From: Ochrobactrum sp. BTU1
Lineage (GTDB): Bacteria > Pseudomonadota > Alphaproteobacteria > Rhizobiales > Rhizobiaceae
Reading direction: 5' to 3'
NCBI GenBank assembly: GCA_018798825.1
Contig: CP076354.1
Span: forward strand, 2,164,001-2,228,000
DNA: 64,000 nucleotides
The translations under genes were made by a program, and so were the position numbers. How positions within the stretch are numbered: position 1 is the stretch's first letter; the number at the start of each line of letters is the position of its first letter. The notes under the pieces are model-generated. The model was not told the origin of the DNA. It saw nothing but the letters and a program-made list of their open reading frames with translations, and searched no databases. Shown in pieces: positions 1 to 64,000 of the stretch.

Positions 1-1
1 G

Positions 2-247
2 CAGAGCAATGCACGCTTTGCCTTGACCATCGATCCCGACAATTCGGCATTGAAGGAACGTGCAGCCGAGATTGCGCGGCTCCGTGCAGCTGATAAGATG
101 ACCCTGCCCTCCAGCATAGCGCTTGAAATGGCAACCAATCCATTTCTTCGCTGGCACGATGGCCGCATTCGCACGCGGCTTGGAATGCAGGGCGCAACTG
201 ATGAAGCGGTTTTCGCGGAAATCCGTAAGCGCAAGGATTTATTCTAG
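2..247 (+). CDS. gloB: Hydroxyacylglutathione hydrolase (glyoxalase II), C-terminal part
   Basis: The window opens inside this gene; the frame is open from base 2 (QSNARFALTIDP...) to a TAG at 245-247, giving about 81 residues. The sequence matches the glyoxalase II C-terminal helical domain: the YTQSN-type entry, the NPFLR motif and the closing FAEIRKRKDLF are typical. The enzyme hydrolyses S-lactoylglutathione to lactate and glutathione in methylglyoxal detoxification. The metallo-beta-lactamase core with the metal ligands lies outside the window, so activity cannot be judged. Identification is by recognised family motifs. Confidence 0.85.
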   Translation, partial: QSNARFALTIDPDNSALKERAAEIARLRAADKMTLPSSIALEMATNPFLRWHDGRIRTRLGMQGATDEAVFAEIRKRKDLF

Positions 248-256
248 GACATTACC

Positions 257-751
257 ATGATGACGATTTCTCGCTTCAAACAGTTTCATGCAGCAGCTCT
301 GCTCGGCCTTTCTCTTGCGATCCTTCCGCAGTCAGCGAACATGGCCTTTGCCGAAGACATTCTGGCAATTGCAACGCCACCGCAGACACCAGCTGACATC
401 AACAATTTCAAGCTGACCGAAGACCTCCTGACGCGTATGGAAAAAATCCATACGCAGCTTGAGGATATGCAGCTTTCACCGACTGCCGAAGAAGGTCAGG
501 ATGCGCAGCCGTCGATGGATTCCATGGTCAAGAGCATCGAATCGCGCCCGCAAGTGGTTGAGGTGATGAAGGCGGAAAACATCGAGCCACGCGATTATCT
601 TCTCGCCTATTTCGCCATGATGAGCGCGCTTGCAGCAGCCGATGCCGAAGAAGAAGATCAGCTTGTCGATGAAGTGAAGCAGATCAATCCCGAGCACCTC
701 GTCTTTGGCAAACAATATGGCGACCGCATTCGCGAACTGATCGGAGAATAG
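257..751 (+). CDS. Small secreted protein of unknown function
   Basis: A 164-residue protein starting nine bases after gloB stops, so probably cotranscribed with it. Residues 1-32 form a clear Sec signal peptide (basic start, hydrophobic core, cleavage near AFA-ED). The mature part is acidic, mostly helical-looking and Met/Glu rich, without cysteines or a motif I recognise. A strong hairpin terminator follows directly. A periplasmic role is inferred only from the signal peptide. I do not know its function. Confidence 0.75.
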   Translation: MMTISRFKQFHAAALLGLSLAILPQSANMAFAEDILAIATPPQTPADINNFKLTEDLLTRMEKIHTQLEDMQLSPTAEEGQDAQPSMDSMVKSIESRPQVVEVMKAENIEPRDYLLAYFAMMSALAAADAEEEDQLVDEVKQINPEHLVFGKQYGDRIRELIGE

Positions 752-760
752 AGCATCAAT

Positions 761-798
761 GAAAAACCGGCGAAGTTTCCTTCGCCGGTTTTTTCTTT
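761..798 (+). terminator. Rho-independent terminator after the gloB operon
   Basis: Inverted repeat AACCGGCGAA / TTCGCCGGTT with a six-base loop, followed by TTTTCTTTC. It lies between convergent genes and its A-rich left side may let it also stop transcription from the metal ATPase gene on the other strand. Confidence 0.8.
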
Positions 799-3290
799 CA
801 AGATGATTGCCTTAGCAGCCGTAGTGCGTTGATTGTCACCAGAACGGTCGCGCCGGTATCGGCCAGAATTGCTGGCCAGAGGCCGGTAATCCCCAGCACC
901 GTGGTCACAAGGAATACCGCTTTAAGACCAAGTGCGATTGTAATGTTCTGATGAATATTACGCATGGTCCGCTTCGACAGATCGACCATCGCAGCCACAT
1001 CACCGACGCGACCATGCAGCACCGCTGCATCCGCAGTTTCCAGCGCCACATCCGTACCGCCACCCATGGCGATGCCAACATCGGCTGCAGCAAGCGCTGG
1101 CGCGTCATTGATACCATCGCCAACCTTGGCAACAACCTGACCCGCATTGCGAAACTCGCCAACAATCCGCTGCTTGTCTTCCGGCAGGAGTTCGGCGCGC
1201 ACTTCGATGCCCAGATCCTTGCCGATAGCTTCTGCCGTGCGACGATTATCGCCGGTCAGCATAACGGTACGAATACCGGCTTCCTTCAGCGTCTTAAGCC
1301 CCGCAATCGCATCCGCGCGCGGCTCATCACGCATGGCTATGGCACCTGCAATTTTTCCGTCTGCAACCAGAACAGAAACCGTCTTACCTTCATCATTGCA
1401 GGCAGCGATCCGCGCCGCCAGATCGTCCGGAATGGCAGAGATTTCATTCGCAGCCTTGCGCGAACCCAAGAACAGCTCAATGCCATCAGCTTTACCTGAC
1501 ACACCCTTGCCGCCATGTGCCTTACCTGCCGAAACGGCTGAGAGTTTCAGGCCACGCGTATCAGATGCACCGACAATCGCTAAAGCCAGCGGATGGCTTG
1601 AACCTGCATCAAGTGATGCAGCCAGTCGCAAGACTTCTTCTTCCGAAAGTGCGCCAGACAGAACATCCGTTACCTGCGGCTTGCCTTCTGTCAGCGTACC
1701 GGTTTTGTCGAAACAGGCGGTCGTAATCTTGCCTATGGTTTCAAGAACTGCGCCCCCCTTCAACAACAGCCCGCGCCTCGCACCGGCCGAAAGCGAGGCG
1801 GCAATGGCTGCAGGTGTCGAAATAACCAGCGCACAGGGGCAACCGATCAGCAGAATGGCCAGACCTTTATAAATCCACTCACCCCATTCAGCACCCGCGA
1901 CCAGCGGCGGCAGAATGGCAACCAGAGCCGCCACGACAACCACGCCCGGCGTATAGTAAGTCGAGAAGCGATTGATGAAACGCTCTGTGGGTGCTTTGGC
2001 TTCCTGTGCTTCCTCAACCAGCCGCACAACACGCGCAATCGTGTTGTCCTGCGCTGCGGCTGTCACTTTGACCCGCAACAGCCCGTCGCCATTGATGGTG
2101 CCTGCAAAGACGCTGTCGCCGACTGCCTTGCCGACAGGCGTGCTTTCACCCGTGACGGGTGCTTCATCGATAGCGCTTTCACCCGAAATGATCTCGCCAT
2201 CCGCAGGCATACGATCACCGGGACGCACCGCAATTACGTCGCCCACGCTCAGCTCTTCCGCTGGTACTTCTTTTGTGGAGCCATTGCTTTCCAAAAAGGC
2301 GGTCTTCGGCACCAATGCCGTCAGCGACTGAATGCTTGCGCGCGCCTTGCCTGCGGCCACACCTTCCAGCAATTCACCAACCAGAAACAGGAAGACGACA
2401 GCGGCAGCTTCTTCGGTCGCACCGATGATGACAGCGCCAATGGCCGCAATAGTCATCAGCATTTCAATCGAAAACGGCGTGCCATTGATGGCTGCGGAAT
2501 AAGCACGCTTTGCAATCGGTATGAGGCCGATCAGCATTGCAGCCGTAAAGGCCCATAATTCAATCGGCGGATAAAGATGACCAACAATATAGGCAACCAC
2601 CAGACCACCGCCACAGGCGAGCATCATCTGGCCCTTGCCGCTCTGCCACCAGCGCTTCGGTTTTGCAGGCACCTTTGGCTGGATTTTGAGCGCCCCTGTC
2701 GATTGCGCGCTGGCTTTGTAGCCAAGTGCCGTAACCTTCGCGGCAATCTCGTCAACACTGGCCGAGCCGTCATGATTGACGGTCATGGTGCCATTTGTGA
2801 CGGAAACAGACACATCCTGCACCCCGCCGACACGACGAACAGCCGTGTCGATCTTGGCGGCACAGGAAGCACAATCCATACCCTCCACGCTGAAGCGTAA
2901 ACTGTCGGCGCCCGCTGTAATCTGCTTTGCTTCGGGTTCGTCATGAGCGTGATCATGATGATCGTGGTCGTGCTTGTGGTCATGATCATGGCCGCTACAG
3001 CCTGCGTGGTCATGGTCATGGTCATGGTCGTGATCGTGATGCTCATGCTTGGCAGGTGCTTTTTCGTCAGCCAATGGTTCGATGCCATAGCCAAGACTGC
3101 GGACCTTTTTGGCAACACTTTCCAGATCGCTGCTGCCATCATGGCGCACCGTCATCATGCCCGTCGTCACCGACACGGAAACATCTTCCACGCCCGAAAC
3201 GCGGCGCACAGCCGTATCGATTTTTGTCGCGCAGGAAGCGCAATCCATGCCTTCAACGCGAAAGCGGTTTTGTTTCAAAATCTCGTTCAT
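798..3290 (-). CDS. Zn/Cd/Pb-translocating P1B-type ATPase with duplicated metal-binding domain
   Basis: An 830-residue heavy-metal efflux ATPase. Two very similar HMA domains (about residues 8-70 and 132-195, each with VEGMDCASCA) are joined by a linker of alternating His/Asp. Then come the transmembrane core with the GCPCAL metal-site motif, the phosphorylation site DKTGTLT, the SSHPLA motif and the GDGINDAPALA hinge. An Asp in the last membrane helix (ADTGAT) is what the Zn/Cd/Pb class (ZntA/CadA) has, rather than the copper class. It pumps metal from cytoplasm to periplasm. A MerR-type regulator is divergent, with a 17-bp palindrome between them. The nearly identical HMA domains point to an internal duplication. 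Confidence 0.93.
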   Translation of the reverse strand: MNEILKQNRFRVEGMDCASCATKIDTAVRRVSGVEDVSVSVTTGMMTVRHDGSSDLESVAKKVRSLGYGIEPLADEKAPAKHEHHDHDHDHDHDHAGCSGHDHDHKHDHDHHDHAHDEPEAKQITAGADSLRFSVEGMDCASCAAKIDTAVRRVGGVQDVSVSVTNGTMTVNHDGSASVDEIAAKVTALGYKASAQSTGALKIQPKVPAKPKRWWQSGKGQMMLACGGGLVVAYIVGHLYPPIELWAFTAAMLIGLIPIAKRAYSAAINGTPFSIEMLMTIAAIGAVIIGATEEAAAVVFLFLVGELLEGVAAGKARASIQSLTALVPKTAFLESNGSTKEVPAEELSVGDVIAVRPGDRMPADGEIISGESAIDEAPVTGESTPVGKAVGDSVFAGTINGDGLLRVKVTAAAQDNTIARVVRLVEEAQEAKAPTERFINRFSTYYTPGVVVVAALVAILPPLVAGAEWGEWIYKGLAILLIGCPCALVISTPAAIAASLSAGARRGLLLKGGAVLETIGKITTACFDKTGTLTEGKPQVTDVLSGALSEEEVLRLAASLDAGSSHPLALAIVGASDTRGLKLSAVSAGKAHGGKGVSGKADGIELFLGSRKAANEISAIPDDLAARIAACNDEGKTVSVLVADGKIAGAIAMRDEPRADAIAGLKTLKEAGIRTVMLTGDNRRTAEAIGKDLGIEVRAELLPEDKQRIVGEFRNAGQVVAKVGDGINDAPALAAADVGIAMGGGTDVALETADAAVLHGRVGDVAAMVDLSKRTMRNIHQNITIALGLKAVFLVTTVLGITGLWPAILADTGATVLVTINALRLLRQSS

Positions 3291-3329
3291 GACCTGCCCC
3301 TATCGAGACCACTCTTGAATTGTCTGAAA

Positions 3330-3360
3330 CAAGGTCTACATCCTCTAGTGACTAGAGGAG
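3330..3360 (-). promoter_or_regulatory. MerR-type metal-responsive promoter/operator
   Basis: A perfect palindrome CCTCTAGT-G-ACTAGAGG spans 3342-3358 in the gap between the ATPase gene and the regulator gene. On the minus strand it sits between a TTGCTC -35-like element and a TAGACC -10-like element about 19 bp apart, the overlong spacer typical of MerR-controlled promoters. The -35/-10 choice is my reading; the palindrome is seen directly. Confidence 0.65.
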
Positions 3361-3371
3361 CAAGAGAAAAA

Positions 3372-3797
3372 ATGATTACCAATGTTCCGATTGGCGAAGC
3401 ATCGAAAGCCAGCGGTGTGAAAGTGCCAACTATCCGTTATTACGAGCAAATCGGGCTTCTCCCGGTGCCTCCGCGCACGGAAGGAAATCGCCGCCTTTAT
3501 GACAATGCCGATATTCAGCGGCTGTTATTCATCCGCCATGCGCGCGATCTGGGCTTTGAAGTGGATGCGATCCGCACGCTTTTAGACCTTCAGGACAATC
3601 CCGACCAGTCGTGCGCTGCAGCTGATTCTATTGCACGCGCGCGCCTGATCGATGTCGAGCATCGCATCACCAAACTATTGTCTTTGAAAACTGAACTTTT
3701 GCGGATGCTGGATTGCACGGCACATGGCCGTATCGACCAGTGCCGCGTTATCGAAATCCTGGGCAATCACGATGAATGCGTACATCCGAAGCACTAA
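3372..3797 (+). CDS. MerR-family metal-responsive regulator (CadR/PbrR/ZntR-like)
   Basis: A 141-residue regulator. The winged HTH is at the N-terminus (IGEASKASGVKVPTIRYYEQ), followed by the dimerisation helix. Three cysteines fit the CadR/PbrR metal site: one in DQSCAAADS, then MLDC and DQC eight residues apart. The tail HDECVHPKH is His/Cys rich as in CadR. I chose the ATG at 3372 because MerR proteins begin this way; the frame is open far upstream but that stretch is antisense to the ATPase His-rich linker. It presumably activates the divergent efflux ATPase on Zn, Cd or Pb binding. Confidence 0.9.
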   Translation: MITNVPIGEASKASGVKVPTIRYYEQIGLLPVPPRTEGNRRLYDNADIQRLLFIRHARDLGFEVDAIRTLLDLQDNPDQSCAAADSIARARLIDVEHRITKLLSLKTELLRMLDCTAHGRIDQCRVIEILGNHDECVHPKH

Positions 3798-3832
3798 ACT
3801 TCAGACGCAACCATCAATAAGCGGCCATCGCC

Positions 3833-4675
3833 TTACTGAATCTTCTCGAATCGAGTCGCCTCGATTTTCAGCGTCCCGAGCTGCGTGCCTATGCGGGCAA
3901 CAACCGGCGCATAGATGCCGGAATTGCCTAATGAAGCGAAAGAGATCGTCATCTTGCTGCGCGTGCTCAGATAGTCGATGGCCTTCTTGCCCTTCTGGTA
4001 GCCTGAGATCGGCACGAACTTGGCCGAGCAGATCACCGATTCGCCCGTAAAACCTTCCGTCGTGAAAGATTCTGTGCCATTGAACGCCAACCGGATGTCG
4101 GCACGGGTCTGACCATCGAAAACTTGAAGCGTGCGATTGCACACGGCTTTTGGATCTTTGGTGGGAATCATCAGCGCACTGAGCGGGTCACTCACATTGA
4201 CCAGATCATTGGGGGCTGTTTCCACCCAAGGATCGCGCTTTTTAACCGGCGGCAGATTTTCCGATTCGGTCACATTGCCACTCGAAAAACGTATCTTGGT
4301 ACTCTTGTTCTTTCGCCCATGCTTGTAAGCAAGATCGAAAGCGGATGGAATAACTTTACCCTGAACCGAGTTACCGCCAACATAGACGGTGCCGTCCGTA
4401 TCATCGAAAACGCGCGCGATGCCTGATGTCTTGAAGCGGCCATTCACACCGTAACTCGAACCTTTGACGGTGGTTTCAATCGCGGAACGCGCGATCGAGA
4501 GGCCGAACATCGAGATTTCATACTCTGTTCGGTAGAGAGCGTCTGCCTGAGCGCTGCTTATTGCAGCCACGCTCGCAATCGCCAATCCGGTTAGCAATGC
4601 AACACCCCGCCGCGCTGCCCCATTCTGCATCCACTCGCTTTTCACCGGCTTGAAGAAATGCGATTGCTCGATCAT
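3833..4675 (-). CDS. DUF3108 family exported protein
   Basis: A 280-residue protein from the ATG at 4675, chosen because AAAGGA lies about nine bases upstream and the first ~44 residues then form a signal peptide (basic stretch, hydrophobic helix, cleavage near AQA-DALY). The frame is open further upstream to 4837 without supporting signals. The mature protein shows the DUF3108 pattern: YEISMFGLSIA near the start, many short beta strands, and a DYLSTRSKMTISFAS segment late. Family members are periplasmic or outer-membrane-associated; their function is not established. It is convergent with the MerR gene and divergent from rpmB. Confidence 0.8.
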   Translation of the reverse strand: MIEQSHFFKPVKSEWMQNGAARRGVALLTGLAIASVAAISSAQADALYRTEYEISMFGLSIARSAIETTVKGSSYGVNGRFKTSGIARVFDDTDGTVYVGGNSVQGKVIPSAFDLAYKHGRKNKSTKIRFSSGNVTESENLPPVKKRDPWVETAPNDLVNVSDPLSALMIPTKDPKAVCNRTLQVFDGQTRADIRLAFNGTESFTTEGFTGESVICSAKFVPISGYQKGKKAIDYLSTRSKMTISFASLGNSGIYAPVVARIGTQLGTLKIEATRFEKIQ

Positions 4676-5125
4676 GCCAGATTTTCCTTTCACGATATTC
4701 GCCCCGTGAAGCACCGTGCACCCGCACGAACAGTGCCCCAGCAATCCAAATCCACGCATCGCGTCAGCAAAACCGATTCTGTTTTTCCGACCCATGCTGT
4801 AGTTTGTCTTTGCGCTTTTGACTATAAATGGCTCCAAATCTGCGTAGAATTCTCTTTCAGCATTAACTGTCGAACAGCAAAAATCGGCGAAGTTATGATC
4901 GGGAGGGTCTTCCGATACCGCAAAAGGCCGTAAATGCGCGCCTTTGGGCCATCATGGCGGAATCTATCTTGACTGTAATCGCTACTCTCACTATAGAAAC
5001 GCGACTTTCCCAATAGGCCGCCTGTCCGAGATCGCGCGCCAGCAGCAGAAATACTGCTATGATTGCGTTGAATTCGGACATTCGAGTCGGGGCCTGAGAA
5101 ACAAAAATTTGAAGGTGAGACCAAA
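4676..5125. other. Intergenic region between the DUF3108 gene and rpmB
   Basis: 450 bases between divergent genes. It holds the rpmB promoter near 4969-4997 and the Shine-Dalgarno of the DUF3108 gene. I see no convincing small gene; short open frames here lack ribosome sites and family resemblance. The long leader before rpmB (about 120 bases from the promoter) could carry translational control, but I see no defined structure. Confidence 0.5.
4969..4997 (+). promoter_or_regulatory. Probable sigma-70 promoter of rpmB
   Basis: TTGACT at 4969-4974 and TATAGA at 4992-4997 are separated by exactly 17 bp. This is close to the housekeeping consensus and well placed for a highly expressed ribosomal protein gene. 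Confidence 0.7.
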
Positions 5126-5419
5126 ATGTCCCGCGCTTGTGAATTGACCGGCACCTCGGTCCAGTACGGCAACAATGTAAGCCACGCGAACAACCGTACG
5201 CGTCGTCGCTTTCTGCCGAACCTCTGCAACGTTACGCTGATGTCCGAAGTTCTCGGCCAGAGCTATCGTCTGCGCATCTCCGCTTCTGCTCTGCGTTCGG
5301 TTGAGCATCGCGGTGGTCTTGATGCATTCCTCGTCAAGTCTGACGACAAGGAACTTTCGCAGCGCGCTCGCCTGCTGAAGCGTCAGATCGCTAAGAAGCA
5401 GGCTGAAGCTGCTGCATAA
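5126..5419 (+). CDS. rpmB: 50S ribosomal protein L28
   Basis: A 97-residue basic protein that is clearly L28: MSRACELTG at the start, the [18 protein letters not shown] core that contacts 23S rRNA, and a conserved [16 protein letters not shown] segment. The alphaproteobacterial form has a longer Lys/Ala-rich tail than the 78-residue E. coli protein, as here. It is a single-gene unit: own promoter upstream and a strong terminator downstream. Shine-Dalgarno-like GAAGGTGAG lies upstream of the ATG. Confidence 0.97.
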
Positions 5420-5443
5420 GCAATCAGCTTTTTAAAGTTTGAC

Positions 5444-5476
5444 AAAAAAGGCTGACTCGCGTCAGCCTTTTTTGCT
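5444..5476 (+). terminator. Rho-independent terminator of rpmB
   Basis: AAAAAAGGCTGAC, a four-base loop, and GTCAGCCTTTTTT form a strong hairpin with a T-run, 25 bases after the rpmB stop codon. Confidence 0.9.
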
Positions 5477-5500
5477 GGTTCCATCACCCAGGATAAAAAA

Positions 5501-6166
5501 ATGCCTATTACAGGTCCTTCTTTTGCCCGGCTATTGCCGGCGGTGATAGCGATGTGTGCAGCTGTGGCTGCATCCAACATCCTTGTCCAATATCCTTTCC
5601 AGCATTTTGGCCTTGGTGAACTGCTCACCTATGGTGCTTTCACCTATCCGGTGGCATTCCTCGTCAATGATCTGACGAATCGCCGCTTCGGTCCTTCAGC
5701 CGCACGCAAGGTCGTCTATGCCGGTTTTGTGCTCGGTGTCCTCATGTCGATCTGGCTTGCAACCCCGCGTATTGCCATTGCATCCGGCTCGGCATTCCTG
5801 ATCGCACAGCTCATGGACATTACAGTCTTCAATAGCCTGCGTCAGAAGACCTGGTGGAAGGCGCCCTTCGCAGCTGCAATGTTCGGCTCGGTCGTTGATA
5901 CGATCCTGTTCTTCTCCATCGCCTTTGCTGCAAGCTTTGCGTGGATCGACGCGATGACCGGCATGCCCGATTCGTCGCTGGCAGAACCCGCCTCGTTCCT
6001 TGGCCTTGGCGTACCCCTCTGGGCTTCGCTGGCTTTCGGTGACTTCTTCGTAAAGGTCGTGATGGGAACGCTGATGCTGGTGCCTTATGGTGCCATTCTG
6101 GCGATTTTCGCACCGGCACTCTATGCGCCAGACCGAGCCAACGCCGCGAAAAACACTAATCTTTAG
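5501..6166 (+). CDS. yhhQ: VUT-family membrane protein, probable queuosine-precursor transporter
   Basis: A 221-residue integral membrane protein with about six hydrophobic segments. It matches the VUT/YhhQ family: NILVQYPF near the start, then the FTYPVAFLVNDLTNRRFG signature and later LIAQLMDITVFN. E. coli YhhQ imports queuine precursors (preQ0/preQ1) for tRNA modification, so that is the likely role. The gene stands alone after the rpmB terminator and is followed by its own hairpin terminator. Confidence 0.85.
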   Translation: MPITGPSFARLLPAVIAMCAAVAASNILVQYPFQHFGLGELLTYGAFTYPVAFLVNDLTNRRFGPSAARKVVYAGFVLGVLMSIWLATPRIAIASGSAFLIAQLMDITVFNSLRQKTWWKAPFAAAMFGSVVDTILFFSIAFAASFAWIDAMTGMPDSSLAEPASFLGLGVPLWASLAFGDFFVKVVMGTLMLVPYGAILAIFAPALYAPDRANAAKNTNL

Positions 6167-6241
6167 AAGTCACGATCCGTTTATCTGAATAAAAATTGGT
6201 TTTTCTCAGCGAGTAAAGCCTATAAGAAACGCGCTTCGATA

Positions 6242-6275
6242 AAAAGACGGATGATCGTCCGTCTTTCTTTATCGG
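6242..6275 (+). terminator. Rho-independent terminator after yhhQ
   Basis: AAAGACGGA, a short loop, and TCCGTCTTTCTTT form a hairpin about 80 bases downstream of the yhhQ stop. Confidence 0.75.
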
Positions 6276-6384
6276 AGCCATTTTCTATATTGTTAACAAG
6301 AAGCATGATCCGCGAAGATTTATTTCCTTAGCGGTCTTAATGCTTCTTCGTTGAGATATTTATATTTAGATAAGGATGAATGAG

Positions 6385-7125
6385 ATGTCCTTTAATAAGG
6401 AAAAACTTCCGCTCGTCATTATTACCGGCGCAAGTTCTGGCATTGGCCTGGCTACTGCGAAGATGTTTGCTGATCGTGGCCATCCGCTGCTGCTTCTTGC
6501 GCGTCGACTGGACGTCATGGAAAAGCTCAACCTGCCCAACACGCTCTGCAAGTCGGTCGATGTAACCGACCGAAAGGCTCTTGTAGCTGCAGTTCAGGAA
6601 GCCGAAGCCAAGTTCGGCCCTGCGGATGTCATCGTCAACAATGCCGGTGTCATGTTGCTGGGCGATGCAACGAAGCAGAACCCGGATGAATGGGACCGGA
6701 TGCTCGAGGTCAATGTCAAAGGCCTTCTTAATGGCATCCATGCCGTCTCGGCAGGCATGGTGGCACGCAAACATGGCACCATCATCAACATCAGCTCGGT
6801 GGCAGGTCGCAAGACATTCGCTAATCATGTGGCCTATACGGCCACGAAATTCGCCGTACACGGGCTTTCTGAGAATCTGCGTGAGGAACTCTCGCCGCAT
6901 GACGTTCGCGTTGTGACGATAGCTCCAGGTGCCGTCGAGACCGAACTTCTCAGCCACACCAACGACGCAGGCATCAAGGCAGGCTATGAAGCATGGAAGA
7001 AGGATATGGGTGCGCCTGTGCTTTCAGCGGACGACGTTGCCCGCGCCATTGTCTACGCCTATGACCAGCCACAGGGCGTCTGCATTCGCGAAATCGTGCT
7101 CGCGGCAACCCGCCAGCAGGCTTAA
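6385..7125 (+). CDS. SDR-family NAD(P)-dependent oxidoreductase
   Basis: A 246-residue classical short-chain dehydrogenase. The cofactor motif TGASSGIG lies near residue 15, NNAG is present, and the catalytic Ser (ISSVAG) and YTATK pair are intact. It resembles the YdfG/serine-3-dehydrogenase-like group, but the substrate cannot be fixed. I prefer the ATG at 6385 over the one at 6376 because AAGGA is eight bases before it and touches the earlier one. It stands alone and faces cobT convergently. Confidence 0.85.
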   Translation: MSFNKEKLPLVIITGASSGIGLATAKMFADRGHPLLLLARRLDVMEKLNLPNTLCKSVDVTDRKALVAAVQEAEAKFGPADVIVNNAGVMLLGDATKQNPDEWDRMLEVNVKGLLNGIHAVSAGMVARKHGTIINISSVAGRKTFANHVAYTATKFAVHGLSENLREELSPHDVRVVTIAPGAVETELLSHTNDAGIKAGYEAWKKDMGAPVLSADDVARAIVYAYDQPQGVCIREIVLAATRQQA

Positions 7126-7129
7126 AAGA

Positions 7130-7180
7130 GGCCCGAAAGCGCTTTCCCAAAAGTGGAATCCGGTTTTAGGATAAAATGCG
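7130..7180 (+). repeat. Copy of dispersed intergenic repeat (short form)
   Basis: The stretch GAAAGCGCTTTCCCAAAAGT...CGGTTTT...GATAAAATGCGC matches the central part of repeats seen near 14.6, 17.9, 19.5, 47.8, 52.8 and 56.5 kb (AAAAGTGCGAAGCGGTTTT...ATGCG). It lies between convergent genes. Confidence 0.6.
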
Positions 7181-7206
7181 CGCTCAAAATGCCCCTCTAT
7201 CTTATG

Positions 7207-7241
7207 CCAAAACTCCATGAGTATGGTTCATGGAGTTTTGG
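7207..7241. terminator. Strong hairpin between convergent SDR and cobT genes
   Basis: Perfect 14-bp stem CCAAAACTCCATGA / TCATGGAGTTTTGG with a seven-base loop. It lacks a long T-run on either side, but its place between converging genes suggests a bidirectional terminator or transcript-end stabiliser. Confidence 0.55.
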
Positions 7242-7304
7242 TTAAGCCCGGGTGGCATTGGTCTTTTTCAAGGCGCGATGCGCCAGCGTCTCGGCGCCTT
7301 GGTA

Positions 7305-9218
7305 TTATCGGCCACCTGCGCGACGGCGTCCGCGGCCTTTGCCTTCTGCGCCCCGTTCTTCGAACAGGGATGCAAGCTGCTCGGTCATTGCACCGGCTAG
7401 CTCTTCCGCGTCCACGATGGTCACGGCACGCTGATAATAGCGGGTGACGTCATGACCGATACCAATAGCGATCAGCTCAACCGGCGAACGGGTTTCGATC
7501 TCTTCGATGACCGCGCGTAAGTGGCGCTCAAGATAATTGCCCGGATTGACCGAAAGCGTTGAATCATCCACCGGCGCACCGTCGGAAATCATCATCAGGA
7601 TCTTGCGCTGTTCAGGACGAGCCAACAGACGCTGATGCGCCCAGATCAGCGCTTCACCGTCGATATTTTCCTTGAGCAGACCTTCGCGCATCATCAGGCC
7701 GAGATTGCGTCGTGCTCGGCGCCATGGCGCGTCGGCGCTCTTATAGATGATATGGCGCAAATCGTTGAGGCGACCCGGATTGGACGGCTTGCCACGGCCC
7801 AGCCATGCTTCGCGCGACTGACCGCCCTTCCAGGCCTTGGTGGTGAAGCCGAGAATTTCGACCTTCACGCCGCAACGCTCCAGCGTGCGGGCAAGAATAT
7901 CGGCGCAGGTCGCTGCAACCGTTATCGGACGACCACGCATCGAGCCGGAATTATCGATAACCAGCGTCACGACCGTATCACGGAAATCCGTATCGCGTTC
8001 CATCTTGTAGGAAAGCGGCTGTGTCGGGTCGATCACGATGCGCACCAGACGCGCCGTATCGAGATAGCCCTCTTCCAGATCAAAATCCCAGGAACGGTTC
8101 TGCTGCGCCATCAGACGGCGCTGCAGACGATTTGCGAGACGTCCAACAACGCCCTGCAGATTGGCCAGCTGCTTGTCGAGGAAGCCGCGCAGACGATCAA
8201 GCTCAGCCTCATCGCACAGATCGGTGGCTTCTACTTCCTCATCGAATTCGCGCGTAAAAACATTGTAATCGACATGCTCTGCGAAATTGGCAAAAGGCTG
8301 GTTCTGACGGCGCGTGTCGCCCGGCGTTTCCGCATCGACATCTTCGCTGTCGTCCATATCGTCGGAAGCCGCATCGGCGGCATCCATTTCGCCCTGCTCA
8401 CCTTCTTCGCTGGAACTGTCCGATTCTTCGCTTTCAGCCGAATCAGAGCCTTCCTGGCTTTCTTCGCCGCCTTCCTCGTTTTCGTCTGAGTCGGGCGTCT
8501 GTTCGTTATCTTCGTCCTGCTCGTCGCTTTGCTCTTCCTGAGAAAGCTCCTCGGCCATATCCATGGAAGCGAGCATATCGCGCACGGTGCGCGCAAAAGC
8601 CTGCTGATCTTCCAGATTTTCGCCAAGACGGGCAAGCTCTGCACCGGCCTTCTGTTCGATCCACTCGCGCCAGAGATCGAGTACAGGGCCAGCTTCGGCA
8701 GGAGCTTTGCGACCGGTCAGTTTTTCGCGCAGCAGAAGCGAGATCGCTTCTTCAAGCGGCGCATCTTCCTTGTCGGTCACATCGGAGAAATTGGCGCGGG
8801 CATATTTATCTGCGAGCATAGTCGCAAGATTATCGGCAACACCGGCCATTGCGCGGGCACCAATGGATTCCACACGCGCTTGCTCGACCGCATCATAAAT
8901 TGCGCGCGCCTGCTTGCCTTCCGGCGCAAGGCTTGCGTGAATACGGGCATTATGGCGCGCCTGACGCAGCGCCATGGAATCACCCAGACCGCGCGTAACG
9001 GCAACATCATGCGCCGTCGGACGTTTTGGCAGATCAGGCAGGCGGGCACGATTGGCGGTCAGCGCCGGACGATCATTGCTGAAAGCCACTTCCAGCTCAT
9101 TCTCGCCGGAAATAGCGCGCATGGTCGCGGTCATTGCCCGCTTGAACGGCTCGGAATCAACCGGCCCGTTTTTACGCTCGCGCGAATTATCGCCTATTGC
9201 TGACTTCTGGCCCGACAT
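7305..9218 (-). CDS. cobT: Cobaltochelatase subunit CobT
   Basis: A 637-residue protein of the aerobic cobaltochelatase CobNST, which inserts Co2+ into hydrogenobyrinic acid a,c-diamide during cobalamin synthesis. The N-terminal half is helical; a very acidic linker (about residues 215-300, Glu/Asp/Ser rich) is characteristic of CobT/BchD-type subunits. The C-terminal von Willebrand A domain has the MIDAS motif DNSGS and later [11 protein letters not shown]. It follows cobS on the same strand after about 60 bases, and the two subunits form the AAA+ ring complex. CobN is not in the window. Confidence 0.95.
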
Positions 9219-9281
9219 CTGCCTATCCTGACTTTATACAAAGCACCGCCGCCCGTTATGGGCGGCAGGTTTCATCCAGCC

Positions 9282-10316
<1,035 letters not shown>

Positions 10317-10463
10317 TCAGGGAGCCTTTCGGTGAACCGGATGACGCCCTTCTGTTCAGTTGCGGGCATCCGTAATCGCATCTGCGCGCAAGCGCAGTAG
10401 ATGAATGTCCGTCAGGGCATTGAACATGCCCTGATACTCGGCCTCATAAAGCCCACAGAGGCT

Positions 10464-11096
10464 TTAGCAAAAACCTGCTGTCTTGAGCAATTGATAAGCC
10501 TGAATGACCTCGCGAAATCTTTCTTCAGACCCGCGGTCACCACCATTTGCATCGGGATGGTGTTGCTTCACAAGTTCTTTATAGCGCGACTTGATCATAT
10601 CGCTAGTCGAATTTGCATCAAGACCGAGCGTCGCAAGCGCCTTTACTTCCAAAGTGCGCGGTTTGCGCTGCACAGCTTTGGCAGTGCCGGGATTGCTTTT
10701 CGCATCTTTGACGAAATTGAACGGATCGCGCAGACGATTGTGATAGGCAGCCGAACCCGAACGACGGGTCGCCATATCCGGCGACGTGCGTGCGGAAGCG
10801 GTGGAGTTGGATGCCGTCGACCAAGTCGGGCGATTGCCGGTGATCGCATCCTTCTGGAATTTCGAGATTTCGCCGTCGGACAAACCGGAGAAATAATTGA
10901 AATTCTTATTATATTCCCGGACATGATCCACGCAGAAATGAAGGTATTCACCCTCGCGCATGCGCCCGACCGGCGCACGATGCGTGCCCGGCTTATCGCA
11001 ACCGTCCCACTGGCAGCAGGGACCGCTGGACTTCTTTTCCGCTTCCTTCTTGGGACGGATGCGGATGCTGTCGAAAAGTTTTGAGTGCGTTGTCAT
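10464..11096 (-). CDS. J-domain (DnaJ-like) protein
   Basis: A 210-residue cytoplasmic protein with its J domain at the C-terminus (about residues 145-205), including the essential HPD tripeptide in KQHHPDANGGDRGSEERF. The N-terminal part has CCQWDGCDKPGTHRAP and a HFCVDHVREYN segment, whose Cys/His pattern could bind zinc. This layout is common in Rhizobiales J-proteins next to cobST; the client is unknown. It presumably stimulates a DnaK. It is divergent from the bolA-like gene. Confidence 0.88.
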   Translation of the reverse strand: MTTHSKLFDSIRIRPKKEAEKKSSGPCCQWDGCDKPGTHRAPVGRMREGEYLHFCVDHVREYNKNFNYFSGLSDGEISKFQKDAITGNRPTWSTASNSTASARTSPDMATRRSGSAAYHNRLRDPFNFVKDAKSNPGTAKAVQRKPRTLEVKALATLGLDANSTSDMIKSRYKELVKQHHPDANGGDRGSEERFREVIQAYQLLKTAGFC

Positions 11097-11283
11097 CGAA
11101 TCGGATTATGCGAATTAAGAGTGACTAAACAAGAATTGACATTTCATCCTGAATGGTTTTGGCCATGAATTCAGGGCGAAATTTTGATGCAGATTGCAAT
11201 TCCTGTGCGGATTTGCCCCACGGGTTGCCGCCGAGGCGACGTCTATATGAGGCACAACGTCTATATGGGGAGAACTGGCCAAA

Positions 11284-11598
11284 ATGTCCATTCACAATAG
11301 CAAACAATCTTCAATGGAAGCCAAGCTTAATGCAGCTTTCTCTCCGGAACGGCTTGAAATCATAAATGAAAGCCACCTCCATGCAGGCCATCATCACGAA
11401 GATCGTGGCCATCATGAGGTCTATGATGGTACCGGCGAAACACATTTTCGCGTGCGCATCGTATCTGCCAAGTTTGAGGGTATGAGTCGCATCGCGCGCC
11501 ATCGCGCCATCAACGATCTTTTAAAAGAAGAGCTGGAAACCGGCGTTCACGCACTCGCACTGGAGCCTACTGCGCCCGGCGAAGCGACACGCCGCTGA
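11284..11598 (+). CDS. bolA: BolA family protein
   Basis: A 104-residue protein with the BolA fold signature: ESHLHAGHHHEDRGH, then THFRVRIVSAKFEGMSRIARHR and the LKEEL helix. BolA proteins pair with monothiol glutaredoxins to handle iron-sulfur clusters and in some species act in morphology and stress response. An extra His run (HAGHHHEDRGHH) in the loop is suited to cluster or metal binding. It is transcribed alone, divergent from the J-domain gene and convergent with the ClbS/DfsB gene four bases away. Confidence 0.9.
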   Translation: MSIHNSKQSSMEAKLNAAFSPERLEIINESHLHAGHHHEDRGHHEVYDGTGETHFRVRIVSAKFEGMSRIARHRAINDLLKEELETGVHALALEPTAPGEATRR

Positions 11599-11602
11599 TG
11601 TT

Positions 11603-12109
11603 TTATGCTGACGCTTTAAGCCATTTGCGCAAACGACCACGCGCATTGGCATAGGGCGAGGACGTGTTGAACTGGATCATGCGGCCCAGCGTATATTTTT
11701 CATACCAGAGGACGCCGTAAAGCTCAGTGTCCGTACGCGCCTTGATTAAGGCCAGCAGCGCATTCTTTGCCGTTTCAAATCGCGATAAAAGCGCTTCAAA
11801 GGATAGCGTTTCGTAATCCCGGTAAAACTTGGCCGCTAAAGCACCAAGTTCATTCCATTTGAAACCTGTTTCCGGAAAATCGACTGTAAGCCCCTGATCG
11901 CTCCGTTCGCACCATTTGAGCACCAGCTCGTTCCATCCGGTCAGATAGGCGACGAGATCATGCACGCTCATCAGCGTGTCCTTTGCATGGCCTTCCATGG
12001 TTCTGGATTTGGTCTGCTCCGGCTCAACGCGTGAAAGATCAAGCAACAGCCGCGCATAATTTGTTTGAATTGCCTCAAGCAGTTCCTGTTTGCTGGATGG
12101 CACAGCCAT
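11603..12109 (-). CDS. ClbS/DfsB family four-helix-bundle protein
   Basis: A 168-residue protein of the ClbS/DfsB (DUF1706) family: the SVHDLVAYLTGWNELVLKW motif in helix 2 and the late NTSSPYANARGRLRKWLK segment are characteristic. ClbS itself protects E. coli against the genotoxin colibactin; most relatives have unknown roles, and no colibactin genes are seen here. Its ATG overlaps the stop of the upstream CorC/HlyC-type gene (TGATG), so the two are translationally coupled. Confidence 0.8.
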   Translation of the reverse strand: MAVPSSKQELLEAIQTNYARLLLDLSRVEPEQTKSRTMEGHAKDTLMSVHDLVAYLTGWNELVLKWCERSDQGLTVDFPETGFKWNELGALAAKFYRDYETLSFEALLSRFETAKNALLALIKARTDTELYGVLWYEKYTLGRMIQFNTSSPYANARGRLRKWLKASA

Positions 12110-13422
12110 CAGGATGAAACCTTCGCAACGACGACACCAGAAAGCGGTTTGCCATCGGCATCCAGCGGCACGATGCGCAGACGTGTGAGGCGGTTCTTTT
12201 CCTTTTTCAGCACCGAAAAGCGCTTTCCGTGGAAGGTAAATGCCTGCTTCACTTCCGGTATGGTCTGCGTTTCATGAATCACCAGACCGGCAACGGTGGT
12301 CGCTTCCTCATCCGGAAGCTTCCAACCCAGCGCGCGGTTGAGATCACGGATCGGCAAAGAGCCATCGACCAGAATCGAACCGTCTGGCTGCAACCGCAGC
12401 CCCTGCATGTCGATATCATGTTCATCGGAAATGTCGCCGACAATCTCTTCGAGAATGTCTTCCAGCGTTACCAATCCCTGCACATCACCATATTCGTCAA
12501 CAACGACGGCAATATGCGCCTTGCGGCGCAGAAACGCGTCGAGCTGGTCCTGAAGTGTGGTTGTGTCAGGCACAAACCACGGTTTGCGCGCCACTTTCAT
12601 GATGTCGATGCGGGAGAAATCATTATCGACATCGTAAAGCGCGCGCAGCAGATCCTTGGTATGGATGATGCCGACGATATTATCGATCTCATCCCGCCAG
12701 ACCGGCATACGCGTGTGCGGGCTTGCAAGAATATCACCGACAATCTGATCAGCAGGCGCATCAGCATTGATCGTGCCCATGGATGTGCGATGCACCATGA
12801 CATCGCTGACTTCCAGTTCTTTAAGATCCAGCAGACCGCCAAGCTGATCACGATCTTCCTTGATCAGCGATTTATCGCGGTGCAGCACTTCGACCGCACC
12901 GCGCAATTCTTCCTGTGCGGAAAGCATCGAACGGCCGGATGCGAGATTAACACCGAACAATCGGAGAATTTTGCGCACGATCCAGTTCACCAGTCCCGAA
13001 ACCGGGCCGAGAAAAGTTACAACCGCTGAAACAGGGCGTGCAACATTCAACGAGAATCGGTCAGGGCTGGAAATGGCCCAGGATTTGGGCAGCACTTCAG
13101 CAAAAATGACCAGAATGATGGTCATCGCCAGCGTCGAATAGGCCACCCCTGCATCACCAAACAGGTGCAGGAAGATATTGGCAGCAATCGACGAGGCAAG
13201 AATATTGGCGAGGTTGTTGCCAATCAGAAGCACACCAATCAGCCGGTCGCGCCTTCCAATGAGATATTGAACCACTGTAGCGCGTTCATCGCCATTATGC
13301 GCGTAAGTGAGCATTCGGGCGCGGGATGCGGCGGTCAGTGCCGTCTCCGCGCCGGAAAAAAAGCCCGACAGAATGATGCAGAGCAGGATGATGCCACACA
13401 TGATCCATAGCTCGAAAATCAT
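12109..13422 (-). CDS. CNNM/CBS/CorC-HlyC domain membrane protein
   Basis: A 437-residue protein with an N-terminal CNNM (DUF21) membrane domain of about four helices (SGFFSGAETALTAASRARM), two CBS domains around residues 210-330 (IIHTKDLLRALYD; VVVDEYGDVQGLVTLEDILEEIVG) and a C-terminal CorC_HlyC transporter-associated domain. Such proteins are annotated as hemolysins by history but are better viewed as magnesium/cobalt transport-related. It lies directly after aroK-aroB on the same strand (19 bases from aroB), an arrangement common in Rhizobiales. Confidence 0.9.
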   Translation of the reverse strand: MIFELWIMCGIILLCIILSGFFSGAETALTAASRARMLTYAHNGDERATVVQYLIGRRDRLIGVLLIGNNLANILASSIAANIFLHLFGDAGVAYSTLAMTIILVIFAEVLPKSWAISSPDRFSLNVARPVSAVVTFLGPVSGLVNWIVRKILRLFGVNLASGRSMLSAQEELRGAVEVLHRDKSLIKEDRDQLGGLLDLKELEVSDVMVHRTSMGTINADAPADQIVGDILASPHTRMPVWRDEIDNIVGIIHTKDLLRALYDVDNDFSRIDIMKVARKPWFVPDTTTLQDQLDAFLRRKAHIAVVVDEYGDVQGLVTLEDILEEIVGDISDEHDIDMQGLRLQPDGSILVDGSLPIRDLNRALGWKLPDEEATTVAGLVIHETQTIPEVKQAFTFHGKRFSVLKKEKNRLTRLRIVPLDADGKPLSGVVVAKVSS

Positions 13423-13441
13423 TCTCGTATTCCTTTCGGGG

Positions 13442-14572
13442 TCAGACGGCGAGGCGTTCCTTCAGAAATTCCAATACTGCTGCAGGCGGTACGTCCTTGG
13501 CAATGAAGGATTGACCGATGCCGTGCGTCAGAATGAATGTCAGCGCACCACGCGCCACTTTCTTGTCCTGCGCAATGTAATCCATCAGCTTTTCAGCATC
13601 CGGCAGGCCACCCGGCACTTCATGCAACGATGTCGGCAGCCCGACAGCTTTCAGATGCGCTTCAACGCGTTCGGCAGCCTCGACGCCACAAAGGTTCATC
13701 TTGACCGAAAAGCGATGCGCTAAGGCCATGCCGATGGCAACGCCTTCGCCATGCACCAGACGACTTGAATCATAGCCGGTCGCGGTTTCAAGCGCATGAC
13801 CGAATGTGTGTCCGAGATTGAGCAAAGCACGGTCACCATTCTCACGCTCATCGCGCGCCACAACCGCGGCCTTCGAACGGCAGGATTCGGCAATTGCTTG
13901 TGTGCGTGCAGCACCACCTGCAAAGACTTCACGCCAGTTCTTTTCAAGCCAGGCGAAGAAATCCGGACGGTCAATCAGGCCGTATTTGGCCACTTCTGCA
14001 TAGCCTGCACGGAATTCACGCTCACTCAGTGTATCAAGCACTTCCGTATCGGCCAGCACAAGCTGCGGCTGATAAAACACGCCGACAAGGTTCTTGCCAA
14101 ACTGCGTGTTGATGCCAGTCTTGCCGCCAACGGACGAATCCACCTGTGCAAGCAACGAGGTTGGCATCTGAACGAAGCTCATGCCGCGACGTACGATACC
14201 GGCAACAAAGCCGGACAGATCACCCACAACACCACCGCCAAAAGCCACAACTGCATCACCACGTTCAAGACGAGCGGCCAGCACGGCATTGGTCACAGTT
14301 TCCAGTGTCGAGAAGGACTTTGACTTCTCACCGGGCGCCACAACAACCGGCGTGGATTCGATACCTGCACGGGCAAAACTTGCGCTCAGAGCTTCGAGAT
14401 GAGCCTTGGCAACATTTTCGTCGGTGACGATTGCCATACGAATCCCCGGCAGACGCTTTGCGACTTCTTCGCCAGCGCGCGCGATCAGGCCTTTTCCGAT
14501 CAGAATTTCATAGGATCGGTCCCCCAGCGAAACCGGAACTGTCACACTGTCGGCGCTCAAAGGGGTATTCAT
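13442..14572 (-). CDS. aroB: 3-Dehydroquinate synthase
   Basis: A 376-residue enzyme of the shikimate pathway that cyclises DAHP to 3-dehydroquinate with NAD+ and a divalent metal. Visible motifs: [20 protein letters not shown] (nucleotide site), GGKTGINT, the [11 protein letters not shown] ligand region with the metal-binding Glu, and [11 protein letters not shown] with metal-binding His residues. It lies downstream of aroK in the same direction; a dispersed repeat occupies the 120-base gap between them. Confidence 0.97.
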
Positions 14573-14589
14573 GCAGATAGTCTCCTAAT

Positions 14590-14694
14590 GCATGTTGCGG
14601 AAAATTTAGAAGCGGCTTTCCGATAACGACATGCGTAAAAACAACAAAATAGAGCGAGCGTGGCGTTTAAATTTAAGCGCGACACGCTCTATTG
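14590..14694. repeat. Dispersed intergenic repeat copy between aroK and aroB
   Basis: The segment reads CATGTTGCGGAAAATTTAGA...AGCGGCTTTC...ACATGCGTAAAAACAACAAAATAGAGCGAGCG and ends with ACACGCTCTA, which pairs with TAGAGCG upstream. It matches the element near 19.5 kb. Being inside an operon-like gene pair, it would be transcribed and may form a hairpin in the mRNA. Confidence 0.65.
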
Positions 14695-15294
14695 TCAGGC
14701 TTCGCCCTTGGTGAGATGCGCGGTGAGAACGTCGATCAGTTCACCGGCAATCACTTCCTTCTTGTCGTCCCGCGTCATCACATGCAGATCAGCGAGCGCA
14801 TAAACCGGATAGCGCACGTCCATCAGCCGCTGCATCACGCCGCGCGGATCGTCATTTTTGAGAAGTGGCCGGTTCTGACGGCGCGAAACACGATCCATCA
14901 GTACATCAAGCTCAGCATTCAGCCAGATGGACACGCCATTGGCAGCAATCGCCTCACGGGTTTCGGCATTCATGTAAGCACCGCCACCGGTGGCAAGCAC
15001 CATAGGACCATCTTCAAGCAGCCGCAGGATAACCCGGCGCTCCAGATCCCGAAACTCGGCTTCGCCATAGGCATCGAAAAGTTCAGGCACGGTCATACGG
15101 GCTGCAGATTCAATCTCATTATCCGCATCTTTAAACGGCAGTCCGAGCATGGTTGCGACCTTGCGGCCGACGGTCGATTTTCCTGCGCCCATCAGCCCAA
15201 CAAGAACAACGACTTTCGCACCAAGAAGCTGACGGACGGCATCCGCTTGCTCGTTAAGATTTGTCTGTTTTGTTGTGCTGCTCATTGACCTCAT
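14695..15294 (-). CDS. aroK: Shikimate kinase
   Basis: A 199-residue nucleoside-kinase-fold enzyme that phosphorylates shikimate at O3. Walker A is [13 protein letters not shown], followed by DADNEIE (substrate Asp), ATGGGAYMN, and the lid [13 protein letters not shown] chose the ATG at 15294 because GGAGGA ends five bases before it; the ATG at 15285 is also possible, and the frame extends upstream to 15345 without support. aroK precedes aroB, the usual order. Divergent from the xerD unit. Confidence 0.95.
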
Positions 15295-15430
15295 CCATTT
15301 CCTCCGGTTCCACATGAAAAACCGTGCGGCGTCAATCGCTTTCATCGGCTAAAATGAACCGGACATGGGTTTTTATGCGCCGGAACTGCCCGTCCTTGCT
15401 TTCGTCTCAATAGCACAGCATAAACGCTTC

Positions 15431-15643
15431 ATGCCCACGCTGACGCGCATCATTGCCTTGCTCGCTGTTATTGCCGCCATAGTCTATGGCGCAATGTTCT
15501 CACTTGCCAACTTTGTGAAACCGACCACGCACGAAATTACGGTCGAGATTCCCTCATCAAAATTGAAGCAGACCGTCGTGGCACCGCCGCCGCCTGCCGT
15601 ATCGGACAATGAACCGGTAACAAGCGAAACTGGACAGGAGTAA
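15431..15643 (+). CDS. Small single-pass membrane protein upstream of xerD
   Basis: A 70-residue protein from the ATG at 15431: one N-terminal transmembrane helix ([20 protein letters not shown]), then a periplasmic tail with [13 protein letters not shown] and a Pro-rich VAPPPPA stretch. The frame is open from an ATG at 15365 but neither start has a good ribosome site; I prefer the shorter one because it puts the helix at the terminus. It ends two bases before xerD, whose AGGAG lies within this gene, suggesting coupled expression. Function unknown. Confidence 0.65.
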
Positions 15644-15644
15644 T

Positions 15645-16568
15645 ATGCGCGCTTCACTGGCCATCGAAAACTTTCTTGAAATGATGAGCGCTGAACGTGG
15701 AGCCGCGGGCAACACGCTTGAATCCTATCGCCGCGATCTTGAAGCTGCGGCCGATGTGATGCAGACGCGTGGCGTTAATCTGGCAGAAGCGAAGACCGAA
15801 GATGTCCGCCATGTTCTCGATGGCATGTCGAACGAAGGCTTTGCCGCCACCTCGCAGGCACGGCGTCTTTCGGCACTCAGGCAATTCTTCCGTTTTCTTT
15901 ATTCTGAAGGCTTCCGGCAGGACGATCCGACCGGCGTTATCGATGCCCCTAAAAAGCAGAAACCGCTGCCAAAGATCATGAGCGTCGAAAATGTCGGCCG
16001 TCTTCTTGATCGCGCCGATCTTGAGGCAAGGGAAGCGCCGGAACCGGCTGAGCGTATCAAGGCGCTGCGCCTGCACGCACTACTTGAAACACTTTATGCA
16101 ACGGGCCTGCGTGTCTCAGAGCTGGTCACGCTGCCAGTCAGTGTGGCACGCACCGATCATCGTTTTCTGATCGTTCGCGGCAAGGGCTCGAAAGAACGCA
16201 TGGTCCCACTGTCGCAAAAAGCGCGTGAAGCACTGCAGAACTTTCTCTCTCTGCGCGATTCATTGCCCGGCTATGACGACAATCCCTGGCTGTTTCCGGC
16301 TTTCTCCGAAAGCGGTCATCTGGCGCGACAGGTCTTTGCGCGCGAATTAAAAGGGCTTGCCGCACGAACCGGCCTCTCCAGCGCCTCGATCTCTCCGCAT
16401 GTGCTGCGCCACGCTTTTGCCAGCCATCTTTTGCAAAACGGTGCTGATCTGAGAACCGTGCAGCAATTGCTCGGCCATTCGGATATTTCTACCACCCAAA
16501 TCTATACGCATGTTCTGGAAGAAAGACTGCATAAGCTGGTAAGTGAACATCACCCGCTTGCCGATTAA
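15645..16568 (+). CDS. xerD: Site-specific tyrosine recombinase XerD
   Basis: A 307-residue recombinase. The N-terminal SAM-like core-binding domain (about 1-95) is followed by the catalytic domain with [12 protein letters not shown] (first Arg), GKGSKER (Lys), [12 protein letters not shown] (His-x-x-Arg), [15 protein letters not shown] (His and the nucleophilic Tyr). With XerC it resolves chromosome dimers at dif during division. No dif site was recognised here. It lies near the origin side of the chromosome, which is not unusual for xerD. Confidence 0.95.
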
Positions 16569-16703
16569 GCGCTCTGCAGGTAAGAGAATTTCAGAAAAAT
16601 TTGCAAGATGCGCATGAAGTAAATATGTAAGGCGTCGTAAAACAGCCGTTTTCTAGCGTGTTTTATGGCCAACATCTCTGGAAACGCACAATAGTCAGGC
16701 CCG

Positions 16704-17657
16704 ATGTATAACTATCTCGATTTTGAAAAACCCGTCGCCGACCTCGAAGGCCAGATCCTTGAGCTGAAGAAACTCGCTCAGGAACAGGGCAGTGTCGAGA
16801 TGAGCGACGAGATCAGCCGTCTCGAGAAACGCTCGGCCGATGCGCTTAAAGATATCTACCGCAAGCTGACCCCATGGCAGAAGGCGCAGATCGCCCGCCA
16901 TCCGGATCGTCCGCATTGCCTCGAATATATCGACAAGCTGTTCACGGAATTCACGCCACTGGCAGGCGACCGTCAGTTTGCCAATGACGAAGCCATTCAG
17001 GGCGGCTTTGCCCGCTTCAATGGTCAGGCCGTTGCCATTCTGGGCCAGGAAAAAGGCTCGGATACCAAGACGCGCCTCAAGCACAATTTCGGCTCGGCCC
17101 GTCCGGAAGGCTACCGCAAGGCTGTGCGCATCATGGAAATGGCTGACCGTTTCCAGCTGCCGCTGATCACCTTCGTCGACACTGCCGGTGCCTATCCAGG
17201 CGTGAGCGCTGAAGAACGCGGTCAGGCGGAAGCCATTGCGCGCTCCACCGCTGAATGCCTCAAGCTGCGCGTGCCTGTCATCTCGATCATCATCGGTGAA
17301 GGCGGTTCGGGCGGCGCGATCGCGATTGCTGTCGCAAACCGCGTCTATATGCTCGAACATTCGATCTATTCGGTGATTTCACCTGAAGGTGCAGCTTCGA
17401 TCCTCTGGCACGATTCCACGCGTGCAAAGGATGCAGCTTCCAACATGCGCATCACTGCGCAGGATCTGTTCGATCTCAAGGTCATCGACGGCATCATCCC
17501 GGAACCGCTTGGCGGCGCACATCGCGGCAAGGATGCCGTTATTGCGGCTGCGGGCGACATCATCACCGCCTCGCTGCGCTCGATGAAGGATGTCGATGGC
17601 GAAACGCTCAAGCAGGAACGTCGTCAGAAGTTCCTCGACATCGGTCGTAACCTTTAA
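16704..17657 (+). CDS. accA: Acetyl-CoA carboxylase carboxyltransferase subunit alpha
   Basis: A 317-residue subunit that, with AccD, transfers carboxyl from biotin to acetyl-CoA to give malonyl-CoA for fatty-acid synthesis. Recognised segments are the helical N-terminus YLDFEKPVADLEGQI, TPWQKAQIARHPDRPHCLEYI, FVDTAGAYPGVSAEERGQ, and IGEGGSGGAIAIAVANRVYM (oxyanion hole region). Length and sequence are standard. It forms its own transcript, 135 bases after xerD. Confidence 0.97.
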   Translation: MYNYLDFEKPVADLEGQILELKKLAQEQGSVEMSDEISRLEKRSADALKDIYRKLTPWQKAQIARHPDRPHCLEYIDKLFTEFTPLAGDRQFANDEAIQGGFARFNGQAVAILGQEKGSDTKTRLKHNFGSARPEGYRKAVRIMEMADRFQLPLITFVDTAGAYPGVSAEERGQAEAIARSTAECLKLRVPVISIIIGEGGSGGAIAIAVANRVYMLEHSIYSVISPEGAASILWHDSTRAKDAASNMRITAQDLFDLKVIDGIIPEPLGGAHRGKDAVIAAAGDIITASLRSMKDVDGETLKQERRQKFLDIGRNL

Positions 17658-17682
17658 TTTACCAACAATTTCAAAAATTGGC

Positions 17683-17710
17683 TCCGGCGCGCCCTTGGTG
17701 CGCCGGATTT
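17683..17710 (+). terminator. GC-rich hairpin after accA
   Basis: TCCGGCGC, a short loop, then GCGCCGGA followed by TTTGC. The stem is strong but the T-run is short, so termination may be partial. Confidence 0.55.
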
Positions 17711-17897
17711 GCATCGTGCCATTATTTCCGCCATATTGCGGACATTCTGTTTTTTAGGTATTTGAGCAACGGTTTATCAACGATACCGAAAGGTTTAGTT
17801 GTTAATATCCGGGCACCGAAAAGTCAGATTTGCTTAAATGCGTCGGTGACGCAGCTTCGATCAGATTCTGATGAAAGTTGAATACTGGCTGTTCTAC

Positions 17898-17959
17898 CTA
17901 TTTGTTTTTACGCATTATCCTATGCAAAACCGCTTCGCACTTTTGCTGGAAATGCTCTA
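17898..17959 (+). repeat. Partial copy of the 107-bp palindromic repeat
   Basis: From CTATTTGTTTTTACGCATTA through CTTTTGCTGGAAATGCT it is almost identical to the right half of the elements at 47783-47889 and (inverted) 56477-56583. The left half with the CAGCGGTTCCA hairpin is missing. Confidence 0.8.
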
Positions 17960-17975
17960 ACAGGCTCGATGCGAT

Positions 17976-19169
17976 ATGAAGATCAGAACCGCACTTCTTG
18001 GAACACTCTTGGCATCCGCTCTGCTTGCCGGTTGTCAGGGCTCGTCCGTTTCCGATCTCAGCTTACGCGCTGAAAAACCTCTTTCCGAGAAAATCGTCGC
18101 CAAGATGAAATCGAAGGGCATGACGCGCACTTCGCCGGTGATGGTTCGTATTTTCAAGGAAGAAGGCGTCCTCGAAGTCTGGAAGCAGAAGAACAACGGC
18201 AAATACGACCAGATTGCCTCTTATGAGATCTGCAAATGGTCAGGCAAGCTTGGTCCGAAGTTCGTAGAGGGTGATCGTCAGGCGCCAGAGGGCTTCTATA
18301 ATGTTCGCCCGGCACAAATGAACCCGAATTCGCAATATCACCTTGCCTTCAACATTGGCTTCCCGAACGCCTATGACCGCGCGCACAACCGTACCGGACA
18401 GAATCTGATGGTGCATGGCGCTTGCTCGTCATCGGGTTGCTATTCGATGACCGACGAAAGCGTCAGCGAGATTTATGCCTTTGGCCGCGATGCCTTCAAG
18501 GGCGGTCAGCGCGACTTCCAGATTCAGGCTTTCCCGTTCCGCATGACCGCAGCCAACATGGCACGTTACAAGAGCGACCAGAACTACGCATTCTGGAAGA
18601 TGCTCAAGCAGGGCTATGACGCTTTTGAAACAACCAAGGTTCCGCCAAAGGTTGATGTCTGCGAAAAGCGTTATGTCTTCAACGTGCCAACGCCAGATGG
18701 TCAGCCGCTTTCGGCGACCGATGCCTGCCCACCTTCGGTCGGCTCGGAATCCATGGCTTACACGTCTTCTTATGAAAAGACGTTCCAGTCCGCATTCAGC
18801 GCGGCACAGAAGAAGCCTTCGCCGTCCATTCAGGGCATCGCAGAAGCTAAGCTGGTCTCTGCATGGAGTGCAGCGCGTGCACGCGGCGAGAAGGTAACGC
18901 GCGAACCGCCGTCGCTTTCGCCAGCATCGGCTGAAACGCCAAATGCACCGGATATCCAGCCTGCGGCAACGCCGATCTCGGCACAGCCTGCGACAGCCAT
19001 TGCTGCAACGCCAGCAGTTGCTACTCCGGCTCAGACTGCGGCAGTCCCTGTTCCGCAGGAAAATCCGGCAGCGGTTTCACCGATGACCACCGCAAGCACG
19101 GTCCCAGATGCTGTTGCAGCACCTGCACCGGAAAAGAAGAAGGCCTGGTGGAAGCTGGGTGGTAACTAA
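17976..19169 (+). CDS. L,D-transpeptidase lipoprotein (YkuD domain)
   Basis: A 397-residue exported protein. The signal peptide ends in the lipobox LLAGC, so it is probably lipid-anchored. The YkuD domain (about residues 55-190) holds the His of LMVHGACSSSGCYSM, and its Cys is the expected nucleophile; this is the YafK/ErfK-like form. The C-terminal third is Ala/Pro rich and low in complexity, ending in KKKAWWKLGGN. Such enzymes make 3-3 crosslinks or attach outer-membrane proteins to peptidoglycan. The TusA-like gene follows after six bases. Confidence 0.88.
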   Translation: MKIRTALLGTLLASALLAGCQGSSVSDLSLRAEKPLSEKIVAKMKSKGMTRTSPVMVRIFKEEGVLEVWKQKNNGKYDQIASYEICKWSGKLGPKFVEGDRQAPEGFYNVRPAQMNPNSQYHLAFNIGFPNAYDRAHNRTGQNLMVHGACSSSGCYSMTDESVSEIYAFGRDAFKGGQRDFQIQAFPFRMTAANMARYKSDQNYAFWKMLKQGYDAFETTKVPPKVDVCEKRYVFNVPTPDGQPLSATDACPPSVGSESMAYTSSYEKTFQSAFSAAQKKPSPSIQGIAEAKLVSAWSAARARGEKVTREPPSLSPASAETPNAPDIQPAATPISAQPATAIAATPAVATPAQTAAVPVPQENPAAVSPMTTASTVPDAVAAPAPEKKKAWWKLGGN

Positions 19170-19175
19170 TACCAG

Positions 19176-19406
19176 ATGGATAAAGACGTTCCCGTCTATG
19201 ATCTGAGAGGGCTTAAGTGCCCTCTTCCCGTTTTAAAGACGCGCAATCGCCTGCAGGATTTGCCGAGCGGCGCGCTTCTCTGGGTCGAAGCAACCGATCC
19301 TTTATCCGGTATCGACCTTCCGCATTTCTGCACGCAGGAAGGCCACGCCCTGCTCAAGCAGGAGCGCGACGAAAACCTTCACCGTTTTCTTATTCAGAAG
19401 AAATAA
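19176..19406 (+). CDS. TusA-family sulfurtransferase
   Basis: A 76-residue protein with the SirA/TusA fold signature: VYDLRGLKCPLPVLKTR, whose CPxP cysteine accepts persulfide, then VEATDPLSGIDLPHFC. E. coli TusA relays sulfur to 2-thiouridine in tRNA and to molybdenum cofactor; relatives serve other sulfur routes. It starts six bases after the L,D-transpeptidase stop and is probably cotranscribed, though no functional link is obvious. Confidence 0.88.
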   Translation: MDKDVPVYDLRGLKCPLPVLKTRNRLQDLPSGALLWVEATDPLSGIDLPHFCTQEGHALLKQERDENLHRFLIQKK

Positions 19407-19473
19407 TGTCTGAGGCATAAGTCCTATCGAAGTGAAACGAGGGTCGATAAGATTATGCTTCAAATAAAAGGCT

Positions 19474-19619
19474 TAGAGCGCCGATCTGATACAATCAGAT
19501 CGAAACGCGCTCTAAAGCATATCGCAGAAAAGTGCGAAGCGGTTTTCGGAACAAGATGCGCATAAAAAACAAAGAGATAGAGCGAGCGCAGCGGATACAC
19601 TAACCGCGAAAAGCTCTAG
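19474..19619. repeat. Dispersed repeat with nested hairpins
   Basis: Begins with AGAGCG, then a perfect CGATCTGAT-ACA-ATCAGATCG hairpin and the matching CGCTCT. The shared core AAAAGTGCGAAGCGGTTTTC, AGATGCGCATAAAAAACAAAG and AGAGCGAGCGCAGCGG follow. It fills the space between the TusA gene and the convergent CobW-type gene and may act as a bidirectional transcript end. Confidence 0.7.
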
Positions 19620-20809
19620 CGTGTTGAATAGCCCGGAATAGCCAGCGGATTGTCCATCATCGCAGCGCGGTCGGGACGATCAATACCTGCCTTGCCGAGA
19701 AACGCGTCGAAAAGCTCGCGCACATAGGTTTCCGGCAAATCCTTCACAATCATCACCAGCAGCGTTTCATGCTCATCCTTGGGCCATTTCGGCAGTCGTG
19801 CTGGCGGATGAAAGATTTTCTGCACACCATGAATGACCAGCGGACGATCCGGATCTTCGGCGATCTGAACAATGCCCTTCACGCGCAAAAGCTTTTCGCC
19901 ATGGGTCGAGCGCAGCAGATCGAGAAACATCTCGAATGTCGAGAACGGGATCGGTTCCTTGTGACGCAGAGAGAAGGAACGAATGGCATCATCATGATGA
20001 TGGTGGTGGTGGTGGTGATGGCCGTGGTCATGATCGTGATCACAATCCGGTCCGCAGACATGGCCATGCCCAGAATGCGTATCGCGATGATGGTGCGAAT
20101 GATCGTGGTCATCATGATGATGGTGATGATCATCCTCATAGGCTTCCGCACGAAGCCAGCGCTGAACATCCGCCGTCTTTGTTTCCGGATTATAAAGCCC
20201 ACATTCAAACAACGCCGCATAGCCGGTGCGGCCATCGGATGCTTCAAGAATATCGGCACCCGGATTAAGCTGTTCGAGCCGTGCCTTGAGCTCTGCAAGT
20301 CCGGCCTGCGCCTCCGGCAGATCAGCTTTGGTAATGATGATGCGATCAGCCATCGCTGCCTGACGAACAGCTTCCTCATGATTGTTGAGGGTTGCCATGC
20401 CGTTGACGGCGTCAACCGTTGTCAGCACGCCATCAAGGCGCAGAACCTGCATGAGAACAGGATGACCCATGATTGAGTGCAGCACAGGTGCCGGATCGGC
20501 AAGACCTGTCGTCTCGATGATAATCCGCTTCAATGCCTTGATGCGCCCGGTCTGGAGGCGGTCGATCAGGTCAGCCAGCGTATCGACCAGTTCACCACGC
20601 ACGGTGCAGCACAGGCAGCCGTCGGCAAGCTCGATCACACCTTCACTGGCCTTTTCCACCAGCAGGTGATCGATGCTCACTTCACCAAATTCATTGATGA
20701 TGACTGCCGTATCGGTCAGCTCTGGATCTTTCAGCAGCCGGTTAAGCAGTGTCGTCTTGCCCGAGCCCAGAAAGCCGGTCAGTACAGAAGCAGGAATTGG
20801 TTGTGGCAT
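19616..20809 (-). CDS. CobW/COG0523-family GTPase, His-rich, probable metallochaperone
   Basis: A 397-residue G3E GTPase. Walker A is GFLGSGKTTLLNR, the CLCC metal site is in ADGCLCCTVRGEL, and ITKADLPEA is the guanine motif. A loop at about residues 225-285 is packed with His and Asp, then the CobW C-terminal domain follows. This is the zinc-linked COG0523 type rather than cobalamin CobW, because of the CxCC motif and His loop. I chose the ATG at 20809; it begins eleven bases after the carboxypeptidase stop, so the two genes form an operon. It would hand Zn2+ to a client enzyme. Confidence 0.88.
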   Translation of the reverse strand: MPQPIPASVLTGFLGSGKTTLLNRLLKDPELTDTAVIINEFGEVSIDHLLVEKASEGVIELADGCLCCTVRGELVDTLADLIDRLQTGRIKALKRIIIETTGLADPAPVLHSIMGHPVLMQVLRLDGVLTTVDAVNGMATLNNHEEAVRQAAMADRIIITKADLPEAQAGLAELKARLEQLNPGADILEASDGRTGYAALFECGLYNPETKTADVQRWLRAEAYEDDHHHHHDDHDHSHHHRDTHSGHGHVCGPDCDHDHDHGHHHHHHHHHDDAIRSFSLRHKEPIPFSTFEMFLDLLRSTHGEKLLRVKGIVQIAEDPDRPLVIHGVQKIFHPPARLPKWPKDEHETLLVMIVKDLPETYVRELFDAFLGKAGIDRPDRAAMMDNPLAIPGYSTR

Positions 20810-20819
20810 GATCTCAGAC

Positions 20820-21941
20820 TTAGTTGATTGTGGCTGCATTCACACCGGCAGCTGCGCGCTGCGGGCGTGGCATCGGCACAGGAACCTGCGAAATATCAAG
20901 CTGACCGACTTTCGTCACCTTTGCAGGTGGAGCCGAAACAAGGCCGACTTCAACGGGAACCGGCTCGCGGGTCATCGCATGAATATAGGGCGAGTTGAGC
21001 TGCAAACGGCCCTCGACATCGCGACCATCCCAGCGGTCGGCCATGGCCTGCTGGCTGCAGATGGCTTTGCGCATATCAACAGCCTGATAGGCGGCGCTGT
21101 TTGCTGGCGGCACCATGCTGCCTAGCGTTGGCACTCCGGCACCATTGTTGCGGAAAGCATCGGTCATCAGCTGTGCTGCCTGAACCGCACGCGTTTCTTG
21201 ACGATCAGCACCCAGAACCACAGCCAGAATGGTGCGGCCCTGACGGGTCGCGGAGCTGGCCAAATTGAAGCCGGAAGCACAAACGAAGCCGGTCTTCATG
21301 CCATCAGCACCATCGAAACGGCCAAGCAGAATATTGTAGTTGGCCTGCGGCTTCTTGCCGTCGCCCGTATCGATGGCTTCGGTTCCGAAGTAATGGGCAT
21401 ATTGCGGGAACTCACGACGCAGCTGCACGCCCAGAACGGCCAAATCATGCGCGGTCGAATAATTGTTCGGATCATGCAGGCCATTCGGGTTGGCAAAATG
21501 CGAACCGCTCATACCGATGCGCTGCGCTTCTGCATTCATGCGCTGCACGAAAGCCGATTCCGAACCGCCAACGGATTCCGCAACAGCAACCGCCACGTCA
21601 TTGGCGGACTTTACCAGCATGATCTTGAGCGCAGTGTCGAGCGTCATCACGGAGCCTGGACGATAGCCCATCTTGCTCGGCGGCTCTTTCGAGGCATTGA
21701 CAGTCATTTTCACTGGCGATTCAAGCGTCATCTGACCCGACTGAAGCGCGCGGAACGTGACATAAGCGGTCATCATCTTGGTCAGCGAAGCCGGATACCA
21801 GCGCTGGAAAGGGTCCTGCGCGGAATAAACCTTACCGGTGGCCACATCCACAGCAATCGATGGATTAGCCAGAGCAGCAGACAAGGTCAGGGCCGAAAGA
21901 GCCGCTGCTGTGCAAAGGATTTTCAACGACTTCGAGATCAT
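20820..21941 (-). CDS. D-alanyl-D-alanine carboxypeptidase (PBP5/6 type)
   Basis: A 373-residue exported penicillin-binding protein from the ATG at 21941, which has GGAA nine bases upstream; an in-frame TTG at 21953 is less likely. Signal peptide residues 1-25. The serine peptidase motifs are SLTK (nucleophile Ser and general-base Lys), SAN, and KTG in DGMKTGFV. It trims the terminal D-Ala of peptidoglycan stem peptides. It heads an operon with the His-rich COG0523 GTPase; that pairing hints at zinc-related control of cell-wall trimming, but is only inference. Confidence 0.92.
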   Translation of the reverse strand: MISKSLKILCTAAALSALTLSAALANPSIAVDVATGKVYSAQDPFQRWYPASLTKMMTAYVTFRALQSGQMTLESPVKMTVNASKEPPSKMGYRPGSVMTLDTALKIMLVKSANDVAVAVAESVGGSESAFVQRMNAEAQRIGMSGSHFANPNGLHDPNNYSTAHDLAVLGVQLRREFPQYAHYFGTEAIDTGDGKKPQANYNILLGRFDGADGMKTGFVCASGFNLASSATRQGRTILAVVLGADRQETRAVQAAQLMTDAFRNNGAGVPTLGSMVPPANSAAYQAVDMRKAICSQQAMADRWDGRDVEGRLQLNSPYIHAMTREPVPVEVGLVSAPPAKVTKVGQLDISQVPVPMPRPQRAAAGVNAATIN

Positions 21942-22175
21942 TCGTAGTTCCAATCAGCAAGAGCCGCAATGTCTGCGGGCGATCGATTCCGCTTCCTGTT
22001 GTATCAACCTGCTAAAGTGACAACGGCGTGCGAATACGTCATTCAAAAAGGAAGATTTACACTGCTTCTATCTAAGCCATATGGCAATCAAAAGGCAAAT
22101 AGGGATTGCCCGCTTTCACTGAAACGTCATATCCTCACTACTTCTGCTTATTGAGAATCTCAGGATATTTCCGAA

Positions 22176-23339
22176 ATGCCAGTGCTTAATCGTGTCGTCG
22201 AAACTGCAAGCGAGATCGCCGCATGGCGCCGCCATCTGCATCAGAACCCTGAACTGCTCTATGACGTTCACGAAACGGCACGTTTTGTCGAAGAAAAGCT
22301 GAAATCTTTCGGCTGCGATCTGGTCGAAACCGGCGTTGGCCGCAGCGGCGTCGTCGCGGTCATCAAGGGGCGTCACGGTGATGGTCCGGCCATTGGCCTG
22401 CGCGCCGATATGGATGCGCTGCCAATCACTGAAACCAGCGGCGTTGAATGGGCATCGAAAAATCCGGGCAAGGCACATTCCTGCGGACATGACGGTCACA
22501 CGGCAATGCTGCTGGGTGCCGCTCAATATCTCGCTGAGACCCGCAACTTCCGCGGTTCTGCCGTTTTGCTGTTTCAGCCGGCTGAAGAAGGCGGCGCTGG
22601 CGCGCTTGCCATGGTTCAGGACGGTGTCATGGATCGCTTCGGCATTTCGGAAGTCTATGGCGTTCACAATCTGCCAAGCCTTCCCGTCGGTCAGTTTGCC
22701 ATGTGCAAAGGCCCGATCATGGCCGCAACCGATGAATTCGACCTTTCGATCAAGGGACGCGGTGGCCATGCAGCGCAACCGCACCGCACGATTGATCCGA
22801 TCCTTGCCGGTTCACAGCTGCATCTCGCCATTCAGGGCATTGTTTCGCGCAATATCGATCCGCTCGATTCCCTCGTGATCTCGGTCACGAAGTTTCACGC
22901 AGGCGAGGCTTATAACGTCATTCCTGAAACGGCCAAGCTTTCAGGCACAGTGCGCACGCTCAGCAAGGAAACCCGCGCCTATGCCGAAAAGCGTATTCGT
23001 GAAGCAGCAGCAGGCATTGCATCGGTGAGCGGTGCGGAAATTACCGTTCGCTACAAGAACAACTATCCTGTGACCTACAACCACGATGACCAGACTGATT
23101 TTGCAGCCCGCGTTGCAAAAAATGTGGCTGGCGAAGGCAAGGTGAAAACCGATGTGGCTCCGATGATGGCTGCAGAAGATTTCTCCTACATGCTGGAATC
23201 GCGCCCGGGCGCCTATATCTTCCTGGGCAATGGCGACACACCCGGCCTGCATCATCCGGCCTATGACTTCAACGATGAAGCAATTCCCTATGGTGTGAGC
23301 TATTTCGTGTCGGTGATCGAAACAGCACTCGCTGCCTGA
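22176..23339 (+). CDS. M20-family amidohydrolase (hippurate hydrolase/N-acyl-amino-acid hydrolase-like)
   Basis: A 387-residue cytosolic metallopeptidase-like enzyme. Metal-binding motifs are visible: RADMDALPI, HSCGHDGHTAMLLGAA, and PAEEGGAGALAM with the catalytic Glu; a late His is in GLHHPAYDFND. Members cleave N-acyl or N-benzoyl amino acids or related amides; the substrate cannot be told. It stands alone, divergent from the carboxypeptidase gene. Confidence 0.9.
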   Translation: MPVLNRVVETASEIAAWRRHLHQNPELLYDVHETARFVEEKLKSFGCDLVETGVGRSGVVAVIKGRHGDGPAIGLRADMDALPITETSGVEWASKNPGKAHSCGHDGHTAMLLGAAQYLAETRNFRGSAVLLFQPAEEGGAGALAMVQDGVMDRFGISEVYGVHNLPSLPVGQFAMCKGPIMAATDEFDLSIKGRGGHAAQPHRTIDPILAGSQLHLAIQGIVSRNIDPLDSLVISVTKFHAGEAYNVIPETAKLSGTVRTLSKETRAYAEKRIREAAAGIASVSGAEITVRYKNNYPVTYNHDDQTDFAARVAKNVAGEGKVKTDVAPMMAAEDFSYMLESRPGAYIFLGNGDTPGLHHPAYDFNDEAIPYGVSYFVSVIETALAA

Positions 23340-23467
23340 TCCAGAGTTCAAAAGAAATGCGCCTGCCCCGCTTTTTGCGGGGTTGGCGAAAGCCATGAAA
23401 AACAGTATGTGTCGAAAAATGCTCGAGCCATTGGAATCAATGGCAAATACGAGCGTTTCTGATGACT

Positions 23468-23544
23468 GGTCCCGTAGCTCAGTAGGATAGAGCGCAAGAT
23501 TCCTAATCTTGAGGCCACTGGTTCGAATCCAGTCGGGATCACCA
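23468..23544 (+). tRNA. tRNA-Arg (anticodon CCU)
   Basis: A complete cloverleaf: acceptor GGTCCCG pairs with CGGGATC (one G-U), the D-arm is AGCTCAGTAGGATAGAGC, the anticodon stem CAAGA/TCTTG encloses TTCCTAA with anticodon CCT, and the T-arm is CTGGTTCGAATCCAG. The discriminator A is followed by an encoded CCA at 23542-23544. It reads the rare AGG codon. Confidence 0.97.
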
Positions 23545-23621
23545 TTCATCGTCCGGGCAGGCAAATCCCTTCGCGCTCAAATTATCTTGAAGTCCTGTGA
23601 TTTTCCGTAACCTGTGCTATA

Positions 23622-23750
23622 CCCGCTCACGGTCTTGCGGTGGGCTTCTTAGTCCCTCTAACTGGTTGGCATGTTTTTTTGCCGTGCGCTCGTCTTGCGA
23701 CAAGGCGCAGAACTGTTCCTGGAACCAAAAGCCTGACCGTGAACACATCC
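23622..23750 (+). ncRNA. ssrS: Candidate 6S RNA (SsrS)
   Basis: The closing stem TCACGGTC (23627-23634) pairs perfectly with GACCGTGA (23735-23742), and inside it GGCTT pairs with AAGCC, leaving a bulge. The 5' strand of the open region, TTCTTAGTCCCTCTAAC, resembles the AGTCCCCTGAGC strand of E. coli 6S, and the 3' side AAAGCCTGACCG resembles ACAGCCTGCGGC. TGGTT/AACCA extends the interior helix. An extended -10 (TGCTATACC, 23615-23623) lies just upstream, and a GATCGTC/GACGATC hairpin at 23756-23773 lies downstream. 6S RNA binds housekeeping RNA polymerase in stationary phase. Length about 120 nt is on the short side, so the ends are uncertain. Confidence 0.62.
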
Positions 23751-23831
23751 CCCAGGATCGTCCGAGACGATCGACCGTAATGCTGGCTGCTTTGACGGGC
23801 AGACCCGCGCCTTCGCAAAGCTGAAACTACC

Positions 23832-25262
23832 ATGAGTGTTATGCCGGAAGCCCAGACTTCGACCAGTGAACCGACCGCGTCACTGGAAGCGAAAAGCAAT
23901 TTCCGGATTATTGCCCTGATCGTTGCAAGCGCGATGCTGATGGAACAGCTCGACGCTACCATCCTTGCGACTGCATTGCCGACAATGGCCCGGGATTTCG
24001 ATGTCGCCGCCCCTTCGATGAGCGTGGCGCTCACCTCCTATCTGCTCAGCCTTGCGATTTTCATTCCCGCAAGCGGCAAAATCGCCGATCGCTTTGGCAC
24101 CCGAACCGTGTTCCGCTTTGCCATCGGCATTTTCATACTCGGCTCGATCCTTTGCGCACAGGCGCCAAATCTGCCCTTTCTGGTCTTTGCCCGTCTGTTG
24201 CAAGGTGCCGGCGGAGCCATGATGCTGCCGGTCGGACGTCTGGTTCTGATCCGCTCGGTCGAGCGCAAGGATCTCATCTCGGCAATGTCATGGATGCTGG
24301 TCCCTGCCCTGATGGGCCCGATCCTCGGCCCTCCCATCGGTGGTCTGTTCGTGACCTGGCTCGATTGGCGCTGGATTTTCTACATCAATGTGCCAATTGG
24401 CATTCTGGGCATGATTTTCGTCTCGCTCTATATTGGCGAATATAAAAGCGACACCAGAGAGCCGTTTGATTTCGTCGGCTTGATCCTGTCCGGCATAGCA
24501 CTTGGCGCGCTGCTTTTCGGCCTTGAAAGTGCAAGCACGACCAGCGGTCTGGCAGCCAAATTCTTTGTGGTCGGCATCGTGTTTGCAATTGCAACCGTCA
24601 TCCACTCACGCCGGCATCCCGCCCCGCTTCTCGATTTTTCGCTGATGCGGATTGAAAGCTTCGGCACCTCGATGATTGCCGGATCGATCACCCGCATCAC
24701 TCAAGGGGCGCATCCCTTCCTGTTGCCCTTGATGCTGCAGGTCGCCTTTGGCATTTCAGCGGTTTCTGCAGGCAATATGGTACTGGCCACAGCGCTCGGT
24801 TCCATGGCCATGAAAGCCTTCGCACCCAAGATCATCCGCCGGTTCGGTTTCCGCTCGTCACTGGTGGTGAACGGCATATTCTCATCGTGCAGCTATGCGA
24901 TTTGTGGCTTCTTCGGCCCTGAATGGCCACACTGGCTGATTTTTGCCGTGCTGTTCATGTCCGGCTTTTCAATGTCGTTCCAGTTCACCGCCTATAATAC
25001 GGTGGCCTATGACAAGGTTGATGAAAAGCGGATGAGCTCGGCCAACAGCTTTTACTCAACCTTCCAGCAGCTCATGCTGTCCTTTGGTGTGTGTATCGGC
25101 GCGCTGGCCCTTCATTCATCCATGGCCTGGCACGACCGAGACGTGCCACTGACCTCGGATTTCTCGATCGCCTTCTTTATCGTCACCGGAATATCGCTGA
25201 CAGCAACTTTCTGGAACCTGCGCTTTGCAAAACACGCAGGCGAACAGATGCGCGGAAGATGA
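23832..25262 (+). CDS. MFS transporter, DHA2 (EmrB/QacA-like) family
   Basis: A 476-residue membrane protein with about 14 hydrophobic helices, the number for the DHA2 drug:H+ antiporter group. Motif MLMEQLDATILATALPTMARDF at the first helix and GGAMMLPVGRLVLIRSV are typical of EmrB-like exporters. Substrates are unpredictable. No membrane-fusion partner (EmrA) is adjacent. It follows the tRNA-Arg and 6S-like element and is convergent with the SDR gene eleven bases away. Confidence 0.9.
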   Translation: MSVMPEAQTSTSEPTASLEAKSNFRIIALIVASAMLMEQLDATILATALPTMARDFDVAAPSMSVALTSYLLSLAIFIPASGKIADRFGTRTVFRFAIGIFILGSILCAQAPNLPFLVFARLLQGAGGAMMLPVGRLVLIRSVERKDLISAMSWMLVPALMGPILGPPIGGLFVTWLDWRWIFYINVPIGILGMIFVSLYIGEYKSDTREPFDFVGLILSGIALGALLFGLESASTTSGLAAKFFVVGIVFAIATVIHSRRHPAPLLDFSLMRIESFGTSMIAGSITRITQGAHPFLLPLMLQVAFGISAVSAGNMVLATALGSMAMKAFAPKIIRRFGFRSSLVVNGIFSSCSYAICGFFGPEWPHWLIFAVLFMSGFSMSFQFTAYNTVAYDKVDEKRMSSANSFYSTFQQLMLSFGVCIGALALHSSMAWHDRDVPLTSDFSIAFFIVTGISLTATFWNLRFAKHAGEQMRGR

Positions 25263-25273
25263 GGAATGGGGGC

Positions 25274-26038
25274 TTACCCCCCATAAGGCCAGTTGGCCTG
25301 CGAGAATACACCACCATCGACCCAGAGCGTCTGCCCTGTCACAAAACGCGCAGCGTCGGACGCCAGAAACAGCACCGGCCCTGATATATCCTCGGCAGAA
25401 CCAACGCGACGCAGCGGCGTGATCCGGCTCCAGGTGTCTGCATAGTCGGGCTGTTCCTGCATTGTGCGTTCGTTGAGAATGGCGCCCGGCGCAACACAAT
25501 TGACCCTGATACCATTCGGCCCAAGCTCAACAGCAGAGACTTTGGTAAACTGCTCGATACCGCCTTTTGATGCCGTATAAGAAACGAGGCTGGGAAAAGC
25601 GAGCTTGTTGCAGCCCGAGCCTATATTGATGATCGCACCGCCTTTGCCGACCTCGACCATGCGGCGCGCTGCTGCCTGTGTGTTGAGAAAACAGCCCTTC
25701 ATATTAGTGCGAATGACATCGTCCCAATCGTCTTCCGAAAGCTCCAGCAACGCCCCCCAGGTCTGAATACCGGCATTGTTGACGAGCACGTCAGGCGCAT
25801 CGCCATACCAGCTGCAGACTTCATCGAAAAATGCGTCAACGTCACTTCCAACGCCAACATCACAAGCGACTCCCAGCGCCTGACCGCCTGAAAGCTCAAT
25901 CTCTTCCATGAGTGTCTCTGCAGCGTCTTCATCGCCAAGATAGCTGAAAGCCACAGTGTAACCTGCTTCGGCAAATGCTGAGACCAGATGCCTGCCAATG
26001 CCGGTGCTGCCACCGGTGACGACCGCAAATCCACTCAT
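25274..26038 (-). CDS. SDR-family oxidoreductase (glucose 1-dehydrogenase-like)
   Basis: A 254-residue classical SDR: TGGSTGIGR cofactor motif, NNAG, Ser in INIGSGCNK, YTASKGG catalytic pair, and the C-terminal VTGQTLWVDGG pattern. GGGAGG precedes the ATG. It is divergent from the GFA-family gene with a 102-base gap. Its nearness to the catabolic operon (25.3-36.4 kb) suggests a role with it, but it is not in the same transcript. Confidence 0.86.
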   Translation of the reverse strand: MSGFAVVTGGSTGIGRHLVSAFAEAGYTVAFSYLGDEDAAETLMEEIELSGGQALGVACDVGVGSDVDAFFDEVCSWYGDAPDVLVNNAGIQTWGALLELSEDDWDDVIRTNMKGCFLNTQAAARRMVEVGKGGAIINIGSGCNKLAFPSLVSYTASKGGIEQFTKVSAVELGPNGIRVNCVAPGAILNERTMQEQPDYADTWSRITPLRRVGSAEDISGPVLFLASDAARFVTGQTLWVDGGVFSQANWPYGG

Positions 26039-26140
26039 AAAATTCCCTCCCGAAATCTTGTGAGTGAGACTTTAGTTGAGTTTTTCCAATGGTAAAGCCG
26101 GAAAGACTGAAATAAAATTCTGGCGAAAGAGGAGATCCGA

Positions 26141-26575
26141 ATGAACCCCAATATTGAAGTTGCCAATGGTGCCTGCCACTGCGGAACCGTTCGCTTTCGC
26201 GTCAAACTATCAGATGGCCTTAACACTGCGCGCCGCTGCACCTGTTCCTATTGCCGAATGCGTGGAGCTGTCGCCGTTTCCGCAGATCTGAATGGCGTTG
26301 AAGTTCTGGAAGGCGAAGATGCGCTGACGCTCTACACATTCAATACGGGCGCGGCCAAGCATTATTTCTGCTCGAAATGCGGGATCTACACCTTCCACCA
26401 GCGCCGATCCAACCCTCAACAATTCGGTGTCAATGCCGCCTGTCTCGAAGGCGTCTCACCTTTCGACTTCAAGGTCATTCCGGTCAATGACGGCGTGAAC
26501 CACCCGTCCGACAATCCGAACTACAAAGGCTCCGGCATCGCGGGTTATCTGCGTTTTGAGGTGAACGAAGACTAA
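26141..26575 (+). CDS. GFA-family zinc protein
   Basis: A 144-residue protein of the glutathione-dependent formaldehyde-activating (GFA) fold. The zinc cysteines are in CHCG, CTCSYC and CSKCG, all intact. GAGGAGA precedes the ATG. The founding member Gfa was proposed to speed S-hydroxymethylglutathione formation; most relatives are uncharacterised. The gene ends by overlapping the stop of the convergent GMC oxidoreductase gene by four bases. Confidence 0.87.
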   Translation: MNPNIEVANGACHCGTVRFRVKLSDGLNTARRCTCSYCRMRGAVAVSADLNGVEVLEGEDALTLYTFNTGAAKHYFCSKCGIYTFHQRRSNPQQFGVNAACLEGVSPFDFKVIPVNDGVNHPSDNPNYKGSGIAGYLRFEVNED

Positions 26576-28209
26576 CCCCGCGCGCGCCGCTTGTGTTCGT
26601 TTTTCTCCCATGAAAACACAACAGGCGGCAGCGGGTCGAGACCGCGAATAATATCCGCACCCTTTTCGCCGACCATAATGGTCGGCGCATTGGTGTTGCA
26701 CGAGGGAACGCGCGGCATGATCGAGCTGTCGCAAACCCGCAGACCTTCAAGACCGCGCACTTTAAGTTCCAGATCGACAACGGCCATCGCATCTGTCCCC
26801 ATCCTGCAGGTGCCGACCGGATGATGATCGGTCTTGGCATTGGCGCAGGCATAATCGAACAGATCATCGTCACTGACGACCTTTGGCCCCGGCAGACGTT
26901 CGGCCATGACATAGGGCTTTAGTGCGTCTTGCTGCAAAATTTCGCGCGCGATCTTCAGACCTTCAAGCGACATCTTCCGATCATGCGGATCACTCCAGTA
27001 ATTCGGATCGATGAGGGGTGCTGCAGCCGGATCATTGGAAGCCAGCCGCACGGTTCCACGCGAACGCGGATGCAGATAAGCAGAATTAAGCGTCACGCCT
27101 GCATTCTTGAGCTTCTCAACGCCAGCTTCAATGCCCGAACCAAGCCCCAGATGAAACTGAATATCCGGTGAGCGGGCATCCGGATCAGCATACCAGAAGC
27201 CGCCGGTCTCAAAGAGGCTGGAGGCCACCGGGCCGGAGCGCAGAAAGATATATTGCAGGCCCGCGCCCAGCGTCCGATGCAACTTTGCCACGCCATCATA
27301 GGTGTGATCGCCCGTACATTCGGAAATGACAAACAGATCGAGGTGATCCTGCATGTTCTCACCCACACCCGGCAGATCGTGCTTCACATTAACGCCAGCC
27401 TTTTTAAGTTGATCAGCAGGGCCGATACCCGATTGCAGCAGAAGCTTAGGTGAGCCGATAGCGCCGGACGAGACAATCACCTCACGGTTTGCGCGCAAAA
27501 CCTCGCCGTTCATCAGTGTAACGCCGGTGACTAGGGTCTTTTCCAGATCGATACTGCGCACCGGCGCATTCATCCGCACGGTAAGGTTCTTGCGATCCCT
27601 GATCGTCGCGAGATAGGCAAGGGATGCTGACGAGCGACGGCGATTGCGCTGGGTTAGCTGATAAAAGCCGACGCCTGCCTGCTCACGACCATTGAAATCC
27701 GGGTTATACGGAATGCCGAGTTCTTGACCCGCGCGGATATAGGCGTCGCAAATCGGCAATGGTGCAGACGGCATCGAAACGCCAAGCGGCCCGCCATAGG
27801 AGTGAAAATCATCATTGAAACGCTGATTGTCTTCGGCGCGTTTGAAATAGGGCAACACATGACGATAGTCCCAGCCGGTACAGCCGTCCTCATTAGCCCA
27901 GAGATCATAATCGGCTGCATTGCCGCGTGTATAAATCTGCGCATTGATGCTGGAGCCGCCGCCAATGACTTTCGCCTGCGTATAGCGCAACACACGGTTT
28001 TTGAGATGCTTCTGCGGAACGGTTTCCCAGCCCCAGCTCGCCACACCCTTGGTCATCTTTGCAAAACCGGCAGGCATGTGAAACAGCGGATTCCAGTCGC
28101 TTCCGCCTGCTTCCAGCAGCAGCACTTTGATCGCTGCATCTTCGCTCAGACGATTGGCGAGAACGCAACCGGCAGGACCGCCGCCAACAATGATATAGTC
28201 ATACTTCAT
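26572..28209 (-). CDS. GMC-family FAD oxidoreductase (choline/alcohol dehydrogenase-like)
   Basis: A 545-residue flavoenzyme. The FAD-binding GGGPAGCVLANRLSE is at residue 8, then the GGGSSINAQIYTRG signature, the second signature SSGAIGSPKLLLQSGIG, and the active-site His in DHHPVGTCRMG with an Asn in NTNAPTIMVGE. It resembles BetA/AlkJ-type alcohol dehydrogenases that oxidise a primary or secondary alcohol and pass electrons to a quinone or similar acceptor. It is the last gene of the eight-gene LacI operon, 20 bases after the SDR gene, with GGGAGGAG upstream. Confidence 0.92.
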   Translation of the reverse strand: MKYDYIIVGGGPAGCVLANRLSEDAAIKVLLLEAGGSDWNPLFHMPAGFAKMTKGVASWGWETVPQKHLKNRVLRYTQAKVIGGGSSINAQIYTRGNAADYDLWANEDGCTGWDYRHVLPYFKRAEDNQRFNDDFHSYGGPLGVSMPSAPLPICDAYIRAGQELGIPYNPDFNGREQAGVGFYQLTQRNRRRSSASLAYLATIRDRKNLTVRMNAPVRSIDLEKTLVTGVTLMNGEVLRANREVIVSSGAIGSPKLLLQSGIGPADQLKKAGVNVKHDLPGVGENMQDHLDLFVISECTGDHTYDGVAKLHRTLGAGLQYIFLRSGPVASSLFETGGFWYADPDARSPDIQFHLGLGSGIEAGVEKLKNAGVTLNSAYLHPRSRGTVRLASNDPAAAPLIDPNYWSDPHDRKMSLEGLKIAREILQQDALKPYVMAERLPGPKVVSDDDLFDYACANAKTDHHPVGTCRMGTDAMAVVDLELKVRGLEGLRVCDSSIMPRVPSCNTNAPTIMVGEKGADIIRGLDPLPPVVFSWEKNEHKRRARG

Positions 28210-28229
28210 GCGTTTCTCCTCCCGAGAAA

Positions 28230-28994
28230 CTAAAGCTTCGCAATCGACAGGCCACCATCGGCATTGATCGCCGAGCCCGTCGCAAAAATGAAATCGCCGC
28301 CTGCAAGCCCGGCCACAATAGCGCCGACATCGCCTGCCTCGCCCCAGCGTTTCATCGGCACCAGACCACCTTCGATCAGTCCGTCATAACGCTCGGCAAC
28401 ACGCGCTGTCATATCGGTGCGGATGATACCGGGACGCACCTCGAACACGCCGATCCGTGCTTCGGCCAGCCGAAGCGCAAGCCCCTGCACGAAGGCTGTC
28501 AGACCTGCTTTGCTGATGCAGTAATCAAGCCTTTCGGGCGAAGTCATTACCGACGAAACCGAACTGATCGTCACGATACTGCGTGGAAAACGCACATCCG
28601 TCACCGCCAGCATGGATTTCACCACCGCTTGCGTAAAAAACACCGTGCCGCGCAGGTTCACATCAATAATCGTGTCGAAATTCTCAGGTTTCAGCCCGAG
28701 AAAATCGCCGCGCTCGACCGAACCCATGCCCGCATTGTTGACCAGACAATCGATGCCGCCAAGCTCATTCACAACGGCTGCAACCGTCGCTTCATGCGTT
28801 TCGATAGACGCCAGATCGCTTTCAAAGAAAGCCACCCTTCCCCCAAGCCCGCGCAATTCTTGGATAACCGCCTCATCACGTTCACGGTCGGTAATCGCCA
28901 GATCAAACCCTTTGGCGGCCAAAGCACGCGCGATGCCAAGCCCGATACCACGCCGCCCGCCAGTCACCAGTGCCACGGGTCTTTGACGGCTCAT
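28230..28994 (-). CDS. SDR-family 3-oxoacyl reductase-like dehydrogenase
   Basis: A 254-residue SDR: TGGRRGIGLGIARAL, NNAGMGSVERGD, Ser in ISSVSSV, and YCISKAGL with the catalytic Tyr/Lys. It resembles FabG-type 3-ketoacyl reductases and sugar-ketone reductases. The ATG overlaps the upstream GMC gene stop (ATGA), and GGAGGT precedes it. Seventh gene of the operon. In a beta-oxidation-like scheme it could act on a 3-hydroxyacyl-CoA; in a sugar scheme, on a keto group. Confidence 0.87.
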   Translation of the reverse strand: MSRQRPVALVTGGRRGIGLGIARALAAKGFDLAITDRERDEAVIQELRGLGGRVAFFESDLASIETHEATVAAVVNELGGIDCLVNNAGMGSVERGDFLGLKPENFDTIIDVNLRGTVFFTQAVVKSMLAVTDVRFPRSIVTISSVSSVMTSPERLDYCISKAGLTAFVQGLALRLAEARIGVFEVRPGIIRTDMTARVAERYDGLIEGGLVPMKRWGEAGDVGAIVAGLAGGDFIFATGSAINADGGLSIAKL

Positions 28995-30484
28995 ACCAGT
29001 ACCTCCGTTTTAATGTGGTCGGCAACGCGCAGAGCCTGCGCCGCAATCGTCAGCGCAGGATTGACCGCAGCCGATGTCGGCAGGAACGATGCATCAACCA
29101 CATAGAGATTGGGATGGTCATAAGCACGGCAATAAGGATCAAGCGGCGCTGTTGCTGGATTATCGCCGATACGCACCGTGCCGCATTGATGCGATGGTGT
29201 TCGCCTGTCGAACGCCCGCGACAGCACGATTGGAAATCCTGCTGCACGCAGCGCGGATTTGAGCTTATCAACCAGCATCAAATGCGCCTTCCAGTTGGAA
29301 CGCACCCAATGCAGAATGATGCGATCACCATCCACGCTCACGCGACTTTCCGGCGATGGCAGATCTTCGCTCATCGCGTAAAAATCAATCGTATGTCCGG
29401 CAATGCGGTTTAAAAACCATTCCGGCACCTGGCGTATATTGGATTTCAGGATCGCGCCCGACACACGCCCCAGCAATTGCACATTGCCAAGCGGCGGCCC
29501 GCCAGCCCCATCGCTGAGATAATAATCGTTAAAGCCAAAAGTCTTCTGGTAGACGCTGTCATTGCGATAACGCGGATCAAACCCAATCACCGCACTGGCA
29601 TTGTGGTTCATGAAATTGCGACCGACCTGATCGGAACGGTTCGCCACTCCCGAACGCAGCAAAAGCGCTGCTGACTGCACGGCTCCCGCTGAAAGAATGA
29701 CCAGTTTGGGCCGAAGGACCAATGCCTCGCCATTCTTCGCATAGTGAACGGCGGTAATGGTTTTACCATCGGGCCCGGTTTCCAGCTTCGTTACCCGCGC
29801 GGAGGTTTCAAGCCGGACATTTGGATGTTTGAGCGCAAGTGCTAACGGACAAGTCTCCGCATCCATCTTGCCGTCATTGCTGTTGGGATGCGCGTCCCAC
29901 GGCGTTTTGGCCTTCGCCAGCCAGCGCTCAATATCAACACCCAATGGCAAGGAAGCCGGATGCAACCCTGCTCTCTTCAGCCGTGCACGCAAATCGGCAA
30001 TCGGGCTTTCATCACGGATGGCCGGATAGGAATAGGGCTTTGAATGATAGGGTTCGGTCGGGTCATCGCCCAATTCACCGCGCACCTGAAAAAGCTCTTC
30101 CGCCTTGCAATACCAGGGCTCAAGCTCATCATAGGCGAAGGGCCACGCCGGAGACACGCCTTCAAGATGCGCAAGCTCCTCAAAATCCTCGCGCCGATAG
30201 CGCACCAGCACTGCGCCATAGAATTTGGAATTGCCGCCGACATTGTAATAATTTCCGGGATTAAACGGCGTGCCATCCGTCTCATACCAGAACTCTTTCG
30301 GGCGAAAGAAGCCACGCTGGAAAATGGCGCGTGGGTCGCGGTTTTCCGGTCTGTCCGGCAAATGCTCGCCCGCCTCCAGAATGAGAATGTCTGCACCGGA
30401 CGCTGCAAGACCGGCGGCCATTGTCGCTCCGCCGATACCCGATCCGATAATGACGATATCCGGCTGTCCTCCCAAAGCCGTCAC
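28991..30484 (-). CDS. GMC-family FAD oxidoreductase, sugar/sterol-oxidase-like branch
   Basis: A 497-residue flavoenzyme starting with GTG at 30484 (AGGGA just upstream, three bases after the aldehyde dehydrogenase stop). FAD motif IIGSGIGGATMAAGLA, then NVGGNSKFYGAVLVRYR, SAGAVQSAALLLRSG, the active-site His in SHQCGTVRIGDNP and Asn in SAAVNPALTIAAQAL. This C-terminus is nearer to pyranose/gluconate/cholesterol oxidoreductases than to choline dehydrogenase, so the two GMC enzymes of this operon are paralogous families, not duplicates. Confidence 0.9.
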   Translation of the reverse strand: MTALGGQPDIVIIGSGIGGATMAAGLAASGADILILEAGEHLPDRPENRDPRAIFQRGFFRPKEFWYETDGTPFNPGNYYNVGGNSKFYGAVLVRYRREDFEELAHLEGVSPAWPFAYDELEPWYCKAEELFQVRGELGDDPTEPYHSKPYSYPAIRDESPIADLRARLKRAGLHPASLPLGVDIERWLAKAKTPWDAHPNSNDGKMDAETCPLALALKHPNVRLETSARVTKLETGPDGKTITAVHYAKNGEALVLRPKLVILSAGAVQSAALLLRSGVANRSDQVGRNFMNHNASAVIGFDPRYRNDSVYQKTFGFNDYYLSDGAGGPPLGNVQLLGRVSGAILKSNIRQVPEWFLNRIAGHTIDFYAMSEDLPSPESRVSVDGDRIILHWVRSNWKAHLMLVDKLKSALRAAGFPIVLSRAFDRRTPSHQCGTVRIGDNPATAPLDPYCRAYDHPNLYVVDASFLPTSAAVNPALTIAAQALRVADHIKTEVLV

Positions 30485-30487
30485 TCC

Positions 30488-32002
30488 CTACTTAGCCTGC
30501 GGCATCCACCAGCCGGTACGCGCACCGATATGCATGTTGAGCGTCTTGGTTTCGGTATAATCCTCCACCGCATGACGACCCAATTCGCGGCCCAGACCTG
30601 ACTGGCGGTAACCGCCAAAAGGCAGTTCCGGCGTGCCGTCCATGAAAGTGTTCATCCAGACCGTACCAGCCCGCACCTTGCGGCCAATGTTCATGCAAGT
30701 ATCGAAATCGCAGCTCCACACGCCAGCTGACAAGCCATAATCAACCGCATTAGCAATGGAGATAGCCTCATCCACCGTATCAAAAGACAGCACCGACAGA
30801 ACCGGACCGAACACTTCTTCACGCGCAACAGCCATGTCGGCTTTCACACCTGCAATGATGGTCGGTCCCATATATTGGCCAAGGCCGAGATCCAGCACGT
30901 CGCCGCCATGGGCAATTGCAGCGCCCGCCTTTTTCGCCTGATCGACATAAGCGCCAACCTTGCTCAAATGCTGTGGCGTGATGATCGCGCCCACTTGCGT
31001 GCTGACATCGAGCGGATCGCCGACGATCACTTTCTTCGACAGATCAGCAACGCGCCCAACAATCTCATCGACAATCGAGCGATGCACGATCAGTCGCGAA
31101 CCGGCATTGCAGCACTCGCCTGCATTGAACCATGCGCCGAACACGGCCGCGTCGATAAAGGCATCCATATCCGCGTCCGGGAACAGGATTTGCGGGTTCT
31201 TGCCGCCAAGCTCCAGCGACACTTTTTTCAGCGTCTGCGCCGCATTGGCCATGGTCAGCTTGCCCACACCTGTGGAACCGGTGAACGACACCATGTCCAC
31301 ATCCGGATGCGTGCTCATATGCTGGCCGACATCAGCGCCCGTTCCGGTGATGATGTTGACGACACCGTCAGGGACGCCTGCCTCAGTCAGAATTTCGCCG
31401 AGTAACAATGTCGATCCGGAAGTCAGCTCCGAAGGCTTTACGACTGCCGTGCAGCCCGCAGCCAGAGCAAATGGCAGCTTCTGGCCCACGATCAAGAACG
31501 GGAAATTCCAAGGCGTAATGATGGAAACAACGCCAATTGCCTCACGCAGCACGACACCAAGGGTGCCATCACCCAGCGTATTATAGCTTTCACCATGCAG
31601 ATCGCGTGCGAGCGCTGCCGCATAGCGCCAGATATCGACCGAACCGGCAATTTCGCCGCGCACCTGAGAAATTGGTTTGCCGGCTTCAATTGCATCGAGA
31701 TAAGCAAGCTCTTCGGCCCGCGCTTCAATCAGATCGGCGGCTTTCAGCAAAATCAGCGAACGCTGAGATGCGGTTTTAGACGACCAGCGCCCATCATCGA
31801 AAGCCTTACGTGCGCTAGCTACCGCGCGATCCACATCGGCCTTCTTGCCAGCGGGATAACGGCTCACCGTCACGCCATGGCCGGGCGCTACGCGTTCAAT
31901 AGTCTCGCCGCTTTGGCTTCCAACCCATTTACCATCGATCAGCATCGAGAATTCACGAACTTCAAGCCCGTTTAGCGGCTGCGGTTTTACGACTACGCTC
32001 AT
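30488..32002 (-). CDS. NAD(P)-dependent aldehyde dehydrogenase
   Basis: A 504-residue ALDH-superfamily enzyme. Motifs: ITPWNFPFL, KPSELT, FTGSTGVGK, the catalytic Glu in LELGGKNP and the catalytic Cys in NAGECCNAGSR. It oxidises an aldehyde to a carboxylic acid. I use the ATG at 32002, which overlaps the stop of the enoyl-CoA hydratase gene (TGATG) with AAGGA eight bases upstream; an ATG at 32008 is the alternative. Fifth gene of the operon; it would supply an acid to the CoA-transferase. Confidence 0.93.
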   Translation of the reverse strand: MSVVVKPQPLNGLEVREFSMLIDGKWVGSQSGETIERVAPGHGVTVSRYPAGKKADVDRAVASARKAFDDGRWSSKTASQRSLILLKAADLIEARAEELAYLDAIEAGKPISQVRGEIAGSVDIWRYAAALARDLHGESYNTLGDGTLGVVLREAIGVVSIITPWNFPFLIVGQKLPFALAAGCTAVVKPSELTSGSTLLLGEILTEAGVPDGVVNIITGTGADVGQHMSTHPDVDMVSFTGSTGVGKLTMANAAQTLKKVSLELGGKNPQILFPDADMDAFIDAAVFGAWFNAGECCNAGSRLIVHRSIVDEIVGRVADLSKKVIVGDPLDVSTQVGAIITPQHLSKVGAYVDQAKKAGAAIAHGGDVLDLGLGQYMGPTIIAGVKADMAVAREEVFGPVLSVLSFDTVDEAISIANAVDYGLSAGVWSCDFDTCMNIGRKVRAGTVWMNTFMDGTPELPFGGYRQSGLGRELGRHAVEDYTETKTLNMHIGARTGWWMPQAK

Positions 32003-32778
32003 CACCATTTTCCTTCAAAATTTGCTTCGCGCTTTTCGGTAAATGAGCGCACGCCTTCTTTCAGATCGCTGGTCTTGGCGACCAGAATGGAACCCAGCGC
32101 CTCAACTGCCGTGCCATTGTCCTCGCCATTGGCGACCGACAGCATCAGCTTGGAAATTTCCAACGCAGCCGGTCCGCGCTTGGCCACCCGCGCCGCATAG
32201 TCTTGCGCCGCCTGCAGAGCTGCGCCCGTCTCCACTACATGATCGACAATCCCATGCGACAGCGCTTCCTCGGCCGTGAACATTTCGCCACCCAGCACCA
32301 TGCGGCGCACGATCTGCGCACCGAAACGGCGCACGAGACGCTGCGTGCCCGACCAGCCGGGGATCATACCAAGCGATGTTTCCGGCAGGCCGATTTTTGC
32401 CTGTCGTTCGACAATGCGGATATCGGCGGCACCTGCCAGTTCCAGACCACCACCCAAAGCATGACCATTCATTGCTGCGATCAGCGGCACACGCAAAGTC
32501 GCAAGCCGCTCGAACACCCGATGACCGTAGCGCACCCAGGCATGGCCGAATTCTGCCGGTTCCATGCCGCCCCAGGCCTTGATGTCGCCGCCTGCGGAAA
32601 AAGCCTTGCCTTCGCCGGTCAGGATCGCAACGCGCACGGTGCACTCCGCTTCCACCCGATCACAGGCCGCAGACAATTCGTGCAGAAGCTCGATATCAAA
32701 CGCATTGAGCTTTTCGGGCCGCTTGATGGTTATGACGGCGATGTGGTTCTCAATCGAGATGTCTATCCGTTGAGCCAT
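32002..32778 (-). CDS. Enoyl-CoA hydratase/isomerase family protein
   Basis: A 258-residue crotonase-fold protein: AFSAGGDIKAWGG forms the oxyanion hole, MNGHALGGGLELAGAADIRI the second one, then GLPETSLGMIPGWSGTQRL. The Glu in the latter matches a catalytic Glu of hydratases. It acts on an acyl-CoA, adding water or shifting a double bond. It abuts the CoA-transferase stop (next base) and overlaps the aldehyde dehydrogenase start. Confidence 0.92.
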   Translation of the reverse strand: MAQRIDISIENHIAVITIKRPEKLNAFDIELLHELSAACDRVEAECTVRVAILTGEGKAFSAGGDIKAWGGMEPAEFGHAWVRYGHRVFERLATLRVPLIAAMNGHALGGGLELAGAADIRIVERQAKIGLPETSLGMIPGWSGTQRLVRRFGAQIVRRMVLGGEMFTAEEALSHGIVDHVVETGAALQAAQDYAARVAKRGPAALEISKLMLSVANGEDNGTAVEALGSILVAKTSDLKEGVRSFTEKREANFEGKW

Positions 32779-34380
32779 TTATGCCTCCAGCTTTCGCGCA
32801 GGCTTTTGCGGCAGTGTCAGACCAATCGGCTCGTCACGGAACAGTGCCTCATCCATGAGTTTAAGCTGATCCGAAACAATCAGCGGAAACTCGGCTTGGT
32901 CCAGAATATGCGTCTGCAAATCCACACCCGGCGCAATCTCGGTGAGTACAATCCCTTCCGCCGTGAGCTTCAAAACCGCGCGTTCGGTGACATAAGTAAC
33001 ATCCTGCCCCTGCTCGACACCACGCGGACCGGAGAAAGTAACATGCTCAACCTCATTAACGAGCTTTTTGAGCTTACCTTCCTTCTCAATCACCAGCTTG
33101 CCGTCAGCGACCGACAATTTCGCCCCTGCATTGAACATGCCGGAGAAGACGATCTTCTTGGCCCTTGCAGTTATATCGACAAAACCGCCAGCACCAGCAG
33201 TCACATGCGGACGGAATGACAGCTTCGACACATTGACCGAGCCGTCGCGTCCGATCTCAAGGAAGGACAGAAGCGAGGCGTCGAAGCCTGCGCCCTGAAA
33301 ATAGGTGAACTGATAGGGTGACGGCATATAGGCGTCTGCATTGGACGCACAGCCAAAGGCAAAGTCGAGAAGCGGCACGCCGCCAACAGCACCCTGCTCA
33401 ATCACCCAGGTCACCGCACCATGCAGACCCTCTTCCAACAGAATGCGCGGCACATTGGCGGAAATGCCGAAGCCAAGATTAACCGCACTTCCTGCCTGCA
33501 ACTCCTGTGCGACACGCCGCGCAATCGCCTTCTGAATATTGAACTCCGGCAAGCGGAATGTATCGAGCGGACGGAAAATCTCGCCGGAAATTGCCGGATC
33601 GTAAAGTGTCTGTGTTGTCTGCTTCTGGTCGGGATCAACGACGATATAGTCAACCAGAACGCCCGGAACGCGCACATCATGCGGTTTCAGCGTGCCTTCC
33701 TTGGCGATGCGCTTTACCTGCGCAATGACTATGCCGCCATTGTTGCGCGCAGCCAGCGCCTGATCCAGCCCACCAAGATATGCGCCCTCATGTTCATAGG
33801 TGAGATTGCCGCGTTCATCAGCAGTGGTAGCGCGGATGATCGTCACATGCGGCACGATATTGGGGAAATAGAGCCAGTCCTCACCTTCAAAACTGACCTG
33901 CTTGACGACCGGCTCCTCACGCGCCTTGTCGTTCATTGCCGATCCCTGACGCTTGGGATCAACGAAGGTATCAAGCCCCACTTTGGTCAGTACACCGGGA
34001 CGCTTGGCAGCCGCCTCGCGATGCATATCAAACAGAATACCAGACGGAATATTGTAGGCCGGAATCTCGTTATTGGTTATCATCTGCCAGATCAGCGGCG
34101 GCTCAGAACTTGATGGCCCTGACGGATAAGAACCACCGATGATCTTTTTAAGAAGCCCCTTTTTGGCGATGTAATCGACACCCTTGATGCCACTCATATC
34201 GCCAGCGGCAATTGGGTGCAGCGTGGTGATATTCTGGGGATGACCGGTTTCATCAAAACGCTCGCCAATGGCTTTCAGCATCATATCCGGACAGCCGAGG
34301 CCGCTCGACGAAGAAACCGAAACGACAGCGTTGTCGGGAATAAGTGATGCTGCTTCCGCAAATGAAATATGTTTGCTCAT
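32779..34380 (-). CDS. Acyl-CoA:acetate/3-ketoacid CoA-transferase (YdiF type)
   Basis: A 533-residue single-chain family I CoA-transferase. The alpha-like half carries the N-terminal DNAVVSVSSSSGLGCPD loop; the beta-like half has the catalytic Glu region VTWVIEQGAVGGVPLLD. It moves CoA between short acyl groups through a glutamyl-CoA thioester. The ATG at 34380 is used; AGGA lies about eleven bases upstream, and an in-frame TTG at 34389 is less likely. It starts five bases after the Gfo/Idh gene. Confidence 0.92.
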   Translation of the reverse strand: MSKHISFAEAASLIPDNAVVSVSSSSGLGCPDMMLKAIGERFDETGHPQNITTLHPIAAGDMSGIKGVDYIAKKGLLKKIIGGSYPSGPSSSEPPLIWQMITNNEIPAYNIPSGILFDMHREAAAKRPGVLTKVGLDTFVDPKRQGSAMNDKAREEPVVKQVSFEGEDWLYFPNIVPHVTIIRATTADERGNLTYEHEGAYLGGLDQALAARNNGGIVIAQVKRIAKEGTLKPHDVRVPGVLVDYIVVDPDQKQTTQTLYDPAISGEIFRPLDTFRLPEFNIQKAIARRVAQELQAGSAVNLGFGISANVPRILLEEGLHGAVTWVIEQGAVGGVPLLDFAFGCASNADAYMPSPYQFTYFQGAGFDASLLSFLEIGRDGSVNVSKLSFRPHVTAGAGGFVDITARAKKIVFSGMFNAGAKLSVADGKLVIEKEGKLKKLVNEVEHVTFSGPRGVEQGQDVTYVTERAVLKLTAEGIVLTEIAPGVDLQTHILDQAEFPLIVSDQLKLMDEALFRDEPIGLTLPQKPARKLEA

Positions 34381-34385
34381 AATTT

Positions 34386-36421
<2,036 letters not shown>

Positions 36422-36441
36422 ATCCGTCTCCTGTTCCCTTA

Positions 36442-36470
36442 AGTTAATTGGAACGATCCAAATTTGTCAA
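36442..36470 (-). promoter_or_regulatory. Promoter and LacI operator O1 of the catabolic operon
   Basis: On the minus strand TTGACA (36470-36465) and TTAACT (36447-36442) are separated by 17 bp. The spacer is filled by the near-palindrome TTGGAACGATCCAA (36448-36461), centred on CG as usual for LacI-family sites. A repressor bound here would block polymerase directly. Confidence 0.75.
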
Positions 36471-36592
36471 CTTTTTTAATAAACACGGAATTGCCATATT
36501 CTTGACATCGGTTTTCCTTAATTTTTGAAGCATTTCGCGACGCTAAATGCAAAATCAGAGCCTGAAATCGCATTTTTTAAGCACCATATTGA

Positions 36593-36612
36593 AATTTGGA
36601 ACGATCTAAATT
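36593..36612 (+). promoter_or_regulatory. LacI operator O2 upstream of the DUF993 gene
   Basis: AATTTGGAACGATCTAAATT shares TTGGAACGATC-AAATT with operator O1, 148 bp away centre to centre, and ends 31 bases before the DUF993 start. A weak CTGAAA (36562) - 17 bp - CATATT (36585) promoter would start transcription inside it; that promoter is a guess. Confidence 0.7.
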
Positions 36613-36643
36613 ATTCATGTCGTCGTGGAGTTGGAGGACTGAC

Positions 36644-37822
36644 ATGAGCGCATCATCAGAAAACGTGCTGACCCTGCCATTCGCTGACGGCAGTGTAAAA
36701 CCATATCACCTGATCGGCACCCCGACACCGCGCCCCGCCTCACCTCCGAAATTCAATCGCATTGCCTATGCCGCAGCGCATGTTGTTTCAGACCCGCTGG
36801 GAGACAATAATCCGTGGAACGATCCGACGATTGATTGGGATGCGACTATGGCTTTCCGGCATCACCTCTGGAGCCTCGGCTTTCAGATCGCGGAAGCGAT
36901 GGACACCTCGCAACGCGGCATGGGTCTCAATTGGGCCGGAGCGCAGGAGCTGATCCGCCGCTCGCTGGCAGAAAGCAAGACCGTAGCAAGCGCTGACCTG
37001 GCCTCTGGCGCTGGCACCGACCATCTCGATCCTTCTGAGGCAAAAAGCCTTGATGACGTGATTAAAGCCTATGAAACCCAGGCTGAATTCATCGAGAAGC
37101 ACGGCGGTCGTTTCATTCTGATGGCCAGCCGCGCACTCGCCCGCATCGCCCGCTCGCCAGAGGATTATGCCAAGGTTTATGGCCATATTCTCACCCATGC
37201 CCGAGATAAGGTCGTGCTGCACTGGCTGGGCGACATGTTCGACCCACAACTCAAAGGTTACTGGGGTTCAGACAAGTTTGAAGACGCGCTTGATACGGTC
37301 ATCGGCATTATAGAGGCCAATCGCGACAAGGTTGAAGGCATCAAGATTTCGCTGCTCGAAGAGCGCTACGAGATCGCGCTGCGCAATCGCCTGCCGGACG
37401 GCGTTCTCTGTTTCACGGGCGATGATTTCAACTATGCACCACTCATCGAAGGCGACGGCGACAAGCACAGTCATGCGCTGCTTGGCATTTTTGACGCCGT
37501 AGCACCACAGGCTTCAAGCGCGCTTGCCGCCCTTGCCGACGGTGACAATGCCCGCTTCCGCGCGATCATCGAGCCAACTGTGCCACTATCGCGCAAAATC
37601 TTTGAAGCACCGACGCAATATTACAAAGCAGGCGTTGTGTTTCTCGCCTGGCTCAATGGACATCAAAGCCATTTCACCATGCCCGCCGGAATGCAATCGG
37701 CACGCAGTATCCTGCATTATGCCGATATCTTCCGCCTCGCGGATCAGGCAAATGTTCTCGATCATCCGGAAATTGCCCTTACCCGCATGAAAACTCTTCT
37801 GGCGGTTTACGGCTTAAACTGA
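36644..37822 (+). CDS. DUF993 family protein (dihydrodipicolinate-synthase-like)
   Basis: A 392-residue cytosolic protein from the ATG at 36644 (GGAGGA nine bases upstream). The sequence is the DUF993 family: RIAYAAAHVV near the start, MDTSQRGMGLNWAGAQELI, HWLGDMFDPQLKGYWGSD, KISLLEERYE, and a C-terminal alpha-helical part. Members are predicted TIM barrels related to class I aldolases of the dihydrodipicolinate synthase group. The Lys in IKISLLEE could be the Schiff-base residue. Divergent from the LacI operon and sharing its operators, it is probably the aldolase/lyase step of that pathway. Confidence 0.85.
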   Translation: MSASSENVLTLPFADGSVKPYHLIGTPTPRPASPPKFNRIAYAAAHVVSDPLGDNNPWNDPTIDWDATMAFRHHLWSLGFQIAEAMDTSQRGMGLNWAGAQELIRRSLAESKTVASADLASGAGTDHLDPSEAKSLDDVIKAYETQAEFIEKHGGRFILMASRALARIARSPEDYAKVYGHILTHARDKVVLHWLGDMFDPQLKGYWGSDKFEDALDTVIGIIEANRDKVEGIKISLLEERYEIALRNRLPDGVLCFTGDDFNYAPLIEGDGDKHSHALLGIFDAVAPQASSALAALADGDNARFRAIIEPTVPLSRKIFEAPTQYYKAGVVFLAWLNGHQSHFTMPAGMQSARSILHYADIFRLADQANVLDHPEIALTRMKTLLAVYGLN

Positions 37823-38050
37823 CCGCCGAAAAAGAAAAATGGCAGCTCTTAACCCTGAGCAAGCTGCACCCCTTTCGGGCGCGGAGCAATATTACACGCC
37901 TCTGCTTTACCGCTCATCAATCGAGTAGCTCAACATCACCAAATTATCACAGCTGTAAATTTAAATACACGTTTAAGTAGAATCAATATATATTGCATAC
38001 CTATTAAATATACTAAATTTATAAGACTCTAATAGAGAGTTATTACTTTA
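37823..38050. other. AT-rich upstream region of the autotransporter gene
   Basis: 228 bases, with the last ~110 strongly AT rich (runs such as TAAATTTAAATAC and ATATATTGCATACC), in contrast to the GC-rich surroundings. It probably holds the promoter; no clear -35/-10 pair or ribosome site could be fixed. Confidence 0.5.
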
Positions 38051-40246
38051 ATGAAAAAATATAAGATAATTATAAAATCTATAATACTTAGTTTTTTCAC
38101 TTCTCAAGCATGGGCTGATGTACCCACTTTCGAGGTTCATGGTTCATTTGGCGGTGAACGTGCTGATGCGGCTGGCATATCAGCGGATGGCAAAACAATT
38201 GGCATACGCCGATCATCTGCGGGCGGTGATTACGATAAATCCTTTATCGTGACGCCGGCCGGTATAACCGATATCGGCTCGTTAAGCGGTTCAGAACGAA
38301 CAGCACTTTTGGCAGTTTCATCCAATGGTCTTGCCGCAATAGGCAGCGCATTTGTCAATCAAAATGAATCACATGCCTTCTGGTGGTCCCGCGAAACCGG
38401 AATAAGAGATATCGGAACACTGGGCGGAACGAATTCATATTCCAGAGGAATTTCGGCCAACGGAACTGTTGTTACCGGAGACAGCTACCTCGCAGGCGAC
38501 ACCATAACCAATGCATTTCGCTGGACACTTCAGGATGGCATTACCAGCATCGGTACACTTGGCGGGTCATCGTCATTTACCCATGCGATTTCGGCTGATG
38601 GCAGTACGATCGTGGGTTATAGCTTGACGGCATCGTCCGATGTCCACGCCTTCCGATGGACCGAAGCCAGTGGCATTATAAGTCTTCAAACTTTGGGTGG
38701 GAACACGTCGACAGCGCGTGCCGTTTCCGCTGATGGGAGTGTCGTTGTTGGCACCAGCGACACCGCCGATAGCTCCCAGCATGCATTCCGCTGGACTGCC
38801 GAGACCGGCATGGTCGATATCAATAGTCACGGAAATGCGCTGCATAGTATTGCCGATCTGGTTTCAAACGATGGCAAGGTTGTGGTGGGGACAGCCTCAT
38901 TTAACAATGGGTTCAACCAGGCTTTTCGCTGGACCCAGGAAGCAGGCATGATCAGTCTGGACTCGTTAGGCGGCGGCCTGTCTCATGCTCTCAGCCTCAG
39001 CGACGATGGCACAGCGATCGTTGGCTATAGCTATACCGATACGATGACGCTTCGTGCATTTCGCTGGACAGCCAGTGACGGCATGATTGATTTGGGAACT
39101 ATTGGCGGCAACAACGCGATTGCCTGGGATGTATCAGGGGATGGCAGTGTGATTGCCGGAACAGCTGAAACAGCTGAAGGAGCGCTTCACGCCACGTTGT
39201 GGAAATTTCCAAAGCCTGATCCGGGAACGATACCAACTGAGCCTGAAGGCAACCCAGGTACCATGCCGACAAATCCGGGCTCCGGTCCAACGGAAAACCC
39301 TTCTGCTGAAAAACCTGTCACGTCTCCAACAACCATCGACCTTGATCATACGGTTGCGACGGTCTTCACACAGGCAAGTAACAGCTTTTCGGCGATGGAG
39401 GCTCAGCGCCTTACATTGAACAAGCTGCAAAACTTCTGCGACATCGAAAGAGCCGGTCAAACCTGCTATTCGCTTTTTACCGATATCAGCGGCTTTGGCG
39501 GTCAGAAGGATTTGCTGACAGGTTTCACGCTTGGTCACGGCTTCACCGACAATTTTTCAGCAGGTGTCACCCTCGCCCATTCTTTCTGGCGTGATCTGCC
39601 GGACGGTTTTGATACCGGAAGCGATAATTTCGGCACTGGCATCTTTGCGCAGTGGAAAGACAAGACCGCTATAGGGGATTGGTATATGCGGGCGAGCCTG
39701 GCAACCAATCGCTATGATACCGACATCACGCGGCCAAAGCTCGCCTATACAGAAGCTGGAACCGGCGAAAGCAGGTTACAAGGCTGGAGCACTGCGCTGG
39801 AACTGGGGCGGACAGACAATCTCAATTTCCATAATGCCCGTCTCGGCTATTATGGCGGTCTGGGCTACAGTAATCTGTCCATGGATGGCTATACGGAAAG
39901 CAATGCGCTGTTTCCGTTCACTTATGGCGAAATGAAGTATGAGCTGACAACGGCTTATACGGGTGCAAATTTCGCTATGCCGCTGACCAACAGAATCCGA
40001 TGGTCGATCAATCTCGAAATCGAGCAGGATGTTGCGCACAAGGATCCCGAATTTGACGCCAGAGCTGATTATATCGGCGTATTGACGCTCGATTCCGACT
40101 TCTCACATACCCGAGGCTCCGCCTGGACAAGTGTGAGTTATGCCGTCAGCGATGCGGTTGAACTTTCATTGACACCCTATGTGACCCGCACGGCATCGCG
40201 GGACAATGCGTTTGGTGCCATGGTCCGGCTTTCCGGGAAATTCTGA
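38051..40246 (+). CDS. Autotransporter with HAF-repeat passenger
   Basis: A 731-residue outer-membrane protein. Signal peptide residues 1-22 (SQAWA-D). Residues 32-386 are eight tandem units of 45-46 residues (starts at 32, 78, 124, 170, 215, 260, 306, 351) of the form LGG...AxSADGxxxVG...HAFRWT...GMxDLGT, the HAF family extracellular repeat. A Pro/Thr/Gly-rich linker (387-430) follows, then the beta-barrel autotransporter domain to a terminal Phe. The repeated beta-rich unit suggests a closed beta-propeller displayed on the surface; function is unknown, adhesion is a guess. The start is AT-rich, unlike neighbours, and upstream DNA is too, hinting at acquired DNA. Confidence 0.9.
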   Translation: MKKYKIIIKSIILSFFTSQAWADVPTFEVHGSFGGERADAAGISADGKTIGIRRSSAGGDYDKSFIVTPAGITDIGSLSGSERTALLAVSSNGLAAIGSAFVNQNESHAFWWSRETGIRDIGTLGGTNSYSRGISANGTVVTGDSYLAGDTITNAFRWTLQDGITSIGTLGGSSSFTHAISADGSTIVGYSLTASSDVHAFRWTEASGIISLQTLGGNTSTARAVSADGSVVVGTSDTADSSQHAFRWTAETGMVDINSHGNALHSIADLVSNDGKVVVGTASFNNGFNQAFRWTQEAGMISLDSLGGGLSHALSLSDDGTAIVGYSYTDTMTLRAFRWTASDGMIDLGTIGGNNAIAWDVSGDGSVIAGTAETAEGALHATLWKFPKPDPGTIPTEPEGNPGTMPTNPGSGPTENPSAEKPVTSPTTIDLDHTVATVFTQASNSFSAMEAQRLTLNKLQNFCDIERAGQTCYSLFTDISGFGGQKDLLTGFTLGHGFTDNFSAGVTLAHSFWRDLPDGFDTGSDNFGTGIFAQWKDKTAIGDWYMRASLATNRYDTDITRPKLAYTEAGTGESRLQGWSTALELGRTDNLNFHNARLGYYGGLGYSNLSMDGYTESNALFPFTYGEMKYELTTAYTGANFAMPLTNRIRWSINLEIEQDVAHKDPEFDARADYIGVLTLDSDFSHTRGSAWTSVSYAVSDAVELSLTPYVTRTASRDNAFGAMVRLSGKF

Positions 40247-40253
40247 CCAAAAA

Positions 40254-40290
40254 AAACCCCGCAGCAAGTGAATGCTGCGGGGCTGTTTTT
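40254..40290. terminator. Bidirectional terminator between autotransporter and LLM genes
   Basis: CCCCGCAGCA, a six-base loop, TGCTGCGGGG, flanked by an A-run on the left and CTGTTTTTG on the right, between convergent genes. Confidence 0.88.
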
Positions 40291-40304
40291 GAAGTAAAAT
40301 GATC

Positions 40305-41327
40305 TCAGCGCCAGCCAAGTCCCGGTGCAACATGCTTGAGGATCGACTCGATCACATGCGCGTTGTACTCGACACCAAGCTGGTTTGGCACGGTCAGAAG
40401 CAGTGTATCAGCTTCAGCAACCGCCTCATCCTTGGCAAGTTCCTTGATCAGCTGGTCTGGTTCAGCTGCATAGGACCGGCCAAAGACCGCACGCAGATTT
40501 TCCTCGATATAGCCAATCTGGTCCTGCTCTTTGCCGCCATTGCCGAAATAGGCACGGTCACGATCATTCACCAGCGCAAAAATGCTGCGGCTTACTGAAA
40601 CGCGCGGCGTGCGCGTATGTCCGGCTTCTTTCCAGGCTTCACGATAAGCGCGAATCTGCTTGGCCTGCTGAATATGCAAAGGCTCGCCGCTTTCGTCCTT
40701 CTTCAAGGTCGAGCTTTGCAGGTTCATACCAAGCTTTGCGGCCCAGATTGCGGTTGCGTCAGAAGCAGCCCCCCACCAGATACGATCTCTGAGACCTTCC
40801 GAGTGCGGTTCGATCTTCAGAAGCCCCGGAGGGTTTGGAAACATTGGTCGCGGATTTGGCTGTGCAAAGCCTTCGCCTTTCAGCGCCTCAAAGAACACCT
40901 CGCCATGCTTGCGGCCCATATCGGCATCAGTCATGCCTTCTTCCGGCTCATAGCCGAAATAACGCCAACCATCGATCACCTGTTCGGGCGAACCACGGCT
41001 GATCCCGAGCTGCAGGCGGCCTTTGGAGATCAGATCCGCAGCGCCTGCATCTTCGACCATGTAAAGCGGGTTTTCATAGCGCATATCGATGACGGCAGTA
41101 CCGATCTCGATCTTGCTGGTCCTGGCACCTACGGCTGCAAGCAGCGGAAATGGCGAAGCAAGCTGGCGGGCAAAATGATGCACACGGAAATATGCGCCAT
41201 CCGCACCCAACTCTTCAGCAGCGACAGCAAGGTCTATCGACTGCAAAAGCGCATCGCTTGCAGAACGCGTGCCGGACTGTGGCGAAGGCGACCAATGGCC
41301 GAATGAGAGAAAGCCGATATTTTTCAT
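40305..41327 (-). CDS. LLM-class flavin-dependent oxidoreductase
   Basis: A 340-residue luciferase-like monooxygenase-fold protein: GADGAYFRVHHFARQLASPF, then the IEIGTAVIDMRYENPLYMVEDAGAAD and GRLQLGISRGSPEQ segments that line the FMN site in this superfamily. Partner reductase and substrate are unknown. It stands alone, convergent with the autotransporter gene. Confidence 0.87.
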   Translation of the reverse strand: MKNIGFLSFGHWSPSPQSGTRSASDALLQSIDLAVAAEELGADGAYFRVHHFARQLASPFPLLAAVGARTSKIEIGTAVIDMRYENPLYMVEDAGAADLISKGRLQLGISRGSPEQVIDGWRYFGYEPEEGMTDADMGRKHGEVFFEALKGEGFAQPNPRPMFPNPPGLLKIEPHSEGLRDRIWWGAASDATAIWAAKLGMNLQSSTLKKDESGEPLHIQQAKQIRAYREAWKEAGHTRTPRVSVSRSIFALVNDRDRAYFGNGGKEQDQIGYIEENLRAVFGRSYAAEPDQLIKELAKDEAVAEADTLLLTVPNQLGVEYNAHVIESILKHVAPGLGWR

Positions 41328-41666
41328 GACTATGTTCCTCTGAGCATGATCCGGCCAGCGTGAAACAGGACGCGGCAGAACAATGCTTCAAACTTTGTGC
41401 AGGGGCACTTTTCATCTGTTTTGTCAGAATATGGCGGTGGGCGATAGCCATTGAAAGGGCACTGAACACTGTGTTCATGAAACAGAATATAGCGGGCTGG
41501 AAAGCGCCTGCGATGACGACACGTTGACAGCCCAAACGGACCCGATTAAGCCTCAATCTCAGGCGGATAGATCTTCAATCCCATTCTGGAAAAAATGGTA
41601 TTGGATATAAGGTGTATGCCGACAAAATGCCCAAATGGGCAACGCACCAAAACAGGGGAGATTTTC
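41328..41666. other. Intergenic region between LLM gene and ABC substrate-binding gene
   Basis: 339 bases between divergent genes, presumably carrying both promoters. I see no riboswitch, T-box or operator, and no small gene with a ribosome site. Confidence 0.45.
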
Positions 41667-42620
41667 ATGCGTTCTATGCTTCTGGCCTTGCTGGCCGCAA
41701 CAGCACTTGTAACGACGGCTCAGGCCAAGGATGTAACGGTTGCCGTTACTGCTATCGTTGAACATCCGGCACTTGATGCTGCGCGCGACGGCGTGAAAGA
41801 CGCGCTGGCTGCTGCTGGCTTCAAGGAAGGCGAAAACTTGAAGTTCGTCTACCAGTCCGCTCAGGGCAATCCAGCAACCGCTGCGCAGATCGCACGCCAG
41901 TTCGTTGGCGAAGCTCCAGACGTAATCGTTCCGATTTCCACGCCATCGGCTCAGGCTGTTGTTTCCGCAACGCGTGATATTCCGATTGTCTTCACCGCTG
42001 TTTCCGATCCAGTTGGCGCACAGCTCGTCAAGGACATGGCAAAGCCGGGCGGCAACGTAACCGGCCTCTCCGACATGTCGCCAGTGGCTGAGCACATCAA
42101 GCTCATCAAGGAAGTGATGCCGAACATCAAGAAGCTCGGCTATCTCTACAATTCCGGCGAAACCAACTCTGTGTCGCTTCTGGCAGCACTGAAGGAAGCC
42201 GCTTCTGCTGAAGGCATCGAGATCGTTGAATCGGCTGCAACCAAATCGGCGGAAGTTCAGGGCGCAGCCCGTGCCCTCGTTGGCCGTGCAGATGCGATGT
42301 ATGTGCCGACCGACAACACCATCGTTTCAGCGCTTGAAAGCGCCGTCGGTGTTGCCGAAGAAAGCAAGCTGCCACTCTTCACCGCTGATACGGATTCCGT
42401 CAAGCGTGGTGCGCTTGCCGCTCTCGGCTTCAACTATTACGACGTTGGCAAGCAGACCGGCGCTGTCGTTGTGAAAATCCTTAACGGTGAAAAGCCAGGC
42501 GATATCGCTGTCGACATCGCCAAGGGCACCGACCTCGTCATCAATCTTGCTGCTGCAAAGAAGATGGGCGTCGAGTTCCCACAGGCTGTTATCGACCGCG
42601 CAACCAGCAAGGTCGAATAA
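41667..42620 (+). CDS. ABC transporter substrate-binding protein (TrpX/ABC_sub_bind family)
   Basis: A 317-residue periplasmic protein from the ATG at 41667 (GGGGAG seven bases upstream). Signal peptide MRSMLLALLAATALVTTAQA. The domain is the ABC_sub_bind type: AIVEHPALDAARDGVKDALAAAG, DVIVPISTPSAQA, SDPVGAQLV, GGNVTGLSDM, and IPTDNTIVSAL-like YVPTDNTIVSAL. Relatives bind aromatic amino acids (TrpX) or other small ligands. A terminator follows; the permease and ATPase lie 1.7 kb downstream, so the transporter genes are interrupted by an FAD oxidoreductase gene. Confidence 0.9.
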   Translation: MRSMLLALLAATALVTTAQAKDVTVAVTAIVEHPALDAARDGVKDALAAAGFKEGENLKFVYQSAQGNPATAAQIARQFVGEAPDVIVPISTPSAQAVVSATRDIPIVFTAVSDPVGAQLVKDMAKPGGNVTGLSDMSPVAEHIKLIKEVMPNIKKLGYLYNSGETNSVSLLAALKEAASAEGIEIVESAATKSAEVQGAARALVGRADAMYVPTDNTIVSALESAVGVAEESKLPLFTADTDSVKRGALAALGFNYYDVGKQTGAVVVKILNGEKPGDIAVDIAKGTDLVINLAAAKKMGVEFPQAVIDRATSKVE

Positions 42621-42640
42621 TTGGAATTTCTATCCTAAAG

Positions 42641-42675
42641 AAAAGGGCGGGACGATTTCCCGCCCTTTTCTTTTA
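42641..42675 (+). terminator. Terminator between substrate-binding protein and FAD oxidoreductase genes
   Basis: AAAAGGGCGGGA, a four-base loop, TTCCCGCCCTTTTCTTTT: strong stem with T-run. It should uncouple high expression of the binding protein from the downstream genes. Confidence 0.85.
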
Positions 42676-42694
42676 AAACTATCGAGTTTTCAAA

Positions 42695-44014
42695 ATGCCT
42701 GCCATTCGTATCCTTCCTGCTGATGACAACACCAATGGCTGGAGCAGGATATTGCCTGCCCGTGCGCCACGAGCTGCACTTAAAGGCGGTATCAAAGTTG
42801 ACTGGATTGTGCTGGGCGCTGGATATGCAGGCTTAGCCGCCGCCCGGAGGCTCGCCGAAAACCGGCCCAATGACCAGATTGCACTCATCGATGCTCAGGA
42901 AGTCGGAAAAGGCACATCCGGACGCGCTGCAGGCTTTGCCATTGATCTGCCGCACAATGTCAGCTCATCGATGGAGGAACTGGCCAAGTCGCACAGCTAC
43001 CGTGCGCTGGCGCGTGCAGCCATCGACCATCTGAAACAGCAGATTGACCAGCATGGCATCGACTGCGACTGGCGGCAGGATGGAAAGTTTCACGCAGCCG
43101 TTTCCGATCAGGGGATGCGTGAGGTTCTTGAACCAACCGTCAAAGAGCTGGAGCGCCTTAAAGAACCCTTCGACTGGCTTGAAGGGGATGCTCTTACCAG
43201 GCGGCTCGGTACCAGCCATTTCAAAGCAGCGATCTTCACCTATGGCACATCACTGCTGAACCCTGCTGCTCTGGTGCGTGGCCTTGCCGACAATCTGCCC
43301 GCAAATGTCACGCTTTATGAAAACTCTGCCGTGACCAAGATCGATTATGGCGACCGTATCCTCATAAGCACGGCAAAGGGTCAGGTTCAGGCACCCGCCA
43401 TGATTCTGACTGTCAACGGCTTTGGTGAGCAGTTCGGCTTTTTCAGGCGTAAGCTTCTGAATTTCGCAGCCCATGCGAGCCTCAGCCGCAAGCTTGACGA
43501 TCAGGAATACAAAGCCATCGGCGAAGTCGCTCCTTGGGGGCTGACACCTGCCAATTCCTTTGCTGGCATCACCATGCGCCTTACCTCTGACCGGCGCATA
43601 CTGGTTCGGCAGAACGTGCATTTCTGCCCGTCGCTGCGCCAGTCGGATGCACGGCGCCAAACAATCAAGCGTGAACACAAACGGCTGTTCGACGAGCGTT
43701 TCCCGATGCTTTCAAACGTCGATATGGAACATACATGGACCGGCTTCATCTGCCTGTCACGCAATGGCGCTCCGGGTTTTGGACAGATCGCCAAGAATGT
43801 TTATACCTCGCTTTGCCAGAACGGCGTCGGCATCACCAAAGGCACGATTGGCGGCATTCTTGCAGCCGACATGGCCTGCGATATCGACAATCCACTGATC
43901 GACGACATGCTGAAGCTCGGCAGCCCGACCGAACTGCCACCACGACCATTCCTCGACATTGGCGTCCGCGCACGATTTGCCTGGGAGCTATGGCGTGCAC
44001 GCGGCGAAGTATGA
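42695..44014 (+). CDS. FAD-dependent oxidoreductase (DAO family)
   Basis: A 439-residue flavoprotein: FAD motif WIVLGAGYAGLAAARRLAEN, then GRAAGFAIDLPHNV, and late WTGFICLSRNGAPGFG and GVGITKGTIGGILAADMA, a standard DAO-family C-terminus. The family oxidises amines, amino acids or sarcosine-like compounds. Position between the binding protein and its permease suggests it oxidises the imported ligand or a related amine. No Shine-Dalgarno is clear at the ATG. Confidence 0.87.
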   Translation: MPAIRILPADDNTNGWSRILPARAPRAALKGGIKVDWIVLGAGYAGLAAARRLAENRPNDQIALIDAQEVGKGTSGRAAGFAIDLPHNVSSSMEELAKSHSYRALARAAIDHLKQQIDQHGIDCDWRQDGKFHAAVSDQGMREVLEPTVKELERLKEPFDWLEGDALTRRLGTSHFKAAIFTYGTSLLNPAALVRGLADNLPANVTLYENSAVTKIDYGDRILISTAKGQVQAPAMILTVNGFGEQFGFFRRKLLNFAAHASLSRKLDDQEYKAIGEVAPWGLTPANSFAGITMRLTSDRRILVRQNVHFCPSLRQSDARRQTIKREHKRLFDERFPMLSNVDMEHTWTGFICLSRNGAPGFGQIAKNVYTSLCQNGVGITKGTIGGILAADMACDIDNPLIDDMLKLGSPTELPPRPFLDIGVRARFAWELWRARGEV

Positions 44015-44351
44015 GCGAAACCGAGTGAGCTGAATGTTGTAACAGGCGCACAGACTGGTGCTTTTTGGCGCATTTGCAGCGATAATGCTTGCTTATTGGA
44101 GCTTTTGGGTTGTATCGGGAAAAAGACAGAGCCAGAACAATCGCAAGCAATAAAATTGCGCATGAAAAACCGGGGAATGGTTCCAAAGGCAGATGTGTTT
44201 GGAACAAACTCAAATCAAAACCGGTCGTGATTGAAACAGGTCTTTCGGACATAAGAAGGCAAATGCCTGAATGTGCGAAAGCCAGTGAATCTATGTGCCT
44301 TGAATGGTGCGTTTTCATTTTCAATGACGGCAAAGAACAAGGAATCTCAAT
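44015..44351. other. Intergenic region between FAD oxidoreductase and permease genes
   Basis: 337 bases inside an otherwise same-direction gene set. A frame is open across 44089-44355 but has no ribosome site or recognisable similarity, so I do not call it a gene. The region may hold a promoter for the permease-ATPase pair; AAGGA at 44338 is their ribosome site. Confidence 0.45.
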
Positions 44352-45236
44352 GTGAGTCAGATCGCCTTCTGGGGTGCGGTCGAATTGGGCCTCGTCTTCT
44401 CTTTTGTCGCCATCGGCGTCTATCTGGCTTTCCGCGTGCTCGATTTCCCCGATCTGACCGTGGATGGCTCGTTTCCGCTTGGTGCGGCCGTAACAGGCGT
44501 TCTGATCCTTGCTGGCTGGAATCCATGGCTTTCCGCCGGTGTTGCGATGATTGCAGGCTCGATTGCCGGTCTGGTGACAGCGACGCTCAACGTGCGCTTC
44601 AAGATCCTCAACCTGCTGGCTTCCATTCTGACGATGATTGCACTGTTCTCAGTCAATCTGCGCGTCATGGGTCGCCCGAATATCGCACTGATTAATCAGG
44701 ATACGATGCTGTCTCCGTTCTTCGGTCACGGCATTCCTGAATATTATGTGCGTCCGGCCTTCCTGTTTGTGCTGGTTGCCATCACGGTATTCCTGGTCTG
44801 GCGCTTCCTCGAAAGCGACATGGGCCTTGCGATGCGTGCAACTGGCGCCAATCCGAAAATGGCCCGCGCACAGGGCGTACGCACTGATCGCCAGATTTAC
44901 CTCGGAATGGCACTCTCCAATGCTCTCGTGGCGCTTGGCGGCTCGCTTTTCGCCCAGACAAACGGCTTTGCGGACGTGACCTCCGGCGTGGGTACAATCG
45001 TTGTTGGTCTTGCCGCTGTGATCATCGGCGAAACATTGCTGCGCTCGCGTCTCATCCTCGTCATTCTCATTGGCTGTGTTGCCGGTTCGATCATCTACCG
45101 CATCGCTATCCAGCTCGCGCTTTCCAATGGCAGCATTGTCGGGCTTCAGGCTTCTGACCTCAACATTGCGACGGCACTTCTTGTTACCTTCGCGCTGATA
45201 TTGCCGCGCCTGCGTCGTGGAGGAGCATCATCATGA
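44352..45236 (+). CDS. ABC transporter permease (TrpY-like)
   Basis: A 294-residue inner-membrane permease of the branched-chain/ribose type, with about eight or nine hydrophobic helices. FRVLDFPDLTVDGSFPLGAA, ASILTMIALFSVNLRVMG and MRATGANPKMARAQGV are typical for the family paired with ABC_sub_bind proteins. The start is GTG at 44352 with AAGGA upstream; the ATG two bases earlier runs into TGA at once. It overlaps the ATPase gene by four bases. Confidence 0.9.
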   Translation: MSQIAFWGAVELGLVFSFVAIGVYLAFRVLDFPDLTVDGSFPLGAAVTGVLILAGWNPWLSAGVAMIAGSIAGLVTATLNVRFKILNLLASILTMIALFSVNLRVMGRPNIALINQDTMLSPFFGHGIPEYYVRPAFLFVLVAITVFLVWRFLESDMGLAMRATGANPKMARAQGVRTDRQIYLGMALSNALVALGGSLFAQTNGFADVTSGVGTIVVGLAAVIIGETLLRSRLILVILIGCVAGSIIYRIAIQLALSNGSIVGLQASDLNIATALLVTFALILPRLRRGGASS

Positions 45237-46027
45237 TCGAAGTATCCAATCTTGAAGTTATCTTCGGTCGTGGAACACCGCTTGAAAAGCAGGTGCTCAA
45301 CAAGATCAACCTGACGATGGAGCAAGGCACCTTCGTCACCGTGATCGGTTCCAACGGCGCTGGCAAATCAACTATGCTGGGCGTTTTGGCAGGCGATGTC
45401 ATCCCGACGTCGGGCAAGGTGGTAATCAGCGGACAGGACGTGACCCGCAAGTCCACTGCCGAGCGTGCTGGTCTTGTGGCACGCGTGTTTCAGGACCCGC
45501 TTGCAGGCAGCTGTGGAACACTGACGATTGAAGAAAACCTGGCACTGGCTGCATCGCGTGGAACACGCCGTGGCCTCACCCACGCGCTTAATTCCAAGCG
45601 CCGTGAATGGTTCCGCGAACGCGTGGCAAGCCTCAATCTCGGCCTCGAAAACCGTATGCAGGATCGCATGGAGCTTCTCTCCGGCGGTCAGCGTCAGGCG
45701 CTCTCGCTAATCATGGCAACATTGGCGGGTTCAGAAGTGCTGCTGCTTGATGAGCATACGGCAGCACTTGATCCCGGCATGGCTGAATTCGTCATGGAAC
45801 TGACCCGCACGCTGATTGCTGAAAACAAGCTGACAGCACTGATGGTCACGCATTCCATGCGTCAGGCGCTCGATTATGGCGACCGCACCATCATGCTGCA
45901 TGGCGGCAAGATCCTGCTCGACGTAACCGGTGACAAACGCAAGACGCTCGGCGTTGAAGACCTCATCGAAATGTTCCGCAAAGTGCGCGGACAGACACTC
46001 GATGACGATGCTTTGCTGATCGAATAA
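45233..46027 (+). CDS. ABC transporter ATP-binding protein (TrpZ-like)
   Basis: A 264-residue nucleotide-binding subunit: Walker A GSNGAGKSTMLG, Q-loop VFQDPLAG, signature LLSGGQRQALSL, Walker B LLLDEHTAAL and the His of VTHSMRQAL. ATGA overlap with the permease gene shows coupling. With the binding protein at 41.7 kb it completes an uptake system of the tryptophan/tyrosine-type family; the ligand is not proven. Confidence 0.93.
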   Translation: MIEVSNLEVIFGRGTPLEKQVLNKINLTMEQGTFVTVIGSNGAGKSTMLGVLAGDVIPTSGKVVISGQDVTRKSTAERAGLVARVFQDPLAGSCGTLTIEENLALAASRGTRRGLTHALNSKRREWFRERVASLNLGLENRMQDRMELLSGGQRQALSLIMATLAGSEVLLLDEHTAALDPGMAEFVMELTRTLIAENKLTALMVTHSMRQALDYGDRTIMLHGGKILLDVTGDKRKTLGVEDLIEMFRKVRGQTLDDDALLIE

Positions 46028-46048
46028 TATTACAAACAGCTTTGTTTC

Positions 46049-46087
46049 ACAGCCGCCGTTCAGTTTGACCGGCGGCTGTTTCGTTTG
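46049..46087 (+). terminator. Terminator after the ABC transporter genes
   Basis: ACAGCCGCCG, an eleven-base loop, CGGCGGCTGTTTCGTTT. Confidence 0.75.
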
Positions 46088-46113
46088 AAAACGAATTGCG
46101 CTACTTAATCCTA

Positions 46114-47157
46114 ATGGCGCAAAAAAAAGCACACGAAGTCGATCAGTTTATTGGAAAGCCGAGCAGCTCGTTTCCGGTTGTGCTGCTCTACGGCCCTGAT
46201 AAGGGGCTGGTGAGCGAACGTGCGCGTCGATACGCGCAGGCGACCAAGCTTCCGCTCGATGATCCCTTTGCCGTCATCCGCATGGAAGCCGATGAAATCG
46301 ATGCCGATCCTTCAAAGCTCGCAGACGAAGCGCGGACAATTTCGATGTTCGGCGGCGAGCGGCTCATCTGGATCAAGAATGCAGCCGGGCAAAAGAAGCT
46401 CGCGGATGCCGTGAAACTTCTGGTGAGCGAGCCACCGCGTGAAACCTATATTCTGGTTGAAGCAGGTGATCTCAAGAAAGGCGCAGGCCTTCGCAGTGCT
46501 GTAGAGAACGGTTCTGCTGGTATGGCGTTGCCCTGCTATTCAGATGATGCGCGCGGCATAGACGGTGTGATTGACGACGTTCTAGCCGAATGGAAAATGC
46601 AGATCACCATGGACGGGCGCCAGCTGTTGCGGGCAAGTCTTGGCGGCGATCGTCTTGCCACGCGTGGCGAGCTGGAAAAGCTCTGCCTTTATGCGCGCGG
46701 CAAGGAGCGCATTGACATAGATGATGTGCGGGAAGCCGTTGGCGATGTGGCCGGGCTTTCGACCGACGAAGTGGTGGATGCTGTCCTAAACGGCGATCTG
46801 TCGCGTTTTGAGATGACATTTGACCGCGTCGTAAAATCAGGCACAGCACCCTTCTTGGTGCTCAACACAGCAGCTCGTCAGTTCCAACAGATACAGACCC
46901 TACGCCATATAGCAGACACTGAGCGCAAAAGTGCTTCAGTCGTTGTTGCATCGGCACGGCCTCCGATCTTCTTCAACCGCAAAAAGCTGATTGAAAACGC
47001 CGTCGGCCGCTGGAATGCCGACAGTCTTTCCCGTGTGATGGAACGTCTGCAACGCGCGGTCCTTGAAAGCCGTCAGAATGCGGCATTGGCTGTGCCGATC
47101 ATCCGCCAATGCTTGCTGGCGATTTCGGTAGAAGCCGTGAAACTCTCGCGCCGATAG
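46114..47157 (+). CDS. holA: DNA polymerase III subunit delta
   Basis: A 347-residue clamp-loader subunit, from the ATG at 46114; an in-frame TTG at 46096 is unlikely. N-terminal segment VVLLYGPDKGLVSERARR is the Walker-like region of delta, followed by DPFAVIRMEADEIDADP and the C-terminal helical domain LSRVMERLQRAVLESRQNAALAVPIIRQCLL. Delta opens the beta sliding clamp during loading. It is the first recognisable replication gene approaching the origin. Confidence 0.9.
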   Translation: MAQKKAHEVDQFIGKPSSSFPVVLLYGPDKGLVSERARRYAQATKLPLDDPFAVIRMEADEIDADPSKLADEARTISMFGGERLIWIKNAAGQKKLADAVKLLVSEPPRETYILVEAGDLKKGAGLRSAVENGSAGMALPCYSDDARGIDGVIDDVLAEWKMQITMDGRQLLRASLGGDRLATRGELEKLCLYARGKERIDIDDVREAVGDVAGLSTDEVVDAVLNGDLSRFEMTFDRVVKSGTAPFLVLNTAARQFQQIQTLRHIADTERKSASVVVASARPPIFFNRKKLIENAVGRWNADSLSRVMERLQRAVLESRQNAALAVPIIRQCLLAISVEAVKLSRR

Positions 47158-47161
47158 AATT

Positions 47162-47668
47162 CTAACCAAGCTTTAGCTGCAGGCTTTCCTGATACTTGCG
47201 CCACAGCGAGACCAACCAGCCGCCAAAATAGCCCGCTGACGCGCCAGATACGACGGCTGTAATCAATGTAAGGGATGCGTGCTCTCCCGGATAAAACGCG
47301 TTCAGCACTGCCAGCACATATTGAGAGCAGAAGAAAATCAGATTTCTGATCAGCGGCAAAATCGTGCCCGCACGCTCGATAGTTTTGTTCTCACGATCAA
47401 CCGCCAGAATGCGCGGCCCCGTGAAATATCCGACAGGTGCCAGCACAAACAGGCCCACAAACCATGCCATCAGAAACGTGCTGAACTGATCTGAATTGCT
47501 GTCGAAATGCAAAAAGCCAACAGCGATGAAAATCACCGGCACAAATAGCATTCGCCAAACGGTCACTGTTCGTGTTTCACGCCCTTTGATCCCCGTTATG
47601 ATGAGATAAGCAAGCAGGCCCCAAACATAGACAGGCGTGTGAATGATTATTTGTGTTAACATTTCCAT
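47162..47668 (-). CDS. DUF6622-like inner-membrane protein
   Basis: A 168-residue protein with four or five transmembrane helices (VYVWGLLAYLIITGIKG; MLFVPVIFIAVGFLHF; FLMAWFVGLFVLAPVGYF; LTLITAVVSGASAGYFGGWLV). GIKGRETRTV and GPRILAVDRENKTIERAGT are the loop patterns of the DUF6622 family as I recall it. Start ATG at 47668 with GGGAG eleven bases upstream. Function unknown. Convergent with holA. Confidence 0.75.
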   Translation of the reverse strand: MEMLTQIIIHTPVYVWGLLAYLIITGIKGRETRTVTVWRMLFVPVIFIAVGFLHFDSNSDQFSTFLMAWFVGLFVLAPVGYFTGPRILAVDRENKTIERAGTILPLIRNLIFFCSQYVLAVLNAFYPGEHASLTLITAVVSGASAGYFGGWLVSLWRKYQESLQLKLG

Positions 47669-48019
47669 AGATGCAGTATCTCCCAAGCCCGGCGATAAAC
47701 AAGCAGCGTCTTAATACTATACGACTTAAAAGCACTTCAATAGAAACCGGTTACACGGACCCATTGATGACATTTCGGGACTTACAGCGGTTCCAGTTAG
47801 AAATGAATCGTTGGAACCACTGTAACTATTTGTTTTTACGCATTATCCGACGCAAAACCGCTTCGCACTTTTGCTGGAAATGCTATAATCAACAGCCCGT
47901 GAGTACCCTCACCCAATCTTGAGTTCATCTCTCTGCTCAACAGTATTAGCTTCATTGAAAGAAACGAAATCGCAAGATTCCGGTCCCTACATATAGTTAT
48001 AACCTATTGGAATAAAACG
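47669..48019. other. Intergenic region with a 107-bp repeat
   Basis: About 350 bases; the repeat at 47783-47889 takes the middle. The remainder has no open frame of note before the 55-residue gene at 48020. Confidence 0.5.
47783..47889 (+). repeat. 107-bp palindromic repeat, copy A
   Basis: Starts TACAGCGGTTCCAGTTAG, with CAGCGGTTCCA pairing with TGGAACCACTG, then the core ACGCATTATCCGACGCAAAA, CCGCTTCGCACTTTTGCTGG and ends AAATGCTATAAT. The inverted copy at 56477-56583 has the same ends and length and is nearly identical. Size and palindromic nature fit the Brucella Bru-RS repeats. Confidence 0.85.
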
Positions 48020-48187
48020 ATGATTGGCTGCATTCCCCCGATTCTTCTGCTCATGCTCGGCGCAATGCTTGGCTGGCTGATCGGTGGCAATTATGGTGCG
48101 GTCTGGGGAAGCTCAATCGGCGCGATCATCGGCATCGTCCTGATGATTATCATCGTCTTTTCGCTCATGAAAGCCCGAGGCCGCTAA
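48020..48187 (+). CDS. 55-residue glycine-zipper membrane protein
   Basis: A short gene: ATG at 48020 with TTGGAA about eight bases upstream, TAA at 48185. The product has two hydrophobic helices, IPPILLLMLGAMLGWLIGG and SSIGAIIGIVLMIIIVFSL, with small residues spaced as in glycine-zipper hairpins, and a basic end MKARGR that should stay cytoplasmic. Function unknown. A degenerate dispersed repeat follows directly. Confidence 0.7.
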   Translation: MIGCIPPILLLMLGAMLGWLIGGNYGAVWGSSIGAIIGIVLMIIIVFSLMKARGR

Positions 48188-48340
48188 AGCATGTGTCGGA
48201 AAAGTTGGGACCGTCTTCGCCGGGATTTCTATACACTCGACTGGTTTTTGTTCTCGCTACGATCCGATAACGAAGTGTCAAAAACAAAGAGATGGAACGA
48301 GCTGAGTGGACACAGTTAATCGCGACACACTTTAACGAAA
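48188..48340. repeat. Degenerate dispersed repeat downstream of parB
   Basis: AGCATGTGTCGGAAAAGTTGG at the left and AAAAACAAAGAGATGGAACGAGC, CGCGACACAC at the right match the element at 19.5 kb (GCATATCGCAGAAAAGTGCG; AAAAAACAAAGAGATAGAGC). The middle is diverged. Confidence 0.55.
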
Positions 48341-48400
48341 AAAACCGTGAAACAGATGATGTTCCACGGTCTCAAATACCAAGTGTCTGACGAAATAGTA

Positions 48401-49276
48401 TCAGCTCTGCAGACGACGGCAAATCTCGTCGAGCTGCTCGAGCGAGCTGTAGCGAATTTTGACATCGCCACCACGTTCGCGATGGTTGATCTCAACCTTC
48501 ATTCCAGTGACATCGGACAGCAGCTTTTCAAGCGCTTTAGTGTCAGCATCTTTCTCGATGGGCACACTCTTGCCCGGCTTCGGCTCGGTGCCGTTGCGTG
48601 CCTGAGACAAGGCCTCAACCTGACGCACGGACAGACCCTCTTTCACAACCCGCTCAGCCAGAGCGGTCGGGTCTTCCATCGTGATCAGGCTACGGGCATG
48701 ACCAGCTGACAAAGCGCCATCAGAGATAAAATCCTGTACGCGTTGCGGCAGTTTTAAAAGACGCAGCGTATTGGCCACATGGCTGCGGCTTTTGCCGATA
48801 ACCTGGGCCAGATCGTTCTGCGTATAATCGTGATTGTCGATAAGCTGTTGATATCCCATAGCTTCTTCGACCGCGTTGAGGTCAGCACGCTGTACGTTTT
48901 CAACGATTGCAATCTCAAGCGCCACGCGATCATCAACATCGCGGATGATCACCGGGATGCTGTCGACGCCCGCGCGCTGCGATGCGCGCCAGCGACGTTC
49001 ACCGGCGATCAGCTCAAAGCGATCAGGTTCGCCTGGTGCGGGACGAACCACGATTGGCTGAACGACACCGTGTTCCTTGATCGACTGCGCCAGATCTTCG
49101 AGTTCGACTTCCGAAAACATGCGACGCGGATTGCGCGGATTGCGTGTTACGAACTCAATCGGAACATTACGCTCGCTTGAAATCGGCACCTTGCGTTCTT
49201 CCGCCGGGCGGTCGATTTCACCGATCAGGGCGGCCAAGCCGCGGCCAAGGCGCTTTTTTGAAGGATCGTCGTTCAT
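48401..49276 (-). CDS. parB: Chromosome-partitioning protein ParB
   Basis: A 291-residue ParB/Spo0J. The N-terminal KKRLGRGLAALIGE motif binds ParA; then IVVRPAPGEPDRFELIAGERRWRAS region with GERRWRAS (CTP/arginine patch), and the HTH TQNDLAQVIGKSRSHVANTLRLL that reads parS. The C-terminal dimer domain ends the protein. ATG at 49276 has AGGAA eight bases upstream; an in-frame TTG at 49294 is less likely. Four parS or parS-like sites lie within 10 kb. Confidence 0.97.
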   Translation of the reverse strand: MNDDPSKKRLGRGLAALIGEIDRPAEERKVPISSERNVPIEFVTRNPRNPRRMFSEVELEDLAQSIKEHGVVQPIVVRPAPGEPDRFELIAGERRWRASQRAGVDSIPVIIRDVDDRVALEIAIVENVQRADLNAVEEAMGYQQLIDNHDYTQNDLAQVIGKSRSHVANTLRLLKLPQRVQDFISDGALSAGHARSLITMEDPTALAERVVKEGLSVRQVEALSQARNGTEPKPGKSVPIEKDADTKALEKLLSDVTGMKVEINHRERGGDVKIRYSSLEQLDEICRRLQS

Positions 49277-49345
49277 CGTCGGCAGTTCCTGCAATTGTTA
49301 CGTAGTCGAATCGATAAAGTACCGTTATCCGATACTCGCTTATTG

Positions 49346-50143
49346 TTATGCGGCCTGAAGCTGCCGCTCACGCTGAATAACTTCGGAAGCAAGCTGTAGA
49401 TAGGCCTGACTGCCTGCACATTTCAGGTCATACAGAATAGCTGGCTTGCCATGCGATGGCGCCTCCGAAACACGCACATTGCGTGGAATAACAGTACGAT
49501 AGACTTTCTCGCCCATGAAAGCGCGAACGTCTTCAACAACCTGAGAAGCGAGGTTGTTGCGGCTATCGAACATGGTCAGCACGATGCCCTGAATGGTCAG
49601 TTCAGGATTAATCGTCGACCGAACCTGATTGACCGTCTGGAGCAACTGGCTGAGACCTTCGAGCGCGAAGAACTCACACTGCAACGGAACCATCACGGAA
49701 TCTGCTGCTGCCATCGCATTGAGCGTCAGAAGATTGAGCGATGGCGGGCAATCCACCAGCACATAAGAAAACTTTTCTGCAACAGCTGAATCGAAACGCA
49801 GCGCATCACGCAAGCGGCGCGTACGATCGGGCGCCTGCGCGATTTCCATTTCGATACCGAGCAAATCGAGTGTTGACGGAACGATGTACAGATTTGGAAC
49901 ATCGCTCTGCATGGCGGCTTCATTCACGGAAGCTTCCTGCGTCAGCACGTCATAAGACGATAATGGACGGTTCTGCCGGTCAATACCAAGCCCGGTACTT
50001 GCGTTACCCTGCGGATCGAGATCGACAATCAGCACAGTTTCGCCAATGGCGGCCAATGCGGTAGCCAGATTAATGGCGGTCGTTGTCTTGCCAACGCCAC
50101 CCTTCTGGTTCGCAATGGTTATGATCCTGGATCTCTTGTTCAT
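49346..50143 (-). CDS. parA: Chromosome-partitioning ATPase ParA
   Basis: A 265-residue ParA/Soj. The deviant Walker A KGGVGKTTTAINLATAL is at the N-terminus, then DLDPQGNASTGLGI, LVDCPPSLNLLTLNAM and the SEAPSHGKPAI segment. It pulls ParB-parS complexes across the nucleoid. ATG at 50143 chosen because the protein then begins MNKRSRIITIANQKGG as in relatives; the frame continues to a TTG at 50191 that would overlap rsmG. Order rsmG-parA-parB is the standard one. Confidence 0.96.
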   Translation of the reverse strand: MNKRSRIITIANQKGGVGKTTTAINLATALAAIGETVLIVDLDPQGNASTGLGIDRQNRPLSSYDVLTQEASVNEAAMQSDVPNLYIVPSTLDLLGIEMEIAQAPDRTRRLRDALRFDSAVAEKFSYVLVDCPPSLNLLTLNAMAAADSVMVPLQCEFFALEGLSQLLQTVNQVRSTINPELTIQGIVLTMFDSRNNLASQVVEDVRAFMGEKVYRTVIPRNVRVSEAPSHGKPAILYDLKCAGSQAYLQLASEVIQRERQLQAA

Positions 50144-50180
50144 ACCGTCGCCCTGCTGCTTTCTGCTCTGAGATAACGAA

Positions 50181-50822
50181 TTAGTCTGCAATGCGTCGAA
50201 GATTGCTGATTTCGAGTATCACCGAAGCTTTATCGATAGCACTTTCATGTTGTACCAGATCGAAACGCCAGCCGACACGGCTTTCATCGATTTCTCTCTG
50301 GTAATCCCGACCTTTTTGAAAAAGAGCCTTTGAACCCTTGGTAAGCCAAGGCTCAGCGAGTTCGAAAAGATCGTTCAACGAGGCGAGTGCGCGGGCTGTT
50401 ACGACATCCGGCACGTCGATTTTATCCCACATCGATTCAATGCGGGCAGAGTGAATGCGCGCTGGCACAGCCAGATGGCCTGCAGCTGTACGAAGAAATG
50501 CAGCCTTTTTTCCCGCACTTTCGACCAGATCAATCGAAGCACCCTGAACTTCCTTCAGAAAGCAGGCGGTTACGATACCGGGAAAGCCGCCGCCAGATCC
50601 GAGATCAAGCCACCGCTTAGCGTCGGGAGCGAGCGGAAATATCTGCGAACTGTCGAGAATATGGCGGCTCCACAGGTCCGCAAGGGTAGAAGGTGACGCC
50701 AGATTAATGGCCGAAGACCACTTGCGAAACAGCTCTTCAAAGGCAATCAGCCGCTCATTTGTTTCACGTGAAACACCCGGAACAATAGTTTTCAAGCTTG
50801 AATAACGGCTATCCACAGTCAT
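50181..50822 (-). CDS. rsmG: 16S rRNA (guanine527-N7)-methyltransferase RsmG
   Basis: A 213-residue methyltransferase (GidB) with the SAM motif [16 protein letters not shown] and the rRNA-binding N-terminus [19 protein letters not shown]. It makes m7G527 in 16S rRNA; its loss gives streptomycin resistance in other bacteria. Its ATG overlaps the mnmG stop by four bases (ATGA). A perfect parS site at 50760-50775 lies inside the gene and encodes VSRET at residues 17-21. Confidence 0.96.
50760..50775. promoter_or_regulatory. parS site 1 (perfect), inside rsmG
   Basis: TGTTTCACGTGAAACA, the exact 16-bp palindrome bound by chromosomal ParB. It is 0.6 kb from parA. Confidence 0.95.
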
Positions 50823-52738
50823 GCTACGCTTTTCCCGGCGTTCAGTTCAGCAGCAGCACGCTCACGCCCGCTATGCTTCTTAATATGCGTGATAAGCAGA
50901 GCAAGGGCTGCAGGTGTAATACCTTCAACGCGCTGCGCTTCTGCAATTGTCTCCGGCATACGCTGTTTGAGCTTAAACTTGAGCTCGTTCGACAGGCCAG
51001 AAATGGCATCAAAGTCCAACGACGCAGGAATGAAGAGACGCTCTTCCCGCTCCATCACAGCAATATCGCTTTGCTGACGATCCATATAGACCGAGTATTG
51101 AGCTTCGATTTCCAGCGCTTCCCGCGTGATCGAATCAATGCTGTTCAGCTCTGGCCAGATAGCCTGCAGTTTCTGTAGATCAATATCTGGATAGGACAGA
51201 AGATCATAAGCCGAGCGACGCACCCCATCCTGATTAAGATGGAGCTCATAACGACTTGCCTGGTTTGGTGTAATCGTGAGTTCCTTCGTCAAATCGCGCG
51301 CTGCCGACAATGCGTCCTGCCGTGCTGCAAACTTCTCGCGGCGCTCGGATTCAAGAATGCCGAGCTGATCGGCCAAAGGCGTGAGCCGCTGATCAGCATT
51401 GTCAGCACGCAAAGACAGGCGGAATTCGGCGCGTGAGGTGAACATGCGATAAGGCTCGCTTACACCACGCGATGTCAGATCGTCGACCATAACGCCAATA
51501 TAGGCTTCCGTGCGCTGAATAATAACTGGCTCGCTACCCCCTGCCCGCTTTGCAGCATTAAGACCAGCAAGGAGACCTTGTGCGCCTGCTTCTTCATAAC
51601 CGGTCGTGCCATTAATCTGGCCAGCAAGGAACAGACCAGTCACGCGGCGCGTCTCCAGACTGCGCTTCAATTCGCGGGGATCGATGAAGTCATATTCAAT
51701 TGCGTAGCCAGGCTGCAGCATAATCGCCTGTTCAAGACCGGGAATAGTCTTGAGATAAGCGAGCTGTACTTCCTCCGGCAGAGAGGTCGAAATGCCATTT
51801 GGATAGACGGTATGATCGTCCAGCCCTTCCGGCTCCAGAAATATCTGATGCCCATCGCGATCACCAAATTTGACGATCTTGTCTTCAACGGATGGGCAAT
51901 AGCGCGGACCGACCCCTTCGATAGAACCGGAATACATTGCAGATCGATGAAGATTGGCGCGAATGATTGCGTGCGTTTCAGGTGTCGTGCGCGTGATACC
52001 ACAATTAATCTGTGGAGTGGTGATCTTGTCAGTCATCAACGAGAATGGAACCGGCTCTTCATCTGCCGATTGCATATCAAGGCTCTTCCAGTCGATCGTT
52101 CGACCGTCGAGACGCGGTGGCGTCCCCGTCTTGAGGCGCCCGACTGCAAAACCTAAACCGCGCAAAGTATCCGACAGTCCAAGCGCCGGGTTCTCGCCCA
52201 TACGGCCTGCCGGGATTTTCTTCTCACCAATATGAATAAGGCCGTTCAGGAATGTACCGGTTGTCAGGACCACAGCCGCACAAGTCAGCGCGCAACCGTC
52301 ACCGAGAATAACCCCGGTGATAGCTCCGTCCGTTACGCGAATATCTGAAGCGCCGCCCTCAACAACTGTCAGATTATCCTGCGCCGAAATAAGCTCCTGC
52401 ATCGCAAGCCTATAAAGCTTGCGGTCAGCCTGTGTGCGGGGACCACGAACGGCTGGTCCTTTACGGCGATTGAGCAAACGGAACTGGATGCCCGCCTTAT
52501 CTGCAACCCGCCCCATCAAGCCGTCGAGCGCGTCGATCTCGCGAACAAGATGACCTTTGCCCAGACCACCAATCGCAGGATTGCAGGACATCACGCCAAT
52601 CGTATCGAAGCGATGCGTGACGAGAGCAGTGCGAGCGCCAGCGCGCGCGGAAGCTGCCGCAGCTTCGCAGCCTGCATGTCCACCACCAATGACGATAACA
52701 TCAAAAGCTGTCGCTTCGGCAGAACCTATGTTGTTCAT
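50819..52738 (-). CDS. mnmG: tRNA uridine-5-carboxymethylaminomethyl synthesis enzyme MnmG
   Basis: A 639-residue FAD protein (GidA). [18 protein letters not shown] is the FAD motif, [13 protein letters not shown] carries the conserved Cys, [17 protein letters not shown] is the late GidA signature, and a helical C-terminal MnmE-binding domain follows. With MnmE it builds cmnm5 on wobble uridine 34 of tRNAs. rsmG follows with an ATGA overlap. It is the head of the mnmG-rsmG-parA-parB run. Confidence 0.97.
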
Positions 52739-52763
52739 ACTGATGCTTCCGAATCCAATCTAG

Positions 52764-52832
52764 GCATTCCCAGCAAAAGTGCCATGCAGCTTTGCGTTGG
52801 ATAATGCGTAAGGCAAAGAGGGAGAGCGTATC
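52764..52832 (-). repeat. Degenerate dispersed repeat upstream of mnmG
   Basis: TTCCCAGCAAAAGTGCCATGCAGCTTTGCGTTGGATAATGCGTAAG resembles the core of the element at 56.5 kb (TTTCCAGCAAAAGTGCGAAG, TTTGCGTCGGATAATGCGTA) with scattered changes; it lacks the outer hairpin. Confidence 0.7.
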
Positions 52833-53003
52833 AGAAAATGTCGCCAATCGGAATCGCTCTGGAAAGCAGTCTCTTTGACATGTTTATGCTTTCAACGGAA
52901 GGGGTAACCCGACCGAGGTGCGATCAACTCTTTGATAAATTTGATACGAAACTCGACTCACGGATGCGAACGGGAGTCAATAAGCCTATGCAGATTCCAC
53001 AGA

Positions 53004-53019
53004 TGTTTCACGTGAAACA
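53004..53019. promoter_or_regulatory. parS site 2 (perfect)
   Basis: TGTTTCACGTGAAACA, intergenic between mnmE and mnmG. Confidence 0.95.
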
Positions 53020-53048
53020 TTTCTTTGGGTCGCAAACACAGCTCTCAC

Positions 53049-53064
53049 TGTTTCACGTGAATCA
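53049..53064. promoter_or_regulatory. parS site 3 (one mismatch)
   Basis: TGTTTCACGTGAATCA differs from the consensus at one base; only 45 bp from site 2, centre to centre, and it ends one base before the mnmE stop codon. Confidence 0.8.
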
Positions 53065-53065
53065 C

Positions 53066-54397
53066 TCATTTTCCGATGCAGAATTGCGAGAAAATAACAT
53101 CCAATATTTCCTCAACGTCGACATCGCCTGTAATGCGTCCGAGATATTGCGATGCGCGGCGCATGTTTTCAGCGCGCAATTCCAGCGGTAGATCATCTCG
53201 CTCTGCCGCTATTGAGATTTCAGAGATTGTCGATTGCAGCAAATTAATATGTCTCTGGCGCGTTGGTACTGCGTCATTGATCAAGCCTATCCGTTCCTCG
53301 GCAAAGGATTGCAGAGCTTTCAGTAATTGATCGAGGCCATCAGCCGTCTTGGTGGAAATTTCAAACTGCCAGTCAGCAGAAACAGCAGCATTGCCAAGGT
53401 CAGCTTTGGTTCCCACGGTCCAGATATCCGCACTGCCCTCTTCCAAAGTTACTGCAATCGGTTTCTGCATATCCTCAAGCATCAGAACCAGATCAGCCTC
53501 GGCCGCGCGTTCGCGGGCTCGTTCAATCCCGATACGCTCAACCTGACTGGTTGTCTCGCGCAATCCAGCTGTGTCAGTCACATAGACCGGGATGCCGCCG
53601 AGGTTGAGTTTAACTTCAAGCAGATCGCGTGTTGTACCCGCCTCTTCCGAGATAATTGCGATCTCCCGACCGGCAAGGAAGTTGAGCAGGCTCGACTTGC
53701 CGGCATTGGGTGCGCCAGCTATGACGACATGTAAACCATCCCGCAACATCGCGGCTCGTTTGCCGCTTTCAATATGGCGGGTAATTTCGCTTTGCAGAGA
53801 CTTGAGTTGCTCCCATACCTGCCCCGAAACGGAACCAGGCACATCACTTTCATCAGCGAAGTCGAGTTCAGCCTCAATCAATGCGCGGGATCGAATAAGC
53901 TTCTGACGCCACTCTGTATAAAGCTGCCGCTGCGCTCCGGACGCGACCTGTAATGCAAGGCGACGCTGGCCTTCCGTTTCCGCCGCAATCAGATCGGCCA
54001 GACCTTCAGCAATCGTCAGATCCATCTTGCCATTGGTGAAAGCACGACGGGTAAATTCACCCGCTTCCGCAATTCGGGAATTCGGGAAAGTGCTGAGTTC
54101 TTCCAAGAGCTTTTCGACCACTGCAATGCCGCCATGCAGATGAAATTCCGCGCAATCTTCGCCAGTAAAGCTGTTCGGACCTGGAAAGAAAAGTGCCAAG
54201 CCCTTATCGATCGCATCGCCATTACGCGTTAGAAAAGTCTTATACGCAGCGTATCTCGGTTCAATAGCCTTTCCAAGAATCGTTTCGATAACGAATCGAA
54301 CTTGTGGGCCGGATATGCGTACCACCGCCACACCGGAAGGCAAGCGTCCACTCGACAAGGCGAAAATCGTGTCCTGAAGATGTTGCGGCTCGCTCAT
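53066..54397 (-). CDS. mnmE: tRNA modification GTPase MnmE
   Basis: A 443-residue protein (TrmE). N-terminal tetrahydrofolate-binding domain with FALSSGRLPSGVAVVRISGP; G domain with GAPNAGKSSLLN, TTRD, DTAGLRET and GTKAD; C-terminal CIGK whose Cys is essential for tRNA modification. It works with MnmG on U34. It is on the same strand as mnmG but a 327-base parS-bearing gap lies between them. Confidence 0.97.
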   Translation of the reverse strand: MSEPQHLQDTIFALSSGRLPSGVAVVRISGPQVRFVIETILGKAIEPRYAAYKTFLTRNGDAIDKGLALFFPGPNSFTGEDCAEFHLHGGIAVVEKLLEELSTFPNSRIAEAGEFTRRAFTNGKMDLTIAEGLADLIAAETEGQRRLALQVASGAQRQLYTEWRQKLIRSRALIEAELDFADESDVPGSVSGQVWEQLKSLQSEITRHIESGKRAAMLRDGLHVVIAGAPNAGKSSLLNFLAGREIAIISEEAGTTRDLLEVKLNLGGIPVYVTDTAGLRETTSQVERIGIERARERAAEADLVLMLEDMQKPIAVTLEEGSADIWTVGTKADLGNAAVSADWQFEISTKTADGLDQLLKALQSFAEERIGLINDAVPTRQRHINLLQSTISEISIAAERDDLPLELRAENMRRASQYLGRITGDVDVEEILDVIFSQFCIGK

Positions 54398-54460
54398 TTG
54401 ATTTCCCGTTCTATATAGATGACTACGTGATATTCATTCGTGTCAGGAAAGAAAAGGCTT

Positions 54461-56473
54461 ATGACTGATATCAGCAGCAACAGGCTCGGCAGAGAGCCAA
54501 GCGCTTATCTTCGTCAACACGCCGATAATCCGGTTTACTGGCAGCCATGGGGCAAGCAAGCGCTCGTTGCTGCACGCGAACTGGACCGCCCTATCCTGCT
54601 TTCTGTCGGTTATGCGGCATGTCACTGGTGCCATGTGATGGCGCATGAGTCTTTCGAGAACCCGGAAATCGCGGAAGTCATGAACGCGCTTTTCGTTAAT
54701 GTAAAAGTCGACCGCGAAGAACGACCGGATATCGACCAAATTTATATGGCCGCTTTAAGCGCCATGGGGCAGCAGGGTGGCTGGCCGCTCACCATGTTCC
54801 TGCGCCCTGACGGTAAGCCTTTCTGGGGCGGAACCTATTTCCCACCCAAGGCGCGGCATAACATGCCCGGCTTCGTTGATGTGCTCAAAGCCGTCAACAA
54901 TCTCTGGCAGGGAAATAAAGAAAAAATTAATCATAATGCCGAGGCTGTATTCAACCATCTGGAAGCCCAGTTGGCTGCTCAAAGCGAAGCGCGCGCCAAT
55001 GAAGTGACACGCTTTAACGAAGTCGCAGACCGCATCCATGCCATGTTTGATCCGGTACGTGGCGGCATAGATAATGCGCCCAAGTTCCCCAATGCACCCT
55101 TCATGGATGCCTTATGGCTGTCCTGGCTCTATAATCGCGAAGTTTCAAATCGCGACGCGTTTCTGCTTTCTCTCAGAACAATGTTGCAAGGTGGCATTTA
55201 CGATCATCTGGGTGGCGGGCTTTGCCGCTATAGCGTCGATGCCGATTGGCTGGTGCCGCATTTCGAAAAGATGCTGTATGACAATGCGCAGGTCATTCGC
55301 CATGCGACCTACGCCTATGCGGAAACGCAAGATGATTTGTTCCGCATCCGAATCGAAGAGGTCATCGATTGGCTGATGCTCGAAATGCGCTTGCCCGACG
55401 GAAGTTTTGCATCCAGTCTGGATGCTGATAGCGAGGGTGAGGAAGGCAAATTTTATATCTTCACCGGCAGCGAGTTTGATGCCGTCCTCGGTGATCAGGC
55501 TGAAAGCTTCAAATCCTGGTATGGCGTGAAGCCCGCAGGCAATTTCGAAGACAGCAACATTCTCAATCGCCTTCACGCTGTCGGCGAACCAGCAATGCTC
55601 CCGCCGGATATAGAAGCTTCGAAACAGAAGCTGTTGGCTTATCGCAGCCAACGCGTCCGCCCAGGACGAGATGAAAAGGCACTGACAGACTGGAACGCAC
55701 TGACAATTCGCGCACTGGCTGAAGCGGGACGCAGTTTTCAAAGGCAGGACTGGATTGAATATGCCGTCACCGCTTATCGTTCGATAGGGTCATCTTTTCA
55801 GAATGGTCGCATGGCGCATTGCCGGATGGATGACGTGTTACTCTACCCTGCCCTCTCCACCGATTACGCAGCGATGATTAATGCTGCCCTGTCACTCTTT
55901 GAAGCGACAGGAGATCGAACATTCATCGTTGATGCTGTGGCACTTAAAGATGCACTAGATGCAGCCAATCGCGATGCATCAGGCAACTATCGGCTTTCGG
56001 CGCTTGATGCGGAAGATGTCATTCTCCATGCCTATGGCGATTATGACGAAGCGATCCCCAGTGCTACAAGCCAGATCATCGAAGCTTTCACGCGCCTGTT
56101 TCTCGTGACCGGTGATCTGCATCTTTATAATCAGAATGAGCGTCTGGTTGAACAAGCCATGGGCCGCGCTCTGGTACAACAATATGGTCAGATCGGTATT
56201 TTGAACGCTGCCCGCTTTGCAGCCGAACCATTATCTTTGGTGATTGCCGAGGAAAGCAGTGAGGGCGAACTAAGCTTGATCGCTCAACACAATCCCGATC
56301 CACGGCGGGTCGATAGGTTCGTTCCGTTTGAAGCCTGTAAAGCGATTGAACTTCCAACAGGCGGCACCGCACATGCTGATAAACCTTCAGCGTGGCTCTG
56401 TAAGGGGCAAGTGTGCCTTGCACCGGTAGATACCCCGGCTGCACTCGAAATCCTCCTCAGAGGCCATTCCTGA
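54461..56473 (+). CDS. Thioredoxin-domain protein of the DUF255/YyaL family
   Basis: A 670-residue cytosolic protein. The N-terminal DUF255 domain is thioredoxin-like: NPVYWQPWG, SVGYAACHWCHVMAHESF with a CxxC, FVNVKVDREERPDID, and GGWPLTMFL. The rest is an alpha/alpha-barrel resembling GlcNAc 2-epimerases (GGIYDHLGGGLCRYSVD). Orthologs include human SPATA20; the reaction is unknown. ATG at 54461 has AAAAGG just upstream; a GTG at 54440 is possible. It runs toward the origin, unlike its neighbours. Confidence 0.88.
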   Translation: MTDISSNRLGREPSAYLRQHADNPVYWQPWGKQALVAARELDRPILLSVGYAACHWCHVMAHESFENPEIAEVMNALFVNVKVDREERPDIDQIYMAALSAMGQQGGWPLTMFLRPDGKPFWGGTYFPPKARHNMPGFVDVLKAVNNLWQGNKEKINHNAEAVFNHLEAQLAAQSEARANEVTRFNEVADRIHAMFDPVRGGIDNAPKFPNAPFMDALWLSWLYNREVSNRDAFLLSLRTMLQGGIYDHLGGGLCRYSVDADWLVPHFEKMLYDNAQVIRHATYAYAETQDDLFRIRIEEVIDWLMLEMRLPDGSFASSLDADSEGEEGKFYIFTGSEFDAVLGDQAESFKSWYGVKPAGNFEDSNILNRLHAVGEPAMLPPDIEASKQKLLAYRSQRVRPGRDEKALTDWNALTIRALAEAGRSFQRQDWIEYAVTAYRSIGSSFQNGRMAHCRMDDVLLYPALSTDYAAMINAALSLFEATGDRTFIVDAVALKDALDAANRDASGNYRLSALDAEDVILHAYGDYDEAIPSATSQIIEAFTRLFLVTGDLHLYNQNERLVEQAMGRALVQQYGQIGILNAARFAAEPLSLVIAEESSEGELSLIAQHNPDPRRVDRFVPFEACKAIELPTGGTAHADKPSAWLCKGQVCLAPVDTPAALEILLRGHS

Positions 56474-56476
56474 GGT

Positions 56477-56583
56477 ATTATAGCATTTCCAGCAAAAGTG
56501 CGAAGCGGTTTTGCGTCGGATAATGCGTAAAAACAGATAGTTGCAGCGGTTCCAACGATTTAATCCTAACTGGAACCGCTGTA
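56477..56583 (-). repeat. 107-bp palindromic repeat, copy B (inverted)
   Basis: ATTATAGCATTTCCAGCAAA ... GGAACCGCTGTA is the reverse complement of copy A at 47783-47889 with only a handful of differences, mainly in the loop between the GGTTCCA and TGGAACC arms. It begins four bases after the DUF255 gene stop. Confidence 0.88.
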
Positions 56584-56594
56584 TTGATGAATAC

Positions 56595-56634
56595 AAAAAC
56601 GCCGCGCTGATTTCTCAACGCGGCGTTTTCTATT
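56595..56634. terminator. Bidirectional terminator between DUF255 gene and rho
   Basis: AAAAACGCCGCG, loop, CGCGGCGTTTTCTATT between convergent genes. Confidence 0.85.
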
Positions 56635-56650
56635 AATTGCAATCTTTGGA

Positions 56651-57916
56651 TTACGTGTTCATCGAGTCGAAGAACTCGCCATTGCTCTTTGTCTGCTTGA
56701 GCTTGTCGATGAGGAATTCGATCGCGTCGGTTGTTCCCATCGGTGCAAGGATACGGCGCAGAACGAAAATCTTCTGAAGATCGGCGCGTGGGACGAGCAG
56801 GTCTTCCTTACGCGTACCGGACTTGAGAATATCCATGGCCGGGAAGATACGCTTGTCCGCAACCTTGCGGTCGAGAACGATTTCCGAGTTACCCGTGCCC
56901 TTGAATTCTTCAAAGATCACTTCGTCCATGCGCGAGCCGGTGTCGATCAGCGCCGTTGCGATGATGGTGAGCGAGCCACCTTCTTCGATGTTACGGGCTG
57001 CACCGAAGAAGCGCTTCGGACGCTGTAATGCGTTTGCATCCACACCACCGGTCAGAACCTTACCCGATGACGGCACAACAGTGTTGTAGGCGCGTCCCAG
57101 ACGGGTGATGGAGTCGAGAAGGATCACAACGTCACGGCCATGCTCGACCAGACGCTTGGCCTTTTCAATAACCATTTCGGCAACCTGAACGTGGCGCGAT
57201 GCCGGTTCATCGAAGGTCGAAGAAACAACTTCACCCTTCACCGAACGCTGCATGTCAGTCACTTCTTCCGGACGTTCGTCGATGAGAAGAACGATCAGAT
57301 AGCATTCAGGATGATTTGCAGTGATCGAATGAGCGATGTTCTGCAACAGGACCGTTTTACCGGTACGTGGCGGAGCGACGATCAGACCGCGCTGGCCCTT
57401 GCCGAGTGGTGCCACGAGATCGATAACGCGAGACGACAGATCCTTCGAAGTCGGAACTTCAAGTTCCATCTTGAAGCGCTCATTCGGATAGAGCGGTGTC
57501 AGGTTATCGAAATGAACCTTGTGGCGGATCTTTTCAGGATCTTCAAAGTTGATCGTGTTGACCTTGAGAAGAGCGAAATAACGTTCGCCTTCCTTTGGAC
57601 CACGGATCGGGCCTTCTACCGTATCGCCGGTCTTCAGCGAGAAGCGGCGAAGCTGGGAAGGAGAAATATAAATATCGTCAGGACCCGGGAGATAATTGGC
57701 GTCGGCAGAGCGCAGGAAGCCAAATCCGTCCTGCAGCACTTCAACAACGCCCTCGCCGATAATTTCGACGTCTTGAGCAGCAAGGCTTTTGAGGATCGCG
57801 AACATCAGTTCCTGCTTGCGCATGGCGCTCGCGTTTTCGACCTCAAGCGTTTCGGCAAATGCCAGCAGCTCGACCGGGGTCTTATTTTTAAGTTCTTGTA
57901 GTTTCATTTCCTGCAT
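56651..57916 (-). CDS. rho: Transcription termination factor Rho
   Basis: A 421-residue hexameric RNA helicase. N-terminal helical part [19 protein letters not shown], cold-shock RNA-binding domain with GFGFLRS, Walker [13 protein letters not shown], Walker [12 protein letters not shown]-loop/Q-loop segments including [33 protein letters not shown] at 57916 chosen because Rho begins this way; the frame stays open 47 codons more (to 58057) through a His/Ser-rich stretch with no ribosome site. The 280-base leader before it may serve autoregulation, as known for rho. Confidence 0.96.
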
Positions 57917-58159
57917 GTGTGAGGAACTCTTTTGAAATTTAAGGAGAAAATGCAGTTGTTCGGAAAGGTGGGTCACTTGAGTTGTGACCGGCATCGAAGG
58001 CCTGCTGTCATGGTGGGAAGAGGACTCATCCATACCGGTTTGCAGCATGAAGAGCAAGTGTCACATAAGGTGTGTCGGTCTTTTGTTCAATAGGTAAAAG
58101 CTAGTGCGAGTCTCAGAAAATGGAAAGTGGCTCTGCTAAAAATACCCGGAGCCAAATAA

Positions 58160-58192
58160 AAAGCCCGGATAAATACCGGGCTTTCTTTATAA
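58160..58192 (-). terminator. Terminator after hemJ
   Basis: Read on the minus strand: AAAGCCCGG, seven-base loop, CCGGGCTTTTTATTT, directly behind the hemE-hemJ pair. Confidence 0.85.
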
Positions 58193-58202
58193 AATTTGGA
58201 AA

Positions 58203-58739
58203 TCAGAACGGTTTCACGATCACCAGAATGACAATGAGTATCATCAGGATTGTCGGTACTTCATTGATAATTCGCCAATGTTTGGCTGATTTTGTGTTCT
58301 TATCCTGCGCAAAAAGGCGCGTGGCTTTGGAAAGATAGCCATGCAGGCCCGACAGCAGCACCACGAGCAGAAGCTTTGCGTGCAGCCAGCCACCCTGAAA
58401 ACCGAAAATTTCCCAGGCCATCCAGAGACCGGCAATCCACGTTACAATCATAGCGGGATTTATGATGAAACGCAGCAACCTGCGCTCCATAACCTTGAAG
58501 GTTTCGGACGTTTCAGAGCCGGGTGTTGCGGCGCAATGATAGACGAAGAGCCGCGGCAGATAGAGCATTCCCGCCATCCAGGCGATAACGGCAATGACGT
58601 GGATCGCCTTGACCCAAAGATAAGCATCAGCTGGATTCACGTGAAACAATCCCCATAAACCGAGTATCACAACCACCAGAGCGACGATGGTACGGATCAG
58701 AGCGGCCTTACCGCTGTTTGTTTTGTCAGAAGCCACCAT
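58203..58739 (-). CDS. hemJ: Protoporphyrinogen IX oxidase HemJ
   Basis: A 178-residue inner-membrane protein with four helices. WVKAIHVIAVIAWMAGMLYLPRLFVYH holds the conserved His of HemJ and LHAKLLLVVLLSGLHGYL a second His motif; ERRLLRFIINPAMI is another family segment. HemJ makes protoporphyrin IX in bacteria without HemG/HemY. The ATG overlaps the hemE stop (TGATG), so the two heme genes are coupled. A parS-like site is inside it. Confidence 0.94.
   Translation of the reverse strand: MVASDKTNSGKAALIRTIVALVVVILGLWGLFHVNPADAYLWVKAIHVIAVIAWMAGMLYLPRLFVYHCAATPGSETSETFKVMERRLLRFIINPAMIVTWIAGLWMAWEIFGFQGGWLHAKLLLVVLLSGLHGYLSKATRLFAQDKNTKSAKHWRIINEVPTILMILIVILVIVKPF
58633..58648. promoter_or_regulatory. 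parS-like site 4 inside hemJ (two mismatches)
   Basis: On the minus strand TGTTTCACGTGAATCC, coding for LFHVNP of HemJ. It keeps the central TTTCACGTGAA and shares the GAATC deviation of site 3. Confidence 0.6.
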
Positions 58740-59761
58740 CAGTAGCCTCCACGAACTCGATCAATCATGCGCTGAACATTCTCAATCGGTGCCTGTGGCG
58801 TAATTCCATGGCCCAGATTGAAGATCAGTGGACCCTGCCCGAGATTTTTGAGGATCGCATCAACGCCTTCGTCCAAAGCTTCGCCACCGGCCACAACGCG
58901 CAAGGGATCAAGATTTCCCTGGATAGCGCCTTCGGTCTGAAGTTCACGCGCAAAGGAATTCGGCACAGACCAGTCAAGGCCCAGAACGTCAACGCCGGTT
59001 TTTTCACGATAGCCCGCGTAAAGCATTCCGGCACCTTTCGGGAAACCGATGATGCGGGCCTCGGGATAAACTGCCCTCACCTTTTGCACAATGCGGGCCA
59101 CCGGACGAACACAGAAGCGTTCAAAGCAATCTTCATCCAGAACCCCCGACCAGGAATCGAAAATCTGCACGGCATCCGCACCTGCATCGAGCTGTTCGAT
59201 GAGATATTCGGCTGAAACATCTGCCAGATCATTCAAAAGCTTTTCAAAGGCTTCCGGGAAGCGATAGGCAAACAGGCGGGCGGGAGCCTGATCTGGAGTG
59301 CCATGACCGGCGATCATATAGGTCGCAACGGTCCAGGGAGCGCCACAGAAGCCCAACAGCGTTGTTTCCTCGGGTAACTGCTCGCGGAGCAGCCGAACCG
59401 TCTCATAGACCGGCTCAAGGCGTTTTGCGACACCTTCTGTCTCAAGCCAGAAGATTTCATCCGCATCAATCGGTGTCATCAAAGGCCCTCTTCCTTCTTC
59501 AAAGCGAAGGTCTCGTCCAAGGGCGTGAGGGACAACCAGAATATCTGAAAACAGAATGGCTGCATCAAAGCCAAAACGGCGGATAGGCTGAAGCGTCACT
59601 TCGACAGCCAGATCGGGCGAATAGCAAAGGTCGAGAAAGCTTCCGGCTTGTTTGCGCACTTCGCGATATTCAGGAAGGTAGCGTCCGGCCTGACGCATCA
59701 TCCAGATCGGTGGTGGAAAGACTGCCTCACCATCCATCACTTTCAAGACCTTGCGCTTCAT
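58739..59761 (-). CDS. hemE: Uroporphyrinogen decarboxylase
   Basis: A 340-residue enzyme converting uroporphyrinogen III to coproporphyrinogen III. N-terminal [14 protein letters not shown] and [14 protein letters not shown] are the family signatures; FDSWSGVL holds the conserved region of the substrate pocket, and [10 protein letters not shown] ends the barrel. It is the first gene left of the origin and points away from it; hemE next to oriC is conserved in many alphaproteobacteria, including Caulobacter and Sinorhizobium. Confidence 0.97.
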
Positions 59762-59829
59762 TGCATTCCACCCTGTTCGATCGGTTTTCGTTATCTCGTC
59801 TGAAAGTTTTCCCGTCCGGCTTTCATAAA

Positions 59830-60212
59830 GAAAGGATGATTCAGGAATCTTTTGATTCTTAGAGTCTGTTGGAATCGGGGATTAAGGTTTGTCCGTCTTT
59901 TCCCCACAGTTCCTCTCGGGCCATCTATGCCTGTGCGAACATTCACCGATAGTCTGAACAAAAGCAATGAAAACTCAAATCTTTCATTGAATATAAGGAG
60001 TTACCAATTGCCGCAGCTTTGCACAATTTGTGGATAGGCTGGGTATATCGCAAGGTTTTCCAAATGTTACGAGTCTTGTCCACAATCGCTTTTGAAAGCT
60101 TCACACATGTTGGCTCGCTGTGGATGACTTGCCAAGTTTCCCACCGCCTGCCATGGCTTGTGGATGGAGCCTCCAATTTACGCACAGTCGTCAACAGGGA
60201 GGGGAGAAAACT
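59830..60212. other. Probable chromosomal replication origin (oriC, chromosome I)
   Basis: The gap between divergent hemE and the DUF299 gene. It has DnaA-box-like nonamers: TTCCCCACA (59900), TGTGGATAG (60029), TTGTCCACA (60076), TGTGGATGA (60119) and TGTGGATGG (60159), each one or two bases off TTATCCACA. It also has five GANTC methylation sites in 39 bp (59838-59876) plus one at 60071, and an AT-rich stretch at about 59945-60010 that could unwind. The hemE-origin-RP001/DUF299 order is that of Caulobacter Cori. Gene directions diverge from here on both sides. Confidence 0.82.
59838..59876. promoter_or_regulatory. Cluster of five GANTC (CcrM) methylation sites
   Basis: GATTC at 59838, GAATC at 59845, GATTC at 59854, GAGTC at 59862 and GAATC at 59872. 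Random expectation is about one per 256 bp. Lies on the hemE side of the origin and could also control hemE. Confidence 0.85.
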
Positions 60213-61049
60213 GTGACCAGACCGCTTTCTTACTTTCATCTTCATCTGATTTCTGATGCGACAGGAGAGACTCTCCTCGCTGCAGGGCGTGCTGCGGCCG
60301 CTCAATATGCCAATGCGCGCGCGATTGAGCATATCTATCCGCTCATCCGAACCGAGAAGCAGCTGCGTAAAGTTCTGGAGAATATCGACGCTGAACCGGG
60401 CATTGTTCTCTATACAATTGTCGATCAGAAGCTCGCGGCTATCATTGATGAAACCTGCGCCGAAATGGGCGTACCGAGCGTTTCGGTGCTCGAACCGGTG
60501 CTCAATACGTTTCAATCTTATCTGGGCGCGCCAGCGCACCGTCGCGCCAGTGCGCAGCATGTGCTCAATGCCGATTATTTCCGCCGGATCGATGCGCTCA
60601 ATTTCACGATGGAACATGATGACGGGCAATTGCCGCCCGATATAGAGGAAGCGGACGTCATTCTTGTCGGCATTTCGCGAACCTCAAAAACGCCCACAAG
60701 CATTTATCTCGCCAATCGCGGTATCAAGGCGACCAATGTGCCGATTGTGCTTGGCATCCCCCTCCCCGATCAGCTTTTTACCGCAAGGCGTCCGATGATC
60801 GTGGGGCTGGTTGCAACGGCTGAGCGCATTTCGCAGATCAGACAAAACCGTCCACTGGGCAATGTGCCATCTCTTGATACCGGACTTTATACAGACCGCG
60901 TTTCAATTTCCGAAGAACTGGCTTATGCCCGCAATCTCTGTAACCGGCACAGCTGGCCGATCATTGATGTGTCGCGCCGGTCAATTGAAGAAACGGCGGC
61001 TGCTATTCAATCTCTGCTGCGCGAAGGCAGGAAGGAAGACCTGACATGA
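60213..61049 (+). CDS. DUF299 kinase/pyrophosphorylase (PPDK or PEP-synthase regulatory protein)
   Basis: A 278-residue bifunctional regulator from the GTG at 60213, with GGGAGGGGAG ending seven bases before; the upstream open frame to 60120 runs through the origin. [14 protein letters not shown] at the start, P-loop [18 protein letters not shown], and GIPLPDQLF are family hallmarks. Members add and remove phosphate on a Thr/His pair of pyruvate phosphate dikinase or PEP synthase; in Rhizobiales PPDK is the more likely target. First gene right of the origin; overlaps maf by four bases. Confidence 0.93.
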
Positions 61050-61645
61050 CGACAAAGCTTATTCTCGCATCCAAAAGTCCGTTTCGGTCGGCACTGCTGA
61101 AAAATGCCGGCATCGAATTTTTGGCTGAAAGCGCGGATATTGATGAGCGCTTGGTTGAAGCGCCGCTTTATAAGTCGGGCGCTACGCCAGAAGAAGTCGC
61201 ACAGGTTCTGGCTGAAGCAAAAGCTTTGTCGGTCAGCGAAAACAATCCCGATGCGGTGGTGATCGGTTGCGATCAGACGCTTTCGCTGGGGGATGAGATT
61301 TTCCACAAGCCTGTGGATATGGAAGCAGCGCGGCGCCAGTTGCTGCAGTTTTCGGGCAAGACACACCAGCTCAACAGCGGCGTGGTTCTGGTTAAAAACG
61401 GCGAGACCCTGTGGCGTCATGTTTCTGTGGCACGCATGACGATGCGCAATCTCGATCCGGGTTTTGTCGGTCGTTATCTCGGTCGGGTTGGCGACGTTGC
61501 TCTTTCCAGTGTCGGCGCTTATCAGGTCGAAGGTCCGGGCATTCAGCTTTTCGAGAAAATCGAAGGCGATTATTTCACCATCGTCGGACTGCCGCTTCTG
61601 CCCCTGCTTGATGAATTGAGGAAGGAAAATCTGATCGATGGCTAA
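61046..61645 (+). CDS. maf: Maf-family nucleoside triphosphate pyrophosphatase
   Basis: A 199-residue protein: [19 protein letters not shown] at the N-terminus, the [10 protein letters not shown] segment, [10 protein letters not shown] with the catalytic Asp and [13 protein letters not shown]. Maf proteins hydrolyse noncanonical or modified nucleoside triphosphates and slow septation when overproduced. Overlaps the upstream gene by ATGA and aroE by eight bases, within the five-gene run DUF299-maf-aroE-coaE-dnaQ. Confidence 0.94.
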
Positions 61646-62498
61646 CAAGGCATTCGTCACGGGCTTTCCAATAAAGCATTCGCGGTCGCCGCTCATTCAC
61701 GGCTTCTGGCTGAAAGAGCACGGCATCGAAGGCTCTTATGAAGCCATTGAAGTGCTTCCTGAAAATTTTGCGGAATTTGCTGCTTCGCTTGCAAAAAACG
61801 GCTTTGCCGGCGGCAATGTCACGATCCCGCATAAGGAAGTGGCTTTCGCAACCGTTGACAGCCGTGATGCGGCAGCGGAGGCAATTGGCGCAGTGAATAC
61901 ACTCTGGATAGAGAGTGGAAAGCTCTGCGGCGGCAACACTGATGCCTATGGCTTTGCTGCCAATCTCGATGCACTGGCACCGGGTTGGGACAATGCCAAT
62001 ATGGCTCTGGTTCTGGGCGCAGGTGGTGCAGGGCGCGCCATCGTCCATGCTTTGCAGACACGCGGGTTTTCGCGCATCGCCATCGTCAATCGCACGTTGA
62101 GCCGCGCTGAAGAACTGGCAAGCCATTTCGGCGAAGGGGTTTCTGCTCATGGATGGGATGCGGCGCAGGCTTTGGTCAAAGATGCCGGTCTGATCGTCAA
62201 CACGACATCGCTGGGTATGAGCGGACATATGACCAGTGGGGGCGAGGCGACAGAGTTTCCGCTTGATCTGAGCGAGGCGCAGAAATCAGCTGTTGCTACC
62301 GATATTGTTTATATTCCGCTCAAGACGCCGTTTCTGGCCAGCGCTGAAGCAGCGGGTCTTAAAACTGTCGATGGGCTTGGCATGTTGCTGCATCAGGCGG
62401 TTCCGGGTTTTGAACGCTGGTTTGGCAAAAGACCAGAAGTGACAGAAGCACTTCGTAATTATATTCTGGATGATATGAAAAAGGCTGGTGCTTTATGA
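61638..62498 (+). CDS. aroE: Shikimate dehydrogenase
   Basis: A 286-residue NADPH enzyme reducing 3-dehydroshikimate. [12 protein letters not shown] is the substrate loop (Ser-x-Ser), NVTIPHKE holds the catalytic Lys, NTDAYGF the partner Asp, and [10 protein letters not shown] the NADP-binding turn. Overlaps both maf and coaE, showing tight coupling. With aroB and aroK at 13-15 kb, three shikimate genes lie in this window in two loci. Confidence 0.96.
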
Positions 62499-63094
62499 TC
62501 ATCCTCGGACTGACCGGCTCTATAGGCATGGGAAAAACCACTGCGGCAAACATGTTTGCCGACAATGGTGTGCCGGTCTATAGCGCTGACGATGCCGTGC
62601 ATCAGCTTTATTCGGGTCGGGCAGCCCCCCTGATCGAAGCCGCCTTCCCCGGAACGGTTGTGGATGGAACTGTTGACCGGACAAAGCTTTCGAGCGCTGT
62701 CCTCGGCAAACCAGAAGCGCTTAAAAAGCTCGAATCCATCATTCATCCACTCGTGCACGAAGAGGAAGCCGCTTTTCTTGCACGCGCGCGTGCTGATGGC
62801 GCCGATATCGCGCTGATTGATATTCCGCTGCTCTTTGAAACGGGTGGCCAAAGCCGTGTGGACAAGGTGGCTGTCGTTTCCGCCCCTGCCGACATTCAGC
62901 GTGAGCGTGTTCTTTCCCGCGCAGGCATGACGGAAGCGAAGTTCGAGGCCATTCTGGCCCGGCAGATGCCGGATGTTGATAAGCGTGCACGTGCGGATTT
63001 CGTCATCGATTCTTCAGGCGACTTTGACGAGACGCGGGCGCAGATCAAAGCCATCATCGCTGAATTGCGTGGAAAGCTTGCCAATCCATCCTGA
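62495..63094 (+). CDS. coaE: Dephospho-CoA kinase
   Basis: A 199-residue P-loop kinase for the last step of CoA synthesis: [31 protein letters not shown] with the catalytic Asp, and [15 protein letters not shown] overlap with aroE. dnaQ follows after 49 bases. Confidence 0.95.
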
Positions 63095-63143
63095 GCTTCG
63101 GCTTGGCCGTGCTATAAAACATTAAATGACTTGAGAGGTTGCC

Positions 63144-63845
63144 ATGCGTGAGATCGTTTTCGATACGGAAACCACTGGCCTTGAACGGCTGGAGGATCGC
63201 GTCATCGAAATCGGCGGTGTGGAAATGATCAACCGCTTTCCCACGGGCCGAACCTTCCATAAATTCATCAACCCGCAAGGGCGAAAGGTTCATGTCGAAG
63301 CGCTCGCCGTGCACGGCATCACCGACGAACAGCTGCTTAAAGAGCCGACCTTTGCTGATATCGTCGATGAGTTCATGGAATTTTTCGATGGTGCGAAGCT
63401 CGTGGCGCACAATGCCATGTTCGATCTTGGCTTCATCAATGCTGAACTGGACCGTCTTGGGAAACCGGAAATCGCCGTTGAACGTATCGTCGATACGCTC
63501 GCTCTGGCGCGCCGAAAACATCCAATGGGACCGAATTCGCTCGACGCGCTCTGCAAGCGCTATGGCATCGATAATTCGCACCGTACATTGCACGGCGCAT
63601 TGCTCGATTCTGAAATTCTGGCCGAAGTCTATATTGAGCTGATTGGTGGCAAGCAGACCGCGCTCGGCCTTAGCTCATCCGGTAGTTCTGGTAATGATGA
63701 TCGCTCCGGGAATGGCGGCAATATTGTCTTGCGCCAGCGCCCGGCACCTTTGGCACCGCGTATCAGCGATAAGGAGCGTGCAGCCCATGATGCCCTTGTT
63801 GCGAAAATGGGCGACAAGGCAATCTGGAAAAAATACGTTAGCTGA
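63144..63845 (+). CDS. dnaQ: DNA polymerase III subunit epsilon
   Basis: A 233-residue DEDDh proofreading exonuclease. Exo I is FDTETTGL, Exo II HNAMFDLGFIN, Exo III HGALLDSEILAEVYIEL; all four acidic residues and the His are present. The C-terminal part (about 180-233), used to bind polymerase alpha, is Gly/Ser rich at first. GAGAGGTTGCC precedes the ATG. A terminator follows 10 bases on. Confidence 0.96.
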   Translation: MREIVFDTETTGLERLEDRVIEIGGVEMINRFPTGRTFHKFINPQGRKVHVEALAVHGITDEQLLKEPTFADIVDEFMEFFDGAKLVAHNAMFDLGFINAELDRLGKPEIAVERIVDTLALARRKHPMGPNSLDALCKRYGIDNSHRTLHGALLDSEILAEVYIELIGGKQTALGLSSSGSSGNDDRSGNGGNIVLRQRPAPLAPRISDKERAAHDALVAKMGDKAIWKKYVS

Positions 63846-63854
63846 CGTCGAAAT

Positions 63855-63888
63855 AAAAAACCCCGCGAGAGCGGGGTTTTCTTTTTAG
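63855..63888. terminator. Bidirectional terminator between dnaQ and secB
   Basis: AAAACCCCGC, GAGA loop, GCGGGGTTTTCTTTTT, with an A-run on the other flank. Confidence 0.9.
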
Positions 63889-63901
63889 GTCGTTGTAGAG
63901 A

Positions 63902-64000
63902 TTAGCTCTTTACAGCGCTCTTTGCCTGTTCTTCGGCCATACGGCTCTGGAACATCTGCGCGAAATCGATTGGATCGATCATCAGAGGTGGGTAGCCACC
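63902..64000 (-). CDS. secB: Protein-export chaperone SecB, C-terminal end
   Basis: Reading the minus strand from the window edge gives [20 protein letters not shown] followed by [12 protein letters not shown] and TAA at 63904-63902. [13 protein letters not shown] is the well-known C-terminal SecB motif. SecB is a tetramer that keeps precursors unfolded and hands them to SecA. Only 32 codons are inside the window. Confidence 0.9.

What the first reader, a model, noticed from the sequence alone, without database searches (positions are those of the whole stretch)
26572..37822. Possible undescribed catabolic system: LacI-controlled operon joining an anhydrofructose-reductase-like enzyme, CoA chemistry, two GMC oxidases and DUF993
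Seen: eight minus-strand genes with overlaps or gaps of at most ~20 bases (lacI, Gfo/Idh, CoA-transferase, enoyl-CoA hydratase, ALDH, GMC, SDR, GMC) and a divergent DUF993 gene sharing operator sequence. Known: GMC enzymes plus ALDH turn an alcohol into an acid; family I CoA-transferases activate acids; crotonases hydrate enoyl-CoAs; DUF993 resembles dihydrodipicolinate-synthase-type aldolases; the Gfo/Idh member resembles 1,5-anhydro-D-fructose reductase. Inference: one pathway that oxidises a cyclic polyol or anhydrosugar, activates the product as a CoA ester and cleaves it. I know no described pathway with this exact set. No transporter is in the cluster.
Basis: partly seen in the sequence, partly recalled or inferred. 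Interest (0 to 1): 0.8.

Follow-up and report, generated by a model that had tools for sequence, protein, structure and literature searches.

The report
Conserved operon for anhydrosugar breakdown
A conserved set of genes in soil bacteria, built around an enzyme related to a known reductase of the sugar 1,5-anhydrofructose, looks like an undescribed oxygen-tolerant route for breaking down such sugars, and it suggests a first job for the unnamed protein family DUF993.

Summary
In detail: eight minus-strand genes spaced -22 to +20 bases, a divergent DUF993 gene, two near-identical operators between them. The cluster is not local. Among the 80 best DUF993 loci, LacI, Gfo/Idh, CoA-transferase, enoyl-CoA hydratase and ALDH each recur in 76-79, in the same order, and all 80 have at least one operator site. 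In 68 of the 80 a sugar ABC importer gene follows ALDH, and in 13 of 14 extended loci the same GMC-SDR-GMC trio follows the importer; some versions add a Dabb protein and a glycerate 2-kinase. The window's version lacks importer, Dabb and kinase. The Gfo/Idh protein is 74% identical to the characterised 1,5-anhydrofructose reductase (AFR) of Sinorhizobium morelense. DUF993 has the dihydrodipicolinate-synthase fold and an invariant lysine probably at the Schiff-base position. Best reading: aerobic breakdown of 1,5-anhydrohexitols by C6 oxidation, CoA activation, dehydration, ring opening and DUF993 cleavage to C3 units. Substrate class about 0.45, exact route about 0.2; nothing has been assayed. 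Against it: three Mesorhizobium genomes lack AFR but keep the rest, and the published proposal runs through mannose. I found no such pathway in the open-licence papers searched. Bench tests in the window's organism are referred.

The parts
36644..37822 (+). DUF993 gene (start ATG 36644 preferred over TTG 36596): dihydrodipicolinate-synthase-fold protein, proposed C-C cleavage enzyme of the pathway
36596..36609 (.). operator copy 2 (TTGGAACGATCTAA), just before the likely DUF993 start
36448..36461 (.). operator copy 1 (TTGGAACGATCCAA), upstream of lacI
35366..36421 (-). LacI-family repressor, first gene of the operon
   Evidence: PF00356 and Peripla_BP_3; present in 79 of 80 loci
34386..35387 (-). 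Gfo/Idh gene, close homolog (probable ortholog) of NADPH-dependent 1,5-anhydro-D-fructose reductase (AFR)
   Evidence: 74.3% id to 2glx, 71.5% to 4koa; K94/D176/H180 in 76 of 76 aligned copies
32779..34389 (-). family I CoA-transferase, YdiF-like
   Evidence: PF01144; YdiF 2ahu 388 bits; Glu331 in 79 of 79
32002..32778 (-). enoyl-CoA hydratase (crotonase) with both catalytic glutamates
   Evidence: PF00378; 3-hydroxypropionyl-CoA dehydratase 5zai 184 bits; E113 79 of 79, E133 78 of 79, the other copy with no aligned residue
30488..32008 (-). aldehyde dehydrogenase
   Evidence: PF00171 568 bits; E266 and C299 in 76 of 76
28991..30484 (-). GMC2: FAD sugar dehydrogenase-like GMC protein; a relative sits beside AFR in two records where the fetched stretch has no CoA genes
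   Evidence: FAD-glucose dehydrogenase 127 bits, fructose dehydrogenase 73 bits; AFR-GMC2 in Bradyrhizobium and Arthrobacter
28230..28994 (-). SDR dehydrogenase (PRK12745 family)
   Evidence: NF009386 377 bits over cut-off 250
26572..28209 (-). GMC1: choline-dehydrogenase/alcohol-oxidase type, proposed primary-alcohol (C6) oxidase
   Evidence: PF00732/PF05199; the likely S. meliloti counterpart SMc04390 is named L-sorbose dehydrogenase in a table of PMC12542648

Best explanation
The cluster is one LacI-repressed catabolic unit for aerobic use of 1,5-anhydrohexitols (1,5-anhydro-D-fructose, -glucitol, -mannitol). SHOWN by sequence: a conserved unit with a conserved operator; a close AFR homolog; intact catalytic residues in CoA-transferase, hydratase, ALDH and AFR; DUF993 has the DHDPS fold with an invariant lysine. 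INFERRED route: GMC2 oxidises C2 of anhydroglucitol to anhydrofructose; AFR reduces it to anhydromannitol; GMC1 and ALDH oxidise C6 to the acid; the CoA-transferase makes the CoA ester, with product CoA recycled; the hydratase removes C4-OH with C5-H (cis in this ring); the ring opens to the 2-keto-3-deoxy acid, possibly helped by the Dabb protein where present. Starting from the manno compound this acid is 2-keto-3-deoxy-D-gluconate, from the gluco compound its C5 epimer (L-galactonate type), which would explain why AFR makes anhydromannitol. DUF993, directly or after oxidation by the SDR, cleaves it to a pyruvate unit and a glyceraldehyde/glycerate unit, and the glycerate 2-kinase found in some versions takes the latter into glycolysis.
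For: At least one operator site in 80 of 80, also in Roseibium, Paraburkholderia, Peteryoungia. A binding-protein gene follows ALDH on the same strand in 68 of 80; GMC2-SDR-GMC1 follow the importer in 13 of 14 extended loci. DUF993 lies downstream of GMC1 on the same strand in Roseibium, Paraburkholderia and Peteryoungia. AFR homology and residues. The importer's binding protein (from L085) is of glucose type. AFR beside GMC2 in Bradyrhizobium and Arthrobacter. Glycerate 2-kinase linked in S. meliloti, 4 of 14 extended loci, Microvirga (beside DUF993), Roseibium, Peteryoungia. Stereochemical bookkeeping. S. meliloti proteins SMc04390-SMc04392, by annotation GMC1, SDR and GMC2, are lower together in a phaR mutant.
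Against: I found no growth, induction or assay datum that ties the whole operon to 1,5-AF or 1,5-AG. Three Mesorhizobium genomes (L088, L091, L093) keep the rest but have no AFR ortholog (best matches 29-32% id), so AFR is not essential to the rest. Paraburkholderia has AFR but no GMC2 in the operon. In 21 of 80 loci a second LacI gene on the other strand stands between ALDH and the importer, so the importer/GMC half may be controlled apart there. A 2025 review states that S. morelense turns anhydromannitol into mannose by a P450-like step. Hydration of the enol ether has no sure enzyme; the window has no Dabb or glycerate kinase. The S. meliloti binding protein SMc04396 was reported as induced by dextrin. 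DUF993 also occurs in other gene settings. Its lysine register rests on a weak profile match (E 0.066), and the DHDPS tyrosine position is His (my reading).
Confidence: 0.45

Rival explanations
1. Same conserved unit, but the true substrate is another imported pyranose derivative (a sugar acid, glycoside or polyol), and AFR's action on 1,5-AF is a side activity. The oxidation, CoA activation and cleavage logic stays.
For: Binding protein is glucose-like, not known to be specific for anhydrosugars; loss of AFR in three genomes with the rest kept; dextrin reported as inducer of SMc04396; DUF993 paralogs sit with other sugar enzymes and transporters.
Against: Of 80 loci, 76 keep AFR, all with the three residues; the characterised AFR came from an isolate obtained on 1,5-AF as sole carbon source (review); AFR-GMC2 neighbours recur in Bradyrhizobium and, with sugar importer genes, in an actinobacterium.
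Confidence: 0.35
2. Anhydrohexitol substrate, but another chemistry: a ring ketone at C3 or C4 (GMC2/SDR) opens the ring by beta-elimination or makes a beta-keto-acyl-CoA, and DUF993 acts on a different keto intermediate.
For: GMC2 is nearest to sugar dehydrogenases, whose site of attack varies (the variation is recalled); SDR is of the 3-ketoacyl reductase type; enol-ether hydration in the main route has no sure enzyme.
Against: The hydratase keeps both glutamates of true hydratases, unlike ring-cleaving crotonases (recalled); the glycerate 2-kinase of some versions fits a C3/C3 split.
Confidence: 0.13
3. Published route: AFR makes anhydromannitol, a P450-like enzyme makes mannose, and the neighbouring CoA genes serve something else.
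For: Stated for S. morelense in PMC12441222 section 5.1, read in full, citing Kuhn 2006, which could not be read. P450 genes exist in 15 of 15 genomes searched.
Against: The review says the P450-like enzyme is still unidentified; the one P450 match of this genome is about 2.05 Mb away in contig coordinates, about 0.31 Mb if the contig is a closed circle; I saw no P450 gene in the operon in 14 extended loci or in eight opened records (one carries almost no annotation), though unlabelled flanking ORFs were not scanned for P450; the AFR and CoA-transferase genes abut or overlap.
Confidence: 0.05
4. The genes are neighbours by chance and do not share a function.
For: None found beyond gain and loss at the edges (ABC, Dabb, kinase, GMC trio) and a second LacI gene in 21 of 80 loci.
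Against: Order and operator conserved across Alphaproteobacteria and in Paraburkholderia.
Confidence: 0.02

Closest known systems
1,5-anhydro-D-fructose reductase of Sinorhizobium morelense (PDB 2glx) and the 1,5-AF catabolism described for that strain
   Same: Gfo/Idh gene is its close homolog (74.3% id, residues kept)
   Different: Described route goes to mannose by an unidentified P450-like step; the operon has CoA-transferase, hydratase, ALDH, two GMC enzymes and DUF993 instead
Anaerobic 1,5-anhydroglucitol / anhydromannitol pathways of gut bacteria (Ma et al., as told in PMC12441222)
   Same: Probably the same class of substrate
   Different: Those use a phosphotransferase system and a glycyl-radical enzyme on the 6-phosphate; here oxidative, CoA-linked enzymes and, in most versions, an ABC importer
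Itaconate degradation module (CoA-transferase, itaconyl-CoA hydratase, citramalyl-CoA lyase)
   Same: Logic of acid activation by a CoA-transferase, a hydratase, then a C-C lyase (start of the abstract of PMC12290011 in a search listing)
   Different: Lyase here is a DHDPS-fold protein and the substrate would enter through sugar oxidation
L-sorbose dehydrogenase / sorbosone dehydrogenase type oxidation (recalled)
   Same: GMC enzyme plus ALDH oxidise a sugar primary alcohol to an acid; SMc04390 carries that name
   Different: Followed here by CoA activation
Dihydrodipicolinate synthase / N-acetylneuraminate lyase superfamily (PF00701)
   Same: Fold of DUF993, and by weak profile alignment the lysine and GDD strands
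   Different: No PF00701 match, longer, tyrosine position His (my reading)

Membership tests
1,5-anhydro-D-fructose reductase (AFR) | full-length homology well above other Gfo/Idh families | tested here: met
   2glx 554 bits, 4koa 536 bits, next PDB family 114 bits; 74.3% id
1,5-anhydro-D-fructose reductase (AFR) | catalytic K94, D176, H180 (positions recalled) | tested here: met
   76 of 76 aligned copies
1,5-anhydro-D-fructose reductase (AFR) | NADPH-dependent reduction of 1,5-AF to 1,5-anhydromannitol | not testable with these tools
   needs an enzyme assay
DHDPS/NAL superfamily (DUF993) | (beta/alpha)8 fold of the superfamily | tested here: met
DHDPS/NAL superfamily (DUF993) | Schiff-base lysine on the sixth strand | tested here: inconclusive
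   G[IV]K lysine invariant, 92 of 92 loci, and on the DHDPS lysine in hhalign, but E only 0.066; side chains were not overlaid
DHDPS family proper (PF00701) | match to the family model | tested here: not met
   only PF06187 matches at E <= 0.001
Family I CoA-transferase | CoA_trans domain and catalytic glutamate | tested here: met
   PF01144; E331 79 of 79; that this Glu is the catalytic one is recalled
Enoyl-CoA hydratase (crotonase) | two catalytic glutamates (positions recalled) | tested here: met
   E113 79 of 79, E133 78 of 79, the other copy with no aligned residue
LacI-family local repressor | HTH and sugar-binding domains plus conserved palindromic operator at its own operon | tested here: met
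LacI-family local repressor | effector | not testable with these tools
   needs binding assay
Levoglucosan pathway (levoglucosan dehydrogenase) | score over the NCBIfam cut-off | tested here: not met
   106.8 bits against cut-off 650
Itaconate-type module | citramalyl-CoA lyase gene beside CoA-transferase and hydratase | tested here: not met
   the nine genes of the cluster are assigned to other families; rest of genome not searched
Glycyl-radical 1,5-AG pathway | glycyl-radical enzyme and phosphotransferase in the cluster | tested here: not met
   none among the nine cluster genes; rest of genome not searched

The most novel reading that the evidence does not exclude
A new oxygen-tolerant, CoA-dependent pathway for 1,5-anhydroglucitol/anhydrofructose in soil Proteobacteria, in which AFR resets C2 so that ring opening yields 2-keto-3-deoxy-D-gluconate, and DUF993 is a new class of lysine-dependent lyase (or diketo-acid cleaving enzyme) that splits it into two C3 units.
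Probability: 0.2. Interest if true: 0.85.

Novelty: new variant of a known kind. Interest (0 to 1): 0.62.

Why it matters
1,5-Anhydroglucitol is in virtually all foods analysed and in human blood, and its 6-phosphate harms neutrophils in two inherited diseases (PMC12441222, passages). [quoted passage not shown] This operon names concrete candidate genes for such a route, with an importer, in laboratory rhizobia. It also gives DUF993, a name that no paper in the held library contains, a testable role, and it would extend CoA-transferase/hydratase chemistry to sugars.

Tried and rejected
FAH-family hydrolase as a stand-in for DUF993: it seemed so in Peteryoungia (L193) and Komagataeibacter (L190), but Peteryoungia has DUF993 in the same unit, so the idea was dropped.

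A wider regulon: the nine one-mismatch operator places elsewhere in the genome were fetched. Some lie inside long ORFs; of the others none stands before an obvious sugar-catabolic operon (one is between a LysR gene and a thiamine-pyrophosphate enzyme gene); judged by eye. Places with two mismatches were not followed. The importer ortholog on contig C2 has no operator site near it at up to 2 mismatches (one 3-mismatch site in 14 kb).

GMC2 structure: the model was too poor to use (pLDDT 59.3); no fold search was run with it. Names of the 120 listed of 7974 GMC2 homologs say nothing on substrate. NCBIfam gave no match over cut-off for the Gfo/Idh gene and none at all for DUF993.

Literature: no paper holds DUF993; none holds anhydroglucitol, dehydrogenase and Agrobacterium together. 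The listings of searches (20 to 25 of thousands listed for 36 and 110) showed no CoA-linked anhydrosugar pathway. Only open-licence papers were searched.

First neighbour clustering was blurred by antisense ORFs in GC-rich DNA and was replaced by targeted tblastn. A first regular-expression count of hydratase and ALDH residues (47 and 0 of 79) was faulty in its patterns and was replaced by counts on alignments. A first count of the DUF993 motif with a stricter pattern gave 90 of 92; the two misses carry GIKIS..TGDD.
Full report
WHAT WAS CHECKED. The window lies in contig C1 (2164001-2228000) of a 5.88-Mb, four-contig genome. The nearest named records by DUF993 are called Brucella sp. 21LCYQ03 and other Brucella, Ochrobactrum or Falsochrobactrum species; I take it for an environmental Ochrobactrum-type genome. 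Gaps are -22, -4, 0, -7, +3, -4, +20 bases. Past GMC1 a plus-strand ORF (26141-26575) meets it tail to tail with 4 bases overlap, which probably ends the unit.

OPERATOR. The LacI/DUF993 intergenic stretch holds TTGGAACGATCCAA (36448) and TTGGAACGATCTAA (36596). In the whole genome these are the only exact places of TTGGAWCGWTCYAA. Of the 80 fetched DUF993 loci, 74 have two sites with at most one mismatch to TTGGAWCGWTCCAA and 6 (L037, L050, L051, L057, L073, L076) have one; no other such site occurs in those stretches. The motif is also at the operons of S. meliloti (L186), Roseibium (L188), Paraburkholderia (L189), Peteryoungia (L193) and, at one mismatch, Microvirga (L192); none at up to 2 mismatches in the Bradyrhizobium stretch L187. 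The TTG start at 36596 lies inside the second operator, so the ATG at 36644 is preferred.

THE UNIT IS CONSERVED. Among these 80, tblastn finds LacI in 79, AFR in 76, CoA-transferase in 79, hydratase in 79, ALDH in 76, in the same order and strand. Misses: L073 is a 3.4-kb contig; L088, L091 and L093 lack AFR; L056 lacks ALDH; L090 and L092 stop near a contig end. A sugar-binding-protein gene follows ALDH on the same strand in 68 of 80; the 12 without are seven of the Brucella/Ochrobactrum/Falsochrobactrum group (L031-L035, L056, L072), L046, and four on short contigs (L073, L090, L092, L106). In 21 of 80 a second LacI gene on the other strand stands between ALDH and that gene, so the second half may be controlled apart there. 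In 18 of 18 other genomes tested a GMC2 ortholog exists (64-78% identity; the G069 copy has an in-frame TAG). I extended 14 of those 18: in 13, permease and ATPase genes are followed by GMC2, SDR, GMC1; the exception, L156, has GMC2 apart. A Dabb gene follows in 5 of 14 and a glycerate 2-kinase in 4 of 14, counting L148, the source of both queries (families). As a wider count, DUF993 itself is in 36 of 60 relatives and in none of 14 control genomes.

OUTSIDE RHIZOBIA AND IN ANNOTATED RECORDS. Of 35 plasmid records with an AFR relative at E<=1e-60 I opened eight. S. meliloti Ak57 has the whole operon, its AFR gene already named so, ending in glycerate kinase. Microvirga has DUF993, glycerate kinase, an HbpS-like gene and Dabb on the divergent side. 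Roseibium and Peteryoungia have SDR, GMC1, Dabb, DUF993, LacI, glycerate kinase in a row, and Paraburkholderia has SDR, GMC1, DUF993. So DUF993 belongs to the unit whichever way it points. Bradyrhizobium has AFR and GMC2 side by side (63% and 62%), Arthrobacter AFR and GMC2 (44% and 44%) after ABC genes; no CoA gene was found in those stretches, and no DUF993 in those two records. Komagataeibacter has AFR (48%) with an MFS gene and a hydrolase.

WHAT THE PROTEINS ARE. The Gfo/Idh protein is 74.3% identical to 2glx (AFR of S. morelense) and 71.5% to 4koa; the next PDB family scores 114 bits against 554. K94, D176 and H180 (catalytic by my recollection of the AFR structure paper) are kept in 76 of 76 aligned copies. 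The CoA-transferase is YdiF-like, the hydratase's best PDB match is 3-hydroxypropionyl-CoA dehydratase; catalytic glutamates and the ALDH cysteine are kept in all copies that align there. GMC2 is nearest to FAD-glucose and fructose dehydrogenases, GMC1 to choline dehydrogenase/alcohol oxidases. The ABC binding protein, tested from Mesorhizobium L085, scores 545 bits to 4r2b, 362 to the sugar-binding protein 5dvf and 136 to the glucose-binding protein 2b3b; that 4r2b was solved with glucose is recalled.

MECHANISM. Shown: the parts and their conservation. Inferred: the order of reactions. Turning the Fischer projection, oxidation at C6 with loss of C4-OH and ring opening gives 2-keto-3-deoxy-D-gluconate from the manno compound, and the C5 epimer (L-galactonate type) from the gluco compound. 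This would give a reason for AFR's product. C4-OH and C5-H are cis in this ring, as a crotonase syn-elimination needs (established stereochemistry, recalled). A C3/C3 cleavage by DUF993 then feeds the glycerate 2-kinase. The weakest step is hydration of the enol ether. The absence of AFR in three Mesorhizobium genomes and of GMC2 in the Paraburkholderia operon suggests that the GMC2-AFR step is an entry module that can be missing.

KNOWN WORK. [quoted passage not shown] PMC4960864 (one passage) says SMc04396 is induced by dextrin; that SMc04396 is this operon's binding protein rests on recalled numbering, supported by SMc04390-SMc04392 being named sorbose dehydrogenase, SDR and dehydrogenase in PMC12542648 (passages), where all three are lower in a phaR mutant. 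PMC4560400 lists SMc04401 as a regulator with a predicted regulon (passages). The LacI survey PMC4052901 (outline and passages) does not mention this regulator in the passages seen. PMC13259140 and PMC5969746 (passages) cite AFR only.

THE WINDOW'S OWN VERSION. It lacks the importer, Dabb and glycerate kinase. An importer homolog stands alone on contig C2 (62-91% identity, no operator site at up to 2 mismatches nearby), and two glycerate 2-kinase homologs (68%) are elsewhere. It is thus a trimmed member of the family; GMC2 has no close second copy in the genome (next 28%).

VERDICT. A real, conserved catabolic unit that I could not find described, with a well-founded link to 1,5-anhydrofructose chemistry and an unproven route.

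Noticed in passing
window 38051-40246 +: Large protein with repeated 'RW..GI..LGTLGG' (HAF-type) repeats and a C-terminal part that looks like an autotransporter barrel; found next to DUF993 in only some relatives.
   Followed up: no
window 26141-26575 +: Small ORF with a CHCGTVRF motif (looks like a GFA/glutathione-dependent formaldehyde-activating family protein, by eye) ending tail to tail with GMC1, 4 bases overlap.
   Followed up: no
window 40305-41327 -: Luciferase-like monooxygenase gene that follows DUF993 in many relatives of the genus.
   Followed up: no
L088, L091, L093: Mesorhizobium ciceri-type genomes without AFR between lacI and the CoA-transferase gene.
   Followed up: partly
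L057 2559-3689 and 20 further loci: Second LacI-family gene on the other strand between ALDH and the importer.
   Followed up: partly
L167 1004-8939: Second DUF993 copy near a CoA-transferase gene 68% identical to the window's, two aldo/keto-reductase-like genes and an acyl-CoA dehydrogenase.
   Followed up: partly
L162-L166: DUF993 with a different Gfo/Idh gene (~385 aa), a xylose-isomerase-like gene and, in 4 of 5 (by eye), tripartite tricarboxylate transporter genes: an apparently different, unnamed pathway.
   Followed up: partly
L188 (Roseibium porphyridii, from a red alga): The operon is on a 49-kb plasmid of a bacterium isolated from Porphyridium; some red algae make 1,5-AF by alpha-1,4-glucan lyase (recalled).
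   Followed up: no
L189 5720-6154: PLSDB lists a predicted VIM-73 over 435 bases in this Paraburkholderia record; the stretch is short for such a gene (recalled), so it may be a false call.
   Followed up: no
L186 record CP090106.1: 3.72-Mb S. meliloti record labelled pSymB carries this operon and a second DUF993; the size suggests it is the chromosome.
   Followed up: no
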